DNA of 64,000 bases from Gluconacetobacter diazotrophicus PA1 5 (GTDB lineage: Bacteria > Pseudomonadota > Alphaproteobacteria > Acetobacterales > Acetobacteraceae): the NCBI RefSeq assembly GCF_000021325.1, contig NC_011365.1:2694001-2758000 (forward strand), in the 5' to 3' direction. Numbering within the stretch: the stretch's first letter is position 1; the number at the start of each line of letters is the position of its first letter. The notes under the pieces are model-generated. The model was not told the DNA's origin, searched no databases, and was given only the letters and a program-made list of their open reading frames with translations. Positions 1 to 64,000 of this stretch are shown here, piece after piece. The translations under genes were made by a program, and so were the position numbers.

Positions 1-463
1 AGGTGTCCGCCACCAGCGCCAGACATTCGCGCGTGTAGTCGTCGACCACCGTCAGCACCCGGAAGCGCCGTCCGTTGTTCAATGCATCCGAGACGAAATC
101 CAGGCTCCAGCGCTGGTTCGGCCCGTCGGGCAGCATCATCGGCGAGCGCGTGCCCAGCGCCCGTTTCCGGCCGCCACGCTTGCGGACCGACAGCCCCTCT
201 TCGCGATACAGCCGGAACAGCTTCTTGTGGTTCATCGTCATTCCTTCCCGGCCGAGCAGGATATGCAGTCGCCGGTAGCCAAATCGCCGTCGCTCCCCAG
301 CCAGTTCGCGCAGCCGCCCGCGCGCTGCGGCATCATCCGGGCGGCGTGACGCATAGCGCCAGGTCTTCGGGTCCATGCCGATCAGCCGGCAGGCCCGTCG
401 CTGCGAATACTCTTTCTCCCGGATCGCCCAGGTCACGGCTTCCCGCCGCAAACCGGGCGTCAC
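1..463 (-). CDS. IS3-family transposase orfB (partial, integrase core)
   Basis: About 154 codons are open to the window edge. The protein has the N-terminal HTH_21-like segment (around GYRRLHILLGREG) followed by the start of the DDE integrase core: the first catalytic Asp is in NQRWSLDFVSDAL and the second region starts at VVDDYTRECLAL. It is normally made as an OrfAB fusion by -1 frameshifting from the orfA upstream (460-726). The GTG at 463 is only a nominal start. No stop is visible, so the copy may be intact beyond the window. Confidence 0.8.
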   Translation of the reverse strand, partial: MTPGLRREAVTWAIREKEYSQRRACRLIGMDPKTWRYASRRPDDAAARGRLRELAGERRRFGYRRLHILLGREGMTMNHKKLFRLYREEGLSVRKRGGRKRALGTRSPMMLPDGPNQRWSLDFVSDALNNGRRFRVLTVVDDYTRECLALVADT

Positions 464-726
464 GAGTTTTTTGCCAGTAGTTCCTTCAGCGTCGAGACGT
501 CCATCACGCTCTCCGCCAGAAGCCGCTTCAGCTTCGCGTTCTCTTCTTCAAGAGCCTTGAGGCGCCGCGCTTCCGACACCTCCATCCCGCCGTATTTCGA
601 CCGCCAGGTGTAGAAGGTCGCGTCACTGATCCCGTGCTTGCGGCACAGATCCGCAGCCGTAGCGCCCGCCTGATGCTCTTTCAGGACCCCGATAATCTGG
701 TCCTGCGTAAATCGCGCTTTCTTCAT
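460..726 (-). CDS. IS3-family transposase orfA
   Basis: 88 aa, full length for this group. The N-terminal half is a helix-turn-helix that binds the IS ends (FTQDQIIGVLKEHQ, then DLCRKHGISDATFYTWRSKYGG). The C-terminal half is a leucine-zipper-type coiled coil (LKALEEENAKLKRLLAE) used for multimerisation. The last codons overlap the orfB frame at an A6 run, consistent with frameshift production of the OrfAB transposase. A canonical orfA of the IS407-like group by pattern. Confidence 0.88.
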   Translation of the reverse strand: MKKARFTQDQIIGVLKEHQAGATAADLCRKHGISDATFYTWRSKYGGMEVSEARRLKALEEENAKLKRLLAESVMDVSTLKELLAKNS

Positions 727-786
727 CGTCTGTCTCCAGTGGACAGACCTTACTTCAATGCGAGGGCATTTCAGGGGGCAAGGTCA

Positions 787-1069
787 GGGTGAGTTCAAGT
801 CGCGGGTGGCGCTGGAGGCGATCCGGGGCGACCAGACGCTGGCGGAATTGGCGTCGAAACACGGCGTGCACCAGACGATGATCGCCCAATGGAAGCGCCA
901 GGCGATCGAGGGTATGGCGACAACCTTCTCTGGCAAGCAGACGCCAGAGGCGGCGGCCAGTCCTGCCGATGTGGAGAAGCTGCACGCCAAGATCGGGCAG
1001 TTGCTGGTGGAACGGGATTTTTTGCGGGATGCCTCTGTGCGGTTGGGCGTGTTCAGAGGCGGCAAATGA
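787..1069 (+). pseudogene. IS3-family orfA, 5'-truncated (second element)
   Basis: The frame encodes a typical IS3 orfA from the EFKSRVALEAI motif onward, including the HTH (TLAELASKHGVHQTMIAQWKRQAI) and the C-terminal zipper segment (KLHAKIGQLLVERDFL). The usual first 8-10 residues are missing because the neighbouring IS3 element ends at about 786. An upstream ATG at 758 lies in the other IS and would give a chimeric N-terminus. The stop overlaps the orfB start (ATGA at 1066). Because the 5' end and left inverted repeat are gone, this element is unlikely to be mobile. Confidence 0.75.
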
Positions 1070-1763
1070 TCGACCTGAAACGGCCTCGGTTGTCGGTGGT
1101 GCGGCAGTGCACGCTGCTGCAGCTCAACCGGTCGAGTGTCTATTACCGACCGGTACCGGAGAGCGACGCCAATCTTGCGTTGATGCGGTTGATCGACGCG
1201 CAGTTTCTGGAGACGCCGTATTACGGGTCACGGCAAATGGCACGGCATCTTTGCCGTCTCGGACATGATGTCGGGCGCAAGCGCGTTCGCCGGCTCATGG
1301 CGACGATGGGTCTGCGGGTGATCTACCAGAAGCCACGCACGACCGTGCCGCATCCGGCGCATCGGAAATATCCCTATTTGCTGCGGGATCTGGTGATCGA
1401 TCGCCCCAATCAGGTCTGGTGCTCGGATATCACCTACATCCCGATGCGGAAGGGCTTTCTGTATCTGGTTGCAATCATGGACTGGGCGACCCGCAAGGTG
1501 CTGTCCTGGCGGCTGTCGAACACGATGGATGCCGAGTTCTGCATCGAGGCGCTGCAGGAGGCTCTGATCCGCTATGGCGCACCGGAGATCTTCAATACGG
1601 ACCAAGGCTCGCAATTCACGACACCCCAGTTCACGGAAGTGCTGGAGAAAAGACAGACCCGCATCAGCATGGACGGGCGCGGACGCTGGCTGGACAACGT
1701 GTTCATCGAGCGCCTGTGGCGTTCTCTGAAATACGAATGCGTCTACCTGCATGCGTTTGAGAC

Positions 1764-3090
1764 GGGCCTATCCTGAATTTCGTGTGTTTGGTGTGATGCT
1801 GAGGAAGGAGAAGCATCATGGCCCGACGCAAGAAGCCTGCGATCCCTGACGACGTACTGGACCAGGTTCTGGCTGGTCGCGTGGTCCGCACCATGTCGGA
1901 CGCGGACGCCCTTCTGGGCGACATGAAGAAAGCCCTGGCGGAGCGGTTGCTCAACGCCGAACTGGACCACCATCTGGACGGCGAGGCTGTGGCTGGTCGC
2001 CCGAACTGCCGCAACGGCTACGGCCAGAAGACGGTGCTGACGGATGCCGGTCGGGTACGGCTGGACATCCCGCGCGATCGGGCGGGAACGTTCGATCCGC
2101 AACTGATCGCGCGCTACCGGCGGCGGTTTCCCGGTTTCGACGACCGGATCATCTCGATGTATGCGCGCGGGATGAGCGTGCGGGAGATCCAGGGTCATCT
2201 GCTTGAAATCTATGGGGTGGACGCCTCGCCGGACCTGATCAGCGTCATCACCGACGCCGTGCTGGACGAGGTGGCCGCGTGGCAGAACCGGCCGCTGGAA
2301 GCGGTCTATCCGGTAGTGTTCTTCGATGCCCTGCGGGTGAAGATCCGCGATGAAAGCGTGGTGCGCAACAAGGCGGTGCATATCGCCCTGGGCGTGCGCG
2401 CCGACGGCACGAAGGAGGTCCTCGGCCTGTGGATCGAGCAGAACGAGGGCGCCAAATTCTGGCTCCGCGTCATGAACGAACTGCGCCATCGCGGCGTCGA
2501 GGATATCCTGCTGGCCGTGGTCGACGGGCTCAAGGGGTTCCCGGACGCCATCCGTGCCGTCTTCCCCGATGCCCTGGTGCAAACCTGCATCGTTCATCTG
2601 CTGCGTCATTCGCTGGATTTCGTCGCCTGGAAAGACCGTAAATCCGTGGCTACGGCATTGAAGGATATCTACCGGGCAGTGGACGCCGAGGCCGGCAAAG
2701 CTGCCCTGGCCGCCTTTGCCGAAAGCGCCTGGGGCCGGAAATACGTGGCGATCGTCCAGTCCTGGGAGCGGGCCTGGGAGGAGGTCATTCCGTTCTATGC
2801 CTTTCCCGCCGAAGTCCGAAAATTGATCTACACCACCAATGCCATAGAGGCGCTGAACGCCAAACTGAGGCGGGCCGTCCGGGCCAGGGGGCATTTCCCC
2901 AATGACGACGCGGCCCTCAAGCTTCTCTTCCTGGCCTTGAACCGGGCCGAGAAAGAATGGACTATGCCGCCAAGGGAATGGTCCATGGCAAAGGCACAGT
3001 TCGCCATTCTCTTCGGTGACCGCTTCGCCCGCGCCACCGTCTGATCAACAACGTGAACAACGCATCGCACACGAAATTCCTGACAGTCCC
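1764..3090 (+). mobile_element. Complete IS256-family insertion sequence with 8-bp target duplication
   Basis: 1327 bp, the normal size for IS256. The flanking 8-bp direct repeat tttgagac is at 1756-1763 and 3091-3098. The terminal inverted repeats begin GGG and agree at 19 of 23 positions (left GGGCCTATCCTGAATTTCGT, right end on the other strand GGGACTGTCAGGAATTTCGT). A single full-length transposase is inside. The insertion disrupts orfB of an older IS3 element. The perfect duplication and intact transposase point to a recent insertion. Confidence 0.92.
1818..3044 (+). CDS. IS256-family (mutator type) transposase
   Basis: 408 aa, full family length. It catalyses cut or copy-out transposition of its own element. 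The N-terminal region carries the mutator-type DNA-binding part (NGYGQKTVLTDAGRVRLDIPRDR). The RNase H-like core has the DDE triad: Asp in VVFFDALRVKIRDE, Asp in LAVVDGLKGFPDAI and Glu in TTNAIEALNAKLRRAV. The insertion region holds the C-x2-H signature (TCIVHLLRHSL). An AGGAAGGAGAAG ribosome binding site lies just before ATG 1818. Nothing is missing. Confidence 0.95.
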   Translation: MARRKKPAIPDDVLDQVLAGRVVRTMSDADALLGDMKKALAERLLNAELDHHLDGEAVAGRPNCRNGYGQKTVLTDAGRVRLDIPRDRAGTFDPQLIARYRRRFPGFDDRIISMYARGMSVREIQGHLLEIYGVDASPDLISVITDAVLDEVAAWQNRPLEAVYPVVFFDALRVKIRDESVVRNKAVHIALGVRADGTKEVLGLWIEQNEGAKFWLRVMNELRHRGVEDILLAVVDGLKGFPDAIRAVFPDALVQTCIVHLLRHSLDFVAWKDRKSVATALKDIYRAVDAEAGKAALAAFAESAWGRKYVAIVQSWERAWEEVIPFYAFPAEVRKLIYTTNAIEALNAKLRRAVRARGHFPNDDAALKLLFLALNRAEKEWTMPPREWSMAKAQFAILFGDRFARATV

Positions 3091-3289
3091 TTTGAGACCG
3101 GATCGGAGCTACGGGCCGGGCTCACTTCATGGATCGCGCATTACAACGGGCAGCGTCCTCATTCGGCTTTGGCTGGACGCACGCCCGATGAGGCGTATCA
3201 TGACGCGCCGACGCCACTGGGTTCGGGGTTAACCCCGAACCCAGTGGCTACCAGCAACGCCGTCAAAATGGCGGCATGACAACGACCGG

Positions 3290-3523
3290 CTATAGCTTAT
3301 CAGGCCCGCGACACTGTCCGAAGGAATGGGTCCACCTCTTTTCAACCCATTCCACGACCTCCATGGCGACCTGTTCGGCCTCTCCGTAGCAGGCAAGAAA
3401 GTCGCAGTTTTCTGCTGTTTTTCGGGTGATGACGTTCTTGTAGAAGACATGGAGGGGCAGAAGCCTGCGCCAGATGTCGGGTCTGTCAGTTCGTATGTAA
3501 TTCTCTATCTGTTCATATCGCAC
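3290..3523 (-). CDS. Hypothetical protein, possibly truncated by the IS3 element
   Basis: 77 aa, GTG start. Mixed-charge, soluble-looking sequence (RYEQIENYIRTDRPDIWRRLLPLH, then ENCDFLACYGEAEQVAMEVVEWVEKRW). I recognise no family. The last dozen residues come from sequence next to the IS3 right end, so the native C-terminus may have been cut off by the insertion. It probably belongs to the same mobile element as the neighbouring integrase, since it has the same strand and lies just downstream. Confidence is low because no strong ribosome site is visible. Confidence 0.35.
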   Translation of the reverse strand: MRYEQIENYIRTDRPDIWRRLLPLHVFYKNVITRKTAENCDFLACYGEAEQVAMEVVEWVEKRWTHSFGQCRGPDKL

Positions 3524-3605
3524 ATCGTCCTACGCAATCCCCGCAACAATCTCGGAGAGGCGTGTGATGGTGTATAATGGTCGTGTTGAGTAAACGCATC
3601 GCAAT

Positions 3606-3654
3606 TTCCTTCTCGTGGCTGGTGTCCGGGATGTTTTCCAGCCATGAGAAGGAA
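3606..3654 (-). terminator. Long hairpin downstream of the left integrase
   Basis: Two 17-bp arms (3606-3622 and 3638-3654) pair with a single G-T position: TTCCTTCTCGTGGCTGG against CCAGCCATGAGAAGGAA, with a 15-nt loop. On the minus strand the structure is followed by an A/T-rich run (aaattgc). It sits 40 bp past the integrase stop, so it is most simply its transcription terminator. Confidence 0.6.
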
Positions 3655-3693
3655 GTATAGCAGATGGTTATGCAGTTTTGTTGCGATGAGCGA

Positions 3694-4863
3694 TTATTGC
3701 TCCATTCCTTCATAGAGCATCCCGACAAGGCGTTCCTGCTCCTCAATCTTGTCGGCAAGTTCCGCGAGAATGGGCTGGTAATATCTGTCGAGAGATTTCA
3801 AGTCGCGATGGCCGGTCACACGCATCAGGTCCAGCGGGTTGCTCAGATAGCGGGCCAGACGTGATGTCGCTTCGTGACGCAAATCGTGAAACGTTAGGTC
3901 CTTGAGGGCTGCTTTCTTGGTCAACCGTCCGTAGCGAACGGAGAAAGCTTTTTCATTTCCAACACTGAACAGCTTGTCCGTTGCCGAGGGCGGTTCCGGC
4001 ATCTCCTCCAGTTTCTTCAGCAATACCCTTCGGGCGCCGGGTGTCAGGGGCCTCTTTTCGTCACCAAGTTCTTCCCTGTGCCTCTCATTCTTGACCCTTT
4101 CCAGAGAAATTGTCTTCTGCTCGAAATCGATATCTTTCCATCGCAAGGACAGCGATTCAGCCAACCGACAGGCCTGCTCGATGGACCATCTGACGAGCCA
4201 GACATCATCGGAATGACAAGAGGTGAGCATGGCCCCGATGAGACGTTCGTATTCCGTCTTGCCCTGTTCGTTTTCGGTTTTATTGCTGTTGACGTTGAAA
4301 CCAGTCTTGCTCGAAAGCCTGCGATTGCGTTTTTTGTCCGCACCAGCCGGTCGTTTCACGACCCTGCCAGATGCATGATTGACGGTATGGATATCCCACT
4401 CGCTGATGGCGTGCTGGATGATGCTGGCCAGCAGGTTCAGGCGTTTGACCACCGTGGCGGGCGCATACCCGTCCGCCAGCATCCGGTCCCTGAACGCCCT
4501 GACATCGGCAGGCATCCACTTGCCGACCATGACACCGACCACCGGGTCATCCAGCAGGGCCGGGATATGGCCTGTCCTGTCAGCTTCACGATGGGCCATG
4601 CATTCGTCGCGATAGCGTTCCACCAATTGCCGGATGGGCAGCCGGTCGATAGCGGAGGTGTCCTTGAACTGGCGAAGGTCAACCTCCGCACGCTTCTCGC
4701 TGAGCCACCGTCGAGCCAGGGCCGATGAGGCAAACGTCTTTCGCAGGCGCTTGCCATCGACCATCTTGCGGGCCTGATACTGGCCGGGACCGCGATACCA
4801 GACTCCCTTGGGAAGTGGCTTACCCGTAACCGGGTCGTTTCCTGACTTGTCTGTTTCGCCCAT
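3694..4863 (-). CDS. Tyrosine recombinase/integrase of a second mobile element
   Basis: 389 aa from ATG 4863, preceded by AGGGG at 6-nt spacing; an alternative ATG at 4890 has a poorer site. The N-terminal part (KGVWYRGPGQYQARKMVDGKR) resembles an arm-binding domain, followed by a SAM-like core-binding domain. The catalytic domain shows Arg in EQACRLAESLSLRWKDI, the HxxR box in TFHDLRHEATSRL, and H and Y in VTGHRDLKSLDRYYQPI, so it looks active. It lies outside the prophage, about 130 bp left of the tRNA-Glu fragment at 4992. It therefore probably belongs to an earlier element inserted in the same tRNA, whose remaining genes were replaced by insertion sequences or lie to the left. Confidence 0.9.
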   Translation of the reverse strand: MGETDKSGNDPVTGKPLPKGVWYRGPGQYQARKMVDGKRLRKTFASSALARRWLSEKRAEVDLRQFKDTSAIDRLPIRQLVERYRDECMAHREADRTGHIPALLDDPVVGVMVGKWMPADVRAFRDRMLADGYAPATVVKRLNLLASIIQHAISEWDIHTVNHASGRVVKRPAGADKKRNRRLSSKTGFNVNSNKTENEQGKTEYERLIGAMLTSCHSDDVWLVRWSIEQACRLAESLSLRWKDIDFEQKTISLERVKNERHREELGDEKRPLTPGARRVLLKKLEEMPEPPSATDKLFSVGNEKAFSVRYGRLTKKAALKDLTFHDLRHEATSRLARYLSNPLDLMRVTGHRDLKSLDRYYQPILAELADKIEEQERLVGMLYEGMEQ

Positions 4864-4991
4864 GCGAAGCCCCTGATAGCAAAGAGCCATATTTTCCCGC
4901 TTGGCTCAGGAATGGCTCAAAATCCAACATTTGGAAAATCAGGATTTCGCTTTTGCCAGCTACAACCCGCAGAAAACTGCGAGAAATTGAG

Positions 4992-5038
4992 TGGCGTCCC
5001 ATAGGGGATTCGAACCCCTGTTGCCGCCGTGAGAGGGC
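4992..5038. repeat. attL: 47-bp tRNA-Glu 3' fragment
   Basis: Identical to 58149-58195, where it is part of the intact tRNA-Glu gene. It covers the CCA end, acceptor 3' strand, T arm, variable region and 3' half of the anticodon stem-loop, then diverges. Integration at the tRNA 3' end regenerated the gene at the right junction and left this displaced copy on the left. Sequences outside the repeat differ on both sides. The octamer TTATCCAC at about 5083 recurs inverted near attR (about 58118) and could be an integrase arm site. Confidence 0.93.
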
Positions 5039-5122
5039 TACGACTATTCTGTGATTCCAGATGGTTAATGCAGTTTATCCACGGTTATAAAAGACGCATA
5101 GGCGGCGGAAAACGGTCATTGG

Positions 5123-5326
5123 GTGACGCGTAGATGGTCGTCTGAACATCGACGTTTCCCCTTGTACCCGTCCCCCATCCGTGCGATTCTGCGCGGGCTG
5201 CGGCGCCTCGCGCATGACGGGAAAATCAACCGGCGGAAGGCACTGCCCCACATCGCGCAAGCGGTGAAACGGATTTGGGAACCAGCGGAGACAGCCAACG
5301 ACACTCGGAGTGCCGAGCATGCCTAG
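5123..5326 (+). CDS. Hypothetical small basic protein near attL
   Basis: 67 aa, GTG start. Basic, possibly helical central part (RAILRGLRRLAHDGKINRRK, then HIAQAVKRIWEPA). No family recognised. It is the only rightward frame in this corner of the prophage, facing the lysis genes. No clear ribosome site is visible, so it may be chance coding. The rest of 5039-5507 shows no other convincing gene. Confidence 0.25.
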   Translation: MTRRWSSEHRRFPLYPSPIRAILRGLRRLAHDGKINRRKALPHIAQAVKRIWEPAETANDTRSAEHA

Positions 5327-5507
5327 GCCCGCAGCACCAGTTTTGAGGTCCCAACTATCCGGTCAATCCAGATAGTTGGCGGGTGCGTGGCCCGAGAGCG
5401 TTGAAGCTCCCCACGAAGTCCTCGGGTGCACACGGGGCAGAGGTGGGCCATGACGGAGTCGCCGCAGCCGGTGGAAGCCCGGCAACTCATCAGGATTGCT
5501 TACAGGT

Positions 5508-5651
5508 TCAGGGCAGCGGCTCGCCCATCCGGCCCTCGATCTCCTGGCGGCGCGCTTTGATCCGGGCGCCCATGATGGCGACCGCCAGCGCCTGAAAGAA
5601 CGCACCGCCCAGGAGAAAGGCCAGCACGATGTGCAGCGTGCCGGCCGTCAC
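5508..5651 (-). CDS. Small single-span membrane protein (lysis region)
   Basis: 47 aa from a GTG start one base after the methyltransferase stop (5653), so translation is probably coupled. One hydrophobic segment spans about residues 7-27 (HIVLAFLLGGAFFQALAVAI), followed by a strongly basic cytoplasmic tail (ARIKARRQEIEGR). Topology is N-out/C-in by the positive-inside rule. Its position at the end of the late operon, near a muramidase-like gene, makes a holin-like or lysis-accessory role possible. That is inference from size, topology and place only. Confidence 0.5.
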   Translation of the reverse strand: MTAGTLHIVLAFLLGGAFFQALAVAIMGARIKARRQEIEGRMGEPLP

Positions 5652-5652
5652 G

Positions 5653-6432
5653 TCAGGACGCCTGGATCAGAGCATCGTGCGCCTGATACTGTTCCTGTTG
5701 TGCCCGCCTGATGCGCCGGCATGCTGCCTCAAAATAGACAGGCTCACATTCGACGCCAATAAACGGATGCCCAGCCCGAACTGCTGCAATGCCAGTGGAG
5801 CCCGCGCCCATATAAGGATCGAAGATCAGGCCGCAGGCTGGCACGGCCGCCTGGGTGATCGCCCATGCCATGAGATCGACGGGTTTTTGCGTTGGGTGCG
5901 AGCGCCTCGGACCCGATTGCCCAGTCCTCTCAACACGTGTTTCATATCCCCCTGCTATGCACACGCCGTCCCAGAGATGGCGAAAGATTCGCATCGGACG
6001 GCCGGGAGCACTGAGCCACGCGGCTTCGCCGTCACCCTGACAGCGTAATTTCCCAGTCGGAGCTTTGTCCCAGCATAGTCATGAGCCGGCCGGCAATCGG
6101 TCGGCAAATTTGTGCGCTCCCCATAGCAAGACGATATCCGCGCGGCCCAAAAGCGGGGATGGATCGAATGGATCGGTATCCCCTATGATTCCATCAGGAT
6201 ATGGGATCGGACGGTCGCGTATGATGCCTCCACCTCCAGGCGGCCGACGAAGATCGTTTCTACGGATATTCGTCTTCACGGACTGTCCATATGGCGGATC
6301 AGAAATAATTGCTGCGGGACGCGGAAGATTTGGCACGTCCTCCCACATGCCGAGATACAGCGTGGCGAGGCCAATGCGCTCTACGTGGACGTTTGTTACG
6401 TGCTCACGATCATTGGCTACCATGCTATCCAT
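5653..6432 (-). pseudogene. Phage DNA (adenine) methyltransferase with one in-frame stop
   Basis: One continuous frame of 259 codons apart from a TGA at 6081-6079 (codon 118). The first part has the catalytic motif DPPYG (in AAIISDPPYGQS). The second part has HPTQKPVDLMAWAI and the SAM-binding FDPYMGAGSTGIAAVRAGH motif, the order of beta-class N6-adenine/N4-cytosine methylases. At the stop the context is LPAGS-stop-LCWDKAP. Related enzymes usually have Trp here (a W-x-x-W-D-K pattern), so a single TGG to TGA change explains it. The start ATG overlaps the upstream stop (TGATG). Unless the stop is read through or is an error, the enzyme is truncated. Confidence 0.85.
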
Positions 6433-6632
6433 CACGACGCCTGGATGGCGTCGTTGTCCGCCTGGCACTTGGCGTAGATCGCCGCGATGTCGGCATCGGT
6501 CGGGCCGGTGCTGGACGTGGTGTTCTCCACCGCGTTTTTGATGGTCGTCCAGGCCTCGGGGCCGTATTTCTCGACCAGGGCGATGATGGTTCCGCTGGCC
6601 GATACCAGGGCCGCGATCATGGCTTCATCCAT
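6432..6632 (-). CDS. Small phage protein of unknown function
   Basis: 66 aa, acidic. The N-terminal half is moderately hydrophobic (MIAALVSASGTIIALVEKYG) and the C-terminal half is polar (ADIAAIYAKCQADNDAIQAS). It is tightly packed between the 198-aa membrane protein and the methyltransferase, sharing a TGATG overlap with the latter. Similar small proteins follow endolysin genes in many phages. No catalytic motif is visible. Confidence 0.7.
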   Translation of the reverse strand: MDEAMIAALVSASGTIIALVEKYGPEAWTTIKNAVENTTSSTGPTDADIAAIYAKCQADNDAIQAS

Positions 6633-6635
6633 GGG

Positions 6636-7232
6636 TCAGTTTCCCGTCGTGCTGGAGGTGGTGGTGGTGGCCGGAGCCTGGGCCTTCGACAGCGCGTTCT
6701 GCAGCGTCGCCAGCGCGCTTTCGGCGGTCGAGACGCTCGTCTCCGTCAGCGTGCTGTTGGCCTGGATCGACGTGTTCAGCGCGGTGATCGGAACCAGCGC
6801 GGCGGCCGAGGCCGTCTTGATGTCGGCCTTCACGGTCGGGTCGGCGGTCCCGGTCGCCAGGTAGGCCTGGGCGCCGGTCTCGGCCAGGTGATAGGCGCTC
6901 ATGGTGTCGTAGGCCGCCTTGCGCAGGTTGGTCTGGCTGTCGGCGCAGGCCGAGAGCGCGCACGACAGGCCGACGCCGACCAGCAGCACCGGAGCGATGC
7001 TCGACTTGGTGGCCGTCGCATCGGCCGGCTGCGCCCGGTTCGCCACGTTGCGGAAGTTCTGCGCCGCGATGTTCAGCACGACATACAGTCGGCCATAGGC
7101 GCTCGTCTTGCTCGCTGGCACGGGCAGCCACGGCATGATCGCCGCGCACACGCCGCAGAGGGCCGCCAGATAGATCAGGTATTGAGCGGGAATGGCGCCG
7201 ATCACCGACGCCAGCAGAGTGGTGGGGTCCAT
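6636..7232 (-). CDS. Phage membrane protein, unknown
   Basis: 198 aa. An N-terminal hydrophobic stretch (about residues 15-37, YLIYLAALCGVCAAIMPWLPV) and a second one (about 80-97, IAPVLLVGVGLSCALSACA) with a Cys. The remainder is an Ala/Thr-rich helical region ending in a Thr/Ser tail. The second segment resembles a lipobox placed internally, which is odd; an internal start would make it an N-terminal lipoprotein signal. Its position directly after the muramidase-like gene suggests a lysis role (holin or spanin-like). This is unproven. Confidence 0.6.
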   Translation of the reverse strand: MDPTTLLASVIGAIPAQYLIYLAALCGVCAAIMPWLPVPASKTSAYGRLYVVLNIAAQNFRNVANRAQPADATATKSSIAPVLLVGVGLSCALSACADSQTNLRKAAYDTMSAYHLAETGAQAYLATGTADPTVKADIKTASAAALVPITALNTSIQANSTLTETSVSTAESALATLQNALSKAQAPATTTTSSTTGN

Positions 7233-7240
7233 GGTTCGTC

Positions 7241-7726
7241 CTATGCGTTGATCGCGGCTTGGAAGAGCGCGATGTGTTGGAGGTCAACCGCTCCGGCGCC
7301 GGCAGCGGTGTTGTATGCCTGCTTCCACGCGGCGCACTGGGCGCGCGCGTTGCCGCGAGCCGGAAGAGGAACGGGCGACCGGTAGAACACCAGCGCAGCG
7401 ATGCACGCGGCGTAGCGGTCGCTCAGGACTAGCGCCTGGGCATCCAGCCGGTCCTCGAACTGCGCCGGCAGGTAGGTCCGCGCGACCTCGGCCAGCGCCG
7501 GGCGATACGCCAGCCAGTTGCGCCACAGGTCGTCGTGGGTCGCGGGCTCGACCTGCCAGAACCCCAGCGCCGGGCCGTCAACTTGGCGCCGCGTCCGGTA
7601 TCCGGTCTCGGCATTGCCGATTCCGGTCATCAACTGGATGCGTGCGAACTCGTCGCCCGGGATGTCCAGGTCCAGCACGACGGGCGCGACGATGTTGCGC
7701 TTGATGTCGGCGAGGGGGGAGATCAT
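7241..7726 (-). CDS. Muramidase/transglycosylase-like endolysin
   Basis: 161 aa. The start is ATG 7726, whose ATGA overlaps the upstream stop. The signature is a catalytic-type Glu in GIGNAETGYRTRRQ (E40) followed by GPALGFWQVEPATHDDLW, the arrangement of lysozyme-fold phage muralytic proteins: Glu, then GxxQ or GxWQ with the substrate groove. No signal peptide is visible, so a holin or SAR mechanism would be needed to reach peptidoglycan. It is the best endolysin candidate in the prophage and lies with small membrane-protein genes on both sides. Confidence 0.72.
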   Translation of the reverse strand: MISPLADIKRNIVAPVVLDLDIPGDEFARIQLMTGIGNAETGYRTRRQVDGPALGFWQVEPATHDDLWRNWLAYRPALAEVARTYLPAQFEDRLDAQALVLSDRYAACIAALVFYRSPVPLPARGNARAQCAAWKQAYNTAAGAGAVDLQHIALFQAAINA

Positions 7727-8175
7727 GGACCGACACTCAGATGCAGCGCGTGCTGCAGCCAGAGCGATAGCGGCTGCCATCCCAGCAGCGCCGACACGAT
7801 GCCGCCGATCCCCACACAGATGTTGCGAACCAACTTCAGGCCGCCGGCGATCTGCGCATTCTGCTCGATGGAGGTTTGCTGCTGCTGGGCTAACGGTTCG
7901 GTCGCTTCAGCGACAACGGACCGGATCTCAGCGCGCAGGTCTGTGATCGCCTGTCGTGTCTCCTGCGCGTCCCGGTCCGCGCGCCGGTCCTGGTGCTCGC
8001 CTCTTGTGCGACCCTCGGCCGAGATCTCGGCCAACTTGACCATTGTAGCCTGCTGTCCGGCTTCCAACCGGCCGAGACGCCTGTTGTGATCGCGAATCAT
8101 CTCCGACGCCTCGGCGGGGTCGAGAACGGCGGTTTCCGTCATGCTTTCGTCCTGGAGCGCGAAGGTCGTGCTCAT
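7723..8175 (-). CDS. Coiled-coil protein with C-terminal membrane segment
   Basis: 150 aa. A long charged helix (residues about 25-95, rich in R, E, Q and A, such as NRRLGRLEAGQQATMVKLAE) is followed by a hydrophobic segment near residues 113-142 (VRNICVGIGGIVSALLGWQ). This is the layout of late phage proteins next to tail-collar genes that may serve lysis timing or virion anchoring. It overlaps both neighbours by 4 bp (ATGA), so it is part of one translationally coupled unit with the collar protein and endolysin. Function not recognised. Confidence 0.65.
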   Translation of the reverse strand: MSTTFALQDESMTETAVLDPAEASEMIRDHNRRLGRLEAGQQATMVKLAEISAEGRTRGEHQDRRADRDAQETRQAITDLRAEIRSVVAEATEPLAQQQQTSIEQNAQIAGGLKLVRNICVGIGGIVSALLGWQPLSLWLQHALHLSVGP

Positions 8176-9089
8176 CCACCGACCCCCGTGTAGATGATCT
8201 TGTTCAGCATCACCGTGGGCTGCACGTTCTGGCTGGTGCCCGTCCCCGTGGAGCCCACGGTGATGCCGGCCGTCGCGGTTTCAAGCGTGACCCCGGTAGT
8301 ATCGACAGACGTCGTTTCGGTGGCGTGTTCCGGCGTCAAGCTGCCGCCGTCGAAGGTGACAATAGTGCCACCGGACCCTTGAGGGACGACGAAACCGGAG
8401 CCACTGTTCGGCGCGTGCTCGTGGCCCGGATCGGTCACGGTGTGGGTGTGGCCCGGATCGGTCACAGTGTGGGTATGCGACGCCATTATCTGACTGCCAC
8501 CAGAGGCGCCGAGGGCCACTCCGTTGACGCTCGATCCTGCCATCGTCAACAAGTTGGCGGCCGTCCCGCCCATGTTGTCGACGCCCGCCGCCACCCGGCC
8601 GCGCAGGTCCGGAAGCCCGAACGTGGTCGCCCCGTCCCCGGCCCCGAACGTGGTGTCGATGACGGCGAACAGCGCGGCATAGGTCGCGCGGCTGATCGCC
8701 TGGCCGTAGCAGAGCATCCATCCGGCAGGTGCGGTACCCCCAGCGAAGTCCGCGACCAACCCTACGGGGACTGAACCCGCCACGCCAGAAGCGGCGCCTG
8801 GGCCGACCGGGTCCATCGTCCAGATCTGATCGCCGTTCGCGTCCTCCAGCACCACGGCGTAGGCCGGTGCCCCCAGCAGGAAGATGTTTCCGAACTGCCC
8901 GTTTTCGTCGGCAATGACGGGGTTCGTGTTGGGCACCGACAGCGCAGCGTCCGCATAGGTCGCCTGCGGCGTCGTCGTTCCGGTCTGGTAGAAGAACAGT
9001 TGCGCACCCGCGCGCGGCACGCCAGTCGCGTCCACGCTGAAACTGTTGGGCCAGACAAAACGGGAAGCAGCCACGGCATCGAACCCCAC
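8172..9089 (-). CDS. Tail fibre protein with phage tail-collar domain
   Basis: 305 aa. Residues 1-95 form a virion-attachment part (FVWPNSFSVDATGVPRAGAQLFFYQ, then NPVIADENGQFGNIFL). The central part is a tail-collar domain (about 115-170): VADFAGGTAPAGWMLCYGQAI, then TTFGLPDLRGRVAAG, the classical GWLLCDGQ / PDLRGR signature. The distal part is Gly/Thr-rich with a HTHTV-repeat stretch typical of collar proteins (histidines that can bind metal in the fibre). It likely mediates host adsorption. A 23-bp element shared with another tail gene lies upstream at 9128-9150. Confidence 0.88.
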   Translation of the reverse strand: MGFDAVAASRFVWPNSFSVDATGVPRAGAQLFFYQTGTTTPQATYADAALSVPNTNPVIADENGQFGNIFLLGAPAYAVVLEDANGDQIWTMDPVGPGAASGVAGSVPVGLVADFAGGTAPAGWMLCYGQAISRATYAALFAVIDTTFGAGDGATTFGLPDLRGRVAAGVDNMGGTAANLLTMAGSSVNGVALGASGGSQIMASHTHTVTDPGHTHTVTDPGHEHAPNSGSGFVVPQGSGGTIVTFDGGSLTPEHATETTSVDTTGVTLETATAGITVGSTGTGTSQNVQPTVMLNKIIYTGVGG

Positions 9090-9127
9090 CGCCGCCGCGC
9101 CAGACGCGGACGGACGACACAGATGGT

Positions 9128-9150
9128 CGGGCGATGCCTATGCCCTGATG
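9128..9150. repeat. 23-bp direct repeat upstream of the collar gene
   Basis: Identical to 20105-20127. It contains a short GGGC/GCCC dyad (GGGCGATGCCTATGCCC). In both places it lies 40-80 bp upstream of a leftward tail gene start (9089 and 20055). It could be a promoter or regulatory element of the tail genes, or a trace of tail-gene rearrangement. Confidence 0.6.
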
Positions 9151-9522
9151 GTTCGTGTGTACCCGATGATGGGATTCCGACGCAAGAAGGTAAAACGGCC
9201 AGCCCGACACTGGGGCGGGGATGCGTGGTACCGAACCTGCACCAGCAGCACCTCCGGCATCCTCCCATGAGATAAACGAAATATTGCACAACTACATTGA
9301 TGTTTGTCGCACTAACCGCGCCCGGAATGGATACAGGAAGTTCCGATGTCATCCAATTAATCTTTTAAAAACAGCAAAATTTACTAATTATTAACTAATC
9401 AATGTGCGCCGTATATATTATTGAGAAATAATAGAATAACAAATTAACCAGATCAAATCATTATTTTAGGAAATAAGTAATAAATTCCTCGGGCAATCTC
9501 GCCCAATAGGGATATTACTTAT
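9151..9522. other. AT-rich intergenic region between tail and cargo genes
   Basis: No gene seen. From about 9350 to 9490 the sequence is strikingly AT-rich compared with the rest of the phage (runs such as attaattaactaat and aatcattattttagg). It precedes the rightward cargo gene at 9523 and probably holds its promoter, and perhaps an H-NS-like silencer target. The composition suggests acquisition with the cargo. Confidence 0.5.
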
Positions 9523-10305
9523 ATGGGAACGCAACTCCGTCCCTTCTTGGACGCGATTGAGATCAATCATGGTCCGAAAATGGAACTTGGTCGATACTTT
9601 CTGCAACTTTCAGAGTCTGCGCGGCGGTTGGGCATATCGTGGTATATGGGGCGTGATTTCGACCGCCTAGTCGAAGTAAACCGGCGGAACCAGGACACGT
9701 GGGAGCCGCTGTCTCCCATCTATGATCCTGAACTATCGGACATCAGCATGAATAACGTCATCTATATCGAGGGACAAGCCGACGGAGAGGCGGCAGTGAC
9801 GTTGATCCTGCGCCGCTATGACTGGCCGACAAGCACGTTGCATGAGGAATGGGAGTCGGGCCGCTTTGCCTATCGTGATCCGGAAACCCAGATGGACCCG
9901 AGCGAGAAATGGGTCGCGGATGCCCCCATGGCTTCCGAAATTGGCGGACGTGTCGTATTCGCCGGGGGCCTTTGGTGCCACCCTAACTTTCGACGTAAGC
10001 GGCTGCCTATCCTGACTGTCGCCATGATGCGAAGCATCTCTCTGGCGGTCTGGAACCCTGATTTCGCCATTGGCATGATCGAGGCTGGACCATTGGCGCG
10101 CACCCTGCTGCCGCTCTATGGAAATCCCCCCGTACAGCCGGGCATGAAAATCATCGGAGCGTGGCGCACTTTCGAATGCATTCTGAGTTGGGAAACTCCG
10201 GATGTTCTGACCAATCATGTGCTGGAGAATCTAGCAACTCCGAACCAGCCTGACCAACGGTACAGAGCAGACGAAAGTATCCGCCGCGCTGGTCCGCCAC
10301 GGTAA
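9523..10305 (+). CDS. Cargo protein of unknown function, GNAT-like core possible
   Basis: 260 aa, on the strand opposite to the surrounding late genes. The middle has a pattern reminiscent of acyl-CoA N-acyltransferases (VVFAGGLWCHPNFRRKRLPILTVAMM), resembling the beta4 / V-x-P-x-x-R-x-x-x-L acetyl-CoA loop. The conserved Q/R-x-x-G-x-G/A is not intact, so I only suggest the fold. The N-terminal half is rich in W and Y. It has its own AT-rich upstream region and converges with the next gene (75-bp overlap), typical of a lysogenic-conversion (moron) cassette. Confidence 0.75.
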   Translation: MGTQLRPFLDAIEINHGPKMELGRYFLQLSESARRLGISWYMGRDFDRLVEVNRRNQDTWEPLSPIYDPELSDISMNNVIYIEGQADGEAAVTLILRRYDWPTSTLHEEWESGRFAYRDPETQMDPSEKWVADAPMASEIGGRVVFAGGLWCHPNFRRKRLPILTVAMMRSISLAVWNPDFAIGMIEAGPLARTLLPLYGNPPVQPGMKIIGAWRTFECILSWETPDVLTNHVLENLATPNQPDQRYRADESIRRAGPPR

Positions 10306-11079
10306 AATCAGTCGCTCATAGCGACACCAAAACTGGGAACCATCGAGGCGCGTCATCAGCGCCTCGATGAGTTCCAGGCGCGGAGCTTGGTCGTGGGCAG
10401 CAGTAAAATAGCTGCGCGTGGTCGGCAGGATATAGCCTGCATCAGGCAGATCTCGGACGTCACGGCCAAGGAGATCTTCATGATGGTAATCACTATATAA
10501 GTTGTAGGTCTGTGGCCATGTCTCGATCAGGCATCGGTCTCGTCCTGGCATCCATGCCACAGCTCCACCCCCAAATGCGGGATTATCGGCAATGCGGGCT
10601 ACGTTCCGCGTGGTGACATAGCGGTTCGCTTCCTTCCAAATTTCAAATGCCATTCGTAGGTCGGCGCGTTTCGGATCTTGAAGCCGCCCCAAGGACAGAC
10701 CGATAATATTAGGCGTGCCTGTCATCTCATTTTCATCGGGAGTTGCTACCTGAAGCGCATTGAGGCGAGCGACAGCATCATTGAGGTTTCTTATTACCTC
10801 CAGTGGAGCATGCATCGTTCCAATGCGTTCGAGGAGGATATTCGGAAACCCTTGATGAAGGATGATCTCGAGTACGGTTTGGAGGCACTGTTTCGGAAAC
10901 AGCGCCGGCTGGAAACGGATGCGTGTATAGCGCGGAAACGTCGCTATGGCCGCAAATCCAAGATTCCTGATCATATACGAAACTATATCGCAGTCATTCC
11001 CGAGATAACCGATATAGTTCCTGAATTCATTTGTGTATGGATACCAAATTCTTCCGTCGTGTCCTATTAGAAGTTCCAT
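10231..11079 (-). CDS. Cargo protein, unknown, possible C-terminal PAS-like domain
   Basis: 282 aa. The first 100 residues look like a compact unknown domain (RIWYPYTNEFRNYIGYLGND). The C-terminal 120 residues (from RCLIETWPQTYNLY to RYERLILPWRTSAADTFVCS) resemble a PAS_5-type sensory fold found in alphaproteobacteria; this is by eye only. It overlaps the end of the convergent gene at 9523-10305, so the pair was probably acquired together. Base composition is lower in GC than that of neighbouring phage genes. Function unknown. Confidence 0.72.
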   Translation of the reverse strand: MELLIGHDGRIWYPYTNEFRNYIGYLGNDCDIVSYMIRNLGFAAIATFPRYTRIRFQPALFPKQCLQTVLEIILHQGFPNILLERIGTMHAPLEVIRNLNDAVARLNALQVATPDENEMTGTPNIIGLSLGRLQDPKRADLRMAFEIWKEANRYVTTRNVARIADNPAFGGGAVAWMPGRDRCLIETWPQTYNLYSDYHHEDLLGRDVRDLPDAGYILPTTRSYFTAAHDQAPRLELIEALMTRLDGSQFWCRYERLILPWRTSAADTFVCSVPLVRLVRSC

Positions 11080-11136
11080 CTTGTAGGCTTTTTGTATGAT
11101 ATTTGGGGGATTCGCTAATCGGATCAGTGGGGAAAT

Positions 11137-11637
11137 TTAATTGCAGCTTGTGAACCCGCCAGCCGAATAGCAGTTCGTGTGCACCTGGACGTTGCGCGGC
11201 GCCTGGATGGCATTGGCGACGGCGAGTGCCGACCACATACGGGCCCATCGATCCGCGGATCGCCTGGCCTCTTCCTTGTTCTCGGCAACCACTTCCGCAT
11301 GGTTCACGGCCATTCCCTTGGCGACGGCCTTGGCAAAGAGATTGAAGGCCTCCGCCTCGGAGATCTTTCCTTCCTCGCGTCTCTGAGCAATCAAATCGCG
11401 GGTATCGGTGATTTCGTCGATCGACTTCAAATTGTAATTGAGTTCGGTCGCCCATTTATAATCGGCAGCATCCATGCAGTAGGCGCGTACGATGTAGATT
11501 CCGCGCTGGGCCGGATATTGATCGCGACACATATCGTAAGCGGTCATGCGCCTATTGTTGGCTCCTTCGATATCTGGCCCCGGATGAGAGCATCCTGCCA
11601 GAAGAACCACTCCAGCCAACACAACTGATCGCCGCAC
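11137..11637 (-). CDS. Phage-encoded lipoprotein
   Basis: 166 aa with a lipoprotein signal peptide: a basic start (MRRS), the hydrophobic stretch VVLAGVVLL and the lipobox LAGC (Cys16). The mature part is charged and mostly helical (TRDLIAQRREEGKISEAEAFNLFAKAVAKGM), with several Cys pairs, and ends in GGFTSCN. Likely anchored in the outer membrane facing the periplasm. It may act in superinfection exclusion or lysis, but no known family is recognised. A 57-bp gap separates it from the cargo pair. Confidence 0.75.
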   Translation of the reverse strand: MRRSVVLAGVVLLAGCSHPGPDIEGANNRRMTAYDMCRDQYPAQRGIYIVRAYCMDAADYKWATELNYNLKSIDEITDTRDLIAQRREEGKISEAEAFNLFAKAVAKGMAVNHAEVVAENKEEARRSADRWARMWSALAVANAIQAPRNVQVHTNCYSAGGFTSCN

Positions 11638-11654
11638 TGCCTAACTCCACTTAA

Positions 11655-11858
11655 CTAATGGATTCGCATTACCATGGTTGGAGCCGTTGGGCGAAGGTCG
11701 TCTTTCGTTTCCTCGATACGCCGCTCGACCTCGGCAATGCGCCTCTCGACCCGGCGCAGGAGTTCGCCATGATGGAGCAATAGCGTCCGGTGCTGGCTCT
11801 GCTCAGCGCGGATCGCCTTCAGGTGCTCAAGGATCAGGCTGGTCGGGTCTTCGCTCAT
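11655..11858 (-). CDS. Small coiled-coil phage protein
   Basis: 67 aa from ATG 11858; the upstream-extended reading is Arg/Pro-rich and overlaps the next gene. Almost entirely heptad-like helix (LILEHLKAIRAEQSQHRTLL, then LLRRVERRIAEVERRIEETK). Such proteins are common near ejection-protein genes in podoviruses. Function not known. Confidence 0.6.
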   Translation of the reverse strand: MSEDPTSLILEHLKAIRAEQSQHRTLLLHHGELLRRVERRIAEVERRIEETKDDLRPTAPTMVMRIH

Positions 11859-11910
11859 GGGGGCACCGTAGCACGGAGCGCGGGGTGGGTGTGAGTCGCG
11901 TCGTTCATTT

Positions 11911-14900
11911 CTACCCTCCATTCCCCTGCGCCGCCGCAGCCATCCAGGCAGCCACCACCCGCTGCAACGCCTGGCGCCGGATTGGCGCGCGGGAGTTCGG
12001 AACGGCTTTCTGAAGCATGGCGCGGCCGAACTCGGGATTCAGCACCATCTGCGTTGCAAGCTGATCGATCTGGGCATAGCCGGCCGCGCGCTTTGCCTTG
12101 AGCCACAATGCCGCTGCCGGCCCTATGATCGGCACAACATGCGCTACGCCGGGGAGATGGGCCGCGTGCCCAAGTCCTTCGGCCGCCTTTTCCGCCAGCC
12201 CCGCCTCCAACAGCAGGGAAACGCCGTCGCTGGTCCCCATGGCGTGCAGGTCTGCCGCCGTGCCAGGGCTGCCCGGGACCTTCGTCGCGTTCACGCTGCG
12301 CGCTGCGCGCTCGATGTCCTTGCCCACCGCGTCCATGACGCGCACCTGGGCCGGCGTCAGCACCTGCTCCAGCGCGCGCCGGACCTTCGGGTTGTTCAAT
12401 GCCCGCTGAAACGCACCGCCGGCGATCTCCTTTTCGCCCGTCGTCCCAGACTCGGACGTGCTGCGGGCCTTCTCCAGCATCCAGTCCACCACATTGCGCT
12501 GGATGCCATCGATCGCCGCATCGTTCCCGCGAGCCCGTCGCATCAGATCCGCCGCCTCCCGCGCCGGGTTGTCGGCACCCATCAGGCGCGTGACGGCCGC
12601 GTGCAGGTCCGCGCCTTCACCGTCTCGTCCCAGATAGAACCGGGCCGCGCTGTCCTGGAAGTTGTTCAGGCGCGCGCGATCGGCGGCGGCCGTCTCGCCC
12701 ACGGTGCGCTGGGCATCTGCGAATGTGCCAAACCGCTGGGCTAATTCCGGACGGGTAGCCAACGCCGGCGCGAACCGCTTCTGCCAAGACTGGTATCCAG
12801 CCTCGTTCCATTCTCCATTCTTGAACGCGTCACGGCGCAGGCTATAGGCTGCGTAGTCGTCCAGGGTGCGCAATGCTGCAGGCGTCGATCCGGTATCACG
12901 CAGGTAGGACTGCACACCTTCGCCACCACGTTCGCCGGGGCGCCAGTACCGCATTGCCAGTTCGGCATGCGATCCCACACCGGCCAGTGGATACTGGCTG
13001 TCCAGATCGCGGCGCCGGGCCAGCGCATTATCCAGAGTCGTCTGTGCCTTCCCCAGCGTCTCGAACTGCGCGCGCAGGGCAGGGAACTTGTCGAGGATCG
13101 GTTTATGCGCCGCCATCCAACGCTGGTATTTCGCCGTATTCAGGACGCCATCCTGCTCGGCGGCCAGTCGCAAGGAGTGCGCCGGTCCTTCGCCAAGCAC
13201 ACCCTGCGCGTCCTCTACCGACCCGGCAGCGCGGATCAGGTTGTCGGCCGCTTCGGCACCTTTCGGCCCTGGCGTGAATAGCTTTGCCGGGACCGCACTG
13301 GGCGACAGCCGAAATCCGGTCGAACCTTGGCCGGATTGCAGAACATCGCCCACGGTGCCCTCGCGGAACCGTTGCTTGTAATCTCGATATCCGACATTCG
13401 CCTGCTGCAAGCGTGTGCGCGCCGCCTCGTCGAAATTCGCTTTCAGGTCGGTGGCACCCGGCATGCGCGCGACCACGTTGGCGGATTCGGGCGTGGTGCC
13501 GTGGATCGCCTGGAAGGCATTGCCCTTGTTTGGCGCAGACGCTTGGCTTATATTTTGGCTGGTGTCGGCGCCTCGGCTAGCTGTGTCATCCGAGGCCGGA
13601 CGAGTGGCGGTGTCCATCGTAGCGTCACTGCCGACGCTGGACGGTGAGCGGTTCACAGGAAAGCCCTGCGACCCCTTGGGATTGTCTGTGCCTATACTTG
13701 AGACAGTGCCGCTCCCCTCTCCCGCCTCCTTTTGATAGGCGGTCAGCAGCCATTTTTTTGGTTTTTCAAACCAGTTCAGGCTGACGGTCCCCTTGTGATC
13801 CGCCGACTCAAGTTGTGCGCGATTTTCCGTCCGTCGCGTCACTTCCATCTGCGAAAGAATGCTTTGCAGGTCATTCAAGACCTCGGGATGCTTCTTCGCA
13901 ATCTTCGCGAGCCCGTAACCGTCTTCATAATTCTTCTGTGGGGTGCCCTCTTTCCCCCAGACCAAATCGATATCTCCGACCTGCGGATGATAAAGAGCCC
14001 CTACAGCTTCGCCCGTTTTGTCGGCAAGCAGGCGGGAAATAGCCTCATTGGCATCGTGCCGATATGTGGTGTGGATCGGTCCGAAAGGCCCTTCTGCAGG
14101 CGCTAGACCTGCGTTCCCGGCGGGAGGCGCCCCTCTTCCTTCAGGCGTCGATAGGCCCTGATCTCCCGGAGCATTTCCAGGTCCCCGAGCCTGAGGTACT
14201 TCTGCTCCATCTCCGCTAGGAACGGTGCCCTGTCGTGTGGTGGGAGCCGGAGAATTTTCACCGCCAGAATTTCCCCAGGTTCCCGTCGCGGCTTCTGTTC
14301 CAGATGGCTCTCCAGACAGTCGTTGATCGATCTCCTGATCCAGGGTCCCCCCTAGCCGCGCGCTTATACCATCTTCCGGCCGCATCGTTCCAGCCGCTAT
14401 CGCCTCAGCATCATCTTCCGCCCGCCGGGATGCTGCCTCGCTCATGGCGCCATGGATCGCGTCCTGCAACTGCGATATGCGGCGATAGGACTGGGACTCG
14501 GCCCCAAGCTGAGGATCGCGTCGGATCGCGCGTAAGGCGGCGCTCGTGTTGCTCGCCAAGCTGCGCAGGTCGGAGAACGGGATCACGCCCCGAATGCCGG
14601 CCGCCGCGTCCAAAGGCGCGCGCTCGGCCGCCGACACTGCGCCGCCCAGTCCGACGTTCCTCTGGATATCGCGCGCCGCCGCGCCGACCGGACGCGCATC
14701 CAACGCAAGGGTCCCGTCCGGGTCGATCGCTTCATACAGGCGGCTGGCCGCCGCCTTCACCGGCTGCCGCATCGCATCGAGGCCCTGCTGCTGACCGGCA
14801 CCCAGCGCCTGCACGTCAGTCGTCGCCGGGTTTCCGCCGGCCGCGTTCAGGGCATTCGCCACGCCGCCGCGCGCCGCTTGCAAATCGTGGTCGCTGGCTG

Positions 14901-16329
14901 CGAACGCCGGCGCGAACTGGCGCTGGACATGCTCGCTCATCTCCTGCCCGTACTCAGATGGCTGTCCAGCCCCGCCGATCTGATCCGCGGTTGACGTCGC
15001 GCCTTGCCGCGCTGTCGCGTCGTTCTCCTCGGCCTGTCGTTGCAGGTCGGCCAGATGTGACGTGACGTACTCGCGCATGGCCGTGCCAGCCTCGGCTGGC
15101 GCCAGACCCTCCAGCGCGGCGCGTCGGGCGAGCGTATTGATAGCTTCGGCGTTCGTGAATGCTGCGCGGCCCACGGTGTTGCGCAGGTTGCGCTCATAGC
15201 CCAGCAGACTGGTATCTCCGGTCAGTTGCCCCATTGTCGGCGTGGACCCGGGCACCAGCGTCGCCTCGTCCTGCGGCGGCAGCGCAGCGGCCAGATCCGT
15301 CGGCGTCCGACCGGCAGCCTGGGCAACGTTCCGCGCAGCGACACGCTGCTGGCCGACGGTCGTCATCAACGGAACGCCGTTCGCATCAAGGATCGGCTGT
15401 CCGGTGGTCGGGTCGATCGCGGCGACCTTCGGGCCAATCGAAAGGGGCTCGGTGACGTGCCGCGCCACATCGCTCGCCAGTCGCGCACCGCCACGTGCCA
15501 GCGCCTCGCCGCCAGCCATTCCCGCGCCGCCAGCAATCTGGCCAGCCAGTTCCGCGGTTGGGTGCCACTTCGATGATTCGGGCACCAACGCGTCAGCCAT
15601 CTGGCCGCCGCCATAGGCCGCCGCGCCAGTCGCAAAATTTCCTGCGAGAGCCTGGGCACCTTCCCCCGGCCCCAGCAGCGCGGCACCAGTGCCCATACGG
15701 GCGACGCCGCGCACGCCTTGCTCGAATCCAGTCTGTGGAGCGACCTGGCCCGGCGCCGTCGCGCCGACTGCGCGCGCGCTGGCATTCACCGCCTGCGTGC
15801 CGATCTGGTCGCCGCCGTCATCCAGAAGCTCGGCGCGCTCCTGCGGCGTGAACGCCTTGCCGCCGAAATGCGGAACGATCAGGTCATGGGCCAGCACGCC
15901 GACAGTCGCCAGAGGGCGGCCAACCAGATTCCCGAACGGATCGGACATCACGTTCAGCAGGTCGCCCGCGCCCTCGACAGCCCCGGCAGCAGCGTTCTTT
16001 GCGATGCCGGACATCGTGGTGTATTTCGGCCCAGAATCCATTGCGGACGTCGGCGCGGCACTTCCCTCCGCCGGTTGCCCCGGTGGAGGGAGTGCGTTCA
16101 TCGCGGCTTGCCACCGCGCGCTGATGGGATAGGGCGGCATGGGGGCGGCGCCCACCGGCGGTGCGCTTCCTGCCGCCGCAGGCTGCCATACATCTGCTGC
16201 ATCCTGACCGGCAGGGAATGCCGGGGCCAGTCCGGCGCCACTGTCAGGCGTCCCCGCAGCCGGTACCGGACCTTGCGCGCCAGGCAGCGGGATGCCCGCG
16301 AGCTGCGCCCAATCTGCTGCCGTTCCCAT
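11911..16329 (-). CDS. Giant virion ejection (internal) protein with embedded nuclease-like domain
   Basis: 1472 aa. The N-terminal part is Gly/Ala/Pro-rich (about 1-250), followed by long helical segments (about 330-560 and 960-1400) typical of internal proteins ejected with phage DNA. Residues about 750-866 form a discrete domain (GEAVGALYHPQVGDIDLVWG, then GLAKIAKKHPEVLNDL, then KPKKWLLTAYQKE). It matches the pattern I know for the phage Barnase-EndoU-ColicinE5/D-RelE-like (PBECR) nuclease families often found inside head or ejection proteins. Disordered linkers flank it. The DNA coding for this domain (about 13730-14080) is visibly less GC-rich than the rest, suggesting a swapped cassette. 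Its ATG meets the stop of the gene downstream at 16329. Confidence 0.85.
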   Translation of the reverse strand: MGTAADWAQLAGIPLPGAQGPVPAAGTPDSGAGLAPAFPAGQDAADVWQPAAAGSAPPVGAAPMPPYPISARWQAAMNALPPPGQPAEGSAAPTSAMDSGPKYTTMSGIAKNAAAGAVEGAGDLLNVMSDPFGNLVGRPLATVGVLAHDLIVPHFGGKAFTPQERAELLDDGGDQIGTQAVNASARAVGATAPGQVAPQTGFEQGVRGVARMGTGAALLGPGEGAQALAGNFATGAAAYGGGQMADALVPESSKWHPTAELAGQIAGGAGMAGGEALARGGARLASDVARHVTEPLSIGPKVAAIDPTTGQPILDANGVPLMTTVGQQRVAARNVAQAAGRTPTDLAAALPPQDEATLVPGSTPTMGQLTGDTSLLGYERNLRNTVGRAAFTNAEAINTLARRAALEGLAPAEAGTAMREYVTSHLADLQRQAEENDATARQGATSTADQIGGAGQPSEYGQEMSEHVQRQFAPAFAASDHDLQAARGGVANALNAAGGNPATTDVQALGAGQQQGLDAMRQPVKAAASRLYEAIDPDGTLALDARPVGAAARDIQRNVGLGGAVSAAERAPLDAAAGIRGVIPFSDLRSLASNTSAALRAIRRDPQLGAESQSYRRISQLQDAIHGAMSEAASRRAEDDAEAIAAGTMRPEDGISARLGGTLDQEIDQRLSGEPSGTEAATGTWGNSGGENSPAPTTRQGTVPSGDGAEVPQARGPGNAPGDQGLSTPEGRGAPPAGNAGLAPAEGPFGPIHTTYRHDANEAISRLLADKTGEAVGALYHPQVGDIDLVWGKEGTPQKNYEDGYGLAKIAKKHPEVLNDLQSILSQMEVTRRTENRAQLESADHKGTVSLNWFEKPKKWLLTAYQKEAGEGSGTVSSIGTDNPKGSQGFPVNRSPSSVGSDATMDTATRPASDDTASRGADTSQNISQASAPNKGNAFQAIHGTTPESANVVARMPGATDLKANFDEAARTRLQQANVGYRDYKQRFREGTVGDVLQSGQGSTGFRLSPSAVPAKLFTPGPKGAEAADNLIRAAGSVEDAQGVLGEGPAHSLRLAAEQDGVLNTAKYQRWMAAHKPILDKFPALRAQFETLGKAQTTLDNALARRRDLDSQYPLAGVGSHAELAMRYWRPGERGGEGVQSYLRDTGSTPAALRTLDDYAAYSLRRDAFKNGEWNEAGYQSWQKRFAPALATRPELAQRFGTFADAQRTVGETAAADRARLNNFQDSAARFYLGRDGEGADLHAAVTRLMGADNPAREAADLMRRARGNDAAIDGIQRNVVDWMLEKARSTSESGTTGEKEIAGGAFQRALNNPKVRRALEQVLTPAQVRVMDAVGKDIERAARSVNATKVPGSPGTAADLHAMGTSDGVSLLLEAGLAEKAAEGLGHAAHLPGVAHVVPIIGPAAALWLKAKRAAGYAQIDQLATQMVLNPEFGRAMLQKAVPNSRAPIRRQALQRVVAAWMAAAAQGNGG

Positions 16330-18485
16330 TATGCACGCCCCTTGATCAAGCCGCTCGTTTCAAGCTGGATCATGCGCCCGACCAGCGACTGAAACTCTTG
16401 GCGTCCTTCTTTCGTCCGGTTCATCTGCGCCGCGAACACATCCATCTGCGGCTTTTCCATCCGCGACATGATGAACGGGGTAGGGTCCCCAGCGACGTTG
16501 TTCCAATCACGCTGGAACTGGGCCGCGTTGCCCTGGTAGTCGGCCGCGAAATTGTTCTTCGCGATGACCCAGTCGTTCAGGCCCATCAGTTCGCTGTTGA
16601 CTGCCTTGATGCCGCTCTTCGACATGGTGTCGTTGGGGATGCCGGAGGACATGGCTTCGGTGACATGCGCGCCCCCCTGAGGGTTGTATTGATGCACGAA
16701 CCCGCCCAGAAGCTGGACTGAGTTTTTCACGTAAGCTTCCTGGTCGCCCACACCCTCCAGCGGCTCCATGCCGGCCATCGACCGCAGGGCGTTCAGGCTC
16801 TTCCACAGTCCCAGACGGACCGACGAATACTTGTCTGGCGTCCAGGTCCCGGCGTCCACCTCGTGGTTCATCTGCGTCAGGATACCGTTGTTGCGCTGTG
16901 CGCCTTCCACTTGGTTGGCCGTAGCCGTCCGCACACCTTCCATGTCCTGCGCGGCCTTGGTTCGCGCCGCAGTCGCGACGTTCAGGTCGGCCTGTCCCTG
17001 CGGGCTCAGTTCTGGCTTGCCCGCGACGCCGGGGAGGGGCGGCGTGCCTGCAGCGAACTGCGCATTCCCGGCGGCCGGTGCCTGCGCGTCCCCAGCACCG
17101 CCGGATGCTTGCTGCCCGGGCGGCGCGACCATCGCGAACCGCCGCGATGCATCCCCCACGATGTCCCCGATTCGCTGTCCGGCCTGCTGCGGGTTCGCCT
17201 GCGCCGCATTCGGCAGCACCTGTGCAAGGGTCAGGTTCGGGGCCTGAGTGGCAGCACGCAACACCGTCGCCGCGCCGTCGGCGCCATAGCGGTGCGAAAG
17301 CGCCAGCGTCGGTCCGGTTGCCGGGATGCCAAGCTGACCCAGCCGCTGTGCATTCTGCTGCGCATAGGCCGCTGTCGCCTGGCGCGTCAGATCGGGGTCG
17401 GATCGCAGGGCGTTAAGCTGGTCGTCCGACTGGCCGGCCAGATCGGGACGTATCCGGCGGATAAGGGGCGCCCAGGTCCCTCCAAGGAACTGGCCGTTTC
17501 CGACCGCTGATGTCGTGGGCGTGCCGCCCGGGCCGCTGGCATTCGGCTGGGCGGGATTGCCGCTCGGGTTTTCCCACGACGTGATTGCATCCGTGTAATT
17601 AGGCGCCACGCCGGGCTGCCCGCGTAGCACGCCCAGCGCCTGCGCCTTCGTCATCGTGCGCTTTGAATAGCTGCCGTCGAGATTCTGCTGCGGCAAATCC
17701 ATTGTGTCGTAGCCGGCCCGCGCCGCCGCTTCGGCGCTGGTCGTGGCGCCAGACTTCGCCGCCTGTGCCGCCACGATATCGGGCGCGGCTTCCGGACGTC
17801 CGTCAGGCCCGACACGCATGCCCTGGCCCATGGCTGCCTGATTGTAACCCATCAGGGCCTTGGCATCGGTCAGGGAGTTCATCACCGCATCCCGATGTCC
17901 GAAATTGCCATACAGATGCTGCAGATCGGTCGGAGACAGATATCCCTGCCGGTACGCCTGGACGACGTTCTGGTCCCACTCCTTGGGGGTTGTCGCATCG
18001 GACGCAAGCTGGAACAGGGCAGTGCGGCGCCGGTCGAATGCCGTCGCGAACGCCTTGTCCATATCCGGCGACATCGCCGCCAGTGACATGTCCTGCTGCG
18101 GCATCGAGAACCCGGACGGCGCGATCCGTCCGCCCCATTGCGACAGGGTGACGCCAGGAACAATTTCCTGGTCGACCGGCGCTCCGGTGTTCCCTGCCAC
18201 AGGCGGCGAAGCGCCTTGCCCAGGAATCGGCACGCTAGCCAACGACGAACTGCCGCCTGTTTGCGGCGCGGCGGCTGCCAGCGCATTCGGCTGGCCACCC
18301 ATCTGCTGGCCGAGGAAATACTGCCGCCCCGCGAGCATCAGCGCATTCTGCTGGTTCGCGATCTGCTTGCCCAGCGTGTCCTGATTGGCCTGCCGGATCT
18401 GCGCCGCCTGTTGCTGGGCAGCATTGTTCGCGTTGATCAGTGCCATCGGATCGGAGACGTAGGCAGCGAATGGATTGTCAGGCAT
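16329..18485 (-). CDS. Virion ejection protein with lytic transglycosylase-like domain
   Basis: 718 aa. The N-terminus is a Gln/Ala-rich helix (AAQQQAAQIRQANQDTLGKQ). The domain at about 300-430 resembles a lysozyme-fold peptidoglycan hydrolase: Glu in TSWENPSGNP, then TTSAVGNGQFLGGTWAPLIR, a long helix and LALSHRYGADGAATVLRA. The C-terminal 200 residues are helical. It probably locally opens the peptidoglycan during DNA entry, as virion-associated lysozymes of podoviruses do. It is encoded between two other ejection-type genes, an order like the gp7-gp20-gp16 set of P22, though sequence identity was not tested. Confidence 0.82.
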   Translation of the reverse strand: MPDNPFAAYVSDPMALINANNAAQQQAAQIRQANQDTLGKQIANQQNALMLAGRQYFLGQQMGGQPNALAAAAPQTGGSSSLASVPIPGQGASPPVAGNTGAPVDQEIVPGVTLSQWGGRIAPSGFSMPQQDMSLAAMSPDMDKAFATAFDRRRTALFQLASDATTPKEWDQNVVQAYRQGYLSPTDLQHLYGNFGHRDAVMNSLTDAKALMGYNQAAMGQGMRVGPDGRPEAAPDIVAAQAAKSGATTSAEAAARAGYDTMDLPQQNLDGSYSKRTMTKAQALGVLRGQPGVAPNYTDAITSWENPSGNPAQPNASGPGGTPTTSAVGNGQFLGGTWAPLIRRIRPDLAGQSDDQLNALRSDPDLTRQATAAYAQQNAQRLGQLGIPATGPTLALSHRYGADGAATVLRAATQAPNLTLAQVLPNAAQANPQQAGQRIGDIVGDASRRFAMVAPPGQQASGGAGDAQAPAAGNAQFAAGTPPLPGVAGKPELSPQGQADLNVATAARTKAAQDMEGVRTATANQVEGAQRNNGILTQMNHEVDAGTWTPDKYSSVRLGLWKSLNALRSMAGMEPLEGVGDQEAYVKNSVQLLGGFVHQYNPQGGAHVTEAMSSGIPNDTMSKSGIKAVNSELMGLNDWVIAKNNFAADYQGNAAQFQRDWNNVAGDPTPFIMSRMEKPQMDVFAAQMNRTKEGRQEFQSLVGRMIQLETSGLIKGRA

Positions 18486-18488
18486 CTG

Positions 18489-19241
18489 TTACCACCCCGC
18501 CGCTGTCGTGCCACCGGCGCCACCGAAAATGTCCGAACCGTAAGACGACCCGCCCCCGCCAAGATAATTGGCCAGAGAGGAAAGCACGTTCGTGCTGGTC
18601 CCGCTGCTGGTGTTCTGGGTTCCGGACAGACCGCTCAGCAGACCGGTTATGCCGCTGGACAGCGCATTGTTCGACGCCACCGTTCCGCTTCCCAGGGCAC
18701 TGGCCAGCGACGACGAGATATTGCTCCCCGTGGACGCCGCGCTGCTGCCAGATCCTGCCAGACTCGACGCCGCGCTCGAACCGCTGCCCGCCAACTGCTG
18801 CAGGGCGGTCATGTAATTCCCGAAATTCTGGCTGGCATAGTTCTGCGCATAATTACCCAGCGCCGAAAGCTGCCCGCCCGAAAGCGACAGCCCTTTCGCC
18901 GCCGCCGCCTGGTTCAGCGCCTGCTCGCCCTGCTGCAGCGGAAAGGTGTAGTAGGGCGTCTGGGTGTACTGCTGGTAGGCATCCAGCGCACCCGACCCTT
19001 GTCCGTTCGATCCCGTGCCAAGCCCCATCAGGTCCGCGAGGCTGTAGAGCGCATTCGTGCCGGTGGAGATATACGGACTAAGGTTCGTGGTGGCCGTGTT
19101 ATAGATGCCCTCGTCGTAGTTGAGGGCGTTCTGCTGGACGGCAGCTTCCTGCTTCGCAGCCTTGCTCGCTGCACTCGACCCCATCAAGCCACTGACCAGC
19201 GACCCAACGCCGGCTACCGATCCCCCGATGATCGATGTCAT
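18489..19241 (-). CDS. Internal virion protein, Ser/Gly-rich
   Basis: 250 aa from ATG 19241, which overlaps the upstream stop (ATGA). The N-terminal hydrophobic Gly/Ser segment (SIIGGSVAGVGSLVSGLMGS) is a typical start of small podovirus ejection proteins that may form a membrane channel. The middle has aromatic Gln-rich helices (QYTQTPYYTFPLQQGEQALNQ). The C-terminal 100 residues are a low-complexity Ser/Gly/Ala tail. It is first of the three ejection genes and likely works with them. Confidence 0.72.
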   Translation of the reverse strand: MTSIIGGSVAGVGSLVSGLMGSSAASKAAKQEAAVQQNALNYDEGIYNTATTNLSPYISTGTNALYSLADLMGLGTGSNGQGSGALDAYQQYTQTPYYTFPLQQGEQALNQAAAAKGLSLSGGQLSALGNYAQNYASQNFGNYMTALQQLAGSGSSAASSLAGSGSSAASTGSNISSSLASALGSGTVASNNALSSGITGLLSGLSGTQNTSSGTSTNVLSSLANYLGGGGSSYGSDIFGGAGGTTAAGW

Positions 19242-19714
19242 GGTGCGATCCACCTTTCGTAAAGCGTCTCGAACGGTGCCCAGCCCAGCCGCCGCAGGAT
19301 CACGCCGTTATCCAGCGGCCGCCCGTCGGGAGCATGATGCAGTTTCGTGCCGGCGATCACGCGCCGCACGCCCCGCGCGGACAGCGTCCGTTCCGCCGTG
19401 CGCAGCAGTGCCGGCCCCGCCGTCCAGCGCCGGGCCTCGGGCGCGACGTAATACAGGTCCAGCACCGCATGCAGGACTGTCTGGTAATGCAGGTGGGTCT
19501 GGATGATGGCGATGACATAACCGACCAGGCAGCCGTCACGCCGCATCGTCACCACATGCAGGCAGTCTTGTGCGTCGATCGCCGCGTATTTCGCCAGATC
19601 GGGCGAGAGCGGCATCGCGTCATGGTCGCGTCCGACCTCGCGCCAATGGCTCTCCCACAGAACCTGCAATTCCGGAAGCACATGCGCCCATGGCTCGACC
19701 TGATAGACGTTCAC
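19238..19714 (-). CDS. GNAT-type N-acetyltransferase
   Basis: 158 aa from GTG 19714, which overlaps the stop of the upstream gene (GTGA). Typical GNAT layout: the beta4 strand (YQTVLHAVLDLYYVAPEARR) leads to the acetyl-CoA loop region (RRWTAGPALLRTAERTLSARG), then beta5 (VRRVIAGTKLHHAP) and a C-terminal strand (GVILRRLGWAPFETLYERW). The classical Q-x-x-G-x-G/A is replaced by R-x-W-T-A-G. Acetyltransferases of this type are often found among podovirus tail and ejection genes; the substrate is unknown. Confidence 0.82.
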   Translation of the reverse strand: MNVYQVEPWAHVLPELQVLWESHWREVGRDHDAMPLSPDLAKYAAIDAQDCLHVVTMRRDGCLVGYVIAIIQTHLHYQTVLHAVLDLYYVAPEARRWTAGPALLRTAERTLSARGVRRVIAGTKLHHAPDGRPLDNGVILRRLGWAPFETLYERWIAP

Positions 19715-20055
19715 GACGTGGTCACCTGCAGGCCGGCCGCCACAACGGTGAGGGCGTTCGACGCCGACGCCATAACCGCGATGGCATCCCCTGGCGATAG
19801 CACCTTGCCGATCTCGTTCGGGCTGTTCCACGTCTGGCCGCCCAGGATCGTCTGGCTGAGCGTGGTGGTGTTCGTGGCGCCCGCAGTCGATCCCGAGGGA
19901 ACGAGATAGATCGTGACCTGCGCCGGCGCCGTGCCGATGTTGCAGACGCTCAGGCTATCAATGCGCGAGATTACGCCCGTGGGCGATATGTAGAGAGACG
20001 CAGCGGATGCCGGAACGGCCTGCGCGGCAATCAGGGATACGGGCTGAACGGACAT
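19711..20055 (-). CDS. Phage structural protein, unknown (tail-associated)
   Basis: 114 aa from ATG 20055 (an in-frame ATG at 20076 would add seven residues). Beta-rich, Ala/Thr/Val-rich (SLYISPTGVISRIDSLSVCN, then LSPGDAIAVMASASNALTVV), resembling small decoration or fibre-tip proteins. It is preceded by the 23-bp repeat at 20105-20127. It overlaps the GNAT gene by 4 bp. Confidence 0.65.
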   Translation of the reverse strand: MSVQPVSLIAAQAVPASAASLYISPTGVISRIDSLSVCNIGTAPAQVTIYLVPSGSTAGATNTTTLSQTILGGQTWNSPNEIGKVLSPGDAIAVMASASNALTVVAAGLQVTTS

Positions 20056-20104
20056 GGCACCTGCATTCGCGTACACGTCCCCCGGCGGGGGGGCGTTCGG
20101 ATGG

Positions 20105-20127
20105 CGGGCGATGCCTATGCCCTGATG
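20105..20127. repeat. 23-bp direct repeat, second copy
   Basis: Identical to 9128-9150. It lies about 50 bp upstream of the tail-associated gene starting at 20055, in a 113-bp gap. See the first copy for interpretation. Confidence 0.6.
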
Positions 20128-20168
20128 TGCGTTTTTACCTTACGAGCATAGGGCGGCGCAAGCGCGTC

Positions 20169-21161
20169 CTATCGCACCGGGCTTATCACTGCCATTCCTA
20201 CGATGTTGGTGCCCGTCGCCGCGGCTGAGAATTCCGCTCCAACAGTAATTCCTCCTTTTGACAGTAGACCCGACGTAAACGCAGATACGAAACGATTTCC
20301 TCCGTTTGTACTACCAGTCGTCCATGCAGTTTGTCCTGCCGTGGCGCCGGTCAAGGTCACCGTCGGCTCGGTGGCAGCCCCTAGGGAAGAGACCATGCCG
20401 ACCGCGAAGCTGTTATTGTCTGGTATTCCCGAACCCGCGTTGATCGCGGTACCGCCGCCCGAATAATTGTTCCCTTCCTGTACCGAGACGATATTCCCCG
20501 TTGCCACTCCGGAGAGTTCGAACAGACACCCTGACCACCCCGTCGCCTGGGTCGAAAGCGTGATGCTGCTGGTGTCTCCCGGCATCGCGTACCGATAGAC
20601 GATCATCAGCCCGTCGCTGGACTCGGACCCATCCATATAAAGTTGCGACCAGCCCGGAGATAGACCCGGGTTGGTGGGCCATTTCGCCCCAACATACAGG
20701 AGCATATTGCCTGCTTCGGGGGTGTTTGTCAGAGGAACAACCAGAGCTGAGGACGAATAGGCCACTACCTGACTCTGGACGATTTCCGGCGCACTCGTCT
20801 CTGATGGTGCGGCCCATGTCCCGTCGGCACGCAGGAAATTGGCTGTCCCGCCGCCGCTGGCCGGCACCGCGCCCGGGAGCGTCGTCGTGAAGCTGTTCAC
20901 CAAAGCCGTCAACTGCGCCTGGTTCAGAGCCGTCGGAACCGCGCTCGAACCGCTGACATTCCCCAGCACGGTATTGCTTACGATCGGGCTCAGGCCGTCG
21001 CCGGTCGCGCTATCCCAGCCCGTGCCGTTCCACAGCGATAGCACTTTGGTATCCGTTGCGTAATAGATGCCCAGTGCCGCCGACGAAATGGACAGGGAAG
21101 CCGGACGATTGGCTGCCGGTCCCTCGCCTAGATAGTCCACGATAAGCGTGCTGCTGGCCAT
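20169..21161 (-). CDS. Tail fibre/tailspike-like protein
   Basis: 330 aa. The N-terminal part resembles a virion-anchoring segment followed by an element common in fibres (SGGGTANFLRADGTWAAPSET, the FLRADGTWAAP motif). The C-terminal 200 residues are a beta-sandwich-like domain rich in G, S and T (LLYVGAKWPTNPGLSPGWSQL, then SSITLSTQATGWSGCLFEL), likely carbohydrate-binding. It is encoded directly after the 210-aa protein with a 1-bp overlap. Probably host-range determining. Confidence 0.78.
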   Translation of the reverse strand: MASSTLIVDYLGEGPAANRPASLSISSAALGIYYATDTKVLSLWNGTGWDSATGDGLSPIVSNTVLGNVSGSSAVPTALNQAQLTALVNSFTTTLPGAVPASGGGTANFLRADGTWAAPSETSAPEIVQSQVVAYSSSALVVPLTNTPEAGNMLLYVGAKWPTNPGLSPGWSQLYMDGSESSDGLMIVYRYAMPGDTSSITLSTQATGWSGCLFELSGVATGNIVSVQEGNNYSGGGTAINAGSGIPDNNSFAVGMVSSLGAATEPTVTLTGATAGQTAWTTGSTNGGNRFVSAFTSGLLSKGGITVGAEFSAAATGTNIVGMAVISPVR

Positions 21162-21793
21162 TACACAGGCACTCCTATTGTCTGCCCCAGGGGATCTGTC
21201 ATGAATGACGGACCGGGGAGGTCACCATTGACCAGCGCGAGAACTCCCGCCGACGGCGTCCCGCCATTTCCGGTGGACCACCCTGTGTCAGTGCCGGCGC
21301 CAGACTGCTTCGACCACAGGGCACCCAATGAACTGCCGTCCCGCTGCAAGTACAGGTCCCCGATCCACCCTGCAACGCGCCCGACCGGCGATCCGAACCC
21401 GTCCAGCACCCGCGCGCCGTTATGCAGGACGACGATATCCGTCGGCGGCGCAGGCGGTGATGGCACTGCTGTCTCCGATGCCGCCACCGGGCGCGGAATA
21501 GCGGCCAGCAGCGCCAGAAGCCGTGCCTCGTTCACTCCGGAATGGAGGGCTGGCGTCGCATCCGGTGGGGGAGGATAAGACGCAGGCAGCGTCACATCCC
21601 CATTTCCGCCGCTGGGGATGGACGCCACCGGCATGCCCAGCGCCTCCGCGATCACCTGGACGTTGCGGATTGTCGTAGAGGCACCGGCCTGCAACCGCGC
21701 CAGGAACTGATAGGCCGACAGGGTCAGCGCCCCGGTGCCGTCGACGAAGGGCCGGTCCCCGACCGGCAGCGTCTGGCGCGATGGCTCCGGCAT
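21161..21793 (-). CDS. Phage tail/head-associated protein
   Basis: 210 aa from ATG 21793, which overlaps the gp10-like stop (TGATG). The segment DRPFVDGTGALTLSAYQFLARLQAG is a short helical motif seen near the start of many phage structural proteins. The C-terminal part contains VLHNGARVLDGFGSP and LYLQRDGSSLGALWSKQSG, typical of fibre-connector repeats. No enzyme motif. It probably bridges gp10-like and fibre proteins. Confidence 0.65.
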   Translation of the reverse strand: MPEPSRQTLPVGDRPFVDGTGALTLSAYQFLARLQAGASTTIRNVQVIAEALGMPVASIPSGGNGDVTLPASYPPPPDATPALHSGVNEARLLALLAAIPRPVAASETAVPSPPAPPTDIVVLHNGARVLDGFGSPVGRVAGWIGDLYLQRDGSSLGALWSKQSGAGTDTGWSTGNGGTPSAGVLALVNGDLPGPSFMTDPLGQTIGVPV

Positions 21794-24700
21794 CAGTCCA
21801 TCCCCGCTTCGATATCCAGATAGAACCCGATCAGGTTGCGCCGCACCGGGTCCGTCACCTGCAGGCGCAGCACCCGCTGCCGCGCCTGCCCCAGCTTCAT
21901 CCAGCGCAGGCGCGTCAGGTATTCGCCCTGGCGGCCCATGGACCGGCACAGCCGCAGCGCGCTCCATGTCCGCGCCCCGTCGTCGGACCAGTCCAGCATG
22001 ATCTGCGGGTCGGCCCCCACGGGCGTGTTGGCGGCCTGGTCCATGACCTCCTGATAGGTGCTGCCGGGCGGGTTGGATTCTGCTGCATCAAGGGTGCCCG
22101 AAAGGGCAAACGGACCACCGCTGCCGCCGTTATTCGCGAAGGTGTCCACCTGCGTCCCCGGCGCTACGGTCAGGAACACCGGCGGCGCGACACCCAGCGG
22201 CACCGATCCGTCCGCCCCCGGATACTGCGCCCCCCCGGCCGCGCTGCGGAACAGGCGCCGGTTCGCGACCACCGACAGATCCACGGGCGCCGGCGGGGTC
22301 GCGATGAACAGGTCGGCAAGCTGCGCCACCGCCAGGGCCAGCGTGCCGAACCGGGTGCAATATTGCGCGCCCTCGGGGGCCGGATAGGCCCCGGCCGCCG
22401 TGCCGTACATATTGCCGAAGACCAGAACCGTATCGTCCCGCACATAGGCGACGGCGTTCCAGTCGCCCCACACGCCCGTCGATCCCGGCAGCGTGTATCC
22501 GGACCAGTCCGCCGCCCCGGCATACGCCTCGCCCGAGACGGCGCCCCCGAGCTGCACGGCGTTTCCGCCGGCATAGACGAACGCGCGCACCGTATCCCAC
22601 ACGCTGGCCCCGGACAGGTTGGCCTGGCTGTCGGACCGCCCGACCTTGAGGAACGTGACCAGCCAGTGCGACGTTCCGGGAATCGGCATCAGGCCAGGCT
22701 GGCCGCCATAGACATCCGTTCCGCCCGGCTGTCCGGTGGTGATGTAGGCATATTCGTCGGAAAACGGAATCTGCGCCGCCCCGGCCCCGTTCACCCAGTT
22801 CGCATTGTCGATGCTGTACATCGGCAAGGTCGCGCTGAAGGATGTCGCTTCGTTTTTCGCGAAATTCGACTCGACCAGGGCGTCATAGCCGACCGTGCCC
22901 ATGGCGATCTTGACCATGGCTCCGTCCGGGTAGGCCGGCCCTATGACGTTCGCGATTTCGCTGTTGGCATTCCCGCCGGAAACTGCGTTCGCCGCCATGT
23001 CGCCCCGGCTGAAATACAGGTAATGGTTGGTCCCACCCTCTCCATCAGGCAGGAAGAACCCAACGTTCCCGTTATATTCCCATTCCGTGAGCAGATTTGT
23101 TCCCAGAGCGGCAGGGTAGGTATAATTGATCTGCGGCACCTGATACGACGCCCATGTCGCTGTGTTGCCTAGCGACGGATACAGGCCATTGATGCCGCCG
23201 GTCTTCGCGGCGCCTGAAATGATCTGCGAAATCGACGGGAAGACGCACACATTCTTGACGGCACCGGGCCACGAGTCCTGCATCATCAAGATCGGGTCGT
23301 TGATCGTTTGCGTTCCCGCCAGGAAGCACCGGCCATCGCCGTAGTCGACGCCTAATTCGCTCGTCCAGTAACGGACAAGGCCAAGGAACGTTGGTGCAGC
23401 CCCATCATTCAGCCGGTAGATCGACAGGCCGACATACCAGGACCCGAACCCGGTTGCGACGGCCAGATACTGGCCCTGCATCAGAACGCTTGGCGTTGCC
23501 CCCCACGAGAACCAGTCCGTCACAGTTCCGACCTGTGACTCCACATCGGATTGGAGCGTCGCATAAGAGACCGTCCAGACGACCGACCCCGTCGCGGACA
23601 CGGCATTGATGTTCCCGCTGCCGTCACCCGAAATCATGTTGCCGAACTGGTCGGGCATGGGCGACGCATTCAGCCAATGCGTTCCGTCGCCTGCTGTGTG
23701 GCCACCGAAGGACGGATCGGCCAGAACGCCGGCTGGATTGTCCGTCCCATCCGATGGCGCCACGATCCACGGTTGCGAAGCAAGATTGGGCACCGGAACC
23801 GCCGACGACCATGTGACGCTGGACGGCACCAACGCCACATCGTTCGCGTAGACCTGCAATCTCTGGGACGATGGCGACAGCGAGAGCTGCACGTTCACCC
23901 AGGTCGACCATCCAGCGTAGGGATAACTGGCCGCCACGATCGGATTGCCGCTCGCATCCCATGCCCGGACCACGATCTGCGCCGTGCTGTCGGCCTGGTC
24001 ATTGACCAGCAGCACAACAAAGCCCGGGCCACCGTCCAGCGTGGGGGAATTGCCGAACAGCATCCCATTTGGCACCGCGGCGTCCGGCAGGTAGGCCCAC
24101 ACGCTTGCCAGCAGATTGGCGATGAATGCGGCAGATCCAGACGGTGCCCCCGCATGTGTCAGTTTCGACGGCGCGGTGATTTCCACTCCTGTCGGCGCAT
24201 AGGTCACGTTTTGCGTCGTGGGGGCGCCCGGCAGCCCAATTCCGGTTTCCACGTCCAGCTCGAACCGCTGCATGAACACCCGGCGGCGCGCGTCGTGAAT
24301 GGGCGGCGAGACGATCATGCCGCGCATCGTCGCCCCCAGTTCGGTGTAAACCTCGAAACTGTGCTGCGCGACAGTGCCGGTCAGGGAATCGTTCAGCAGC
24401 GTGCGTCCGTAGGCCTGCACGGCACCGCTGATCCTCCAGCGCCCGATGGAACTGTCCTCGCTGCCTCCGGTCCACGATTCCCGCTCATGCCATAGGCCGG
24501 TCGCCACGTCATAGACCCAGCTTGCCGGGGCCGAGGGAAACAGCAGGTTGATGAACTTGTGGCCTTCCAGCGTGTAACTGAAGCAGCGCGCATCGCTGCG
24601 GCGCGAATACGACTGCCACGCCCCCTCGGTCGCATGGGTCGAAATGCGCTCCGGCTGGAATCCGTTCAGCCTGTAGAACACCCCGTCGTCGCCTAGGAAG

Positions 24701-25422
24701 AAGGTCGTGTTATCCTCCAGGCAATGGGCATGCGGCCCGGCAATCCCGCGCTGGATAAAGGCGCCATCGAACCGCTGGAACGGAAAGGTCGGCGGCGCAT
24801 TGCCCGCATCATACCACACCTCCGTTCGCGCCGCGCCGAACAGCAGAAGCTGTTCATGCGTGTTTGTGATCGCCAGAAGCATATCCGGCGTCGCTTCTTT
24901 CGTTGCGAACTGCGTACCGTCGAAGGGCAGTAGGCCGCCTTCCGGCGAGATGAAGAACTCCCGCGTCCCCGCCCGGTTGAACACGAAATAGGTGTCGAAA
25001 TACACGACGCTGTCGGCCGGGTAGAAGTTCTCGTCGGTGATCTGCTCAATCCCGCCGGCTACCGTATAGTACCAGCCGGAATTACCATCGACCCAGACGA
25101 GATAGGTGTCATTGGTATCCATCGACACCGGACCCGTAACCCAGGTGCTACCGAGTGCCGTGGCGTTGCCGTTATCGTCCACTTGATAGAGCGTCTGCCC
25201 GGACACCACGTACAGGATGCCGTTCATGACACATGTGCCGAGGATTGGGCCGCTGCCGCATTGCGCGAACGCGACCAGCCCGGGGCATCCCCACACGCCG
25301 ATCGGTGATTTCGCGTCCTTCGGTTCGGATTCGGCATAGAAATTGACGCAGCGCTGCGCGTCCAGCGCGACGGATCGCGCCCGGTAGGACTGCACCGCAA
25401 AGGGAACGGCTTGCACCACCAT
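21793..25422 (-). CDS. P22 gp10-like head-completion (packaged DNA stabilisation) protein with very large insertion
   Basis: 1209 aa from ATG 25422. Residues 1-400 match the gp10/phage-stabilise pattern (VQSYRARSVALDAQRCVNFYAE, then EFFISPEGGLLPFDGTQF, then TFFLGDDGVFYRLNGFQ). The last 75 residues have the matching end of that fold (LDWSDDGARTWSALRLCRSMG, then RLRWMKLGQARQRVLRLQV). Between them, residues about 400-1135 are an extra 730-residue block without a recognised family, with beta-rich and sugar-binding-like segments. P22 gp10 is about 470 aa, so this is more than twice as long. It plugs the portal and connects to fibres. Confidence 0.85.
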   Translation of the reverse strand: MVVQAVPFAVQSYRARSVALDAQRCVNFYAESEPKDAKSPIGVWGCPGLVAFAQCGSGPILGTCVMNGILYVVSGQTLYQVDDNGNATALGSTWVTGPVSMDTNDTYLVWVDGNSGWYYTVAGGIEQITDENFYPADSVVYFDTYFVFNRAGTREFFISPEGGLLPFDGTQFATKEATPDMLLAITNTHEQLLLFGAARTEVWYDAGNAPPTFPFQRFDGAFIQRGIAGPHAHCLEDNTTFFLGDDGVFYRLNGFQPERISTHATEGAWQSYSRRSDARCFSYTLEGHKFINLLFPSAPASWVYDVATGLWHERESWTGGSEDSSIGRWRISGAVQAYGRTLLNDSLTGTVAQHSFEVYTELGATMRGMIVSPPIHDARRRVFMQRFELDVETGIGLPGAPTTQNVTYAPTGVEITAPSKLTHAGAPSGSAAFIANLLASVWAYLPDAAVPNGMLFGNSPTLDGGPGFVVLLVNDQADSTAQIVVRAWDASGNPIVAASYPYAGWSTWVNVQLSLSPSSQRLQVYANDVALVPSSVTWSSAVPVPNLASQPWIVAPSDGTDNPAGVLADPSFGGHTAGDGTHWLNASPMPDQFGNMISGDGSGNINAVSATGSVVWTVSYATLQSDVESQVGTVTDWFSWGATPSVLMQGQYLAVATGFGSWYVGLSIYRLNDGAAPTFLGLVRYWTSELGVDYGDGRCFLAGTQTINDPILMMQDSWPGAVKNVCVFPSISQIISGAAKTGGINGLYPSLGNTATWASYQVPQINYTYPAALGTNLLTEWEYNGNVGFFLPDGEGGTNHYLYFSRGDMAANAVSGGNANSEIANVIGPAYPDGAMVKIAMGTVGYDALVESNFAKNEATSFSATLPMYSIDNANWVNGAGAAQIPFSDEYAYITTGQPGGTDVYGGQPGLMPIPGTSHWLVTFLKVGRSDSQANLSGASVWDTVRAFVYAGGNAVQLGGAVSGEAYAGAADWSGYTLPGSTGVWGDWNAVAYVRDDTVLVFGNMYGTAAGAYPAPEGAQYCTRFGTLALAVAQLADLFIATPPAPVDLSVVANRRLFRSAAGGAQYPGADGSVPLGVAPPVFLTVAPGTQVDTFANNGGSGGPFALSGTLDAAESNPPGSTYQEVMDQAANTPVGADPQIMLDWSDDGARTWSALRLCRSMGRQGEYLTRLRWMKLGQARQRVLRLQVTDPVRRNLIGFYLDIEAGMD

Positions 25423-25427
25423 GACGA

Positions 25428-27326
25428 TTAACCCGACCGTCCGGCCGGGCCGACGCCCGCGCCGAACAGCACCGATTGCGGCTCGCGGTCCCAGCCCTGT
25501 GCCACCATCAGTTTGCTGCGCGCCTCCTCCTTCAGCAGGGCGTACTGTGCCGGATTCCCGCGCGGATTGTTCGATCCGTTGAACTCTGGCCACATTTCCA
25601 CCGCCAGGTTCCAGCGCATGGCCGCTAGCCATTCGTCCGGGAAGTCAGGGGCGGACGTGAGCGTCGCGAAAGTCGTCAGCGGACGTTGCGCCGTGAACTT
25701 CAGTGCGTTCCGGTTGTCCGATGGCGCTGGCCAAACGTGGATTACGCCATTGCCAAGTTGGGGGTCATAAAAGAACTGCGTCACCGTCCCCGGCGTCGTC
25801 TTGTTCGGCACGGCGGCGTAATCCAGCCGCGACATCGGCACGACTGGGATTTCGATCGCCTGTCCGTCCGGCGGCGCGAAATGGTACCGGCGCGCGCCCG
25901 GAACGCGCAGAGGCCGGATCAGCGGTGTGGCATAGGACACCACCCGCGCCCCAGCCGACGCCTGCGCGGGAAGGGCCGCCGTCAGCGTTGCCGTAGTCCC
26001 TGACAGAGCAGTTACGGTGGTCCAGAAGGTGCGCCCAGCACCCAGCCATATGCCGATCTGGCTGCCCACCGCCACGCCGCTCGCAGAAGACAGGACGACG
26101 TCTGATGCCGACGATAGCGCGGTAGCGGCAAGCGTGGCTTCGGACCATTGGCTGCTGACGGTCGCCTGGTCGGGCGACGTAGAGCCCAGCAGGTAGCGTA
26201 CCTGCCCCGGTTGCAGGAACAGCGTGCAATCCTCTTCGGCCCAGACATGAATGCCGGAGGCCTGCCACGCCTGCACCATGGCGTTCAGCGCCGTGAACGC
26301 GTTTTCGATCAGTCCAAGGCGAGGCACATCCTGCGGGCCGACAGCGCCGCATAGACGCAGTGCCCCGGCAATCATCTGATACAGAGACTGACTGAACGGA
26401 TAGGTGGTGGTGCCCTCGGGCTCGACGTCCCATTTGGAAACGACGGCGAACTTCTCGTCCGCCATGCCCTTCAGCATCTCCATGCGCGCCTGCGGGCAAT
26501 CGTATTCCGGCCCCAGTTCCACCGCCAGGGCGAAACGCAGGGCCGACGACCATTCCTGCGGCACATCCGCCGTGTCGGCCTGGCTGCCGAAATCCTGCAA
26601 GGGCCGCTGGCAAGTGAACCGGATCAGCGTCGATCCATCCGCCGGGGCAGGGAACACGCTGAATATCCCCGACCCAAGCTGCGGGTCGTAAAAATATTGC
26701 GCGGGAGCCCCTGGAGGCGCGGTCTTGCCGGACAGGTTCGCGTAGTCGAGACGCGACATGGGGATCAGAGGCGTTTCCACGCCAGTGGTCGGGTTGACCA
26801 AACGCGCTCCGATGACCTTGAGCGGACGCACGAATGGCGCGCTATAGGATGCCACCACCGCGCCGGCCGATGCCTGCGACGGCAGCGCCGAGGCCAGATA
26901 GACCATTGTGCCAGATACCGAGGCAACCGACGACCAGAAGACCGGTCCGGAATCCAGGACGATGCCAATCTGACTTCCCGCCACGATGCCAGACACGGAA
27001 GCTAGGGCGATCTGCGCCACTCCGGTCGCCGCCAGGGCGGTCGATGCCGTGATGCCGGCGGCCCCTGTCGCGTGATCCGGGCTGTTCACGCCGATCGCAT
27101 ATTGCGCCTGCCCCGGCTGCAGGAACAGTGTTCCCTCGGTCTGCGCCCACACATGCACGCCTGACACCTGCCAGGACTTGATCAGTCCGTTCAGCGCCAT
27201 CATTGCGTCTTCGTATTCGTTGGCAGGCGGCGTCTCACCACTGGCGATGGCGCCGATCAGCCGCAGCGCACCGTTGATGATGGCGGAGGCGCTAGGGTTC
27301 CACGTCGCGGTTCCGCTGGTCGTCAT
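25428..27326 (-). CDS. Tandemly duplicated P22 gp4-like tail accessory protein
   Basis: 632 aa, made of two homologous halves (about 8-312 and 313-625). Matching blocks: ASAIINGALRLIGAI against LYQMIAGALRLCGAV; SWQVSGVHVWAQTEGTLFLQ against AWQASGIHVWAEEDCTLFLQ; PMSRLDYANLSGKT against PMSRLDYAAVPNKT; QYFYDPQLGSG against QFFYDPQLGNG; EWSSALRFALAVELGPE against EWLAAMRWNLAVEMWPE. The pattern is that of gp4-like head-completion proteins, which extend the portal. A normal family member is about the size of one half, so this is an in-frame internal duplication that has diverged. It overlaps the next gene by 4 bp. Confidence 0.85.
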   Translation of the reverse strand: MTTSGTATWNPSASAIINGALRLIGAIASGETPPANEYEDAMMALNGLIKSWQVSGVHVWAQTEGTLFLQPGQAQYAIGVNSPDHATGAAGITASTALAATGVAQIALASVSGIVAGSQIGIVLDSGPVFWSSVASVSGTMVYLASALPSQASAGAVVASYSAPFVRPLKVIGARLVNPTTGVETPLIPMSRLDYANLSGKTAPPGAPAQYFYDPQLGSGIFSVFPAPADGSTLIRFTCQRPLQDFGSQADTADVPQEWSSALRFALAVELGPEYDCPQARMEMLKGMADEKFAVVSKWDVEPEGTTTYPFSQSLYQMIAGALRLCGAVGPQDVPRLGLIENAFTALNAMVQAWQASGIHVWAEEDCTLFLQPGQVRYLLGSTSPDQATVSSQWSEATLAATALSSASDVVLSSASGVAVGSQIGIWLGAGRTFWTTVTALSGTTATLTAALPAQASAGARVVSYATPLIRPLRVPGARRYHFAPPDGQAIEIPVVPMSRLDYAAVPNKTTPGTVTQFFYDPQLGNGVIHVWPAPSDNRNALKFTAQRPLTTFATLTSAPDFPDEWLAAMRWNLAVEMWPEFNGSNNPRGNPAQYALLKEEARSKLMVAQGWDREPQSVLFGAGVGPAGRSG

Positions 27327-27829
27327 GCTGCGCCGGGTCCAATCCAGTTCAAGGGGGCCTGTGGCGCCGTGAGATCAAGCACCATGTTCTGCGCCGGGTC
27401 GCCCAGCGTTCCGACCGACGCTGGCAACGGCGTAGCGAGCGCGATCGTGGAGCCCTCGATCGACGTGATCTGCGCAGTGAAATTGATGCCGCTGTCCAGC
27501 ATGATCTGCAGCGTGTCGCCTGCGGTCATGCCGACCGCGGAATCGACCACGATGGCGAACGCACCTACCGATGCAGCCTGCGTGATGAAGGTGCCGACCA
27601 TCATGAACTGGTTCTGCTGGCGGGGACGAGCGACATCGACCGTCTGGTCATCCACGACGCCGCGCACGAAATCCTGCGGCTGCTGCGGCTCCCAGCGCTT
27701 GCGGTCAACGACAGCCTGTCCGGTCTGGCCGCCGGGAATGGTGCGCGTCCGCGACCGCCGGACCTTGAAGCCCGAAATGTCGTCCAGCACGTAATGGTCG
27801 GCCGGGTTGTAGTACCACGCCTCGGTCAT
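27323..27829 (-). CDS. Phage structural protein, unknown
   Basis: 168 aa. The N-terminal part is charged (GFKVRRSRTRTIPGGQTGQ, then RKRWEPQQPQDFVRGVVDD). The C-terminal half is a small beta domain with VDSAVGMTAGDTLQIMLDSG and ITSIEGSTIALATPLPASVG, which resembles the insert domain in each half of the upstream gp4-like protein. It may be a head-tail connector accessory. It starts 11 bp after the preceding gene. Confidence 0.65.
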   Translation of the reverse strand: MTEAWYYNPADHYVLDDISGFKVRRSRTRTIPGGQTGQAVVDRKRWEPQQPQDFVRGVVDDQTVDVARPRQQNQFMMVGTFITQAASVGAFAIVVDSAVGMTAGDTLQIMLDSGINFTAQITSIEGSTIALATPLPASVGTLGDPAQNMVLDLTAPQAPLNWIGPGAA

Positions 27830-27839
27830 GCCCGGCTCC

Positions 27840-28247
27840 TCAGAACTGCGGAACGCCCTTGATCATTTCCAGGTCGATAGTGAACGCGCTGTCCGCCGCC
27901 GCGCCGATCGTCGTCAACAGGATCGACCCCGTTACGCCCGGCGTCTTCGGGTTCGGAATCCCCTGGAACCGCTTGAAGTCCAAATGTCCGAACCCCGAAA
28001 GCGTAACCAGATCGACCGGTTCGGTCGCGTCCCATTGCAGCCGGACCACCATGCCGTGCACGTCGTAGACGATCCGCTTGACCTTGAGATGGACGCCGGG
28101 AGGCTGGGTCTGCACGGCATAGGCAGCGGACTGCGCGTCCACAATCTTGACGGCGGACAAACCTGTCCCGTCGCTCACGTCTGTGAACTTCATGATCAGG
28201 TTGCGAGGGCCGTTCTGGATGATCTGTGAAGTGGTCACGTCGGCCAT
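27840..28247 (-). CDS. Phage structural protein, unknown
   Basis: 135 aa, beta-rich and compact (RNLIMKFTDVSDGTGLSAVK, then HLKVKRIVYDVHGMVVRLQW, then GSILLTTIGAAADSAFTIDL). This pattern is common to small virion proteins between capsid and tail genes of podoviruses; no enzymatic motif. It starts 8 bp after the stop of the fibre-like gene at 28256. Confidence 0.68.
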   Translation of the reverse strand: MADVTTSQIIQNGPRNLIMKFTDVSDGTGLSAVKIVDAQSAAYAVQTQPPGVHLKVKRIVYDVHGMVVRLQWDATEPVDLVTLSGFGHLDFKRFQGIPNPKTPGVTGSILLTTIGAAADSAFTIDLEMIKGVPQF

Positions 28248-28255
28248 GGTGCGCC

Positions 28256-28567
28256 TTATTCCAGAATGCCGGCAGCCGTCAGGGCCGCGTTGATGCCGTT
28301 CACCGCAGCGGCCAGCGTGGACAGATCGTTCTTGACTGCCGTCAGGGCCGTGTTGACGCTGGTCAGCAGAGCCGCAGACGTATCCGTTGCCGCAGCCGTC
28401 GCGACGGGGACCGCCTCCAGCGCGTCGCCCTGCGACGTTCCGCCGCTATTGTCGGTCAGTTCCGGGACGGCCGGCTGCTGAGTCGGGATGGACAAGGGGC
28501 TTCCATTCTGCTCCAGGCCGGCACCGACATCCACACCGTTCGGAAATTTCGTGGTCTTCAGGGCCAT
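28256..28567 (-). CDS. Head fibre-like/capsid decoration protein
   Basis: 103 aa. The start MALKTTKFPNGVDVGAGLEQNG is typical of small capsid fibre or decoration proteins. The remainder is a long Ala/Thr-rich helix (ALLTSVNTALTAVKNDLSTLA), a trimeric coiled-coil candidate. First gene after the terminator at 28596, so it may need its own promoter or read-through. Confidence 0.62.
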   Translation of the reverse strand: MALKTTKFPNGVDVGAGLEQNGSPLSIPTQQPAVPELTDNSGGTSQGDALEAVPVATAAATDTSAALLTSVNTALTAVKNDLSTLAAAVNGINAALTAAGILE

Positions 28568-28595
28568 CGCGCCCTCCTGTCACATCAGAGAAAAG

Positions 28596-28618
28596 CGGCC
28601 GGGTAATGCCCGGCCGCC
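28596..28618 (-). terminator. Intrinsic terminator after the capsid unit
   Basis: Perfect 9-bp GC stem (GCGGCCGGG / CCCGGCCGC) with a 5-nt loop. On the minus strand it is followed by TTTTCTCT, a classic rho-independent terminator. It lies 4 bp past the His-rich gene stop and splits capsid from tail-connector genes, so it could set the ratio of coat to tail proteins. Confidence 0.82.
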
Positions 28619-28622
28619 TGGA

Positions 28623-28820
28623 TCACTTGCGGCGCATCGTGCGGCGCGTCCGCTTGTCGCCGTTGAACTCGCCATCCTTCTTGCGCTTCTCGTCACGCGC
28701 GGCCTTCACGCCACCCTTGCGATCGGCTGCCTTGGACGGCTCCTTGCCGTGATGATGATGGTGGTGATGGATGTGGACGTGGCCCTCGGCTTTCGTCTCG
28801 GTCATCTTGCGGGTTGCCAT
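28623..28820 (-). CDS. Small basic protein with a natural poly-histidine run
   Basis: 65 aa from ATG 28820. Very basic, with the run HVHIHHHHHHHGKEP near residues 14-28, then Lys/Arg/Asp-rich to the end (DEKRKKDGEFNGDKRTRRTMRRK). The uninterrupted His stretch suggests metal binding; the basic tail suggests nucleic-acid contact or packing in the virion. It is located just after the major capsid gene and before a terminator, so it should be highly expressed. No family known to me. Confidence 0.68.
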   Translation of the reverse strand: MATRKMTETKAEGHVHIHHHHHHHGKEPSKAADRKGGVKAARDEKRKKDGEFNGDKRTRRTMRRK

Positions 28821-28869
28821 GGTCTGGTCCTCTACCCAATGAGGTGCCGACCGAAGCCGGCGCCGGTAA

Positions 28870-28892
28870 GCCCCGCGCATGATGCGCGGGGC
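28870..28892 (-). other. Near-perfect GC palindrome after the capsid gene
   Basis: 11-bp arms (GCCCCGCGCAT / ATGCGCGGGGC) separated by one base. It lies in the gap between the capsid stop (28899) and the His-rich gene start (28820). There is no T-run, so it is more likely an mRNA-stabilising or processing hairpin than a terminator. Confidence 0.6.
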
Positions 28893-28898
28893 CGGTGA

Positions 28899-29807
28899 TC
28901 ACACGCCGGGCGTGCCGTACAGCCCGCGCCAGTCCGCCCAGTAGCCGGAATAGCGCTCGTAGCAGGCGGCCTTCGCGTTCTTGGTGTCGAAATCGTTGTC
29001 CTGGTCGAAGGCGATCGGATCGCGCTCGAAATAGGTCAGCGAATTGGGCACGTTGGTGCGGATGAACCACGCCGTCTGGCTGGTGAAGTAATGGTTCAGC
29101 TTGATGCCTTCGGGGAACGCGTTGGTCGCGCGCAGCACGTTGATGGCGTTGTTCGCCGTGTCGTTCTGCAGCACCGAATTGCACACCCGGTTGGCCTCGA
29201 ACCACAGGGCCGAAGGCACATGCAGGGACCGCGGCAGTGCCGAGATTTTCATGCCCCGGTTGTTCTGGCACTGCATGGCCTGAATCACCAGGTCTTCGAT
29301 CGCCGTCTCGGACAGGTCAGCCGCCGTGGTCAGCAGGTTCGACTGATTGCCCGACAGCGTGGGATGCGCGTTGGAGACCAGCGATACACCGTCACCGCCC
29401 GGCGCCGAGGGCGAGAATGCCATGTTGTAGATGCCGGCCAGCACGTTTTCCTTGGTCTGACGCATCGAGAACGCAAGCTGGGATGCGCGCCGCTTGGATA
29501 CGGTCTCGTACAGGTTGTCGCGCAGCTCCTCGTAGGTCACGATGTAGCCCAGCGCGTAGGCGACGTGCGTGAACCGGCTGACCGATCCCTGCGATTCCAC
29601 GTCGTAATAGATCTGCTGCCCCTGCGGCTTCACCGGCGCCAGGCCGAAGCCGGTGATTTCGACTTCCTCCTCGTACGCCTTGTCCGAGGTCTGCTTCTCG
29701 AACAGATCCAGGTATTCGACGCGGTGTTCATCGTAGCTGCGCCCCCACCACGCCTTGATACCGGGCCAGAGGGCTTTCGGGTGTGCGCCCGTCGTGATTA
29801 CGGCCAT
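28899..29807 (-). CDS. Major capsid protein
   Basis: 302 aa. The pattern is that of HK97-fold coat proteins of the Mu gpT-like group used by several podoviruses: KALWPGIKAWWGRSYDEHRVEY at the start, YDVESQGSVSRFTHVAYALG and YIVTYEELRDNLYETVSKRRA in the middle, then FSPSAPGGDGVSLVSNAHPT and a P-domain with HVPSALWFEANRVCNS. Its place directly after a scaffold gene and a decoration-like gene fits. A strong SD (GGAGC) precedes the start. Function confident, exact family by pattern only. Confidence 0.9.
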   Translation of the reverse strand: MAVITTGAHPKALWPGIKAWWGRSYDEHRVEYLDLFEKQTSDKAYEEEVEITGFGLAPVKPQGQQIYYDVESQGSVSRFTHVAYALGYIVTYEELRDNLYETVSKRRASQLAFSMRQTKENVLAGIYNMAFSPSAPGGDGVSLVSNAHPTLSGNQSNLLTTAADLSETAIEDLVIQAMQCQNNRGMKISALPRSLHVPSALWFEANRVCNSVLQNDTANNAINVLRATNAFPEGIKLNHYFTSQTAWFIRTNVPNSLTYFERDPIAFDQDNDFDTKNAKAACYERYSGYWADWRGLYGTPGV

Positions 29808-29819
29808 TGGGAAAGCTCC

Positions 29820-30416
29820 TCAGACGCCGGTGGTGTTGGTGATGGTGTGCAGATTGATGCGGCACAGCCACTTCGCATTCGTGCCAATCGCGTTGTCGAT
29901 CGCCTGCATCGCGCGCAAGATGCGCATCTGCCCGGTGGCCGTCGTCTCCGCGCTGCTGGACTGGATCTGCCAGCCGGAATTTCCGGTCACGAGCGACCCG
30001 GAACCGGCTACCAGATTGATGTTCTTCGACGCTGCGCCGGCGGTCAGCGCGCCCCCTACGGAATCCTCCTGCACAAGGAAGACCAGGTTCGGGTCGTCAG
30101 CAACGTAGACGTATCCGGACTGCCCGGCCGGCAGATACACGGGCGTGTTCTGCAGCACCGTCTGCACCAGCTCGCCGGCATTGTTGGCGACGCCCTGCAT
30201 CGACCCGGTGATGTAGCCGGACGCTCCGGCGGTCGCGAGGCCTACGGCTGGCACGCCATTGGCGTCAGCTTGGCCGTCCAGCACCACCAGGGGATCGCCG
30301 ACGAAAAGGGCATTCGGGTTGCCCGGAGGGACGTAATAGACCTGCATGCCGCCGCTGTAAGGAGCGCCGGACGTGTAGGCCAGCGGCTTCAGGCCGCGGG
30401 GCACATTGGGATTCAT
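29820..30416 (-). CDS. Capsid-associated/decoration structural protein
   Basis: 198 aa from ATG 30416 (NPNVPRGLKPLAYTSGAPYSGG). Beta-rich, with small surface loops (YYVPPGNPNALFVGDPLVVL, then VLQNTPVYLPAGQSGYVYVA), matching the proteins encoded just upstream of major capsid genes in many podoviruses, probably a stabilising or cementing protein. It ends 12 bp before the capsid start. Confidence 0.72.
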   Translation of the reverse strand: MNPNVPRGLKPLAYTSGAPYSGGMQVYYVPPGNPNALFVGDPLVVLDGQADANGVPAVGLATAGASGYITGSMQGVANNAGELVQTVLQNTPVYLPAGQSGYVYVADDPNLVFLVQEDSVGGALTAGAASKNINLVAGSGSLVTGNSGWQIQSSSAETTATGQMRILRAMQAIDNAIGTNAKWLCRINLHTITNTTGV

Positions 30417-30526
30417 CGTGGCAGAGCCTCTGCACAGTTGAGACGCGGCAAGCGCGTCCGTGCGCGTGCCGATAATCATTCCTGCGGTGTTCTGCCTTTG
30501 ATGTCGCGCCGTTGACTTTGGCGCAG

Positions 30527-30548
30527 CCGGCCCGCGCTATGGGGCCGG
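30527..30548 (-). terminator. GC-rich hairpin between scaffold and capsid units
   Basis: Arms CCGGCCC (30527-30533) and GGGCCGG (30542-30548) with an 8-nt loop, located downstream of the gene ending at 30590. The T-tract is poor, so it may be an attenuator or processing site rather than a strong terminator. The rest of the 30417-30589 gap shows no gene. Confidence 0.4.
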
Positions 30549-30589
30549 GGTAGTATCCGGCATCATCCTGGACGCCGGAGTCTTATTGA

Positions 30590-31066
30590 TCAACGGCGTT
30601 CCTCGCTGATCTTGATTCCTGTCGCAACGGGCACATACTGCGCGCTGCGATCGGCACCGGTCGGGCCGCCGGGGACTTGACCGTTCCTGATCTGGTCCAT
30701 AATCACCCGATGCTCGGCATCTTGCGCCGCCATATCTTCCCGATACCACTCTTCGGGTATTTCCATCAAGTATGCAATTTGCGGTCCGCCGCCGCGCGTG
30801 ACGCCCACCGTCATGCTCACGGGTTTTCCGGAATCGTCCATCACCTGCGTGTAGCCGGCTTCCTGCGCGCGCGCGATGCGGCCGGGCTCGTCATTGAACC
30901 AGTGCCTGTGGTAGCCGTCGCGGTTCGGATACGCCAGCTTCTGCTCATGGGTGCCGAAGGGCTTGCGGCCACCCGGGCGCTGACGGACAGGGCCAGCCGC
31001 CATATGGTTCTCGGCCACGGCAGAGGCCCGGCGCTGTGCGGACTCGTTCAGGGGTATGCGGCTCAT
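30590..31066 (-). CDS. Phage protein of unknown function (head region)
   Basis: 158 aa from ATG 31066, whose ATGA overlaps the scaffold stop. Hydrophilic, rich in R, E and Q. Recognisable segments are YPNRDGYHRHWFNDEPGRIARAQEAGYTQV, seen here as the two halves YPNRDGYHRHWFNDE and RIARAQEAGYTQV, and IPEEWYREDMAAQD. This pattern is common in virion-associated proteins encoded next to scaffolds of short-tailed phages. No catalytic motif. Confidence 0.68.
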   Translation of the reverse strand: MSRIPLNESAQRRASAVAENHMAAGPVRQRPGGRKPFGTHEQKLAYPNRDGYHRHWFNDEPGRIARAQEAGYTQVMDDSGKPVSMTVGVTRGGGPQIAYLMEIPEEWYREDMAAQDAEHRVIMDQIRNGQVPGGPTGADRSAQYVPVATGIKISEERR

Positions 31067-31944
31067 GCTTCGTTCTCCCAGTAATATCCAGCCCATTCGT
31101 CCTTGGTCAGCGGCTTGCCCTTCCCCGACAGCGCGCGGGCATAGCGATCGTATTCTTTCCGAACATCAGCGGGCAGCGCCTCGAACCCGCGCGGGTTGGG
31201 CTTGCGCGCACCATCACCGCTCGGACTCGATACGGCGGCCGGCGCAGCGCGGCGCGTGTTCTCGAAAAGCGCAGGATGCAACTGACGCACCTTCTTCCGT
31301 GTGATTTCCAGGCGCTCGGCCAGCGACAATCCGGGATGCTGGCGGTCCACCGACGACTGGATCGCGATCGCGTCCTGACGGGCTTCGATGTTCGTGGTGA
31401 ACCACGGATTGGCCTGCACGAAAGCCGCGACCTCGGGTGCCGGTCCCTTCGGCGGCACGGTCGGTTCCTCTTTCGACGCACGCGGTTCATCCTTGCGTGG
31501 TGCCGGTGCGCTCTCACGCAGGCTTTGGATTTCCTGATCCGCGGCGGCGAAGGCCGTCGCATCCCCGCTGGCCACTGCGGCTTGGCGCCGGGCTTCCAGA
31601 TCGCGCATCGCCCGCTGATATGCCCGCTCGTCGCTGCGCCGTGCACGATCGGTCAGATCGGACAGGGCCTGACGGGCTTCGCGCATCTCGGTCTGCAGAC
31701 CGGTATAGCGGTCTTCCAGCGCCCGATAGTTCTGCTGCAGAATCGGGAGGACTTTCTCGCCGCGATCCAGAAATTCGTCGGCCGGCCGCCACCGGTCGGG
31801 GTCACCGCGGAATTCTTCGCGCGGGACCCATCCCATGCGACGGGCACGATCTTCCGTCTCGTTGATCTGCGGTGCGGCGTCGGCGGTGCTGTTCTCCAGA
31901 TCGGCGTCGATCTCGGACGGCGCTTGGCTCAGTGCTTCCGACAT
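31063..31944 (-). CDS. Scaffolding protein
   Basis: 293 aa, acidic and highly helical. The N-terminal region is acidic (SEIDADLENSTADAAPQINE). There is a MGWVPREEFRGDPDRWRPADEF segment, characteristic of phage scaffold/DUF-type proteins, seen as MGWVPREEF plus DRWRPADEFLDRG. Long coiled coils follow (YTGLQTEMREARQALSDLTD), then a basic C-terminal capsid-binding region (GKGKPLTKDEWAGYYWENEA). Position between portal and coat is the usual one. It shares a 1-bp TAATG junction with the GroES-like gene. Confidence 0.8.
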   Translation of the reverse strand: MSEALSQAPSEIDADLENSTADAAPQINETEDRARRMGWVPREEFRGDPDRWRPADEFLDRGEKVLPILQQNYRALEDRYTGLQTEMREARQALSDLTDRARRSDERAYQRAMRDLEARRQAAVASGDATAFAAADQEIQSLRESAPAPRKDEPRASKEEPTVPPKGPAPEVAAFVQANPWFTTNIEARQDAIAIQSSVDRQHPGLSLAERLEITRKKVRQLHPALFENTRRAAPAAVSSPSGDGARKPNPRGFEALPADVRKEYDRYARALSGKGKPLTKDEWAGYYWENEA

Positions 31945-32366
31945 TATTTCGGCTCTCCTTCGTTGTTGGTGCCTGCGTCAGATATGGCGATCGCCGCGAT
32001 GCACCGTTGCGACATCAGCCGATACATCTGGCCGTCCTCGCCCTTCAGCAACTGGCCCGCATAGCGCTCGAAATAGACGCGGTCTCCCGGGTTCGGCACT
32101 TTGCCCTCCCAGGCGCGCTTGCCGTCGTCATCCCAGCGGAACGCCGCCGGGCCAACCGCGATCACCGTGCCGTGCTCGGCGGCCAGCGTCTGCCGCTCGA
32201 CATACTCCGCCGGCAGTTGCACCGCGCCGCTGGTCATGTCCGCATGCACGTCCGCCAGCACCAGGATCTTGTCGTCCAGCGGTACATAGCCGGCCCGGTT
32301 CACGCCGTCCCAGTCGCTCGCCACGAATTCCTGCTGGTTGAATTTCAGAATGCGTCCCTCACGCAT
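31944..32366 (-). CDS. GroES-like co-chaperonin (Cpn10 fold)
   Basis: 140 aa from ATG 32366, overlapping the upstream stop (TGATG). The Cpn10 pattern is clear: DDKILVLADVHADMTSGAVQLPAE corresponds to DRVLVKP...TAGGIVLP, with the mobile loop at ADVHADMTSGAV. GTVIAVGPAAFRW corresponds to GEVVAVGPG, NPGDRVYFERYAGQLL to VGDRVLFGKYAGTEV, and the end is MSQRCIAAI. It is about 40 residues longer than host GroES, with extra N- and C-terminal segments. By analogy with T4 gp31 it may let host GroEL fold the capsid protein; the scaffold gene next door supports this. Confidence 0.78.
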   Translation of the reverse strand: MREGRILKFNQQEFVASDWDGVNRAGYVPLDDKILVLADVHADMTSGAVQLPAEYVERQTLAAEHGTVIAVGPAAFRWDDDGKRAWEGKVPNPGDRVYFERYAGQLLKGEDGQMYRLMSQRCIAAIAISDAGTNNEGEPK

Positions 32367-32671
32367 CACTCGCTCCCTTCATAAAAATTCTTGATCGCGT
32401 CCCATTGCAGGTCAGCGATTTCGCCCGCGACGGCAGCGCGGCCACGGGCTTCGTGCTCCTGCGCCAGCGTCACCGTGCCGGCACGCCACTGCGCGAGCAT
32501 CTGCTGCTCGATTTCATCCCGGTAATCCCCCAGGAACAGCAACACCGCCCGGCTCACCGGATGGTGGCGCCACGACCGGAACTCCCCCTCCGACAGATCC
32601 GCCAGTCGGTCCAGTCGCTCCTGTCGCTGGGACTGCGGGTCCGGTGGTTGCTGGATCGGTGGTGAGTGCAT
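32366..32671 (-). CDS. Small phage protein overlapping the portal gene
   Basis: 101 aa. Charged, helical (LADLSEGEFRSWRHHPVSRA, then YRDEIEQQMLAQWRAGTVTL, then GEIADLQWDAIKNFYEGSE). The first 158 nt overlap the 3' end of the portal gene in another frame, where the portal encodes a Pro/Gly/Thr-rich tail. The protein looks real because its ordered part begins inside the overlap. Its end overlaps the GroES-like start. Function unknown; position suggests head assembly. Confidence 0.65.
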   Translation of the reverse strand: MHSPPIQQPPDPQSQRQERLDRLADLSEGEFRSWRHHPVSRAVLLFLGDYRDEIEQQMLAQWRAGTVTLAQEHEARGRAAVAGEIADLQWDAIKNFYEGSE

Positions 32672-34706
32672 CGAGCGCTTCCCTCAGGTGTGTCAGTTTC
32701 AGGTCCATCCATGTCTGGTCGATGGATGCATCCGCCTTGCGGGCGTTGGCCAGATGCAGGATTGCGTTGGCCAAAGCGCCGATTTCCTGAGCCCGCATGT
32801 GGGGGGCCCGCATATCCAGTTCCCGGCGCTCGCGGTCTTCCCGCAACTGCAACTCGGCCATCTGGTGCATGGCTTCAGGATTCGGAGGCGCCTGGTCCTT
32901 CAACACCTTGTCCAACTCGCCGATGCCCGCCGCCTCCATCGCGCGCCGACGGATCTCATGCCCGTCGCACCACGGGTCGTCCTTGAACGTCAGCAGGAAA
33001 TTCGCGCGTGCCATCTGCTGCTGGTCGGTGACGGCCTCGGGATCGGAGACCGGCTGCACTCCGCTGCCATGCTCGTAATCGGCCTGGGTAACCTCGAAAT
33101 ACTGCTCGCCCAGGCGATAGCCCGCGTCGTCCGGCAGGTAGAGCCGATTAAGACGGTAGAGCTTGTCGAACTCGGCGCCCAACGCGCGATGGACGCGCTT
33201 GAAGATGGCGCTGAACACCTTCATGCCCTGCTGGATCACAGCCAGACCGAGGATGCCCGGGGTGTTTCCGCCCGGCATCGCTCCGGACAGGATGTCCTTG
33301 ATCGACGCGATCTCGCGGCCGGCCTCGACCAGATATTGCAGAAGCTGGAACAGTGCCGGGCTCGGCCCAGGAAACTGCAGCGGCACCATGTTTTCGCGCA
33401 GCGTCGCGCCGGGCGTGTTCACCACCTTGTATTCGCCCACCTGGAAGCGTACCGAACCGGTGTTCAGCGACATGCCTGATCCGATGAAGCCGCCGCCGGC
33501 GTTCGCCAGGTGCCCGGCGTCAAACATCTGGTTCAGGCTGGTGTTGATCGCGCCGTTGAGCGGGTAGAGCAGCGACCCGAAACCCATGGCATAGATTGCC
33601 GATTGGGGCGACGGGATGAACTGGAATCGCGTATAGTAGGGAACAGCCTCGATTTTGCGGATGCGATGCGTGACCGGGTCGAACATCACACCATCCGCAT
33701 CGAACCCCGCGACGATGCGCGCAAGTTGCCCGGAATCTCGGGCGATGGTGACGATGTAGGGTTCGGCATAGCCGTCGCCGTCCAGGTCCCACCGCCGATG
33801 CTGCTCTAAGAACGTGACCGGCGCGTCTTCATCCTGTGACCCGTCATCGTGATTGGTGCCGTAATCTTCGTCCAGAAACAGCCCGGCCCGGATGCGCTCC
33901 TCGATCTCCCAGGGGTAAAGATCGATCTCCTCGGTCATGCGCGCGGCCGTCGCGAACGACTTGGCCTTGTAGTTGATGCAAAGCCGCAGCGGGTCCACCG
34001 TCTCGCTGACATTGCGCTGCAGGCCGGGGTCGAAATAGGTCTTGCGGAACATCGTGCCGACAATGGACAGCTTCAGCAGAAGATCGTCGGTCTGCTCCTC
34101 CCAGTCTTCCATCTCGTTCAGCAACTGCCAGCTCATGTGGCCGCCGATCCGGTCGGCGCGCGTCCGCTTGGCCCCAGGTTGCACCAACCAGACTGGTTTC
34201 CCGTCCGGTCCCATCATCGGCTGTCCAGTGCGCGGATCGGGCGCAGGCATACCATCATCCGCACCGACGACCGTACCGCGCACCACGTCACGGCCACGCA
34301 CGATCCCCGGATAAGCCCGCGCCTGAAACTGGATCGCCGCCGTGGCCACCAGCGGGTAGACGACATTCGACGCCCCCGGCCACGGATAGGTCTTGGGCTC
34401 CGTGACCTGCTCGGCCACCTTCAGCCAGTCCCGGCACTGCTCTTTCCACTCGGTCCGGCTGTCATCGTCGGTGCGGTAGTCACGCGAAACGCGGTCCGCG
34501 ATCTCGCCGCGTTCGGAATCGGTCAGTTCTTCGGCGATATTGATGCTGCCGATCCAGTCCATGAGCTGCTCGGCAGCGTCCATGTCGGGACCTACTGCAT
34601 CGTCATCTACGATCTCGGAAGGGGCCTCCGCGGCAACTCCTTCGAAATCATCCTCCGGCGCCAGGGCGTGTGCCATCTGATCAGCCATCGCGAGGGATTC
34701 GCTCAC
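32514..34706 (-). CDS. Portal protein
   Basis: 730 aa from GTG 34706, whose GTGA overlaps the stop of the gene upstream. Portal features: SRTEWKEQCRDWLKVAEQ and KTYPWPGASNVVYPLVATAA near the N-terminus (a recurring podovirus portal motif), LLLKLSIVGTMFRKTYFDP, and GSLLYPLNGAINTSLNQMFDAG followed by an ASIKDILSGAMPGGNTPG segment. The C-terminal 60 residues are a Pro/Gly/Ala-rich tail produced in the region shared with the next gene. It forms the ring through which DNA is packaged; terminase lies directly upstream. Confidence 0.9.
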   Translation of the reverse strand: MSESLAMADQMAHALAPEDDFEGVAAEAPSEIVDDDAVGPDMDAAEQLMDWIGSINIAEELTDSERGEIADRVSRDYRTDDDSRTEWKEQCRDWLKVAEQVTEPKTYPWPGASNVVYPLVATAAIQFQARAYPGIVRGRDVVRGTVVGADDGMPAPDPRTGQPMMGPDGKPVWLVQPGAKRTRADRIGGHMSWQLLNEMEDWEEQTDDLLLKLSIVGTMFRKTYFDPGLQRNVSETVDPLRLCINYKAKSFATAARMTEEIDLYPWEIEERIRAGLFLDEDYGTNHDDGSQDEDAPVTFLEQHRRWDLDGDGYAEPYIVTIARDSGQLARIVAGFDADGVMFDPVTHRIRKIEAVPYYTRFQFIPSPQSAIYAMGFGSLLYPLNGAINTSLNQMFDAGHLANAGGGFIGSGMSLNTGSVRFQVGEYKVVNTPGATLRENMVPLQFPGPSPALFQLLQYLVEAGREIASIKDILSGAMPGGNTPGILGLAVIQQGMKVFSAIFKRVHRALGAEFDKLYRLNRLYLPDDAGYRLGEQYFEVTQADYEHGSGVQPVSDPEAVTDQQQMARANFLLTFKDDPWCDGHEIRRRAMEAAGIGELDKVLKDQAPPNPEAMHQMAELQLREDRERRELDMRAPHMRAQEIGALANAILHLANARKADASIDQTWMDLKLTHLREALDALTTDPATTGPAVPATGATGPTGGSVGGGVPVVAPPSGEPGGVAVPGGLPG

Positions 34707-34966
34707 CGCACAATCTCCGCGAACTCGCCACACACATGCTCGGGCACCACCGGAGGAAAAGTGGCAAAGGGCTGCGGCGCCAGTTGCCCCACGCGCGGCG
34801 CGGCCTGCGGCACCAGCACCACCGTCACCTGCGGGGGGAAGCGCCGACAGACCACATCACCGGCCTCGACTGCATGATGCCGGCACTGACGACACGTACG
34901 CGCTGATGCGACAGATCCGCGCGCGGCCGGGGCCACCAGGTTCGTCGGCAGAATCAGACCCGACAT
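34703..34966 (-). CDS. Small Cys-rich protein between terminase and portal
   Basis: 87 aa with a candidate zinc knuckle C-x2-C-x2-H...C (CRQCRHHAVEAGDVVCRRFPP). The N-terminus is moderately hydrophobic (SGLILPTNLVAPAARG) and the C-terminus is Pro-rich. Conserved small genes of this type occur in terminase-portal junctions of related phages. Starts 2 bp after the terminase stop. Function unknown. Confidence 0.62.
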   Translation of the reverse strand: MSGLILPTNLVAPAARGSVASARTCRQCRHHAVEAGDVVCRRFPPQVTVVLVPQAAPRVGQLAPQPFATFPPVVPEHVCGEFAEIVR

Positions 34967-34967
34967 C

Positions 34968-36443
34968 TCAATACCCCGTCACGTTGGAGCGCGTGCTGTC
35001 GTCCAGGCGCTCGTTGTAATCGTCGTCATCAGCCAGAGGGACGCTCCCGGAGCGCAGCGATCCGCCGAAGATCCGCGTCGCGGCATATTGCAGCGCGTCC
35101 ATCGGATGGGACCATTTGTTCTTGTCCGGCTTGTCGGTGAACTTCTCACCGGATACCTGCATGCGCCGGTACTGATATCCGCCCATGAAGCCACGCCGGA
35201 GCGACGTGCAGCGCGGATGCAGGATGAAGCCGGACTGCGCGCCGTCAGCCAGCGTGCGCAACGGTCGGCGCACGCTCTCCAAACGAATTGCCAGCGTCTG
35301 CAATCCGCCCTCAATCGCGATCCCCTTGCCATAGAGGATCTCGAAGCACGTCCGCTCGTCCGTCTGGGCCTTTTGCATACCCGCCGGGTCGCCCACGTCG
35401 ATGAACTCGGTGCGCGGGAAATGCTGGGCGGAATGCGCGAGAACCTGGTCGGAAAACCGGTCCACGCCCATCGCCGTCGCAACCAGTTCGTCCACCACGA
35501 TCCACTGGCCAGACGGCAGCATCTGACTGAACACGCACGCGGGGGTCAACCCGAAATCCCATGAACGATAGACCGGCAGATCCGGCACCGTACGGCATTC
35601 TCGGCAATGGAACGTGTCGGAATACTCGGGGAAGACCGCCTTACCATCCATGACGAAGCCGTAATCGCCGTCGATGTAGACCTTGACGTATTCCTCGGTC
35701 TTGCCGACTGCCAGGCGCTGGTAATAGGCCGGCGGCAGATTATCGAGGTTCTCGGCGTTCGGTGCGCGACCGGAGGGCTGCTTGAAGATCCGCGCATACC
35801 GCTCGACCGTCATGCCGGGAATCACCTGGGCGATCGCCTCGACCGCGTCGGTATGGTCCTTCTCCTCGAAGAACTTGTACCACTCAGATTCCGCGTCCGG
35901 TGGGTTGGTGTCCATGATGATGCCAGACCACGTCGCGCCGCCGTCGCGTTTGGCCGGATAGCGCCCGACGCGTCCCTGCACGGCCTCGATCACGGCCCAC
36001 GGCACTTCCCGCGCCTCGTTGATCCAAGCGCCAGTCAGTTCCAGCGACAGCAGGTTGCCCACCTGGTCCGGCCGGTCCAGCGCGCGGAACAGTAGTTCGA
36101 TCTCCGCCGGCTTCTCGTCACCCTGCGCGGCCAGGCGGTTGATGGTGTAGGAGTGCTCGGACGGCTTCCATCGCCCGAACTGCATCGGCGGGAACCACTG
36201 GTGCACGGTGCGGATCGTGGTGTCTTCAAGCTGGCGGTACGAATTGCGGATTACTGCCCAGCGTGACCGCCGCACTCCGTCCGGACCGGGCGCCTGCTTC
36301 AGTCCGCGCAGGACCATTTCCCAGACGCAGCCGGACGACTTCCCGCTCCCGAACGGCCCCATAAGGCCGCGAACGAACGCATCCGAGGCCATGAAGTCCC
36401 TGACGGTGGGAACGGACTCCCGATTGTAGGTGAGGGCGCTCAC
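34968..36443 (-). CDS. Terminase large subunit
   Basis: 491 aa from GTG 36443; upstream residues would be Arg-rich and overlap the previous gene. ATPase part: Walker A GPFGSGKSS (about 29-37), Walker B-like SLELTGAWINEAREV, coupling region SGIIMDTNPPDAESEWY. Nuclease part: Asp in VYRSWDFGLTPACVF, FIDVGDPAGMQ and the final SHPMDALQYAATRI. It packages DNA into the prohead with the small subunit (37329-37823). The motif order is complete. Confidence 0.93.
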   Translation of the reverse strand: MSALTYNRESVPTVRDFMASDAFVRGLMGPFGSGKSSGCVWEMVLRGLKQAPGPDGVRRSRWAVIRNSYRQLEDTTIRTVHQWFPPMQFGRWKPSEHSYTINRLAAQGDEKPAEIELLFRALDRPDQVGNLLSLELTGAWINEAREVPWAVIEAVQGRVGRYPAKRDGGATWSGIIMDTNPPDAESEWYKFFEEKDHTDAVEAIAQVIPGMTVERYARIFKQPSGRAPNAENLDNLPPAYYQRLAVGKTEEYVKVYIDGDYGFVMDGKAVFPEYSDTFHCRECRTVPDLPVYRSWDFGLTPACVFSQMLPSGQWIVVDELVATAMGVDRFSDQVLAHSAQHFPRTEFIDVGDPAGMQKAQTDERTCFEILYGKGIAIEGGLQTLAIRLESVRRPLRTLADGAQSGFILHPRCTSLRRGFMGGYQYRRMQVSGEKFTDKPDKNKWSHPMDALQYAATRIFGGSLRSGSVPLADDDDYNERLDDSTRSNVTGY

Positions 36444-36445
36444 GC

Positions 36446-36685
36446 TCAGCGATGCGCCTCTGCGCGCCCGTCGTGGTGCGCGTGCTCGCCGTCCTTCCCG
36501 ATCGACGGGAACTTGCGATGCACCGCGCGGCGCACTTCGGCGCACTCGGCCGGCGTTCCGTGCTGGGCGACGCGGGCCAGGGCATTGCGCGCGTGGCTTT
36601 TGTCCGGGATCGGGTAGGATCGGTCGGCCCCGGCAAAGTCACGGGCCGGCATCGCATTGCGTTGACGCGTCGTCAGATTGGCCAT
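36446..36685 (-). CDS. Small phage protein (DFAGPGRSYPIPD-type)
   Basis: 79 aa. The segment DFAGADRSYPIPDKSHARNA followed by LARVAQHGTPAECAEVRRAV and HRKFPSIGKDGEH is a common small phage domain of unknown function, usually encoded near capsid or terminase genes, often as a protein-assembly accessory. It is sandwiched 2 bp after the stop of the next gene and just before terminase. Its stop is 3 nt before the terminase GTG. Confidence 0.75.
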   Translation of the reverse strand: MANLTTRQRNAMPARDFAGADRSYPIPDKSHARNALARVAQHGTPAECAEVRRAVHRKFPSIGKDGEHAHHDGRAEAHR

Positions 36686-36686
36686 G

Positions 36687-36908
36687 TCATCGTCCTCCCG
36701 CCGGCCGTGACCGCGGCTTTGCCGGCGCTGTCGCCGTGATCGTCGGCTTGGTCGGAGAAAACTCCTCGTGCTCGAAATACTGGCCGCGCTTGGTGCCGGA
36801 TCGGGCGATCAGGTAGCCATTGCTGATCTTGCGGATGCGAACGCTTTCGCTGTCCGAGGACGGCGCGGAGCCGAAGACCGCGCGGGGTTTGGTAGTGCGG
36901 CTGGCCAT
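36687..36908 (-). CDS. Small phage protein, unknown
   Basis: 73 aa from ATG 36908 at a TAATG junction with the gene upstream. It contains VRIRKISNGYLIARSGTKRGQYF, then a Pro/Thr/Arg-rich tail. The pattern RKISNGYLI...S is frequent in small phage proteins next to terminases. No function assigned. Confidence 0.6.
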   Translation of the reverse strand: MASRTTKPRAVFGSAPSSDSESVRIRKISNGYLIARSGTKRGQYFEHEEFSPTKPTITATAPAKPRSRPAGGR

Positions 36909-37069
36909 TATCGGCGCTCCTCCTCGAATTCCTCGACCGGCGGAGGCGCCTCGCGCGTCGCCATTGTGTTGGTGATCGCCGATCTGGCGAACGCCGGGTG
37001 GTCGAGAGAGTCCGACCAACCCGGCTCGTAATCGCTCGGGGGATCGTCAGGCGCATCCCCCATCTCCAT
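36908..37069 (-). CDS. Very small acidic phage protein
   Basis: 53 aa from ATG 37069, overlapping the upstream stop (TGATG). Acidic and Pro-rich (GDAPDDPPSDYEPGWSDSLD), ending EEFEEERR. The motif YEPGWSDSLDHPAFARSAI might be a peptide partner of a structural protein. Strict stop-start coupling on both sides supports its reality. Confidence 0.5.
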   Translation of the reverse strand: MEMGDAPDDPPSDYEPGWSDSLDHPAFARSAITNTMATREAPPPVEEFEEERR

Positions 37070-37317
37070 CAGCCCTTGCGGTGATGATGCGGCCCATGGT
37101 CGGGATTGGCCGACGCCGGCAGACGGCCGCCGCCACGCGAGACATGCTTTCCGCACGCGCGGTCCGCGTCGGAGAGGATGCGGCCCGTGTCGAGATCGCG
37201 GTCGGGGTGTTCGTGGCCGCCCTGGACAGACTCCAGCGAGCGGATCCCGAAGCTCTCGCGCTCGCCCTCGATGCGCTTTCCTTCGGCCATGGCTTTGTGT
37301 TGACGGATGCCGGACAT
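37069..37317 (-). CDS. Small phage protein, unknown
   Basis: 82 aa from ATG 37317. N-terminal part SGIRQHKAMAEGKRIEGERES, then SLESVQGGHEHPDRDLDTGR and a His/Gly-rich end. Hydrophilic, probably partly disordered. Starts 12 bp after the terminase small subunit stop. Function unknown. Confidence 0.58.
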   Translation of the reverse strand: MSGIRQHKAMAEGKRIEGERESFGIRSLESVQGGHEHPDRDLDTGRILSDADRACGKHVSRGGGRLPASANPDHGPHHHRKG

Positions 37318-37328
37318 TGTTTTGACCC

Positions 37329-37823
37329 TCAGTTGATGATGACCTGGTAGACGGGTGCGGCATCGATCGGCTTGCCGTCCGCCCCAAGTTGCTGGTTGAC
37401 GGTCTTCAGAAGACCCAGATGCCGCGCCAGCAGATCGAGGCTGGGCGTCTTGGGCGACAGCTTGACCGTGAAATTTCCCGCCTTGTCCCACGACCATCCA
37501 ACGATCGCCCGGCGCACGTCTTCGGGAAGCGCTGCGATATCTTCGGGGCCTGACATCGGATGAGCCGCTATGGCACCGACATCGTAGAAGGCCATCCGGG
37601 CCAACTCTGTCACCACCTGATCTTGCGTGACCTCTGTGCGCGTCTGACGCGCCGCTTGTGCCTCATGGACGGCCGCCTGCACGCTAACGTTCGCTAACAG
37701 CCGCGCAGCCTGCTCATTGGCCGTCTTGGGGCTGTATCCGGCCCGTATGGCCGCTTGTGTCGCATTGAGGTCCACAAGGTATTCCGCGACGAACCGTTCC
37801 TGTCGGGGCGTGAGCGCGCTCAT
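37329..37823 (-). CDS. Terminase small subunit
   Basis: 164 aa. Typical start of the terminase-2 family: LTPRQERFVAEYLVDLNATQ followed by AAIRAGYSPKTANEQAARLL, a DNA-recognition HTH. Then a central helical region (TRTEVTQDQVVTELARMAFY) and KTPSLDLLARHLGLLKTVNQ. It recognises the phage packaging site and hands DNA to the large subunit. Four small genes intervene between the two subunits, which is unusual but occurs. Start ATGA overlaps the stop of the 62-aa gene. Confidence 0.92.
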   Translation of the reverse strand: MSALTPRQERFVAEYLVDLNATQAAIRAGYSPKTANEQAARLLANVSVQAAVHEAQAARQTRTEVTQDQVVTELARMAFYDVGAIAAHPMSGPEDIAALPEDVRRAIVGWSWDKAGNFTVKLSPKTPSLDLLARHLGLLKTVNQQLGADGKPIDAAPVYQVIIN

Positions 37824-38008
37824 CCCGCAACCCTCACGAAGCGTCCCGTCTCGGGATCACGGATCAGCGTCCGGAACCTCAGCTTCTCTCGCAACGCCCG
37901 GTTCTCATCCGTAAGGTGTCCGACCATGTCGCGCAACGATGCGACCTCGAGTTCGAGCGCGTCGGTCTGACCTTGTCGGTCGATCCAGTTACGGATGGCT
38001 ATGAGCAT
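37820..38008 (-). CDS. Small coiled-coil protein upstream of terminase
   Basis: 62 aa. A leucine-zipper-like helix (ALELEVASLRDMVGHLTDEN, then RALREKL) follows a short N-terminal segment. It ends with LIRDPETGRFVRVAG, a common tail in small phage proteins (DPETGRFVR). First gene of the leftward late operon. May be a DNA-binding or assembly co-factor; no family assigned. Confidence 0.65.
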   Translation of the reverse strand: MLIAIRNWIDRQGQTDALELEVASLRDMVGHLTDENRALREKLRFRTLIRDPETGRFVRVAG

Positions 38009-38244
38009 GCACCTATCTCGGAAGATATCGTCACCTACGACGATAAGGAATCTATGGGATGCGTGAGATCGCGCAATCGTACACCCGACATCGCTTTCGG
38101 ATAAACACCGATTTTTATCTCTTCCGAATTTTTATAGGGGGTTTAGAGGGTTTTAAGGGGTAGTTTCCTCTAGGGTACCGAAAGTGTCAGTGCGAATTTC
38201 CACGCATGCGCGGAAACGACCCCTTAAAACCACACAAACCCCCC
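38009..38244. promoter_or_regulatory. Structured intergenic region between replication and late modules
   Basis: No gene seen. It holds a perfect 13-bp inverted repeat (GGTTTTAAGGGGT at 38149-38161, its complement at 38219-38231). The loop contains a 20-bp near-palindrome (38197-38216, TTTCCACGCATGCGCGGAAA). A tandem AT repeat (cgatttttatctcttc / cgaatttttat) is at about 38109-38135. It separates the end of the primase-helicase gene from the first late gene, so it must terminate one transcript and start another. An origin of replication is an alternative. Confidence 0.55.
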
Positions 38245-40749
38245 TCATTCTTTCAGGACCGCCCACTTCTTTGTCTTATGCTTGGTGCCGACATCGACAA
38301 TTTTCAAGCCGTCGGTGAGACGGCCGCGATTATTCAGGAACCACCACCCCAACCTTCGAGGGTTGATCTTGCCGGCCGGCGTCCCAGCGATCTTCAGGAG
38401 CGCTGTCCTCAGATCTCGATACTTCAGCCCAACCTTGTAGCCAGCCAGGTCCGTATCATCGGCCTGCGAAAGTTCGTCGATCTCGTTCGCGGTCCGAGCG
38501 CAGTGCTCTCCAATTCCGATGGCCTCGGCCAGAAGGCCGATGACTTCCGACCGCTCCATGAACTCAGGATCGTCTTCCCGGGCTTCGACCATGGACAGGC
38601 ATGGGTCTTCCTCTCCCAGCCAGACAAGAGCGCTCCGCACTGTCCTGCTCCAGACCTCGAATGAGGCCATCGGTGCCAGCCCGGCATCATGGCCGGATGC
38701 AAGGTAGGCGCGGACGATCGTCAAACACGCTGCGACGTATTTACCGCGGTCTGCGGCGACGACCTGGACGGGGTTGGTCCGGAACTGCCGCAGTTCCGGC
38801 TGCTCCATTTTGGGATCCAGGCTGGCCATGACCGTTCTCCGGGTCATGTCTCCCTTCACCCGCAGGGCATTTCCCGTCGCGAAAATCACGGCCTTATTGT
38901 CGATCTCGATTGAGTTGGATTTCCCAAGCTCGCGCAACCGCACGATCGGACGTTCCACCGCCTGGCACAGTAGGTCGCCGCCCAACTCGCCGTTCACGTT
39001 GTCCAGAGACATGATGGGATAGCCGGACAACAGCAAGCCGCCCAGACGCTTGTCCATTTCCTCTTGATCATGGCCTGCGTTCGTAACCGGACACTGCCGA
39101 CCGGTGGCAATCGACGCAGCCAGATCGACGAGATAGGACTTTCCGGATCCAGGCGCTGTCGCCCGGAAGGCAAACATAGGGCAAACCGGCATCATCCCGC
39201 GCACGACCGGCGTGATCAGCCCGGCCAGCGCAACCGATCTGTCAACATCAGTCTCGAAGGGAAAATCCTGCAGAAGGACGTTCAACGAGTTGAGGGATCG
39301 CTCGGCCTCCCTACGAGTAGGATCGGGCAGCGTCATTTCGAGGAGAGGGTCGTCAACGTGGTAGAGGCGCGTAACCGGATCATAACCCGGCGCCATCAGA
39401 ACGGAACCGTCCGGCCGAAGCGTGGGCGTTGTGATGACCCCTGATATCGCGGGGAAGGGCCACGACCCCGAGCGGCTCAGGATGATCTGTGCTACGGCTG
39501 GCGGCGGATCAATCTGCTTCCACCCGTTGGCCCGCTTGTCATATTTGTTCCATTCCACGACCTGACACAGCAGGTCGGTCATGGACGCCGCTGTGATGTC
39601 GATCAGGCACGCGGCATAGGTCGTGCGCCCATCCGCTGCGGCAACCTCTCTTTTTCCCGGCCGCGTAAGGCTGGTGCCGCGCTGATAGACGGGAGCGTTC
39701 GCCGCCATAAGGGCGCGCTCGCCAGCCGTCGCGACGAGATCGATCTCGCCAGCACGGACCTGGATGGGTTCCAAGCCAGCAGCCCGACGCCCCAACTGCT
39801 GTATCGGTGCGGATTCCGGAGGCCGCTTGACGGAGGCACCGCAGAGGATCGGCCCGACATGAGAGCGGAACCATTCTCGAACGTCCTCTACCCGCAGATC
39901 AGCGGCATCAGCACCGGGGTCGAGGTCGGAGACGTTGACCATACGCACGGATGCTGCGATTCCGCTCAGGATATCGCGGATTTCAGCGGCCGCCTTTTCG
40001 CCCGGTTCGTCGTTGTCCGGCCAGATGATGACCTTCTTACCAGCCAACGCCGACCAGTCGGCCCGACTGACGTTTCCCGTGCCCGCCGTCCAGGTGGTGC
40101 ATGCCATCTTAGGGAACATCGCCTGCGCCGCATCAGCGGCCTTCTCACCTTCGCAGACGACGACGGTGGAGCAGCGCGCGATGCGATCGAGGCCGTACAG
40201 AGAGCGGGGGGATGCCGCATGGCGCAGATGCCACCCTGCGCGTCCTTGAAGGACACCCCAAGTCAGCGGCATGATCCTCTTCCGGTCTGTCTCAGTCGCA
40301 TCCCGACGCATGACGTATCGCTCCGGGAATCCATTGGCATCGCGATAGACGTATACATGATCCCAGCCGCTCCAGTCGGGCGCACGCGCATCTGCGGGCG
40401 GTCGGACATGCGGGACCCACTCCGCAACGGTAGATGGAGAGGCTGGAGCCGGGTCAATCGTATCGGACGTCACGTGAAGGATTGTCCCCAGTTCGCGAGC
40501 GGCGGCCACGCGGTCGCCATTATGATGGAGGGCTGCATAAAGGCTGATCGGATCACCACCACGCTGGTCGGACGAGAAGTCCGCCCATTTTCCCGTGTTC
40601 AGGTTGATTGAAAGGGACCGACCGCGCGCTCCATCCAGGGAGCCCAGAACCCACTCGTTTCCATGCTTGCGGCCAGCCGGCAGCCAGTCGGCGACAAGAA
40701 GCGGCCAACGCGACAGAGCGACCGCATTGATTTGGTCGAACGGAATCAC
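38245..40749 (-). CDS. Primase-helicase (TOPRIM primase plus P-loop ATPase)
   Basis: 834 aa. The N-terminal part resembles a primase/DUF3987 zinc-free entry domain (NLNTGKWADFSSDQRGGDPI). A TOPRIM fold follows at about 195-265: Glu in VVVCEGEKAADAAQ and the DxD-like Asp in KVIIWPDNDEPGEKAA. The C-terminal helicase part has Walker A FRATAPGSGKSYLVD (about 545) and Walker B-like IMSLDNVNGELGGDLL. It synthesises primers and unwinds DNA at the phage origin. It ends the leftward replication operon and overlaps the VRR-NUC gene by 4 bp. Confidence 0.88.
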   Translation of the reverse strand: MIPFDQINAVALSRWPLLVADWLPAGRKHGNEWVLGSLDGARGRSLSINLNTGKWADFSSDQRGGDPISLYAALHHNGDRVAAARELGTILHVTSDTIDPAPASPSTVAEWVPHVRPPADARAPDWSGWDHVYVYRDANGFPERYVMRRDATETDRKRIMPLTWGVLQGRAGWHLRHAASPRSLYGLDRIARCSTVVVCEGEKAADAAQAMFPKMACTTWTAGTGNVSRADWSALAGKKVIIWPDNDEPGEKAAAEIRDILSGIAASVRMVNVSDLDPGADAADLRVEDVREWFRSHVGPILCGASVKRPPESAPIQQLGRRAAGLEPIQVRAGEIDLVATAGERALMAANAPVYQRGTSLTRPGKREVAAADGRTTYAACLIDITAASMTDLLCQVVEWNKYDKRANGWKQIDPPPAVAQIILSRSGSWPFPAISGVITTPTLRPDGSVLMAPGYDPVTRLYHVDDPLLEMTLPDPTRREAERSLNSLNVLLQDFPFETDVDRSVALAGLITPVVRGMMPVCPMFAFRATAPGSGKSYLVDLAASIATGRQCPVTNAGHDQEEMDKRLGGLLLSGYPIMSLDNVNGELGGDLLCQAVERPIVRLRELGKSNSIEIDNKAVIFATGNALRVKGDMTRRTVMASLDPKMEQPELRQFRTNPVQVVAADRGKYVAACLTIVRAYLASGHDAGLAPMASFEVWSRTVRSALVWLGEEDPCLSMVEAREDDPEFMERSEVIGLLAEAIGIGEHCARTANEIDELSQADDTDLAGYKVGLKYRDLRTALLKIAGTPAGKINPRRLGWWFLNNRGRLTDGLKIVDVGTKHKTKKWAVLKE

Positions 40750-41141
40750 GCGCTGTCCCTTCCCAGGATTTCAAGGGCATCATCGACCGAACGCGCGACG
40801 CCAGCCGCGGCACCGCTTCGGTGGGCCATCGCGAGAAAGCGCTTCTGAGCGTCGCTCAGGACGCCGCGAGGTCCCTTCACCTCGACAGCGACGAGTTGCG
40901 CGAGAGTTCGCCCAACCATTTCTGGAGTGATTGTGAGCGACTGGAACCCGAGGACGTCCGAAGATCCTGGGCACCAGCCAAAGGTCACCCGGCGGGGATG
41001 CGCCAGCAGGAGCCGATCTCCGTCATGACGGATCGTGCGGCCTACCCATCCTTCGCCGACGGAATTGCGGAAGACGCGCACCCCCGGCGCAGAGCCGAGG
41101 CGCAGCATGATATCCGCTTGGATTTGAGATTCCGCTGTCAT
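40746..41141 (-). CDS. VRR-NUC domain nuclease
   Basis: 131 aa from ATG 41141; upstream codons belong to another frame. The VRR-NUC core of the PD-(D/E)XK superfamily: NSVGEGWVGRTIRHDGD, then WCPGSSDVLGFQSLTI (Asp), then VAVEVKGPRGVLSDAQKRFL (E-V-K and Q). It likely cuts branched DNA during replication and recombination (Holliday-junction-like substrates). It sits between helicase and primase, 4-bp overlaps on both sides. Confidence 0.88.
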   Translation of the reverse strand: MTAESQIQADIMLRLGSAPGVRVFRNSVGEGWVGRTIRHDGDRLLLAHPRRVTFGWCPGSSDVLGFQSLTITPEMVGRTLAQLVAVEVKGPRGVLSDAQKRFLAMAHRSGAAAGVARSVDDALEILGRDSA

Positions 41142-42577
41142 GCCGGCGTGCCGGCGCGGGACATGCGTTCCTGTTTCATTTTCCACACCCATCCCGCGCG
41201 ATAACCGCGCGCCTTCGCGATCTCGCGCAGATCGTCGTCGGTCTTTGCTTTGCGCATCAGTTCCTTGAAGGGCGCGCTGCGTAGATACTGCAGCCGCTCC
41301 TGCATCTCGGGGTCCATCTCGATCAGTTCGCCATCTGCGACCTCGGCAGCACGCTCGACGTCGTCCTCGTCCTTGCCCTCGGACGCCCGGCGCTCCCCGC
41401 ATTCAGCGCAGACGCGCATCACGGCCGAATTCATGGCGAAGCAATGCTCGCATCGCCAAGTCGCGACGGGCTCCCCCTTGTCCTTCTTCTTCCGTCCGTC
41501 AAGCGACCAGTCATGCGGCTGGTCCGGAAGCCCGTGGTTGAACGTGTTCCCGGCATGATCCAGCACGATCAGATGCGACTTTCCAGGCATCGGACGCAGT
41601 CCTCGGCCAATCTGTTGGACGTGCAACCCAAGCGATTTCGTCGGGCGCAGCAGTATCACCGCGCCGACACACGGCACATCCAGTCCTTCGGAAACCAGAT
41701 CGCAGGTGGTAAGCACCTGTACTGCGCCGGTCGCAAGGCCTCCGATCGCGGCATCACGTTCATCGCCGGGCATCGCGCCATATGCCGCAGTCGCTCGCCA
41801 GCCAGCCCGGCAAAATGCATCTGCATAGGTCTTGGCATCTTCGACGCACGCGCAGAACGCGATAGCCGGGAGACCAGATGCATACCGGCCGTAATGCTCG
41901 ACGGCATCTCCGACCAGTTTCGGTTCGGCCATGACCTTGGACAGAGATGCGATGTCGTAATCGCCCGCACGGGTTTTCACGCCCGTCAGGTCGGGAGCGC
42001 CCACTGGGGCGAACACGCGCGATGGCGTGAGAAATTCACCTTGAATCAGTTCGCCGATCGTCGGTCCCATGACCAGCATATCAAAGACGCCGCCCGCATT
42101 GGCTCCGAGGCCCCGGCCATCCATGCGCTCGGGGGTCGCCGTAACGCCCAGGATCTTCGCCCAGGGCTGAGCCGCGATCACCTTCGCCCAAGTTCCCGCG
42201 ACGGCATGATGGGCCTCGTCCATAATGATCAGATCAAAGCGCGGCAGCGCATCGAGCCGGCGAGCCAGCGTCTGTACGGAGGCGACCTGCACCAGATGCC
42301 CGGTTGGCTCTGCCCAAGGCGCGATGATCCCGTGGTCAACGCCGGTGTCAGACAATTTCCGGCTTGCCTGGCGAATAAGCTCCTTGCGGTGCGCGATGAT
42401 CAATACCCGCGACTGCTTGGCGGAAGCTGACTGTGCAATATGGCTGAACATCACGGTCTTTCCGGCACCGGTCGGCGCAACCAGAAGCGGCGCGCGATGT
42501 CCGTCCCGGAATGCCGAGCGTACGCCGTCGATGGCTTGCTGCTGGTAGGGACGGAGTTGGATCATTTTAATCTCCAT
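41138..42577 (-). CDS. DEAH-type SF2 helicase with C-terminal zinc finger
   Basis: 479 aa. Motif I VAPTGAGKTVMFSH, motif II IIMDEAHHAV, motif III VTATPERMDGRG, and the C-terminal helicase half with LTTCDLVSEGLDVPCVGAVI and LHVQQIGRGLRPMPGKSHL (motif VI). A 4-Cys zinc ribbon follows (CEHCFAMNSAVMRVCAECG). The family is the phage DEAD/DEAH-box helicases related to RadD-like enzymes. ATG 42577 or the internal ATG (IQLRPYQQQ) may be the start. The beginning overlaps a rusA-like fragment. Confidence 0.9.
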   Translation of the reverse strand: MEIKMIQLRPYQQQAIDGVRSAFRDGHRAPLLVAPTGAGKTVMFSHIAQSASAKQSRVLIIAHRKELIRQASRKLSDTGVDHGIIAPWAEPTGHLVQVASVQTLARRLDALPRFDLIIMDEAHHAVAGTWAKVIAAQPWAKILGVTATPERMDGRGLGANAGGVFDMLVMGPTIGELIQGEFLTPSRVFAPVGAPDLTGVKTRAGDYDIASLSKVMAEPKLVGDAVEHYGRYASGLPAIAFCACVEDAKTYADAFCRAGWRATAAYGAMPGDERDAAIGGLATGAVQVLTTCDLVSEGLDVPCVGAVILLRPTKSLGLHVQQIGRGLRPMPGKSHLIVLDHAGNTFNHGLPDQPHDWSLDGRKKKDKGEPVATWRCEHCFAMNSAVMRVCAECGERRASEGKDEDDVERAAEVADGELIEMDPEMQERLQYLRSAPFKELMRKAKTDDDLREIAKARGYRAGWVWKMKQERMSRAGTPA

Positions 42578-42651
42578 CCCACACGCCCATTCCCGAAGCG
42601 CGGCCGTCCTTTGCCGCGCATCGGGCCGGGCACCGTGAAGGTGATCTGCAT
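42562..42651 (-). pseudogene. RusA-like resolvase N-terminal remnant
   Basis: 29 codons: QITFTVPGPMRGKGRPRFGN, then GRV, stopping inside the helicase start. The pattern FTVPG-P..-KGRPRF..GRV is the conserved beginning of RusA-type Holliday-junction resolvases (about 120 aa), after which the rest is missing. It occupies the right position for rusA (between a DUF2303 gene and helicase). It is probably left by a deletion that joined the helicase gene directly after it. The VRR-NUC enzyme may have replaced the activity. Confidence 0.6.
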
Positions 42652-42668
42652 CAACGGTGCCCTTCCGT

Positions 42669-43514
42669 TTAGGCTCGCGCTACGACTGAAGCGGGCGCTG
42701 CGCCCTCATAGATCGAGATGTTCGTTCCGGATTCGATCGGCTTCACCAGACCGTCGATCGCGGCACGGACCACGTCGTCCAAGCGCAGGAGCTTGTAGCC
42801 CATCGTCACGCCTCCCTCCCGATCAAACCGCCAACGGAAGCGGGCCGTGATCGCATAGACGGATGTCCCCTGGAACGGAGACAGGGCGATCTGGAATTCC
42901 TGCGGGATCTCGATCGCCTGCTTTCCGTTCTTGACGGTAGCCTTCACGTCTTCATCGTAGGAAAACTGGACAGCACCATTGTCCAGGCGCTGGGCGGAAC
43001 GGCACTTCCCGTCGGAGGTGACCTCGATATTCTGGGAGATGCGCATCAGATCACCGCCGATCGGCTCCTGAATCTGCTGCATGTTATCCTCCAGGAATTC
43101 GGCGAAATCGCGCTGCGAAAACATGCGACCGGATGCCTTCGTCCATGTCTGCCACTCCGGCGTCGTGCGAAACCCGATCGACACGGTGTGATCGCGCCAT
43201 CCCGGCGCTCCCGACGCCGAGGCCACATCATGATTGAGGATGCCGACGATCGCGGGATTTCCCGGATGCTTATCCACATAGATCGCTGCAGTTTCCTGCG
43301 TTGCGCCCTGATCATTCAGATAAGTGATGAACGAAGCGGCATCGAACACTGTGACGGCCCCGCGTTTGCGTGCCGGATGCTTCAGATGCCTTTCGATCGA
43401 AACGATCTCACGACCACTCTCGCCGGGCACTGCGATCAGATCGTGATCGAGGACCTCGACGGTGGCGCCGCGCTTGATCTCGGCAATGAGCGCCTGAAAA
43501 TTCTGTTCTGACAT
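42669..43514 (-). CDS. DUF2303 family protein (YfdQ-like)
   Basis: 281 aa, full length. Family signatures: VSIERHLKHPARKRGAVTVF, ASFITYLNDQG, AIVGILNHDVASASGAPGWR, then SIGFRTTPEWQTWTKASGRM, FSQRDFAEFLEDNMQQI. Function unproven, always found in phage early or replication regions. It precedes the RusA remnant and helicase and follows a 131-aa gene with which it seems paired. Confidence 0.85.
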   Translation of the reverse strand: MSEQNFQALIAEIKRGATVEVLDHDLIAVPGESGREIVSIERHLKHPARKRGAVTVFDAASFITYLNDQGATQETAAIYVDKHPGNPAIVGILNHDVASASGAPGWRDHTVSIGFRTTPEWQTWTKASGRMFSQRDFAEFLEDNMQQIQEPIGGDLMRISQNIEVTSDGKCRSAQRLDNGAVQFSYDEDVKATVKNGKQAIEIPQEFQIALSPFQGTSVYAITARFRWRFDREGGVTMGYKLLRLDDVVRAAIDGLVKPIESGTNISIYEGAAPASVVARA

Positions 43515-43537
43515 GGTGGATCTCCGTCTTGTATGGG

Positions 43538-43933
43538 TCAGAGGGAACGCGGCGCAGACACGGGCGGAAGCCGTGTCACGTTCGCATCGCGTTCGGGAAG
43601 ATGCTCGATTTCAAGTTCGGCCTGGCGATGGTCGCCGCGCATCAGCTTGCCATTCGGTGTGGCGAACATGATGCTTGCCGGCGTCGGCAACTTGGGCAGT
43701 TTGGTCTTCACGTCGTCGGCGACGTTCATGGCGCCGTCGCTGTCCAACGGCTTCACCCCAATGGCGATCGTCACGATGCCGCCCTTGCCCGTGGCAGTCG
43801 CCGCCATAACCAGGCTTTCCATCGCCTCGGCGATATCCAGCAGCAGGCCGCCGTTGCGGTGTTCGGACAGAAACTTGACGACGCCTTCCTTGGTTGCGTC
43901 GATTTCAACCTGATCTCGATAGGTCTTTGCCAT
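43538..43933 (-). CDS. Phage protein, unknown (partner of the DUF2303 gene)
   Basis: 131 aa. It contains VKFLSEHRNGGLLLDIAEAMES and a predicted beta-alpha domain (GKGGIVTIAIGVKPLDSDGA, then NVADDVKTKLPKLPTPASIM, then FATPNGKLMRGDHRQAELEI). Homologues of this pattern are usually annotated only as hypothetical, encoded immediately before DUF2303. Starts 34 bp after the small gene stop at 43968. Confidence 0.72.
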   Translation of the reverse strand: MAKTYRDQVEIDATKEGVVKFLSEHRNGGLLLDIAEAMESLVMAATATGKGGIVTIAIGVKPLDSDGAMNVADDVKTKLPKLPTPASIMFATPNGKLMRGDHRQAELEIEHLPERDANVTRLPPVSAPRSL

Positions 43934-43967
43934 TACGAAATTCCTTCGGTCTTGATATTGCGACGGG

Positions 43968-44057
43968 TTATTCTCGGTTGCCGTTACGTTTGACGGTCAG
44001 TGCGACTCGATATGACCGGAACAGCGCCTCGAATCCGCCCGGGACTACGACAATCAT
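43968..44057 (-). CDS. Micro-protein in the replication operon
   Basis: 29 aa, MIVVVPGGFEALFRSYRVAL then TVKRNGNRE. Its ATG overlaps the HTH gene stop (TGATG), and the frame ends 34 bp before the next gene, which favours genuine coupled translation. A short hydrophobic start and a basic end; unknown role. Confidence 0.45.
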   Translation of the reverse strand: MIVVVPGGFEALFRSYRVALTVKRNGNRE

Positions 44058-44380
44058 CAGCCATCCCAGGCAGTAGGCACGCGGCGGTCCGGCACGCGCA
44101 CCGAATCCACACCACCCGAAGTCGATTCCGTACCCTCTCGGCATTTTCCCTCCTCGACGAGGCGGAATATTTCATCCCGCAGTTCGTCGCATTCCTGCAT
44201 GAGCCGGATGAGTTCGGCGCCGCGAGGCGCGTTGATCCCGTCCAGCCAATTTTGCACGGTGCGTGGCGTCGTTCCGACGGCACGGGCGAGCAGCTTGGTG
44301 GCGTGACGCAGGGGGCCGTACTTGCGGCGCAGAACCCCGGCCACTGTTTCGCAGTAGGATGCGGCGTCAACGGCGCTCAT
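44057..44380 (-). CDS. HTH DNA-binding protein
   Basis: 107 aa from ATG 44380. HTH of XRE/phage type: ATKLLARAVGTTPRTVQNWL then DGINAPRGAELIRLMQECDEL, followed by an acidic helix and a disordered tail. It begins the leftward replication operon, so it may be a regulator or a replication-initiator-like protein. Divergent from the small rightward gene at 44480. A second in-frame ATG at 44428 is less likely. Confidence 0.75.
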   Translation of the reverse strand: MSAVDAASYCETVAGVLRRKYGPLRHATKLLARAVGTTPRTVQNWLDGINAPRGAELIRLMQECDELRDEIFRLVEEGKCREGTESTSGGVDSVRVPDRRVPTAWDG

Positions 44381-44479
44381 CGTCCCACTCCGAAAATCTC
44401 GGTAAATCTTGAACCTGTTTCCGCGCATCGCGCTGCTCCATTTTTCGACACGTCAGGATCGAAGGAGACGAAGCATCTG

Positions 44480-44731
44480 ATGGAGGCAAATAAACGGAAA
44501 AACACAGATGGGACCAGGGAAGGAGATCGCGACCCTTTTCTGGCTTTACAGCTAATATCCACCGCCCAAGCCTGGGCCACCCTGCACCCACGCGCGAGCC
44601 CCGAGGTACGGCAATACCTCGTGGCGCTCGTCGCAGCGGAGATTGCGGGGGCTGCCGACATCAGCCGACCCGACAACTCGGGCAGAGGCGGAGGAATCGC
44701 GACCGGGCCTGGAACGGCCGCGCGCAGTTGA
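44480..44731 (+). CDS. Small rightward hypothetical protein
   Basis: 83 aa. AAGGAGA at about 44462 lies 11 nt before ATG 44480. Helical middle (PFLALQLISTAQAWATLHPR, then EVRQYLVALVAAEIAGAADI). It points against the flanking leftward genes and overlaps 71 bp of the convergent one (44661). Otherwise the stretch 44381-44660 would be empty. Real but unassigned at moderate confidence. Confidence 0.45.
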   Translation: MEANKRKNTDGTREGDRDPFLALQLISTAQAWATLHPRASPEVRQYLVALVAAEIAGAADISRPDNSGRGGGIATGPGTAARS

Positions 44732-44939
44732 GGCACGACCGATTGATCTTGGGCGCATGGTCTGCACGCGGGCTGGCATCGGCCCGCTTCGGCCGGCGGC
44801 GATAGGCCAGTCGATCGCGGATCGTTTGCGCGCGCATATCCAGCGAATGCGCGATATCCGAAGGGCGCATCCCCTGGGCAAGTAGGTCGTCCACGCGGCG
44901 GTCGAGCACTTCCCAGTTATATTTCGAGGCCACCATCAC
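44661..44939 (-). CDS. Small HTH plus zinc-ribbon protein
   Basis: 92 aa. N-terminal HTH (WEVLDRRVDDLLAQGMRPSD, then IAHSLDMRAQTIRDRLAYRR), linker of basic residues, and C-terminal 4-Cys ribbon CLNCARPFQARSRFLRLCPSC (C-x2-C...C-x2-C). Similar combinations in alphaproteobacterial prophages are small regulators. ATGA overlap with the upstream gene. Confidence 0.72.
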   Translation of the reverse strand: MMVASKYNWEVLDRRVDDLLAQGMRPSDIAHSLDMRAQTIRDRLAYRRRPKRADASPRADHAPKINRSCLNCARPFQARSRFLRLCPSCRVG

Positions 44940-45142
44940 CGCGCCTCCAGCGCCGGAGAGATGGCCAGCACAACCAGGTTCCCGTCGACGCCACGCCAGA
45001 CACGCATGTCGCCGCCGGCAAGTAGGCGATCCAGTTCAGGCGGCGCATGGCGGCATTTGGCAACACGCGACCAAGAATCCATGCGTCCGGCATATTTCGG
45101 CCGGGCGTACACGATGCGGTAGCCAGAAGGGACGGTGCTCAT
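44936..45142 (-). CDS. Small phage protein, unknown
   Basis: 68 aa. STVPSGYRIVYARPKYAGRM followed by CRHAPPELDRLLAGGDMRVW and a short beta end (LVVLAISPALEAR). Lies in the Cro-led leftward operon with 4-bp overlaps on both sides. No family recognised. Confidence 0.65.
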   Translation of the reverse strand: MSTVPSGYRIVYARPKYAGRMDSWSRVAKCRHAPPELDRLLAGGDMRVWRGVDGNLVVLAISPALEAR

Positions 45143-45348
45143 GCCGCGCCTTTCCGTGTCGCGCGCGCTAAAGAGTCCAGCGTGATTCCATGGACCCCTT
45201 TTCGCTCAGCCAGATGAATGATGGTCGGCCATTTCCGGGCGGGTATAGCCTGACGTTTTACCCACCAATCGACGGTGTTCCGCTTTACCCCCGTAGCTTC
45301 GGCGATCGCATCGCGGCCGAGGCTATCAATGACATGCATGGCGCTCAT
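45139..45348 (-). CDS. Cro-like HTH regulator
   Basis: 69 aa. Cro/YdaS-like HTH: LGRDAIAEATGVKRNTVDWW, then VKRQAIPARKWPTIIHLAER. It is divergent from the repressor gene with the 15-bp operator pair in between. First gene of the leftward regulatory operon. By position and size it is the Cro counterpart in the lysis-lysogeny switch. A -10-like TAAATA complement is at 45356-45361 very near its start. Confidence 0.82.
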   Translation of the reverse strand: MSAMHVIDSLGRDAIAEATGVKRNTVDWWVKRQAIPARKWPTIIHLAERKGVHGITLDSLARATRKGAA

Positions 45349-45361
45349 GGAGAGATAAATA

Positions 45362-45376
45362 ATGGCAAAATGCCAT
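45362..45376. promoter_or_regulatory. Operator palindrome O1 (cro side)
   Basis: ATGGCAAAATGCCAT: arms ATGGCA/TGCCAT around a 3-nt centre, 14 bp upstream of the Cro-like start. The reverse complement is identical to the operator at 47001-47015. It lies next to the -10-like box of the leftward promoter, so binding would shut it off. Confidence 0.78.
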
Positions 45377-45403
45377 CAACGCAACGGGAAAACGGGCAAT
45401 GGT

Positions 45404-45418
45404 ATGGCTTTTTGCCAT
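45404..45418. promoter_or_regulatory. Operator palindrome O2 (repressor side)
   Basis: ATGGCTTTTTGCCAT, with the same ATGGC-N5-GCCAT consensus, 42 bp (four helical turns) from O1. A GATAAT -10 box follows at 45423-45428, only 6 nt before ATG 45435. The repressor mRNA might therefore be leaderless, as for lambda cI from PRM. The -35 is weak. Confidence 0.75.
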
Positions 45419-45434
45419 GCCCGATAATCCGACC

Positions 45435-45827
45435 ATGGCGAAGACCAAGAGAACTGAAGCGTTTACGGAGATGCAGCGCGCCGTTGGTGTGCGCATTGGA
45501 TGGGCGCGTGAGTTGGTGTACCCGAACCAGGCTGAATTCGCCCGGCTGATCGGCGTCGATCAGTCGACCTTGAACAAGATTGAGGCAGGCGACCGGGCGC
45601 CCAACATCTTCATCATCACTGAAGTGTCGAACCGGCTGCGGGTGTCGACCGACTTCCTCTTAAAGGGGACTCTCGTTGGTCGGACAGACGAAGAAATGGC
45701 TCTTCGCCTGGGAGCGATGCACCCAGAATTGGCATCCCAGCTTGTAGGCACGGATCAGGGCACGGGCACGGGCCGCATTTCCGGCAGGCTTCCTCCGCCC
45801 AAGACACCGTTCGACGCGCTGAATTAG
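45435..45827 (+). CDS. Prophage repressor, XRE/CI-like without a peptidase domain
   Basis: 130 aa from ATG 45435. HTH_3 fold: RIGWARELVYPNQAEFARLI, then GVDQSTLNKIEAGDRAPNIF and ITEVSNRLRVSTDFLLKGTL. The C-terminal third is short and Gly/Pro-rich; no S24 Ser-Lys peptidase is visible, so RecA-stimulated self-cleavage is not expected. It faces away from the Cro-like gene with two operators between. It probably keeps both the cro operon and the early promoter at 47.0 kb off in the lysogen. Upstream ATGs at 45399 and 45417 are possible starts. Confidence 0.85.
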   Translation: MAKTKRTEAFTEMQRAVGVRIGWARELVYPNQAEFARLIGVDQSTLNKIEAGDRAPNIFIITEVSNRLRVSTDFLLKGTLVGRTDEEMALRLGAMHPELASQLVGTDQGTGTGRISGRLPPPKTPFDALN

Positions 45828-45852
45828 AGTCCCCTTTCATCTCTACCCCCTC

Positions 45853-45867
45853 TGTTCCTATCGAACA
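45853..45867. promoter_or_regulatory. TGTTC-N5-GAACA palindrome
   Basis: Perfect 5-bp arms after the repressor stop and before the small ORF at 45875. It could bind a regulator of the 45875-46422 genes. It does not match the GTTC-N7-GTTC LexA site of alphaproteobacteria. Low certainty. Confidence 0.25.
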
Positions 45868-45874
45868 TACAAAC

Positions 45875-45964
45875 ATGAACGAAACAGGAACACAATGGAA
45901 TCCGCATGGGGGTTATGCGGGCCTGGAGATGGGCCGCGTCGTCTGGTTCGCGCGGCGGTTGTGA
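45875..45964 (+). CDS. Micro-ORF after the repressor
   Basis: 29 aa: NETGTQWNPHGGYAGLEMGR then VVWFARRL. It has phage-like codon use and a compact layout (ends 41 bp before the next start), but no clear ribosome site. It may be a leader peptide or a small cargo product. Listed because this 178-bp gap holds nothing better. Confidence 0.3.
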   Translation: MNETGTQWNPHGGYAGLEMGRVVWFARRL

Positions 45965-46005
45965 GGGATGGCATCAGCAAGAGCTTCGGAGCATATTGCC
46001 GTTAA

Positions 46006-46422
46006 ATGGCCGCACCGACGCATAGAAGCACCTGCGCTGCACTTCTCCTCGGTCCCTTGGATGTGGAGACGATCAATCGGACGCTTGGCGTCGAAATGGA
46101 ACCGGGCGACCTCTATCTAAGTCGGCAGGCTCACTGGCATATCGCAAAGGATCACCCGGCCGACTATGACCGGGCAATGCAGGCCTTGCGCGTTGTTGCG
46201 GAGAAATTGGGGTTCCTCGGCCAGGCGCCGAAGCAGACGGATAACTTCGAAGCTGTGGTGCGCTTCCGCTCCATAGCCAATCCGTCAGTATTTTTTCTGT
46301 TGGCTATAGGATTTCAGCGCGACGAACGCGGGAATTATCGTGTGAAGTCAGCATATTCGATCCCGGAGAGAGCTTTCGAGGCGCGCCGAGCTGCGGGGCG
46401 GCTATTGGCTCCGGTCAGATAG
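46006..46422 (+). CDS. Possible PBECR-like nuclease (cargo, lysogeny region)
   Basis: 138 aa. Core: PGDLYLSRQAHWHIAKDHPADYDRAM, seen as DLYLSRQAHW then HIAKDHPADY, then FEAVVRFRSIANPSVFFLLAIGF and RVKSAYSIPERAFEARRA. The His-(3)-K-D-H-P feature followed by beta strands and a SIP end is like the barnase/EndoU/colicin-type toxin nucleases found in phages. This is pattern judgement only. It is expressed rightward after the repressor, the usual place for lysogenic cargo. The first 15 residues may be non-native. Confidence 0.5.
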   Translation: MAAPTHRSTCAALLLGPLDVETINRTLGVEMEPGDLYLSRQAHWHIAKDHPADYDRAMQALRVVAEKLGFLGQAPKQTDNFEAVVRFRSIANPSVFFLLAIGFQRDERGNYRVKSAYSIPERAFEARRAAGRLLAPVR

Positions 46423-46426
46423 CAAA

Positions 46427-46446
46427 AGAGGCCGCCTGAGCGACCT
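46427..46446 (+). terminator. Hairpin after the cargo gene
   Basis: GAGGCCGCCTGAGCGACCTC: arms pair with one internal mismatch (C-A), loop CTGA. Four bases past the stop of the gene ending at 46422. The T-tract is weak (tctct). The remaining 46447-46662 stretch shows no gene; it has a few short dyads (such as GGGATGCAATCCC). Confidence 0.4.
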
Positions 46447-46662
46447 CTCTGCTGTCCGGGCGGGATGCAATCCCCGATCTCTTGGGCCGCGATTCCCCGC
46501 GCGTTAGGAATGCGCAACTTAATTCCCAGTCTTGCTTGACTGGAGCGTGAGGTAGCCGTTCTCACCTCACCGGACACAACCCATGTGGGGCTTCTCGCCG
46601 CTTAGGTCAAGTTAACAATGGGAGCCCAGCTTCCGTCAGGTTTCTCTTGTCCGGGCGACAGT

Positions 46663-46923
46663 TCACCCCTCCACCTCCGGCAAATCCCCCACGGCCGCCA
46701 GGATCTCCGGCTCGCCATAATCCCCTGCATCCTCGTCGACCATAGACCGCACCAGATGCGCGCCGACGAATAGCGTCCCGCCGGCCGCGACTTTCTCGAC
46801 CCGGCGCAAACCCTCCTCGACATCGCGACAGAAAATCGGCGTGCAGGCTTCGAGCTTGGACGCGCCGCGTGCCTGCTTACGGCGGGTGTAGGGCTGGAAG
46901 ACGATTCTTTGGGTGGCGGCCAT
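46663..46923 (-). CDS. Small leftward phage protein, unknown
   Basis: 86 aa. ATQRIVFQPYTRRKQARGAS, then CTPIFCRDVEEGLRRVEKVA and LVRSMVDEDAGDYGEPEIL. It has a mixed alpha-beta pattern seen in small phage early proteins of alphaproteobacteria. It is divergent from the early operon; the operator pair at 47.0 kb lies upstream of both, so it may be co-regulated. Confidence 0.68.
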   Translation of the reverse strand: MAATQRIVFQPYTRRKQARGASKLEACTPIFCRDVEEGLRRVEKVAAGGTLFVGAHLVRSMVDEDAGDYGEPEILAAVGDLPEVEG

Positions 46924-47000
46924 CGGCAGTTTCTCCGGAACCTCGTTCTTATTATGTTCTCATTCTTTAGCGCAGACGTCGAGATGGCGTATTTTGCGAT

Positions 47001-47015
47001 ATGGCATTTTGCCAT
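47001..47015. promoter_or_regulatory. Operator palindrome O3 at the early promoter (-35 side)
   Basis: ATGGCATTTTGCCAT, exact reverse complement of O1. Its right end touches the TTGACA -35 box at 47015-47020. Binding would block the early promoter. Confidence 0.78.
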
Positions 47016-47042
47016 TGACATCCTGTTATTTGATGGCATATT
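47015..47042 (+). promoter_or_regulatory. Early rightward promoter
   Basis: -35 TTGACA (47015-47020), 16-bp spacer, -10 CATATT (47037-47042). The predicted start is at about 47049, 32 nt before GTG 47081. O3 overlaps the -35 and O4 (47033-47047) overlaps the -10, the layout of a repressed early phage promoter. Confidence 0.65.
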
Positions 47043-47047
47043 GCCAT
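47033..47047. promoter_or_regulatory. Operator palindrome O4 at the early promoter (-10 side)
   Basis: ATGGCATATTGCCAT, consensus ATGGC-N5-GCCAT, 32 bp (three helical turns) from O3 and covering the -10 box of the early promoter. Confidence 0.75.
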
Positions 47048-47080
47048 TCATCACCACCGCCCCAGGCAAGGAGATGGCAA

Positions 47081-47236
47081 GTGCCCACCAGTTCGACACA
47101 CCCCACCAACATCCCCCTCCGCCCCGTGCTCGGCCCGTCGCTGCGCGATTGGGCACTCCTCCTCGTCGACGCGGCCCTCGGGTTCAGAGGCGCTGGCGTC
47201 GCGCTGATCGTGAACGATCTGCTGGCGGGGATCTGA
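47081..47236 (+). CDS. First gene of the early operon, small hydrophobic-patch protein
   Basis: 51 aa from GTG 47081, with an AGGCAAGGAG ribosome site 7 nt upstream (this decides the start). The end is LRDWALLLVDAALGFRGAGV then ALIVNDLLAGI, an amphipathic or short membrane-associated helix. It might be a small early regulator or host-takeover peptide. A longer reading in another frame from ATG 47074 is Pro/Arg-rich and unlikely. Confidence 0.6.
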   Translation: MPTSSTHPTNIPLRPVLGPSLRDWALLLVDAALGFRGAGVALIVNDLLAGI

Positions 47237-47298
47237 CCAGGCCACGCGGGTTGCGGCCCGCGCAGTCTGGCGAGATCGCCGACAGATTGGAGTGAGAG

Positions 47299-47859
47299 AT
47301 GTCCGAGAAGACGGAAGCTGCGGAAGTAATCGAGAAAACCTACGTCCTGCGCACGTGCAATGTGAATATGGGCGCATATGGTGGCTTCGTCTGGCCGAAG
47401 TCAGGCCCGGTCGAATGTCCCGACTGGAACCCGCGTGCGCGTTGCGGGAACGGTCTCCACGGGCTGCTCATGGGTGCGGGGGATTCGTTCCATCTGAGCA
47501 GGGACGTCGATGCTAACTGGCTTGTTGTTGAGATTGACGCTGCATCGGTCGTGGATCTGGACGGGAAGGTCAAGTTCCCGCGCGGTGACGTCGTGTTTTG
47601 CGGAGATCGGGAGGCGGCCATTGCCGACATCCTGTCGCGTGGTGCGGACATTGCATCATGCGTCTACAGCACGCTGACCGGCGGCGACGACAGCACGCTG
47701 ACCGGCGGCGACGACAGCACGCTGATCTTCAAATACTGGGATGGCGAAAAGGAACGCTGTCGGATCATGACCTATGAGGTGGACGGCGACCAGGTGAAGT
47801 CAGGCGTCAAATATCGCCTCATCGACCGGACCCTGACGGAAGTTCCCGACAAATCCTGA
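47299..47859 (+). CDS. DUF7666-like early protein with short STLTGGDD repeats
   Basis: 186 aa. The N-terminal domain (about 13-120) has YVLRTCNVNMGAYGGFVWPK, PDWNPRARCGNGLHGLLMGA and LDGKVKFPRGDVVFCGDREA; I know this pattern as the DUF7666 type. Then two and a half octads STLTGGDD (nt 47668-47724), the same length and TxT logic as ice-nucleation repeats. The C-terminal cap is IFKYWDGEKERCRIMTYEVD then GVKYRLIDRTL. Its leader (GAGATCGCCG...TTGGAGTGAGAG-ATGTCCGAGA) is shared with the next gene, so the two arose by tandem duplication. Confidence 0.8.
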   Translation: MSEKTEAAEVIEKTYVLRTCNVNMGAYGGFVWPKSGPVECPDWNPRARCGNGLHGLLMGAGDSFHLSRDVDANWLVVEIDAASVVDLDGKVKFPRGDVVFCGDREAAIADILSRGADIASCVYSTLTGGDDSTLTGGDDSTLIFKYWDGEKERCRIMTYEVDGDQVKSGVKYRLIDRTLTEVPDKS

Positions 47860-47864
47860 TCCTT

Positions 47865-47895
47865 CCATACGCATCAGCCCCGCGCGGGCTGGTGA
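47865..47895 (+). repeat. 31-bp intergenic repeat with hairpin (copy 1)
   Basis: Identical to 49330-49360. Contains CAGCCC-CGCGC-GGGCTG, a 6-bp stem, directly after the stop of the first repeat-protein gene. Possible intra-operon processing or attenuation hairpin. The gap before 47299 has a related dyad (gcgggttgcggcccgc). Confidence 0.7.
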
Positions 47896-47920
47896 GATCG
47901 CCGTGAATTTGGAGTGAGAG

Positions 47921-49324
47921 ATGTCCGAGACGATCGAGAAAACTGAGGAATGCGCCGCGCATGTCGCGGAAACGTCGCTGGTGTTGCGTGTGTGTCGCGC
48001 GGATGGAACGAGCCGGCCGGGATTTGCATGGCCGGATCAGGTCGGTGCTGAAATCGTCGCGCCGGACTGGAGCGCAGTCAAGGAATGCGGTCATGGACTG
48101 CATGGCTGGCTCTACGGCCAGGGCGATCACTCGTGTGTCGATTACTGGCGGAACGACGATGCGCGCTGGTACGTCCTGGAGGTGCGGAATACCGATTTGG
48201 TCATGCTCGGCGGGAAATGCAAATTCCCGCGTGCGATCGTTCGATTCATCGGAAGTATGCGCGAGGCTGCCGCTTTCATCCGCGCTAACGAAACGAAGGC
48301 GCAGACCGTTGCCGTTATCGGTGCGGAGATCTCCGTTGGGGATAGGGAGTCCTGCATCGTTGGTTCTCTCGGCACGGCCACGGCGGGCATTCGCGGCGCG
48401 GCCACGGCGGGCAATCGCGGCACGGCCACGGCGGGCGATAGCGGCACGGCCACGGCGGGCGATAGCGGCACGGCCACGGCGGGCAATCGCGGCACGGCCA
48501 CGGCGGGCATTCGCGGCACGGCCACGGCGGGCAATCGCGGCGCGGCCACGGCGGGCGATGGCGGCACGGCCACGGCGGGCAATCGCGGCACGGCCACGGC
48601 GGGCGATAGCGGCACGGCCACGGCGGGCTATGGCGGCGCGGCCACGGCGGGCGATATCGGCACGGCCACGGCGGGCGATAGCGGCACGGCCACGGCGGGC
48701 AATCGCGGCACGGCCACGGCGGGCAATGGCGGCGCGGCCACGGCGGGCATTCGCGGCACGGCCACGGCGGGCGATAGCGGCACGGCCACGGCGGGCAATC
48801 GCGGCGCGGCCACGGCGGGCGATAGCGGCACGGCCACGGCGGGCTATGGCGGCACGGCCACGGCGGGCGATAGCGGCACGGCCACGGCGGGCAATCGCGG
48901 CACGGCCACGGCGGGCGATAGCGGCACGGCCACGGCGGGCATTCGCGGCACGGCCACGGCGGGCGATAGCGGCACGGCCACGGCGGGCAATCGCGGCGCG
49001 GCCACGGCGGGCGATAGCGGCACGGCCACGGCGGGCTATGGCGGCACGGCCACGGCGGGCGATAGCGGCACGGCCACGGCGGGCAATCGCGGCACGGCCA
49101 CGGCGGGCGATAGCGGCACGGCCACGGCGGGCTATGGCGGCACGGCCACGGCGGGCGATGGCGGCACGGCCACGGCGGGCGATCATGGCGAAATCCGCAT
49201 TCGTTATCGGGATACAAAATCCGAACGATATCGAACTGTTGTCGGATATGTCGGCGAAGACGGAATCAAGCCGAACGTGAAATACCGCCTGAACGCGGAT
49301 CATAAGTTTTCCGAAGAACCCTGA
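47921..49324 (+). CDS. DUF7666-like protein with 34-repeat TxT octapeptide solenoid (ice-nucleation-like)
   Basis: 467 aa. Residues 20-130 are the same N-terminal domain as in the previous gene (LVLRVCRADGTSRPGFAWPD, APDWSAVKECGHGLHGWLYG, LGGKCKFPRAIVRFIGSMRE). Residues 151-422 are 34 consecutive octads G-(T/A)-A-T-A-G-x-x. The C-terminal cap (423-467) is IRIRYRDTKSERYRTVVGYV then PNVKYRLNADHKF. The register T-A-T-A-G-Y/D/N-G/S/R matches the T-x-T, AGYGS consensus of bacterial ice-nucleation proteins, which build a beta-solenoid. It has no signal peptide, so it is cytoplasmic unless lysis releases it. Early expression, under the operator pair at 47.0 kb, is inferred. Confidence 0.85.
   Translation: MSETIEKTEECAAHVAETSLVLRVCRADGTSRPGFAWPDQVGAEIVAPDWSAVKECGHGLHGWLYGQGDHSCVDYWRNDDARWYVLEVRNTDLVMLGGKCKFPRAIVRFIGSMREAAAFIRANETKAQTVAVIGAEISVGDRESCIVGSLGTATAGIRGAATAGNRGTATAGDSGTATAGDSGTATAGNRGTATAGIRGTATAGNRGAATAGDGGTATAGNRGTATAGDSGTATAGYGGAATAGDIGTATAGDSGTATAGNRGTATAGNGGAATAGIRGTATAGDSGTATAGNRGAATAGDSGTATAGYGGTATAGDSGTATAGNRGTATAGDSGTATAGIRGTATAGDSGTATAGNRGAATAGDSGTATAGYGGTATAGDSGTATAGNRGTATAGDSGTATAGYGGTATAGDGGTATAGDHGEIRIRYRDTKSERYRTVVGYVGEDGIKPNVKYRLNADHKFSEEP
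48371..49186 (+). repeat. 24-bp tandem array, 34 units
   Basis: 34 units of 24 bp, no spacer, unit ggc(a/g)cggccacggcgggc plus six variable bases. The first 18 bases vary only at one position (acg 28 times, gcg 6 times). The last two codons vary: GATAGC 12, AATCGC 9, ATTCGC 4, TATGGC 4, GATGGC 2, and GATATC, AATGGC and GATCAT once each. Units 17-23 equal units 25-31 (a 192-bp higher-order repeat). It is not a CRISPR: no spacers and it is in frame inside a gene. Confidence 0.95.
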
Positions 49325-49329
49325 TCCCA

Positions 49330-49360
49330 CCATACGCATCAGCCCCGCGCGGGCTGGTGA
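49330..49360 (+). repeat. 31-bp intergenic repeat with hairpin (copy 2)
   Basis: Identical to 47865-47895, after the long repeat protein and before the coiled-coil gene. A further, different hairpin (CCCGGTC-TGCG-GACCGGG, about 50526) follows the next gene, so each early gene here ends in a short dyad. Confidence 0.7.
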
Positions 49361-49391
49361 CATGGCCGGATTACCAAGAGGCAAGGAAGAA

Positions 49392-50510
49392 ATGACACAA
49401 AACGAAAATGCGCTGACGATTATTCAGGCTCTGACGCCACAGGATGTGTTCGGAAAGGTCAACAGCGCCGAGGACATCCTCTCCAAGCTGGAAGCGGACG
49501 TGCGCGCGATTCCGATCGATGTGACGACGGAAAAGGGACGGAAGCACTGCAAGTCCGTGGCCTATCAGGTTGCCCGGTCGAAGACCGCGCTCGACGACAT
49601 GGGGAAGCAGGTCCAGGCAGATGCAAAGGCTATCGTGGATCGGGTGAACGCGGAACGGCGAACCATTCGTGAGCGCCTGGACGCGCTCAGCGCCGAAGTA
49701 CGCAAGCCGGTTGATGAGTTTGAAGCACGCGAGACGGAGCGCGTCGATGGGCACAAGGCCGCGATCATTGAGATCGAGGCCCTTGTACGGTTTGATGGCG
49801 ATCCGACCGAGGCTGTCGTCGAGGCTCATTCGATCGCTCTGGATCTGGCTGCTCAGCGGGATTTCGAGGAATTTTCCGGCCGCGCGACGCAGGCGATCGA
49901 CCAGGCGCGTTCGACGTTGAATGCGCATGCTGTCGCGGCGAAGGCCCGGCGCATCGAAACGGAAGAAGCCGCGCGACAAGCCACAATCCGCGCCGAGGAA
50001 GAGCGCAAGGCGGCAGCCTCGGCCCAGGCGCAACGCGAAGCTGAGATTGCCCGACAGGCTGCCGAACAGGCGCGTCGCGATGCTGAAGAAGCCGCCGCAC
50101 GGGAATTGGCGGCCTCAGAACAGCGTCGGCGCGATGACGAGGCGCGGGCCATGGCCGAGCAGCAGCGCATCGAGCAGGAGAAGCGCGACGCGATCGAGGC
50201 TGCCCGGCGCGCAGAAGAGGCGCACAAGGCCGAGATCGAGGCGGCGAAACACCGCGCGCAGGCCGCAGCCGAACGGGCCGAGCGTGACCGCGTCGCAGCC
50301 GTCGAGGCCGAACGCCAGCGCGTGGCCGATGAAGCAGCTCGTCAGCGTGCTAAGGACGAGCGCCGGGCCCAGAACCGCGCGCATTGCTCGCGGATCAACA
50401 ATGAGGCTCTGGCCGCAATCACCGCGCTGGGCATCGAGGTCATTCCTGCAAAAGCACTGATCGGCCTGATCGCCAAGGGACAGATCCCGCACGTCACCAT
50501 CACCTACTGA
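49392..50510 (+). CDS. Early coiled-coil phage protein
   Basis: 372 aa from ATG 49392 (AGGCAAGGAAG site upstream). The N-terminal domain (about 1-180) is helical and mixed charge: DILSKLEADVRAIPIDVTTE, VAYQVARSKTALDDMGKQVQ. Then about 150 residues of uninterrupted Ala/Glu/Arg coiled coil, and a C-terminal globular end (NNEALAAITALGIEVIPAKA then LIGLIAKGQIPHVTITY). Proteins with this end are common next to phage recombination genes; DUF1351-like behaviour is possible. Role in DNA metabolism is inferred from context. Confidence 0.78.
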   Translation: MTQNENALTIIQALTPQDVFGKVNSAEDILSKLEADVRAIPIDVTTEKGRKHCKSVAYQVARSKTALDDMGKQVQADAKAIVDRVNAERRTIRERLDALSAEVRKPVDEFEARETERVDGHKAAIIEIEALVRFDGDPTEAVVEAHSIALDLAAQRDFEEFSGRATQAIDQARSTLNAHAVAAKARRIETEEAARQATIRAEEERKAAASAQAQREAEIARQAAEQARRDAEEAAARELAASEQRRRDDEARAMAEQQRIEQEKRDAIEAARRAEEAHKAEIEAAKHRAQAAAERAERDRVAAVEAERQRVADEAARQRAKDERRAQNRAHCSRINNEALAAITALGIEVIPAKALIGLIAKGQIPHVTITY

Positions 50511-50585
50511 TCCCTCCGTGGGACCCGGTCTGCGGACCGGGCCTTGTGGCCGGATTGGCCGAGAATCAACCAGGGGGATTTCGAA

Positions 50586-50885
50586 ATGCCCTATCCCGAA
50601 GGAATGGCGTCGTCGAGCACGGCGCCGAACCATCCGTATCCGGGGAAGACGCACCTGAGCAATTCATTTAGGGAATGCGCTTGGAAGGACATGGATCTTG
50701 TCGAGGGGAGCACAAAGATCCTGCGTGCTGCCCGAAAGGAAATCGAGGCGCTGGTGAAGGCTGCGCCGTGCCAGGGCTACCCGACGCCGCTCTACGCTGA
50801 CCAGGATCTGCTTCCGGCGATTGATGAGGCGCTGGAGATGTTGGAGAGCGACGGCGGCCTGATCGAAAGGGTGGCGGGGATATGA
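50586..50885 (+). CDS. Small early phage protein
   Basis: 99 aa from ATG 50586 with an AGGGGGATT site. LVEGSTKILRAARKEIEALV and TPLYADQDLLPAIDEALEML are helices; unknown fold. The gap 50511-50585 holds the hairpin CCCGGTC-TGCG-GACCGGG. Stop overlaps the next start (ATGA). Confidence 0.65.
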   Translation: MPYPEGMASSSTAPNHPYPGKTHLSNSFRECAWKDMDLVEGSTKILRAARKEIEALVKAAPCQGYPTPLYADQDLLPAIDEALEMLESDGGLIERVAGI

Positions 50886-51160
50886 ACGATTTTTCAGAAT
50901 CAATGGATAAGTGGCGCGTCATTAATGGATCTGACCCGGCGATACTTGCCGCACACCTTATTTGCCGGCCTCATATAGCGTTCAAACCCACTATCACCGT
51001 TGATGGTGACAAATGGTGCGCCCTGTACGGCGAAAACCTCCAGGAGGGGATTTCCGGGTTTGGCGACACGCCAGCGCAGGCATGCGCGGCATTCGACAAG
51101 GCATGGCGCGAGAGCCTGACGCCTGCCGCGAGTGTTGCTCGCAAGGGAAGCGCAGCATGA
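50882..51160 (+). CDS. Small early phage protein
   Basis: 92 aa. HIAFKPTITVDGDKWCALYG, then LQEGISGFGDTPAQACAAFD and KAWRES: a pattern of small proteins in early operons where one strand-rich part is followed by a helix (DGDKWCALYGENLQEGIAGFG-type). Function unknown; coupled to both neighbours by 4-bp overlaps. Confidence 0.68.
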   Translation: MNDFSESMDKWRVINGSDPAILAAHLICRPHIAFKPTITVDGDKWCALYGENLQEGISGFGDTPAQACAAFDKAWRESLTPAASVARKGSAA

Positions 51161-51369
51161 CCCACCACACGAACCACGCCGCGCGTCTGCTGGTCCTGCG
51201 GCGCCTTGCCTGGCAGGCGTACGAATCCGGCAATGCGGGAGACGTAGCGCGCATCCGGCGCGATATCGACGAGTCCGCACGGATCGTGCGCCGGGATCGC
51301 GCGCCGGTCGAGTTTCCGCCGGCGCCGGGATCTGTGTCTCTGCGGGTTTGCGGGAGGGTGGTGGTATGA
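51157..51369 (+). CDS. Small early phage protein
   Basis: 70 aa. Basic helical: AARLLVLRRLAWQAYESGNA, then GDVARIRRDIDESARIVRRD. Short beta end. Overlaps both neighbours (ATGA). Unknown. Confidence 0.55.
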   Translation: MTHHTNHAARLLVLRRLAWQAYESGNAGDVARIRRDIDESARIVRRDRAPVEFPPAPGSVSLRVCGRVVV

Positions 51370-52250
51370 CGCTCATCACGAAACCAGGCATCTACGACAT
51401 GCCCGAGCGGGATTACCATGCTGACCCGTGCCCGGCTCCCAGCCTGTCGAACAGCGTCGCGCGCGTGCTTCTGGACGAAAGCCCGATGCACGCCCGGCAC
51501 GCGCATCCGCGCCTGAACGCAGATCGCGCCGAGACCGAGGTCACGGAAACGATGCGCATGGGGACCGCGCTCCATTCCTTGTTGCTGGGAAAGGGGGCTC
51601 GCGTCATCGAGGTGAAGTTCGATGATTATCGCAAGGGCGCGGCGAAAGAGGTCAAGGATGCTGCCGAAGAAAGCGGCCTCGTTCCCCTTCTGAGCAAGAA
51701 TTTCGATGCCATCCACAAGGTTTCTGAATGCGCGCTGGCCCAGATGCGCGCCCACCCGGACCTGGGCGAATTCTTCGGGCCGGGCCAGTCCGAAGCCGTG
51801 ATCGCATGGCAGGAAGATGGCATCTGGTGCCGGGGGATGGTGGACCGCCTGCCGGCCGATCTGAGTGCGCCAGCTTTCGACCTGAAGGGCACGATGCTGT
51901 CGGCCAGCCCCACCCAGTGGGATCGGCGCATGGTCAGCGCCTATCGCACCCAGGACCGGTTTTACGCGCGTGGACTGCGCGCAATCGAGGGGCGATGGCG
52001 GCCTGCAATGCGGTTCATCATCGTCGAGATGAAGGCACCATACGCCATCTCCGTCATGACACCGGCTCCGTCATTGCAGGAACTGGCAACGGTTGATGTC
52101 GAGCGCGCAATCGCCGGGTGGAAAAGCTGCATGCAGTCGGGCGAATGGCCCGGATACCCGCACACCGCGCATATCGAGGCGCCGGCATGGCTGCTGCGCG
52201 CCCATGAAGAACAGCAGATGCGCGACGACGCGCTGGAGTTTGCACAATGA
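51366..52250 (+). CDS. PD-(D/E)XK exonuclease (RecE/DUF3799-like)
   Basis: 294 aa from ATG 51366. The family start GIYDMPERDYHADPCPAPSL then SNSVARVLLDESPMHARHAH; MRMGTALHSLLLGKGARV; catalytic region EAVIAWQEDGIWCRGMVDRL (conserved E and D), then FDLKGTMLSASPTQWDRRMV (D-x-K), and YRTQDRFYARGLRAI. It is the 5'-3' exonuclease of a phage recombination pair with the next gene. 4-bp overlap with it. Confidence 0.88.
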   Translation: MTLITKPGIYDMPERDYHADPCPAPSLSNSVARVLLDESPMHARHAHPRLNADRAETEVTETMRMGTALHSLLLGKGARVIEVKFDDYRKGAAKEVKDAAEESGLVPLLSKNFDAIHKVSECALAQMRAHPDLGEFFGPGQSEAVIAWQEDGIWCRGMVDRLPADLSAPAFDLKGTMLSASPTQWDRRMVSAYRTQDRFYARGLRAIEGRWRPAMRFIIVEMKAPYAISVMTPAPSLQELATVDVERAIAGWKSCMQSGEWPGYPHTAHIEAPAWLLRAHEEQQMRDDALEFAQ

Positions 52251-53281
52251 CGTTCACCATCCGCCCGGCCGTTCGCGGCAAGATCGGTCTTCTGTTCGGC
52301 ATCGCCGGCGCGTCTGGTTCCGGAAAGACGTTCTCGGCCCTGACCCTCGCGGAGGGGATCAAGGGAGAGAATGGAAAGATAGCGGTCATCGACACCGAGG
52401 CCGGCCGCGCTCTTCACTATGCCCCCAAACCGGGCGACAAGGCCGATCCGTCCAAGGGCACCTTCGATTTTCTGCACCTGGACTTCCCAGCGCCGTTTAC
52501 CCCGCAACGCTATATCGAGGCGATCCAGGCGGCTGAGCAGGCCGGCGCGACGGTGATCGTGATCGACAGCATGTCGCACGAATGGGACGGCGAAGGCGGC
52601 TGCTCCGATATGGCTGAACAGGCAGCGATTGCCGCTGCGACCGATCGCAATGGAACCTTCCACGCATGGAAAGTTGAGTCCATGACCGCGCCAAGCTGGA
52701 AGAAGCCGAAGCAGGCCCACAAGCGGATGATGGCGCGTCTGATCCAGACGCGGACCCATCTGATCTTCTGCTTGCGTGCGCAGGAGAAGATCAAGTTCGA
52801 GAAGGTCGTGGATGAGAAGACAGGAAAGGCGAAGACCGAAATCCGCCATCTCGGCTTCATGCCGATCTGCGAGAAGTCGTTCATGTTCGAACTATCCGGG
52901 TCGATGACCATGCATCCGGAGACGCCTGGCGAGCCCCGTTATGACCTACCGCGCAAGCTGAACCACGAACTCCAGGCCATTTTCTCGGCTGGTGAGCGCA
53001 TCACGTTCGACAAAGGGATTCGGTTGCGCCATTGGGCAGAGACAGGTGAGGATCGGCCTCCAGTCGATCATGATGCCGAGAACGCGCGCGACTTGGTTGA
53101 GGCGATCCAGGATGCCGACCAGGAAAAGCTCCAGCGCATCACGTCGAATCCGAAGACGATTCAGTTCCGGAAGTATCTTTCGGAAAATCGCACTGATCTT
53201 GCGGAGCGCGTCGACTTAGCAGTGCAGGCAGCGCTGGATGGCTTCAGCAGTGAAGACGATGACGGGGAGATCGCAGCATGA
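52247..53281 (+). CDS. RecA-like ATPase / Sak4-type annealing protein
   Basis: 344 aa. Walker A FGIAGASGSGKTFSALTLAE (about 18-37), IAVIDTEAGRALHYAPKPGD, Walker B ATVIVIDSMSHEWDGEGG, and a RecA-fold body with RTHLIFCLRAQEKIKFEKVV. The C-terminal part is charged (HDAENARDLVEAIQDADQEK). Phage proteins of this type (Sak4-like, AAA_24) act as single-strand annealing recombinases with an exonuclease partner, here encoded immediately upstream. Confidence 0.87.
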   Translation: MTFTIRPAVRGKIGLLFGIAGASGSGKTFSALTLAEGIKGENGKIAVIDTEAGRALHYAPKPGDKADPSKGTFDFLHLDFPAPFTPQRYIEAIQAAEQAGATVIVIDSMSHEWDGEGGCSDMAEQAAIAAATDRNGTFHAWKVESMTAPSWKKPKQAHKRMMARLIQTRTHLIFCLRAQEKIKFEKVVDEKTGKAKTEIRHLGFMPICEKSFMFELSGSMTMHPETPGEPRYDLPRKLNHELQAIFSAGERITFDKGIRLRHWAETGEDRPPVDHDAENARDLVEAIQDADQEKLQRITSNPKTIQFRKYLSENRTDLAERVDLAVQAALDGFSSEDDDGEIAA

Positions 53282-53538
53282 CCCCCGCCACCGAAACCGT
53301 CATCGTCCCGCGCCGCGAACTGGACACAACGGCGGCGCTGGTCCGGCTGATCGAGTGCGCGGTCGCGATTGCGGCCCGGGGCGGCCGACGCACGGGATTC
53401 GATGCGACCGATCTGGACGCGGCATATCGGCTTTCTCGCAGCGCCCTCATGCGCGAGGTCGAGGGGCGGCGTGATCCCGGTCCTGTCATTCGGCGGCCGT
53501 TTCGTTCGCGTCGGGCCGCTGTGGGAGGGGTGCTGTGA
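53278..53538 (+). CDS. Small early phage protein
   Basis: 86 aa. VIVPRRELDTTAALVRLIEC then AVAIAARGGRRTGFDATDLD and a basic end. It overlaps the ATPase stop (ATGA), perhaps an accessory. No family recognised. Confidence 0.55.
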   Translation: MTPATETVIVPRRELDTTAALVRLIECAVAIAARGGRRTGFDATDLDAAYRLSRSALMREVEGRRDPGPVIRRPFRSRRAAVGGVL

Positions 53539-53765
53539 CCGAGCATCCCTGCCACGCCTATCTGCCGGGAGGCCTGGCCGAGATGGGCGACATCTCCGAC
53601 GCGGCCGAGCCGCCGATGGATATGCCCTACGACGAGTGGCTGCGGTGCGTGCGCGTGATCGTAGGGCTTTTTGCCGTAGTTGATGACGGACTGATGCGCC
53701 GGCTGCATGCGGATGGTGTGCCGCCCGGCGATGCCGCGATGGAGGTTCGTGATGTTGTGTTCTGA
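53535..53765 (+). CDS. Small early phage protein
   Basis: 76 aa, acidic: DISDAAEPPMDMPYDEWLRC, then VRVIVGLFAVVDDGLMRRLH. Looks like a small globular helical protein. 4-bp overlap with the preceding gene; the following 53766-53864 gap has no gene. Unknown. Confidence 0.55.
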   Translation: MTEHPCHAYLPGGLAEMGDISDAAEPPMDMPYDEWLRCVRVIVGLFAVVDDGLMRRLHADGVPPGDAAMEVRDVVF

Positions 53766-53864
53766 TCTGAGCGTCGCATCTAAGCAGGCATCCACCCAGT
53801 TGTCCCAAACAAACCGCGTCACCGCCCTCGATCGGGCGTCGGTGATCGCTGCGGAGTGATGATG

Positions 53865-54620
53865 ATGGCAGAGAATAGCGGAATCGAGTGGACCGACCAT
53901 ACGTTCAATCCGTGGGTTGGTTGCACCAAAATTAGCCCGGCATGCGACCATTGCTATGCGGAGGCGTGGGACCTTCGGTTCGGCGGTCACCGCTGGGGTT
54001 CTGGCGCTGACAGACGGCGCACCAAGACGTGGGGCCAGCCTGTCCGGTGGAACCGGCAGGCGGCTGGTGTGGCAGCGAGAAGGCCGCGCGTCTTTTGCGC
54101 CAGCCTTGCGGACGTGTTCGACAATCATCGCAGTATTGATGATGGATGGCGTCGCGACCTCTGGGCGTTGATCCGGCAGACGACGTACCTTGATTGGCTG
54201 TTGCTCACGAAGCGACCCCAGAACGTAGCGCGATATCTTCCTAGCGATTGGGGCACGGGCTATCCCAACGTCTGGCTGGGCACGACAGTCGAGAACCAGG
54301 TGGAGCATGATCGCCGAGTGCCCATCCTGACCGCGATTCCAGCCGCAATCCGCTTTCTGTCCATGGAGCCTCTGCTTGGCCCGGTCGATCTAGGGGGCGC
54401 CGAGGGTCTGCACTGGGTGATCGCCGGCGGCGAGAGTGGGTCGCAGCATCGGCCAACCGATCCGGATTGGTTTCGGAGCCTGCGCGACCAATGCGCGGTC
54501 GTCGATGTTCCGTTCCTTTTCAAGCAGTGGTCGGGACGAAACCAAGCCGAGATTAAGGCCAAGGGCCGACTGCTCGATGGCACGCTTCATGACAGCTACC
54601 CGGAGGCTCGCGAGATATGA
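53865..54620 (+). CDS. DUF5131 / phage Gp37-Gp68-like protein (radical-SAM-like Cys motif)
   Basis: 251 aa from ATG 53865 (GGAG 8 nt upstream; in-frame GTG/ATGs run from 53856). Family signature: SGIEWTDHTFNPWVGCTKIS, then the Cys set C-x6-C-x2-C (CTKISPACDHC) followed by YAEAWDLRFGG. Later: RVFCASLADVFDN, WLLLTKRPQNVARYLP, NVWLGTTVENQ, FLSMEPLLGPV, VIAGGESGSQHRP and VPFLFKQWSGR. The Cys pattern may bind an Fe-S cluster as in radical SAM-type enzymes. The substrate is not known; a role in modifying DNA/RNA or host takeover is often suggested. Complete. Confidence 0.88.
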   Translation: MAENSGIEWTDHTFNPWVGCTKISPACDHCYAEAWDLRFGGHRWGSGADRRRTKTWGQPVRWNRQAAGVAARRPRVFCASLADVFDNHRSIDDGWRRDLWALIRQTTYLDWLLLTKRPQNVARYLPSDWGTGYPNVWLGTTVENQVEHDRRVPILTAIPAAIRFLSMEPLLGPVDLGGAEGLHWVIAGGESGSQHRPTDPDWFRSLRDQCAVVDVPFLFKQWSGRNQAEIKAKGRLLDGTLHDSYPEAREI

Positions 54621-55120
54621 CCGAACGAGAACAGACACGCTACCTGGTGACGCTGCCTCTGACGGATGAGCAGGCGGACATCTTGTCCATGGGGATGGAC
54701 GCCATGTATGCCGATATCACGGATGGGTTCAGCAAGAGGCTGATGGCTATCGGCACTCCGGTCCCGGAGAGCGGATTGGAGATGGTCGCATGGGGGCTGG
54801 AAGGCGATGCTCAGCCCGGAAAAAGTTTCATTGCATGGCCCAGACCGCCATGCAGCGTCGATATGTGGAATGTCGCCCTTGTCCGCCGCACCGATGCTGA
54901 AGCCCTGATCGCTGCCCGTGACGCCGAGATCGCGGAACTGCGCGCGCGGCTGGAGACGATCGCGCAGGAGACGCGAGAGGCGTGCGCGAAAATCATCGAG
55001 CAGAACGTCGAGGCTACCGCCCTCAGAGGCGGCCGGCGCTTCCTGCTGCCGAGGACTGATGGAGATCAGGTCGCGCTTGCGTATGCCGCCGCCATCCGTA
55101 GCGCGGGAGAGAAGGTATGA
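54617..55120 (+). CDS. Early phage protein, unknown
   Basis: 167 aa. The N-terminal half (RYLVTLPLTDEQADILSMGM) looks globular. The C-terminal half contains a coiled coil (DAEALIAARDAEIAELRARL, then ETIAQETREACAKIIEQNVE) ending in DQVALAYAAAIRS, a typical end of small phage early proteins of the EAxxLRA type. ATGA overlaps at both ends. Confidence 0.65.
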   Translation: MTEREQTRYLVTLPLTDEQADILSMGMDAMYADITDGFSKRLMAIGTPVPESGLEMVAWGLEGDAQPGKSFIAWPRPPCSVDMWNVALVRRTDAEALIAARDAEIAELRARLETIAQETREACAKIIEQNVEATALRGGRRFLLPRTDGDQVALAYAAAIRSAGEKV

Positions 55121-55314
55121 GCGACCCCTGCGCCTGCATGGGCTGGCCCGTGGACATCATCTGGCGTGATCGCGCGCGATGCGTCGTCAGCGCCCACCGA
55201 TGCACGCGCTGTGGTGCGTCGTGGGGCGCGGACAGTGCGGCGGACAGGCCGATTTCCAATCTGGACCTGTCGCGTCGCGAGAGTAAAGCCATCAAGCAGG
55301 GAGATGCCCCATGA
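55117..55314 (+). CDS. Small zinc-ribbon-like protein
   Basis: 65 aa. Cys/His-rich: DPCACMGWPVDIIWRDRARC, then VVSAHRCTRCGASWGADSAA (C-x2-C). Possible zinc binding, early operon. ATGA overlaps on both sides. Confidence 0.58.
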   Translation: MSDPCACMGWPVDIIWRDRARCVVSAHRCTRCGASWGADSAADRPISNLDLSRRESKAIKQGDAP

Positions 55315-55832
55315 CCCAGAACAGAACGCGGGAAGAGCAGATCATCGCGTTGCGGAAGGATATAAACATCCGCAGGTCGGCATACGGCGAAACTGCTGAG
55401 ATTCATATCCTCGAAGCCGAGGCCCGCGCCACGTCCGAACTCCGCGCCGAGAACGAGCGGTTGCAGGAGGCGCTAAGTCCGTTCGCGAACGCCGCCAGCT
55501 TTTTCGACGCCGATGGCAACGACTTCGAGCGAGACTACGAGGACGGCTTCACGCTCGGCGACCCAGACGAAGAGGATGTGCGGAATTCCCTGACGGTCGG
55601 CGATCTTCGCAAGGCATTGGCCGCCATTTCCTCTACACAGACTGCTTGGCGGACCGATCGGGACCGGATGAATTGGCTAGAGAAAAAAGAGAGGTGCTCT
55701 GTGGAGCGCGATGTGCGCGGGACGGTCAAAGTAACAGCCATCGCATCAAGGCGAGGGGTCTGGAGTGAAGATGACACCCTCCGTGCCGCCATCGACGCCG
55801 CCATGGACCGGGAGGAGCGGGGCGATGCATAA
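55311..55832 (+). CDS. Early phage protein with coiled coil
   Basis: 173 aa. N-terminal helix (RTREEQIIALRKDINIRRSA, then EARATSELRAENERLQEALS), central acidic region (FFDADGNDFERDYEDGFTLG), C-terminal alpha-beta part (RDRMNWLEKKERCSVERDVR then GVWSEDDTLRAAIDAAM). The ALSPFA.AA...D segment is common in small phage proteins that start with a coiled coil. Unknown function. Confidence 0.65.
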   Translation: MTQNRTREEQIIALRKDINIRRSAYGETAEIHILEAEARATSELRAENERLQEALSPFANAASFFDADGNDFERDYEDGFTLGDPDEEDVRNSLTVGDLRKALAAISSTQTAWRTDRDRMNWLEKKERCSVERDVRGTVKVTAIASRRGVWSEDDTLRAAIDAAMDREERGDA

Positions 55833-56043
55833 TCTGACAATGGCGCAGCAGAGGGCGCTCAGTTTCCTAACCAGCGAGTGGAAAAAACCTGGACGTCTTT
55901 CGGCCGCGTGTTCGAGCCTAAGAAACTATCACCCGTCTTTGGTTGAGGAAGAATGGTTGGTTGGCCCTCGAGGCGGGCGGTCGCTCCAATACCGATTGAC
56001 CATCGCAGGAGAAGAATTCAAAGGAAGATCGTTCAATGCGTGA
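55825..56043 (+). CDS. Small winged-helix-like protein
   Basis: 72 aa from ATG 55825. HNLTMAQQRALSFLTSEWKK, then LVEEEWLVGPRGGRSLQYRL: a short winged-helix pattern (helix, wing with GPRGGRS, YRLTIAG). May bind DNA. Overlaps both neighbours by 8 bp. Confidence 0.58.
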   Translation: MHNLTMAQQRALSFLTSEWKKPGRLSAACSSLRNYHPSLVEEEWLVGPRGGRSLQYRLTIAGEEFKGRSFNA

Positions 56044-56227
56044 TGATATCGAGATTCAGCGCGATTTCTACCGCGACATATGCTCCTGTCTGCATGAGGA
56101 TCTACAGAAGCTTCTCCACTATCTTCCGAAATCGAAGCGAGGATCGAACGTCCAGCGCATGCTGGACCAGATGCAGATACGCCTGGATGCCGCGCAGGAA
56201 GAAATGAGCGAGCAGAGCGATGCTTGA
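56036..56227 (+). CDS. Small early phage protein
   Basis: 63 aa. All-helical: IEIQRDFYRDICSCLHEDLQ, then NVQRMLDQMQIRLDAAQEEM. 8-bp overlaps with both neighbours support translation. Unknown. Confidence 0.5.
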   Translation: MRDDIEIQRDFYRDICSCLHEDLQKLLHYLPKSKRGSNVQRMLDQMQIRLDAAQEEMSEQSDA

Positions 56228-56468
56228 TACCTTACCCACCATTCGTGAGCTTGACGCTGCAATCATGCTCGTTTTGACCGAACCGGTTTACCAGGCCATG
56301 CGTCTAGGCGGAGCAGGTCGTACTCGGCTGCACGACATGGCAATCCGCAAAGCGTTCGTATCGGGCGCACCGGAAAGGACGTGTGCCGTTCTGCGTCATG
56401 CGGCCCAGGAGATCGACCGGATTGGATTTTACCCGCCGGAGATGTGGGAGGGAACAAATGACTACTGA
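56220..56468 (+). CDS. Small early phage protein
   Basis: 82 aa. LPTIRELDAAIMLVLTEPVY, then RLHDMAIRKAFVSGAPERTC and HAAQEIDRIGFYPPEMWEG. No known family. Overlaps the next start by 11 bp. Confidence 0.52.
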   Translation: MLDTLPTIRELDAAIMLVLTEPVYQAMRLGGAGRTRLHDMAIRKAFVSGAPERTCAVLRHAAQEIDRIGFYPPEMWEGTNDY

Positions 56469-56874
56469 TGCAAGGATCGAGGCGGCGGCGCGGGCGCACC
56501 ATGCTTACACCAGCGCTTCCGCATGGGAGCAGATGCCATCCGAATGGCGGGAGAATCAAACGCGCGCCATGGCTTCTGCTCTCGCTGCCGCAGACGCTGC
56601 CGCGTGGCGGCCGATCGAGAGCGCGCCGAAGAACAGAACGCCGATCTTGGCGAAGATCCACGATGACCTGTTCCCACGCGTGAAGCCGGGGCGCCCGGAC
56701 CTTAAGCCTTGGAACGGACAAGTGATCGTGGTTCACCACCCTGGCATCTTAGAGGATGGCTTCGATCTGGGCTGGGGGATGTGCGCGCCCGTTGGGAACG
56801 GCGGGTTCCCCGATAAGTGGTTCTCCGGGTGGCGCGATCTTGGAGGCTGCGTATCGCCGAAGGTGGAGGGATGA
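56458..56874 (+). CDS. Early phage protein with DUF551-like region
   Basis: 138 aa from ATG 56458. The N-terminal helix (IEAAARAHHAYTSASAWEQM) is typical of small proteins starting with EAAARA. The C-terminal domain (AWRPIESAPKNRTPILAKIH, then GWRDLGGCVSPKVEG) resembles DUF551-type domains (W-x-P-I-x-S-A-P-x...). The role is unknown. ATGA overlap with the HTH gene. Confidence 0.65.
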   Translation: MTTDARIEAAARAHHAYTSASAWEQMPSEWRENQTRAMASALAAADAAAWRPIESAPKNRTPILAKIHDDLFPRVKPGRPDLKPWNGQVIVVHHPGILEDGFDLGWGMCAPVGNGGFPDKWFSGWRDLGGCVSPKVEG

Positions 56875-57179
56875 GCGAGACGCTTCCCAGATACATGACC
56901 GTTGCAGCCGCTGCCTCTATTGCAGGGCTACATATCGACACGCTTCGCAAGGCGATCCGGGAAGGGCGCCTTGAGGCCTATCGTCGCCCCCGCGCGACCC
57001 GTGTTACCCCCGAGGCCCTACGTGCCTATATGGACCTGTATCTATGCCCCGCAAAAGACCAGATCGGCCATTTCTGGAACTCTATCGAGGGACGTGGTGC
57101 GTCGTCTGGTGGGAGAGCGGAGAGCGCAAGCGAAGCTCGACGGGTACTGCGGATGAAGAGGGCGCTCGGCGCGCTCTAG
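56871..57179 (+). CDS. Excisionase-like MerR/HTH protein
   Basis: 102 aa. HTH_17-type start: RYMTVAAAASIAGLHIDTLR, then KAIREGRLEAYRRPRATRVT and EALRAYMDLYL, the layout of phage excisionases and DNA-binding adaptors. The last 40 residues come from a 136-nt overlap with the integrase gene and look less structured. The overlap suggests translational coupling of Xis and Int. It is the last gene before int, supporting excisionase. Confidence 0.7.
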   Translation: MSETLPRYMTVAAAASIAGLHIDTLRKAIREGRLEAYRRPRATRVTPEALRAYMDLYLCPAKDQIGHFWNSIEGRGASSGGRAESASEARRVLRMKRALGAL

Positions 57180-58090
57180 CCGACTTCGAAGCGGCGCTGT
57201 CAGCACGTCCGAACGGTCAGCTTCTATCTGAGGCGCTTGATATTTACGTTTCGGCCCGGGCTGGGAAGGTGACGGCCCTCAGCCGCCTCGAAGAGGCGGC
57301 TATTCGCATCAATGAGGGAATGGGGCATCTTCGGATCAACCAGATCCATCAGCGCCAATGGGACGATTACGCAGCAAGCCGCTTTCGCAAGCCGAATGCG
57401 CGGAGCAAGCGCCCAGTCGAGGGGGCGCCCGTCCCGATATCGCTCGGAACCCTGAAGCGGGAATTCAACGTTCTACGCGCGGCGCTGCGTCACGCCTGGC
57501 GTAATCACAGGCTCGACAAGCCGCCGACTTTGGAGGGGCCGGGAGGCAGCGCGCCGCGCGATCGCTACATCACCAAGGCCGAGGCTCGCCGCCTTTTGGA
57601 CGCTTGCGAGACGCCGCATATCCGCGCGTTTCTGGCGCTGGCGATGTTCACGGGCGCGCGAAAGGGATCGATTCTCGCTCTCACTTGGGATCGGGTGATG
57701 TTCGATCTGGGTCGCATCGACTTCCAGGAACCTGGGCGGAAGTTGACGGCCAAGCGCCGTGCAATCGTCCCGATGACGGATGACCTGCGGGCAGAATTGA
57801 CCGAGGCGCACAAGGTCCGGACATGCGACTATGTGGTCGAATGGGCTGGAGGTCCCATCACCTATGGCATCCGCTGGCCATTGAAAAAGTTGGCGCAGAA
57901 GGCTGGTCTGTCATGGACGCCCACGCCCCATCACTTCAAGCACAGTGTGGCGTCATGGATGGCCATGGCCAAGGTGCCTATTGATCAGGCGGCCGACTGG
58001 CTTGCCACCGATCCCAAGACGCTGCGTCGAGTCTACCGGAAATTCGATCCGGATTATCTGCGGGAGGTAGGGTCTGCCCTGAAACTATAG
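57044..58090 (+). CDS. Prophage tyrosine integrase
   Basis: 348 aa from ATG 57044. N-terminal basic arm-binding part (PRKRPDRPFLELYRGTWCVV), core-binding domain (about 60-165), catalytic domain from about 180: Arg in MFTGARKGSILALTWDRVMF; the HxxR box is PHHFKHSVASW, in which Lys replaces the usual Arg (a variant I know from other phage integrases); and Tyr in KTLRRVYRKFDPDYLRE. It lies 59 bp from attR and overlaps the excisionase-like gene. It is responsible for integration into tRNA-Glu. Confidence 0.92.
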   Translation: MPRKRPDRPFLELYRGTWCVVWWESGERKRSSTGTADEEGARRALADFEAALSARPNGQLLSEALDIYVSARAGKVTALSRLEEAAIRINEGMGHLRINQIHQRQWDDYAASRFRKPNARSKRPVEGAPVPISLGTLKREFNVLRAALRHAWRNHRLDKPPTLEGPGGSAPRDRYITKAEARRLLDACETPHIRAFLALAMFTGARKGSILALTWDRVMFDLGRIDFQEPGRKLTAKRRAIVPMTDDLRAELTEAHKVRTCDYVVEWAGGPITYGIRWPLKKLAQKAGLSWTPTPHHFKHSVASWMAMAKVPIDQAADWLATDPKTLRRVYRKFDPDYLREVGSALKL

Positions 58091-58110
58091 ATGGTCATAT
58101 GATCATCTAT
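58087..58110 (+). other. 24-bp near-palindrome at the integrase end
   Basis: ATAGATGGTCATATGATCATCTAT read with one G-T pair in the stem, overlapping the integrase stop. It lies between int and attR. It could be a terminator-like hairpin or a site for Int/Xis arm binding. The following 58111-58148 stretch is AT-rich. Confidence 0.45.
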
Positions 58111-58148
58111 GGCCATTGTGGATAACTAAAATTACCCAATAAAATCAA

Positions 58149-58195
58149 TGGCGTCCCATAGGGGATTCGAACCCCTGTTGCCGCCGTGAGAGGGC
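58149..58195. repeat. attR: 47-bp repeat within tRNA-Glu
   Basis: Second copy of the 47-bp direct repeat (4992-5038). It includes the CCA end at 58149-58151. The integrase gene is immediately left. Confidence 0.93.
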
Positions 58196-58224
58196 GGCGT
58201 CCTAGGCCTCTAGACGAATGGGAC
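58149..58224 (-). tRNA. tRNA-Glu (anticodon CTC)
   Basis: 76 nt including CCA. Acceptor GTCCCAT pairs ATGGGAC with discriminator G and encoded CCA. D arm TCGTCTAGAGG, anticodon loop CTCTCAC with anticodon CTC, stem CCGCC/GGCGG, T arm AGGGGTTCGAATCCCC. The prophage inserted at the 3' end, which regenerated an intact gene. It reads GAG codons. Confidence 0.96.
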
Positions 58225-58240
58225 AGCAGGCTTGGGCGGG

Positions 58241-58269
58241 TTCCTATCCTGCCGGGGGCGGGTGGTCAA
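58241..58269 (-). promoter_or_regulatory. Promoter of tRNA-Glu
   Basis: On the minus strand: -35 TTGACC (58269-58264), 17-bp spacer, -10 TAGGAA (58246-58241). The transcript would start at about 58234, 10 nt before the tRNA. The prophage does not disturb it. Confidence 0.6.
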
Positions 58270-58305
58270 GCCCTGTTGGGGGTGGGCGGTGTTTTTATCG
58301 GGCGT

Positions 58306-60165
58306 TCAGGTCGCGATCGCGGCGTCGCGGATGAAGAAGCCGGCGCTGACGCGGCCGTTCCAGCTTTCCGCCCGCAGCCATCCCGCCAGGTGCAGCGGGG
58401 GGGCGTTGCGGTCTTCCAGGATCGGGGTGGCGGGGTGGTCGTCGGCGCGGAACAGCAGCGCCTTCAGGCGCGGGCCGCCGCCCTCGCCCTCGACCAGCAC
58501 GCGCAGCGTGTTGCCCTCGCGGCCGATCCGGTCGGCCCGTACCACCCGCACGCGCGGGATCGCCAGGATCGGTTCGTCATTGCCCGCGCCGAACGGGGCC
58601 AGGCGGCCGATATCGGTTGCCAGTTCGGTCGTGGCACCCGCCACATGCACCACGCCCTCGATCAGCACGTCCGTCGCATCCGGCAGCGCCGTCGCGCCGG
58701 CCAGCCGGGCCTCAAGGAAATCGTGCAGCGCCGGCACCCCCTCCCGGGGCAGCGAGAAACCCGCCGCCATCGCATGGCCGCCGCCGGTCGTCAGCAGTCC
58801 CGCCTGGCGCGCGGCGATGATCGCGGCCCCCAGATCCAGGTCCGCGACCGAACGGCTCGATCCCTTGACCGTGCCGTCCTCCAGTTCCGCCCCCACCAGC
58901 ACCGGCCGGTTGAACCGTTCCTTGATCCGCCCGGCGACGATGCCCACCACGCCGGGGTGCCAGTCCCGCCCCGACAGCAGCAGCACGCCGCGCCCGGCCG
59001 CGCGCTGGGACGCGGCCTCGTCCATCGCGCGGTCCAGGATGGTGGTTTCCACCGTCTGGCGGCGGCGGTTGACGGCATCCAGCCGTTCGGCCAGGCGGCG
59101 GGCCTCGGCCGCGTCGTCGCACAGCAGCAGGTCCAGCCCCAGTCCGGATTCTGCGATCCGGCCGCCGGCGTTGATCCGCGGTCCCAGCGCGAAGCCGCAG
59201 GTGAAGGCCGAAAGCGGGTCGCGCGCGCCCGCGACCTCCAGCAGCGCGTCCAGGCCCGTGCGCTGCCGCCGGGCCAGGATCTTCAGCCCCTGCGTGACCA
59301 GCGCGCGGTTCAGGTCCGTCAGCGGCATGACGTCGCAGACGGTGGCCAGGGCCACGATGTCCAGGAACGCCATCAGGTCGGGTTCCGGCCGGGCGGCGAA
59401 CCATCCCGCGCGGCGCAGCGTCCGCACGGTCGCCACCGCCGCCAGGAACGCCACCCCCGCCGCGCACAGCCCCCGCTGGCCGGAGGTGCAGTCCAGCCGG
59501 TTGGGATTGACGGTGGCCAGGACCGGCGGCGGCGGGCCCTCGGCCTTGTGGTGGTCCAGCACGATGATGTCGGCCCGCCCGGCCAGCCCGGCCAGGATAT
59601 CGCCCGCCGCCGTGCCGCAATCGACGCACACGACCAGCGTGGCCCCCCGCGCCGCCAGCGCCTCCAGCGCCGGAGCGTTGGGGCCGTAGCCCTCGGTCAT
59701 GCGGTCGGGCACATGGGTCAGGACCGGGCAGCCCAGGTCGCGCAGCAGTTGGGTGACCAGGGCCGCAGCACAGGCGCCGTCCACGTCGTAATCGCCGAAC
59801 ACCGCGACCGTCTCGCCCCGGCGGACGGCGTCGGCCAGCCGCTCGGCGGCCGGGTCCATGTCGCGCAGGGCGGAGGGGTCGGGCATCAGCGCCCGCAGGG
59901 TCGGGTCGAGGAACGTCGCCGCCGACCGGCCGTCCAGCCCGCGCGCGGCCAGCATCTGCCCGACGATGTCCGACACCCCGGCCTGCTGGGCGATCATCAG
60001 CCCGACACGCCCCCCGGCATCCGCCAGCACCGGGTCGCGCCACAGCCAGCGCCGCCCCCCCAGGCTGGCGGCGACGCCCAGGACTATCGTCCCGGACGCA
60101 TCCCCGAGGGCATCCCCGACCGCACCGACGGCCGGCGAGAGCAGACCGTCAGCCACGGGCGGCAT
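58306..60165 (-). CDS. recJ: Single-stranded-DNA-specific exonuclease RecJ
   Basis: 619 aa. DHH-family phosphoesterase motifs: AVFGDYDVDGACAAALVTQL (motif I), then LVVCVDCGTAAG, IIVLDHHKAEG (DHH box) and LGPRINAGGRIAESGLGLDL; the DHHA1 part has GVLLLSGRDWHPGVVGIVAG and GGGHAMAAGFSLPREGVPAL. It degrades 5'-3' single strands in recombination and repair. Size slightly larger than E. coli RecJ (577 aa). First chromosomal gene right of the prophage, transcribed towards tRNA-Glu. Confidence 0.93.
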   Translation of the reverse strand: MPPVADGLLSPAVGAVGDALGDASGTIVLGVAASLGGRRWLWRDPVLADAGGRVGLMIAQQAGVSDIVGQMLAARGLDGRSAATFLDPTLRALMPDPSALRDMDPAAERLADAVRRGETVAVFGDYDVDGACAAALVTQLLRDLGCPVLTHVPDRMTEGYGPNAPALEALAARGATLVVCVDCGTAAGDILAGLAGRADIIVLDHHKAEGPPPPVLATVNPNRLDCTSGQRGLCAAGVAFLAAVATVRTLRRAGWFAARPEPDLMAFLDIVALATVCDVMPLTDLNRALVTQGLKILARRQRTGLDALLEVAGARDPLSAFTCGFALGPRINAGGRIAESGLGLDLLLCDDAAEARRLAERLDAVNRRRQTVETTILDRAMDEAASQRAAGRGVLLLSGRDWHPGVVGIVAGRIKERFNRPVLVGAELEDGTVKGSSRSVADLDLGAAIIAARQAGLLTTGGGHAMAAGFSLPREGVPALHDFLEARLAGATALPDATDVLIEGVVHVAGATTELATDIGRLAPFGAGNDEPILAIPRVRVVRADRIGREGNTLRVLVEGEGGGPRLKALLFRADDHPATPILEDRNAPPLHLAGWLRAESWNGRVSAGFFIRDAAIAT

Positions 60166-60203
60166 GACCGGTGTCGAAAGCGTCTTTCCCGACAGACACG
60201 ATG

Positions 60204-61229
60204 TCAGTTCGTGCTCCAGGTCTTGGTGCTGAAATCATGATGCCCCTCGACGAAGCGGATCGTCCCGGACTTGGAGCGCATGACGATCGAATGGGTGATC
60301 ACGTGCTTGCCGTCGCGGCGGATGCCGCGCAGCAGCGGGCCGCTGGTTACCCCGGTGGCGGAGAACAGGACGTCGCCCTTGGCCATGTCGTACAGGCCCA
60401 GCTTGCGCGACGGGTCGCGGCCCGGGTCCATCGCGCGGGCGCGCTGGATCTGCTCGTCATCCTCGAACAGCAGGCGGCCCTGCATCTGGCCATGCACGCA
60501 GCGTACGGCGGCGGCGGCCAGCACGCCCTCGGGCGCGCCGCCCGACCCGGCATAGATATCGACCTGCCCGTCGGGCAGGCAGGCGGCGATGGCGGCAGCC
60601 ACGTCGCCGTCGCTCAGCAGCATGACCCGCGCCCCGGCCTCGCGCGTCTTGGCGATCAGTTCCTCATGCCGTTCGCGTTCCAGCGCGCACAGCGTCAGTT
60701 CCCCGATATCCTTGCGCTTGGCCCGCGCCAGCTCGCGCAGGTTGGCGCCAATGCTGGCGTCCAGGTCCACGACGCCCTCGGGCAGGCCGGGGCCGACGAC
60801 GATCTTGTCCATGTAGATGTCGGGCGCGTGCAGGAAATTCCCGGCCTCGGCCAGCGCCACCACGGTCAGGGCATTGGGCATGTTCTTGGCGCACAGGTTC
60901 GTGCCTTCCAGCGGGTCCACCGCGATGTCCATCGCCGGGCCGCCGGAGCCAACGCGCTCGCCGATGAACAGCATCGGGGCCTCGTCCATCTCGCCCTCGC
61001 CGATCACCACCGTGCCGTCGATCGCCACGGTGTCGAAGGCCTGGCGCATCGCCTCGACAGCGGCGCCGTCGGCCTCGTTCTTCAGGCCCCGGCCGGTCCA
61101 GTGCGAGGCCGACATGGCCGCGGCCTCGGTCACGCGGACCAGTTCCAGGGCCAGGTTGCGGTCGGTCACCTGATAGCCGGCGTTCGGTTTGCTGGAGCTG
61201 GGTTTGCCGGAAGTCGGTGTGGACGTCAT
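60204..61229 (-). CDS. glpX: Fructose-1,6-bisphosphatase class II (GlpX)
   Basis: 341 aa. Class II signatures: VTEAAAMSASHWTGRGLKNE, VVIGEGEMDEAPMLFIGERV, IAVDPLEGTNLCAKNMPNAL (metal and phosphate binding), and GDGDVAAAIAACLPDGQVDI with SDGD. It hydrolyses fructose 1,6-bisphosphate for gluconeogenesis. The start follows a short basic leader; 38 bp separate it from recJ, so they may be cotranscribed. Confidence 0.95.
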   Translation of the reverse strand: MTSTPTSGKPSSSKPNAGYQVTDRNLALELVRVTEAAAMSASHWTGRGLKNEADGAAVEAMRQAFDTVAIDGTVVIGEGEMDEAPMLFIGERVGSGGPAMDIAVDPLEGTNLCAKNMPNALTVVALAEAGNFLHAPDIYMDKIVVGPGLPEGVVDLDASIGANLRELARAKRKDIGELTLCALERERHEELIAKTREAGARVMLLSDGDVAAAIAACLPDGQVDIYAGSGGAPEGVLAAAAVRCVHGQMQGRLLFEDDEQIQRARAMDPGRDPSRKLGLYDMAKGDVLFSATGVTSGPLLRGIRRDGKHVITHSIVMRSKSGTIRFVEGHHDFSTKTWSTN

Positions 61230-61277
61230 CGCTGTCTTCCTCTCTCTTTTTTTCGCCGGTTCTTGCGCCGGCGGGGG

Positions 61278-62591
61278 TCAGCCGGCTTCGATGCGGATCA
61301 TCGCCGGTTCGCCGATCACCGCCGGCAGGGCGGCGATCCGGGCCAGAGCCTCCATCATCGCGGATTCGCGCGTGCGGTGGGTGACCAGCACCAGCGGCAC
61401 CGAGGGCTCGCCGGATGTATCGTCCGCGCCGGCGCGTCCGTGCTGCAGCATGCTGCGCAGCGAAACGCCGTGATCGCGCAGGACGGCCGTGACGTCGGCA
61501 ATCACGCCGGGGCGGTCATGGACGTTCAGGCGCAGGTAATATTCCTCGTGGAACGCGGTGCGCGGCAGGGCCTCGACCTGCGTCAGCCCGTCGGCGCTGC
61601 GGCCCCAGACCGGCACGGCGATGCCGCGCGCGATGTCGATCAGGTCGGCGGCCACGGCGGTGGCGGTCGGGCCCTCGCCGGCGCCCCGTCCCTCCAGCAT
61701 CAGGCGGCCGACGAACGCGCCCTCGGCTACCACGGCGTTGAACACGCCGTCCACCTGCGCGATCGGCGCCTTTTCCGGCACCAGGCACGGATGGACGCGG
61801 GCCTCGATCCCGTCCTCGCGCCGGCGGGCCAGGCCCAGCAGCTTGATGCGGTAGCCCAGCGCCCGGGCGAAGCCGAGGTCCAGCGCGTCGATGCCGCGAA
61901 TCCCCTCGACATGGACCGAGGAGAACGCCACCGGCCGGCCGAACGCCAGCCCGGCCAGGATGGCCAGCTTGTGCGCCGCGTCGATGCCGTCGACATCGGT
62001 GGACGGATCGGCCTCGGCGTAGCCCAGCGCCTGGGCCTCGGCCAGCACGTCGGCGAAGGGGCGGCCGCTCTCGCGCATCGCGGTCATGATGTAGTTGCAG
62101 GTGCCGTTCAGGATGCCGCCCACCCGCGTCAGCCGGTCGGCGGCCAGGCCCTCGCGCACCGCCTTGATCGCGGGGATGCCGCCGGCCACCGCGGCCTCGA
62201 ACATCAGGGGCACGCCGGACAGTTCGGCCAGCTCGGCCAGTTCGGCGCCGTGGACGGCGATCAGCGCCTTGTTCGCCGTGACCACCGGGCGGCCGGCCCG
62301 CAGCGCCGCCGTGACCAGCTCGCGGGCGATGCCCTCGGCCCCGCCGATCAGCTCGACCACGACATCGACGTCCGGGTCCCGCGCCAGGGCCAGCGCGTCG
62401 TCGTGCCAGGTCACGCCGCCCAGGTCGATGCCCCGGTCGCGGGTGCGGTCGCGGGCGGCCACGGCGGTCACCACGACCCGCCGGCCGGCCCGCGCGGCCA
62501 CGATCGATTCGTTGGCGCGCAGCAGCTTGACCAGCCCGGCACCCACCGTGCCCAGCCCCGCGATGCCGATCCGCAACTCGTCAGCGTTCAT
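61278..62591 (-). CDS. hom: Homoserine dehydrogenase
   Basis: 437 aa from ATG 62591; an in-frame ATG at 62633 gives 14 extra residues. Rossmann start RIGIAGLGTVGAGLVKLLRA; NAD(P)-domain end with VVTANKALIAVHGAELAELA; catalytic part with RVGGILNGTCNYIMTAMRES, and AEADPSTDVDGIDAAHKLAI; C-terminal ACT domain (YYLRLNVHDRPGVIADVTAV). It makes homoserine from aspartate semialdehyde (Thr/Met pathway). The ACT domain suggests threonine inhibition. Confidence 0.94.
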   Translation of the reverse strand: MNADELRIGIAGLGTVGAGLVKLLRANESIVAARAGRRVVVTAVAARDRTRDRGIDLGGVTWHDDALALARDPDVDVVVELIGGAEGIARELVTAALRAGRPVVTANKALIAVHGAELAELAELSGVPLMFEAAVAGGIPAIKAVREGLAADRLTRVGGILNGTCNYIMTAMRESGRPFADVLAEAQALGYAEADPSTDVDGIDAAHKLAILAGLAFGRPVAFSSVHVEGIRGIDALDLGFARALGYRIKLLGLARRREDGIEARVHPCLVPEKAPIAQVDGVFNAVVAEGAFVGRLMLEGRGAGEGPTATAVAADLIDIARGIAVPVWGRSADGLTQVEALPRTAFHEEYYLRLNVHDRPGVIADVTAVLRDHGVSLRSMLQHGRAGADDTSGEPSVPLVLVTHRTRESAMMEALARIAALPAVIGEPAMIRIEAG

Positions 62592-62660
62592 GTTCCGTCC
62601 GGTCACCTGATGTCCTGTCGTCGTTCGTGGCAAACCCCCTTGTGCGGGGTGCGATTTTTC

Positions 62661-62685
62661 CCCGCCCGGTCCGTGCCCGGGCGGG
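62661..62685. other. GC hairpin between aminotransferase and hom
   Basis: CCCGCCCGG (62661-62669) and CCGGGCGGG (62677-62685), 9-bp stem with a 7-nt loop. There is no T-run on the minus-strand side, so not a typical terminator for leftward transcripts. A possible intercistronic processing site. Confidence 0.45.
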
Positions 62686-62694
62686 AAGGGTGGG

Positions 62695-63918
62695 TCAAAG
62701 CGCCGCGTCGGGCACCGGCTCGGCGCGGGCCGGGGCCACGCCGTGGCGGGTCATGAACTGGCGGATCGCCCGCGTGGCCTGGCGCAGGCGCTGGGTGTTC
62801 TCCACCAGGCCGATCCGCACGAAGCCCTCGCCATACTCGCCGAAGCCCAGGCCGGGCGCCACCGCCACCCCGGCTTCCTTCAGCAGCAGCTTCGAGAAAT
62901 CGACGCTGCCCATCTCGCGGAACGGGGCGGGGACGGGGGCCCAGGCGAACATCGAGCCCTCGGGCGAGGGTACGTCCCAGCCCGCCGCGTGCAGGCCGCG
63001 GATCAGCACGTCGCGCCGGTCGCGATACAGGGTGCGGATCTCCTCGACGCAGTCCTGCGGGCCGCTGAGGGCCGCGACCGCCGCGACCTGGATCGGGGTG
63101 AAGGCCCCGTAATCCAGATAGGACTTGATGCGCGTCAGCGCCGTGATCAGGCGCGGATTGCCCGCCGCGAAGCCCATGCGCCACCCCGCCATGGAATAGG
63201 TCTTGGACAGTGAGGTGAATTCCACGGCGATGTCTTTCGCCCCCGGCACCTGCAGGATCGAGGGCGGCACCTTGTCGCCGAAATAGATCTCGGCATAGGC
63301 GAGGTCGGACATGATCCAGATCTCGTGCCGGCGGGCGAAATCCACCAGTTCGCGATAGAAATCCAGGTCCGCGACATAGGCCGTGGGATTGGACGGGAAA
63401 TTGACGATCAGCGCCGTGGGCTTGGGCACCGAATGGCGCACCGCGCGGTCCAGCGCGCGCAGCATCTCCTCGTCCGGCGTGGCGGGGATCGAGCGTACGG
63501 ACGCGCCGGCGATGATGAAGCCGAACTGGTGGATCGGATAGGACGGGTTGGGCACCAGGATGGTGTCGCCCGGGCTGGTGATCGCGGCCGACAGGTTGGC
63601 CAGCCCTTCCTTGGACCCCAGGGTGGCGATCACCTCTGTTTCCGGGTCCAGCTTCACGTCGAAGCGGCGGGCGTAATAGCCGGCCAGCGCCCGGCGCAGG
63701 CCGGGGATGCCGCGACTGACGGAATAGCGGTGCGACCGGGGATCAGCCACCGTCTCGACCAGCTTCTGCACGATGTGCGGCGGCGTGGGGGTGTCGGGAT
63801 TGCCCATGCCCAGATCGATGATGTCCTCGCCCCGGGCTCGCGCCGCGGCCTTGGCCTTGTTGACCTCGGCGAACACATAGGGCGGCAGGCGGCGGATGCG
63901 GTGGAATTCTTCGGTCAT
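62695..63918 (-). CDS. AlaC/LL-diaminopimelate-type PLP aminotransferase
   Basis: 407 aa, class I/II aminotransferase. DIIDLGMGNPDTPTPPHIVQ near the start, ATLGSKEGLANLSAAITSPG, NFPSNPTAYVADLDFY, and the PLP lysine in FTSLSKTYSMAGWRMGFAAG. The end is VRIGLVENTQRLRQATRAIR. Close relatives are labelled alanine transaminase AlaC or LL-DAP aminotransferase; which reaction is favoured cannot be decided by eye. It lies just upstream of hom, so it may form an amino-acid operon (aspartate family). Nothing further is seen from 63919 to the window end. Confidence 0.9.
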   Translation of the reverse strand: MTEEFHRIRRLPPYVFAEVNKAKAAARARGEDIIDLGMGNPDTPTPPHIVQKLVETVADPRSHRYSVSRGIPGLRRALAGYYARRFDVKLDPETEVIATLGSKEGLANLSAAITSPGDTILVPNPSYPIHQFGFIIAGASVRSIPATPDEEMLRALDRAVRHSVPKPTALIVNFPSNPTAYVADLDFYRELVDFARRHEIWIMSDLAYAEIYFGDKVPPSILQVPGAKDIAVEFTSLSKTYSMAGWRMGFAAGNPRLITALTRIKSYLDYGAFTPIQVAAVAALSGPQDCVEEIRTLYRDRRDVLIRGLHAAGWDVPSPEGSMFAWAPVPAPFREMGSVDFSKLLLKEAGVAVAPGLGFGEYGEGFVRIGLVENTQRLRQATRAIRQFMTRHGVAPARAEPVPDAAL

Positions 63919-64000
63919 GGGTTGCTCGTTGGGACTATCCGTCCGGGGGCGTGCCGCCCGCGGACCAGGTTCAGGACGGCCGTGTCGCGGCCGGCGGGGT

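What the first reader, a model, noticed from the sequence alone, without database searches (positions are those of the whole stretch)
47921..49324. Ice-nucleation-like TxT octapeptide solenoid in a prophage early gene
The 467-aa protein has 34 perfect-length octads G-(T/A)-A-T-A-G-x-x between a conserved N-terminal domain and a C-terminal cap. The T-x-T spacing and AG-x-x (including AGYG) match the consensus of bacterial ice-nucleation proteins, which form threonine-lined beta-solenoids that order water. Unlike known ice-nucleation proteins it lacks a secretion signal, is GC-rich and is encoded in a phage early operon, apparently under repressor control. A periodic ladder of D/N/Y-S/R/G at the variable positions could bind something other than ice, such as DNA, a host protein or the phage's own assembly partners. 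I know of no assigned function for this architecture.
Basis: partly seen in the sequence, partly recalled or inferred. Interest (0 to 1): 0.8.

Follow-up and report, generated by a model that had tools for sequence, protein, structure and literature searches.

The report
Phage relative of ice-nucleation proteins
A gene in a bacterial virus encodes a long repetitive protein that is related from end to end to the proteins some bacteria use to freeze water, which suggests that bacterial ice nucleation grew out of a virus protein with some other job.

Summary
In detail: 47921-49324 encodes 467 aa with 34 octads, all spaced 8 residues, inside a prophage. The gene belongs to a known phage family, PHROG 18079 (5e-165), whose named member is Bbp36 of Bordetella phage BPP-1 with 'variable region 2'. 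With repeats excluded, the INP N-domain matches phage N-domains (E 2.2e-39, 41% identity; this gene 34%; its upstream paralog 49%), and a phage cap profile finds INP caps (7 of 11 loci, the other 4 cut short). Forbes 2022 reported no structural homologs for these INP domains. A Cys/His site is kept in 38 of 39 phage N-domains not chosen by it and in 7 of 7 RIIB proteins, but in 0 of 11 INPs. I read INPs as offshoots of this phage family; the direction is favoured, not proven (AU p 0.28). The phage function is probably accessory: an RIIB-like domain on a variable solenoid, acting in host takeover or counter-exclusion (about 0.3). Ice activity is unlikely and untested.

The parts
47921..49324 (+). 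the gene: 467-aa DUF7666-type (RIIB-like) N-domain + 34-octad solenoid + cap (PHROG 18079, Bbp36/VR2 family)
47909..47920 (+). ribosome-binding leader (ttggagtgagag), shared in form with the upstream paralog
   Evidence: sequence read directly
47972..48310 (+). N-terminal domain (about residues 18-130), homologous to the N-domain of bacterial ice-nucleation proteins
   Evidence: DUF7666 33.3 bits, cutoff 27; 34% identity to INP N-domain, E 2e-11; AF2
48086..48106 (+). conserved C-G-H-G-L-H-G (Cys56, His61): motif of phage N-domains, DUF7666 and RIIB, absent from 11 INPs
48371..49186 (+). 34 octads (residues 151-422), 24-bp tandem array, predicted beta-solenoid
49187..49321 (+). C-terminal cap (residues 423-467), family homologous to the INP C-terminal cap
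   Evidence: this cap alone only E 0.011; phage cap profile against INPs
47299..47859 (+). upstream paralog: same N-domain and cap with only 2.5 octad units (TLTGGDDS); closer to the INP N-domain (49%) than to its neighbour (45%)
47666..47725 (+). perfect 2.5 x 24-bp repeat in the paralog
45399..45827 (+). HTH repressor-like gene upstream on the same strand
   Evidence: HTH_3 3.7e-11
45139..45348 (-). divergent small DNA-binding gene (Cro-like by position)
   Evidence: phrog_597 E 0.0007; the Cro reading is inference
49362..50510 (+). next gene, PHROG 1376 (function unknown)
   Evidence: 1.4e-67
51132..52250 (+). exonuclease VIII-like gene (recombination module)
   Evidence: phrog_412 2.3e-59
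52247..53281 (+). AAA ATPase, PHROG 1366, weak UvsX/Sak4 likeness (E 1.3e-4 and 0.003)

Best explanation
What it is (about 0.95): an accessory protein of a temperate phage, encoded in its presumed early region and built as an N-terminal DUF7666-type domain, a beta-solenoid of 34 octads and a C-terminal cap. It is a member of the Bbp36/VR2 family and a full-architecture homolog of bacterial ice-nucleation proteins. How it most likely works (about 0.3, inferred): the N-domain, which appears to share fold and the C-x2-G-[LF]-H site with T4 RIIB, is the acting part and serves host takeover, for instance neutralising an exclusion or abortive-infection response. The solenoid is a rigid, cheaply lengthened scaffold that packs side by side, as INP solenoids do, so that N-domains are displayed as an array. 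Slippage and recombination of 24-bp units quickly change its length and edge residues, so different edge ladders can be selected. Shown: sequence, homology, unit homogeneity, sibling variation in Bordetella phages. Predicted: the solenoid. Inferred: timing of expression, cytoplasmic location, polymerisation, counter-exclusion.
For: Homology with repeats excluded: INP N-domain against phage parts gave 45 rows (43 at E<=2e-5, same-gene duplicates included) out of 11,280 sequences, most of them shuffles, and no shuffle was reported at E<=10; hhalign 2.2e-39 and 2.3e-36 with larger sets, reversed control 0.35; a model of the phage N-domain finds the INP of genome G178 at 5.4e-30, in one of 2 hit genomes among 369. 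Caps: phage-only model hits 7 of 11 INP loci. Fold: solenoid pLDDT 86.3; the INP N-domain model has the same order of strands and helix as this N-domain and its best viral match is a DUF7666 phage protein (E 8.7e-14, TM 0.89), with RIIB or lysis-inhibitor-type proteins at ranks 5, 7, 11, 14, 16, 19, 26 of the 50 shown. Motif in 7 of 7 RIIB, and in 5 of 3515 neighbour ORFs, some of which may be family copies. Location: in the same module as exonuclease genes here and in BPP-1. Hypervariability: BPP-1, BIP-1, BMP-1 and vB_BbrP_003 have 14, 20, 20 and 7 octads by my pattern and different dipeptides, with 0-1 mismatch in 380 bp of 5' flank. Non-essential and not tropism according to PMC2884959 citing Liu 2004. 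INPs form fibres in E. coli cytoplasm (PMC10727499).
Against: The RIIB link is weak by sequence (hhalign E 0.002 to DUF7666, 0.0053 to phage N-domains, 0.091 to INPs; probabilities 14%, 7%, 0.6%; reversed controls 0.49-0.59). Only the top viral fold match is below E 0.001, and no PDB match is. RIIB-type matches are 7 of the 50 shown; giant-virus ankyrin proteins also match. T4 RIIB carries an HTH-like region that this protein lacks, and I did not look for an rIIA partner. No defence-system model hits for five proteins tried (PADLOC). Neighbours are diverse: the commonest neighbour family is in 12 of 106 loci. No expression, binding or polymerisation data. In INPs ice activity does not need the N-domain, so solenoid and N-domain need not work together.
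Confidence: 0.42

Rival explanations
1. It is an ice-active protein: the Thr-x-Thr ladders order water, so the lysogen or phage nucleates or binds ice.
For: Whole-architecture homology to INPs; T-x-T in 28 of 34 octads, A-x-T in the other 6; T at 89% and 91% of the two positions over 87 phage proteins.
Against: PF00818 does not hit. Only 17 coils if two octads make a coil. The AGYG octad is 4 of 34 and there is no separate R block next to the cap. Close relatives are in phages of Bordetella, Burkholderia cenocepacia and Pseudomonas aeruginosa, hosts that mostly live warm (recalled).
Confidence: 0.06
2. It is a DNA mimic or DNA-binding solenoid, like pentapeptide-repeat proteins, that blocks a nuclease, restriction enzyme or gyrase.
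For: Recombination module; regular charged ladder at beta-rung spacing; 50 of 64 family arrays are net acidic, 7 net basic.
Against: This array is nearly neutral (16 D, 13 R). Charge is not kept even among sibling phages: BPP-1 11 basic to 2 acidic, BMP-1 15 to 2 in the stretch counted, while BIP-1 is mostly E-S and N-Y.
Confidence: 0.1
3. The N-domain is an active ADP-ribosyltransferase-like enzyme carried on a solenoid.
For: Weak fold matches to CNFy and TreTu, whose ART-like fold is recalled (best E 0.068, probability 0.85; TreTu also); three Acinetobacter phage records call a DUF7666+octad protein 'putative ADP-ribosyltransferase'; a basic residue in strand 1 and a His are near-invariant.
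Against: No E below 0.001 in the PDB; TM about 0.45; I tested no catalytic Glu motif.
Confidence: 0.12
4. The array is a disordered or neutral selfish repeat without function, along the lines discussed for mycobacteriophage Tweety gp54.
For: Perfect homogeneity points to recent expansion; gene not essential in BMP-1 according to PMC2884959, which also mentions unstructured proteins.
Against: Octads kept together with the cap in 73 of 85 complete genes; changes in this array are never synonymous and mostly at the two variable positions; confident solenoid prediction.
Confidence: 0.1
5. It is a virion or tail protein that varies for host binding.
For: Variable arrays are common in tail proteins (recalled); VR2 lies in a phage that also has a tropism cassette (recalled).
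Against: It lies beside recombination genes, away from portal and terminase, and VR2 does not appear to reflect tropism according to PMC2884959.
Confidence: 0.04

Closest known systems
Bbp36 with variable region 2 (VR2), Bordetella phages BPP-1, BMP-1, BIP-1 (PHROG 18079)
   Same: Same N-domain (69% identity over 116 columns), octads GTATAGxx, cap, 24-bp units, place downstream of cI and upstream of an exonuclease gene
   Different: Longer here (34 octads against 7-20 in the four Bordetella phages), other dipeptide alphabet, and a second family gene just upstream
Bacterial ice-nucleation proteins (InaZ, InaK, PbINP; Pseudomonas, Pantoea, Xanthomonas)
   Same: Homologous N-domain, octads in the same register (A-G-x-x-[GS]-T-x-T) and homologous cap
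   Different: INPs have 92-105 recognised octads in four unbroken frames, two kinds of octad, a linker of roughly 65-87 residues (my subtraction), an R-coil block before the cap, and lack the C-x2-G-L-H site
Burkholderia phage Mica gp52 'ice nucleation protein'
   Same: Short member of the same family (56% over the matched part)
   Different: Named from a BLASTp match to Q47879; the announcement suggests a virulence role without test
T4 RIIB and DUF7666 (PF24703)
   Same: Predicted N-domain fold and the C-x2-G-[LF]-H motif; PF24703 passes its cutoff here
   Different: No octads or cap seen in T4 RIIB (sequence); RIIB has an HTH-like region; sequence link to RIIB is weak
E. coli YdhT
   Same: The YdhT model is matched over octads and/or cap by 14 of 27 family members, best 1.7e-19; not by this protein itself
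   Different: Another N-domain, shared full length with phage protein L055 (1.4e-43)
Mycobacteriophage Tweety gp54
   Same: Repeat protein of variable length, compared with VR2 in PMC2884959
   Different: Tetrapeptide unit; homology to this family not tested here

Membership tests
Bbp36/VR2 family (PHROG 18079) | profile match over N-domain and repeats | tested here: met
   E 5e-165
Bbp36/VR2 family (PHROG 18079) | 24-bp array between N-domain and cap, beside phage recombination genes | tested here: met
Bbp36/VR2 family (PHROG 18079) | copy number differs between isolates | not testable with these tools
   only one version of this prophage held (L001 is identical); variation seen in Bordetella phages
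Bacterial ice-nucleation protein | homologous N-terminal domain | tested here: met
Bacterial ice-nucleation protein | homologous C-terminal cap | tested here: met
   family profile hits 7 of 11 INP loci, the other 4 end before the cap; this cap alone only E 0.011
Bacterial ice-nucleation protein | PF00818 Ice_nucleation repeat | tested here: not met
   no hit at E<=1; phage relative L024 scores 26.1 bits, cutoff 27
Bacterial ice-nucleation protein | alternating AGYGSTQT / AGxxSxLT octads and an R-coil block before the cap | tested here: not met
   4 of 34 AGYG; R spread through the array, 8 in the first and 5 in the second half
Bacterial ice-nucleation protein | ice-nucleation activity | not testable with these tools
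   needs a freezing assay
DUF7666 (PF24703) | score above curated cutoff | tested here: met
   33.3 bits, cutoff 27
T4 RIIB | fold and C-x2-G-[LF]-H motif of the RIIB C-terminal part | tested here: inconclusive
   motif met, fold matches with the INP N-domain model, sequence weak
T4 RIIB | N-terminal HTH-like region | tested here: not met
   T4 RIIB about 7-50, best E 5.6e-5 and just under the cutoff; none in this protein
T4 RIIB | adjacent rIIA gene | not tested
   not searched for in the window

The most novel reading that the evidence does not exclude
Bacterial ice-nucleation proteins are domesticated phage proteins. An early phage gene, an RIIB/DUF7666-type domain on an octad solenoid with a cap, entered Pseudomonas, Pantoea or Xanthomonas; its N-domain lost the conserved Cys/His site, the solenoid grew several-fold, and its Thr-x-Thr ladder was put to a new use, freezing water. 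The 'membrane-anchoring' N-domain of INPs would then be a decayed phage takeover domain.
Probability: 0.62. Interest if true: 0.9.

Novelty: new variant of a known kind. Interest (0 to 1): 0.76.

Why it matters
The globular N-domain and cap of an ice-nucleation protein were reported to have no structural homologs that the authors could find (PMC9418140, passages), and a 2026 study follows InaZ through bacteria and fungi and calls the N-domain membrane-anchoring (PMC12978214, passages). Finding both domains plus the repeats in a broad phage family supplies an outgroup. It makes the origin of bacterial ice nucleation testable, gives small natural variants (arrays of roughly 4 to 36 octad units) to dissect water ordering and assembly, and questions what the N-domain does. 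The possible tie to RIIB would give an old phage gene new relatives.

Tried and rejected
PF00818 in the own genome: nothing (the tool warns that this alone proves no absence), and 1 of 398 genomes of the phylum. INP-specific peptide patterns in viral contigs: 62 stretches, none a relative by the tool's test, so no true INP was found in phages that way. PDB sequence search: one chance-level match, E 0.73. PDB fold searches: nothing below E 0.001. The second structural aligner was not available. PADLOC: nothing. Hits to DUF4774, DUF3432 and collagen-like adhesins were set aside as repeat composition. An alternation of dipeptides looked real in this array (equal neighbours 0.03, shuffled 0.21) but fails as a family rule (19 of 37). 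My first cap model contained INP caps among its seeds, so its INP hits are circular; I rebuilt it from 87 phage caps. Cys/His counts: 60 of the 99 phage rows came from a scan that itself used the motif; on the other 39 rows it is 38 Cys and 39 His. Trees: INPs sit inside the phage group in the outgroup tree, next to the window's paralog at 94/47, and in a group with it, L024 and other phages in the two-domain tree at 85/92, which has no outgroup; but the AU test does not reject phages as a clade without INPs (p 0.28), and two further AU tests did not finish. The outgroup itself is uncertain: hhalign of my DUF7666 rows against the phage N-domains gave only E 0.14, and against INPs 0.33; the Pfam DUF7666 model does connect it with the phage proteins but not with INPs. 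The likeness of phage dipeptides to the INP stretch before the cap (cosine 0.81/0.82 against 0.16-0.58) rests on four INPs and a crude cut, so it is only a hint. The 260-263 mismatches for the BMP-1 3' flank are probably an offset in my script, because its last octads are irregular.

Full report
1. The observation. The ORF 47921-49324 (+) is as described. The array holds 34 octads at residues 151-422 with every spacing equal to 8; TRF gives 33.9 copies of a 24-bp unit at 48370-49183. Framework codons are GGC [A/G]CG GCC ACG GCG GGC in all 34 units with no synonymous difference; the other differences are nonsynonymous and at the two variable residues. Array GC is 0.80 against 0.636 for the window. 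Equal dipeptides almost never stand next to each other (0.03 against 0.21 shuffled) and recur at every fourth octad (0.43, p 0.001), as expected if blocks of four octads were duplicated.

2. The setting. The window is G000:C1:2694001-2758000 of a 3,914,947-base genome; I recall these sizes as Gluconacetobacter diazotrophicus PAl 5, which no call states. The prophage contains integrases at 3694-4890 and 57044-58090, portal and terminase at 32.5-36.5 kb, primase-like and helicase genes at 38-42.6 kb, and a tRNA at 58152-58224; IMG/VR holds a 54,397-base viral contig with the identical gene. The gene follows a repressor-like HTH gene (45399-45827), a weak PBECR3-type nuclease match (46006-46422) and a paralog (47299-47859), and precedes PHROG 1376, an exonuclease VIII-like gene and an AAA ATPase with weak UvsX/Sak4 likeness. 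BPP-1 has a similar plan: cI, three small genes, bbp36, a PHROG 2072 gene, an exonuclease, and a little further an ssDNA-binding/annealing protein and DNA polymerase.

3. The family. PHROG 18079 matches at 5e-165. Among 50,697 phage records 16 match: 5 Bordetella, 2 Burkholderia (one phage, Mica, in two records) and 9 Pseudomonas, 8 of which match only the cap region. In IMG/VR, 66 loci came from the first scan and 231 stretches from an N-domain scan, of which 80 were kept. In sampled whole genomes it is rare: 2 of 369 in the class of G178, 1 of 150 in the own family, which is the own genome, and 2 of 295 in the family of G178; one of the two is the INP itself. Of 85 non-redundant complete ORFs with a full N-domain, 83 had a cap (model seeds then included INP caps), 74 had octads by an 8-residue identity test, and 73 had both. 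The octads and cap also occur on proper DUF7666 domains (L058, L052, L059), on a third kind of N-domain (L055, L064) and without N-domain (phage EL ORF100, L014). E. coli YdhT belongs to the third kind.

4. Variation. Bbp36 of BPP-1, BIP-1, BMP-1 and vB_BbrP_003 carries 14, 20, 20 and 7 octads by my pattern, from three main dipeptides (YR, ES, NY), while 380 bp of 5' flank differ by 0-1 base. The Tweety paper, citing Liu 2002 and 2004 which I did not see, says that the element is repeated 9-20 times by isolate, does not appear to reflect tropism, and lies in a non-essential gene (PMC2884959, passages).

5. The link to ice-nucleation proteins. PF00818 found one INP genome among 398 (G178; its INP is read in L088). 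One scan with its N-domain gave 11 named INP loci: Pantoea ananatis (the same contig) and allii, eight Pseudomonas, one Xanthomonas. With repeats cut away, the 115-aa INP N-domain matched 45 phage N-part rows, best 1.2e-26 (L024); the window paralog scored 4.4e-25 and this gene 2.7e-10; no shuffled sequence was reported at E<=10. Profile against profile: probability 100, E 2.2e-39, 109 columns, 41% identity, repeated with 99 phage rows at 2.3e-36, reversed control 0.35. Pairwise, the window paralog is 49% identical to the INP N-domain of Pseudomonas sp. KUIN-1 (E 6e-32) but 45% to its own neighbour; this gene is 34% identical to that INP (E 2e-11). Pfam has no family for the INP N-domain (no match at E<=1 for the two tested) while phage N-domains hit DUF7666. 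Octad register agrees: phage A-G-x-x-G-T-A-T (87 proteins) and INP A-G-x-x-S-T-Q-T (four INPs).

6. Direction. In the tree with 24 DUF7666 rows as outgroup, the 11 INPs form one clade (100/100) inside 99 phage rows; none of 200 bootstrap trees has the phages as one clade. Holding the phages together costs 23.75 log-likelihood units, but the AU test gives p 0.28, so nesting is not proven; the outgroup branch is long, and hhalign on my own rows does not support the outgroup's alignment (E 0.14), though the Pfam model does. A character argues the same way: Cys56 is Cys in 98 of 99 phage and 24 of 24 DUF7666 rows and 0 of 11 INPs; His61 is His in 99 of 99, 24 of 24 and 0 of 11. Since 60 phage rows were picked with this motif, the fair phage counts are 38 and 39 of 39. 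By pattern, C-x2-G-[LFI]-H is in 98 of 99 phage, 23 of 24 DUF7666, 7 of 7 RIIB and 0 of 11 INP rows. The simplest reading is loss in the INP lineage.

7. Structure. AF2 for this protein with 27 sequences: mean pLDDT 86.3, pTM 0.65, short strands in nearly every octad, weak stretches at 11-13, 270-276 and 293-299. AF2 for an INP N-domain (alignment of 41 INP and phage rows): pLDDT 91.2, pTM 0.84, six strands and a helix, in the same order as here. Its best BFVD match is a DUF7666 phage protein (E 8.7e-14, TM 0.89); other matches include seven RIIB or lysis-inhibitor-type proteins among the 50 shown, at TM 0.56-0.64 and E 0.002-0.03. In the PDB the INP N-domain model's best are CNFy (0.068), a tail-tube protein and calreticulin at poor TM, and TreTu (0.37-0.72); the full model here gave Ag43b at 0.11 and TreTu at 1.0-1.7.

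8. Mechanism. The T4 record describes RIIB as a membrane integrity protector whose mutants lyse fast on certain lysogens. A domain of that fold, in a gene next to the repressor genes of temperate phages and non-essential in BMP-1, fits a role against exclusion or in host takeover. INP solenoids assemble into fibres in E. coli cytoplasm (PMC10727499, passages), so assembly of this solenoid is plausible. Both steps are inference, and I give the functional part about 0.3.

9. What is new. Known: the family, VR2, and one phage annotated as ice nucleation protein. Not seen in print by me: that INPs share N-domain and cap with phage proteins. Searches of open-licence PMC full text: INP and phage terms, family terms, YdhT. 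Of the long lists I saw only the top: 30 of 9,631 (where the 13 papers holding all three terms came first), 20 of 72, 25 of 110. By the find tool the main texts of PMC12978214, PMC9418140 and PMC10727499 hold words beginning with 'phage' 0 times; I also saw passages of PMC10688885, PMC5817063 and PMC12873547. Forbes 2022 states that structural homologs of the N and C domains were not found. Subscription papers and preprints were not searched, so priority is not established.

Noticed in passing
window 47299-47859: Second family gene just upstream with only 2.5 perfect 24-bp units (TLTGGDDS), an INP-like S-T-L-T octad type also seen in L024 and L118; its N-domain is the nearer one to INPs.
   Followed up: partly
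L055:4311-5186, L064 and E. coli YdhT model: A third, different N-domain sits on the same octads and cap; E. coli YdhT is a homolog (L055 against the YdhT model 1.4e-43).
   Followed up: partly
PMC10688885 passage: Caulobacter operon CCNA_02815-02816, said to encode an 'ice nucleation protein', is in a gene group with phiCbK TgrL binding peaks and falls after infection; possible further relative.
   Followed up: no
L013 and L015, L118, L219: Broken copies: part of the N-domain missing in L013/L015; N-domain split into two frames in L118 and in the genome copy L219.
   Followed up: no
phage records MT344103-MT344105: Acinetobacter phage records annotate a relative of L058 (DUF7666 + octads) as putative ADP-ribosyltransferase.
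   Followed up: partly
window 46006-46422: Weak PBECR3 nuclease match (E 0.0002, below cutoff) between the repressor-like gene and the octad genes.
   Followed up: no
window 3694-4890 and 57044-58090: Two integrase genes at the two ends of the prophage, the second beside a tRNA at 58152-58224.
   Followed up: no
INP loci L091, L096, L097, L099: Variable dipeptides of phage octads resemble the INP region next to the cap more than the other INP octads (cosine 0.81/0.82 against at most 0.58).
   Followed up: partly
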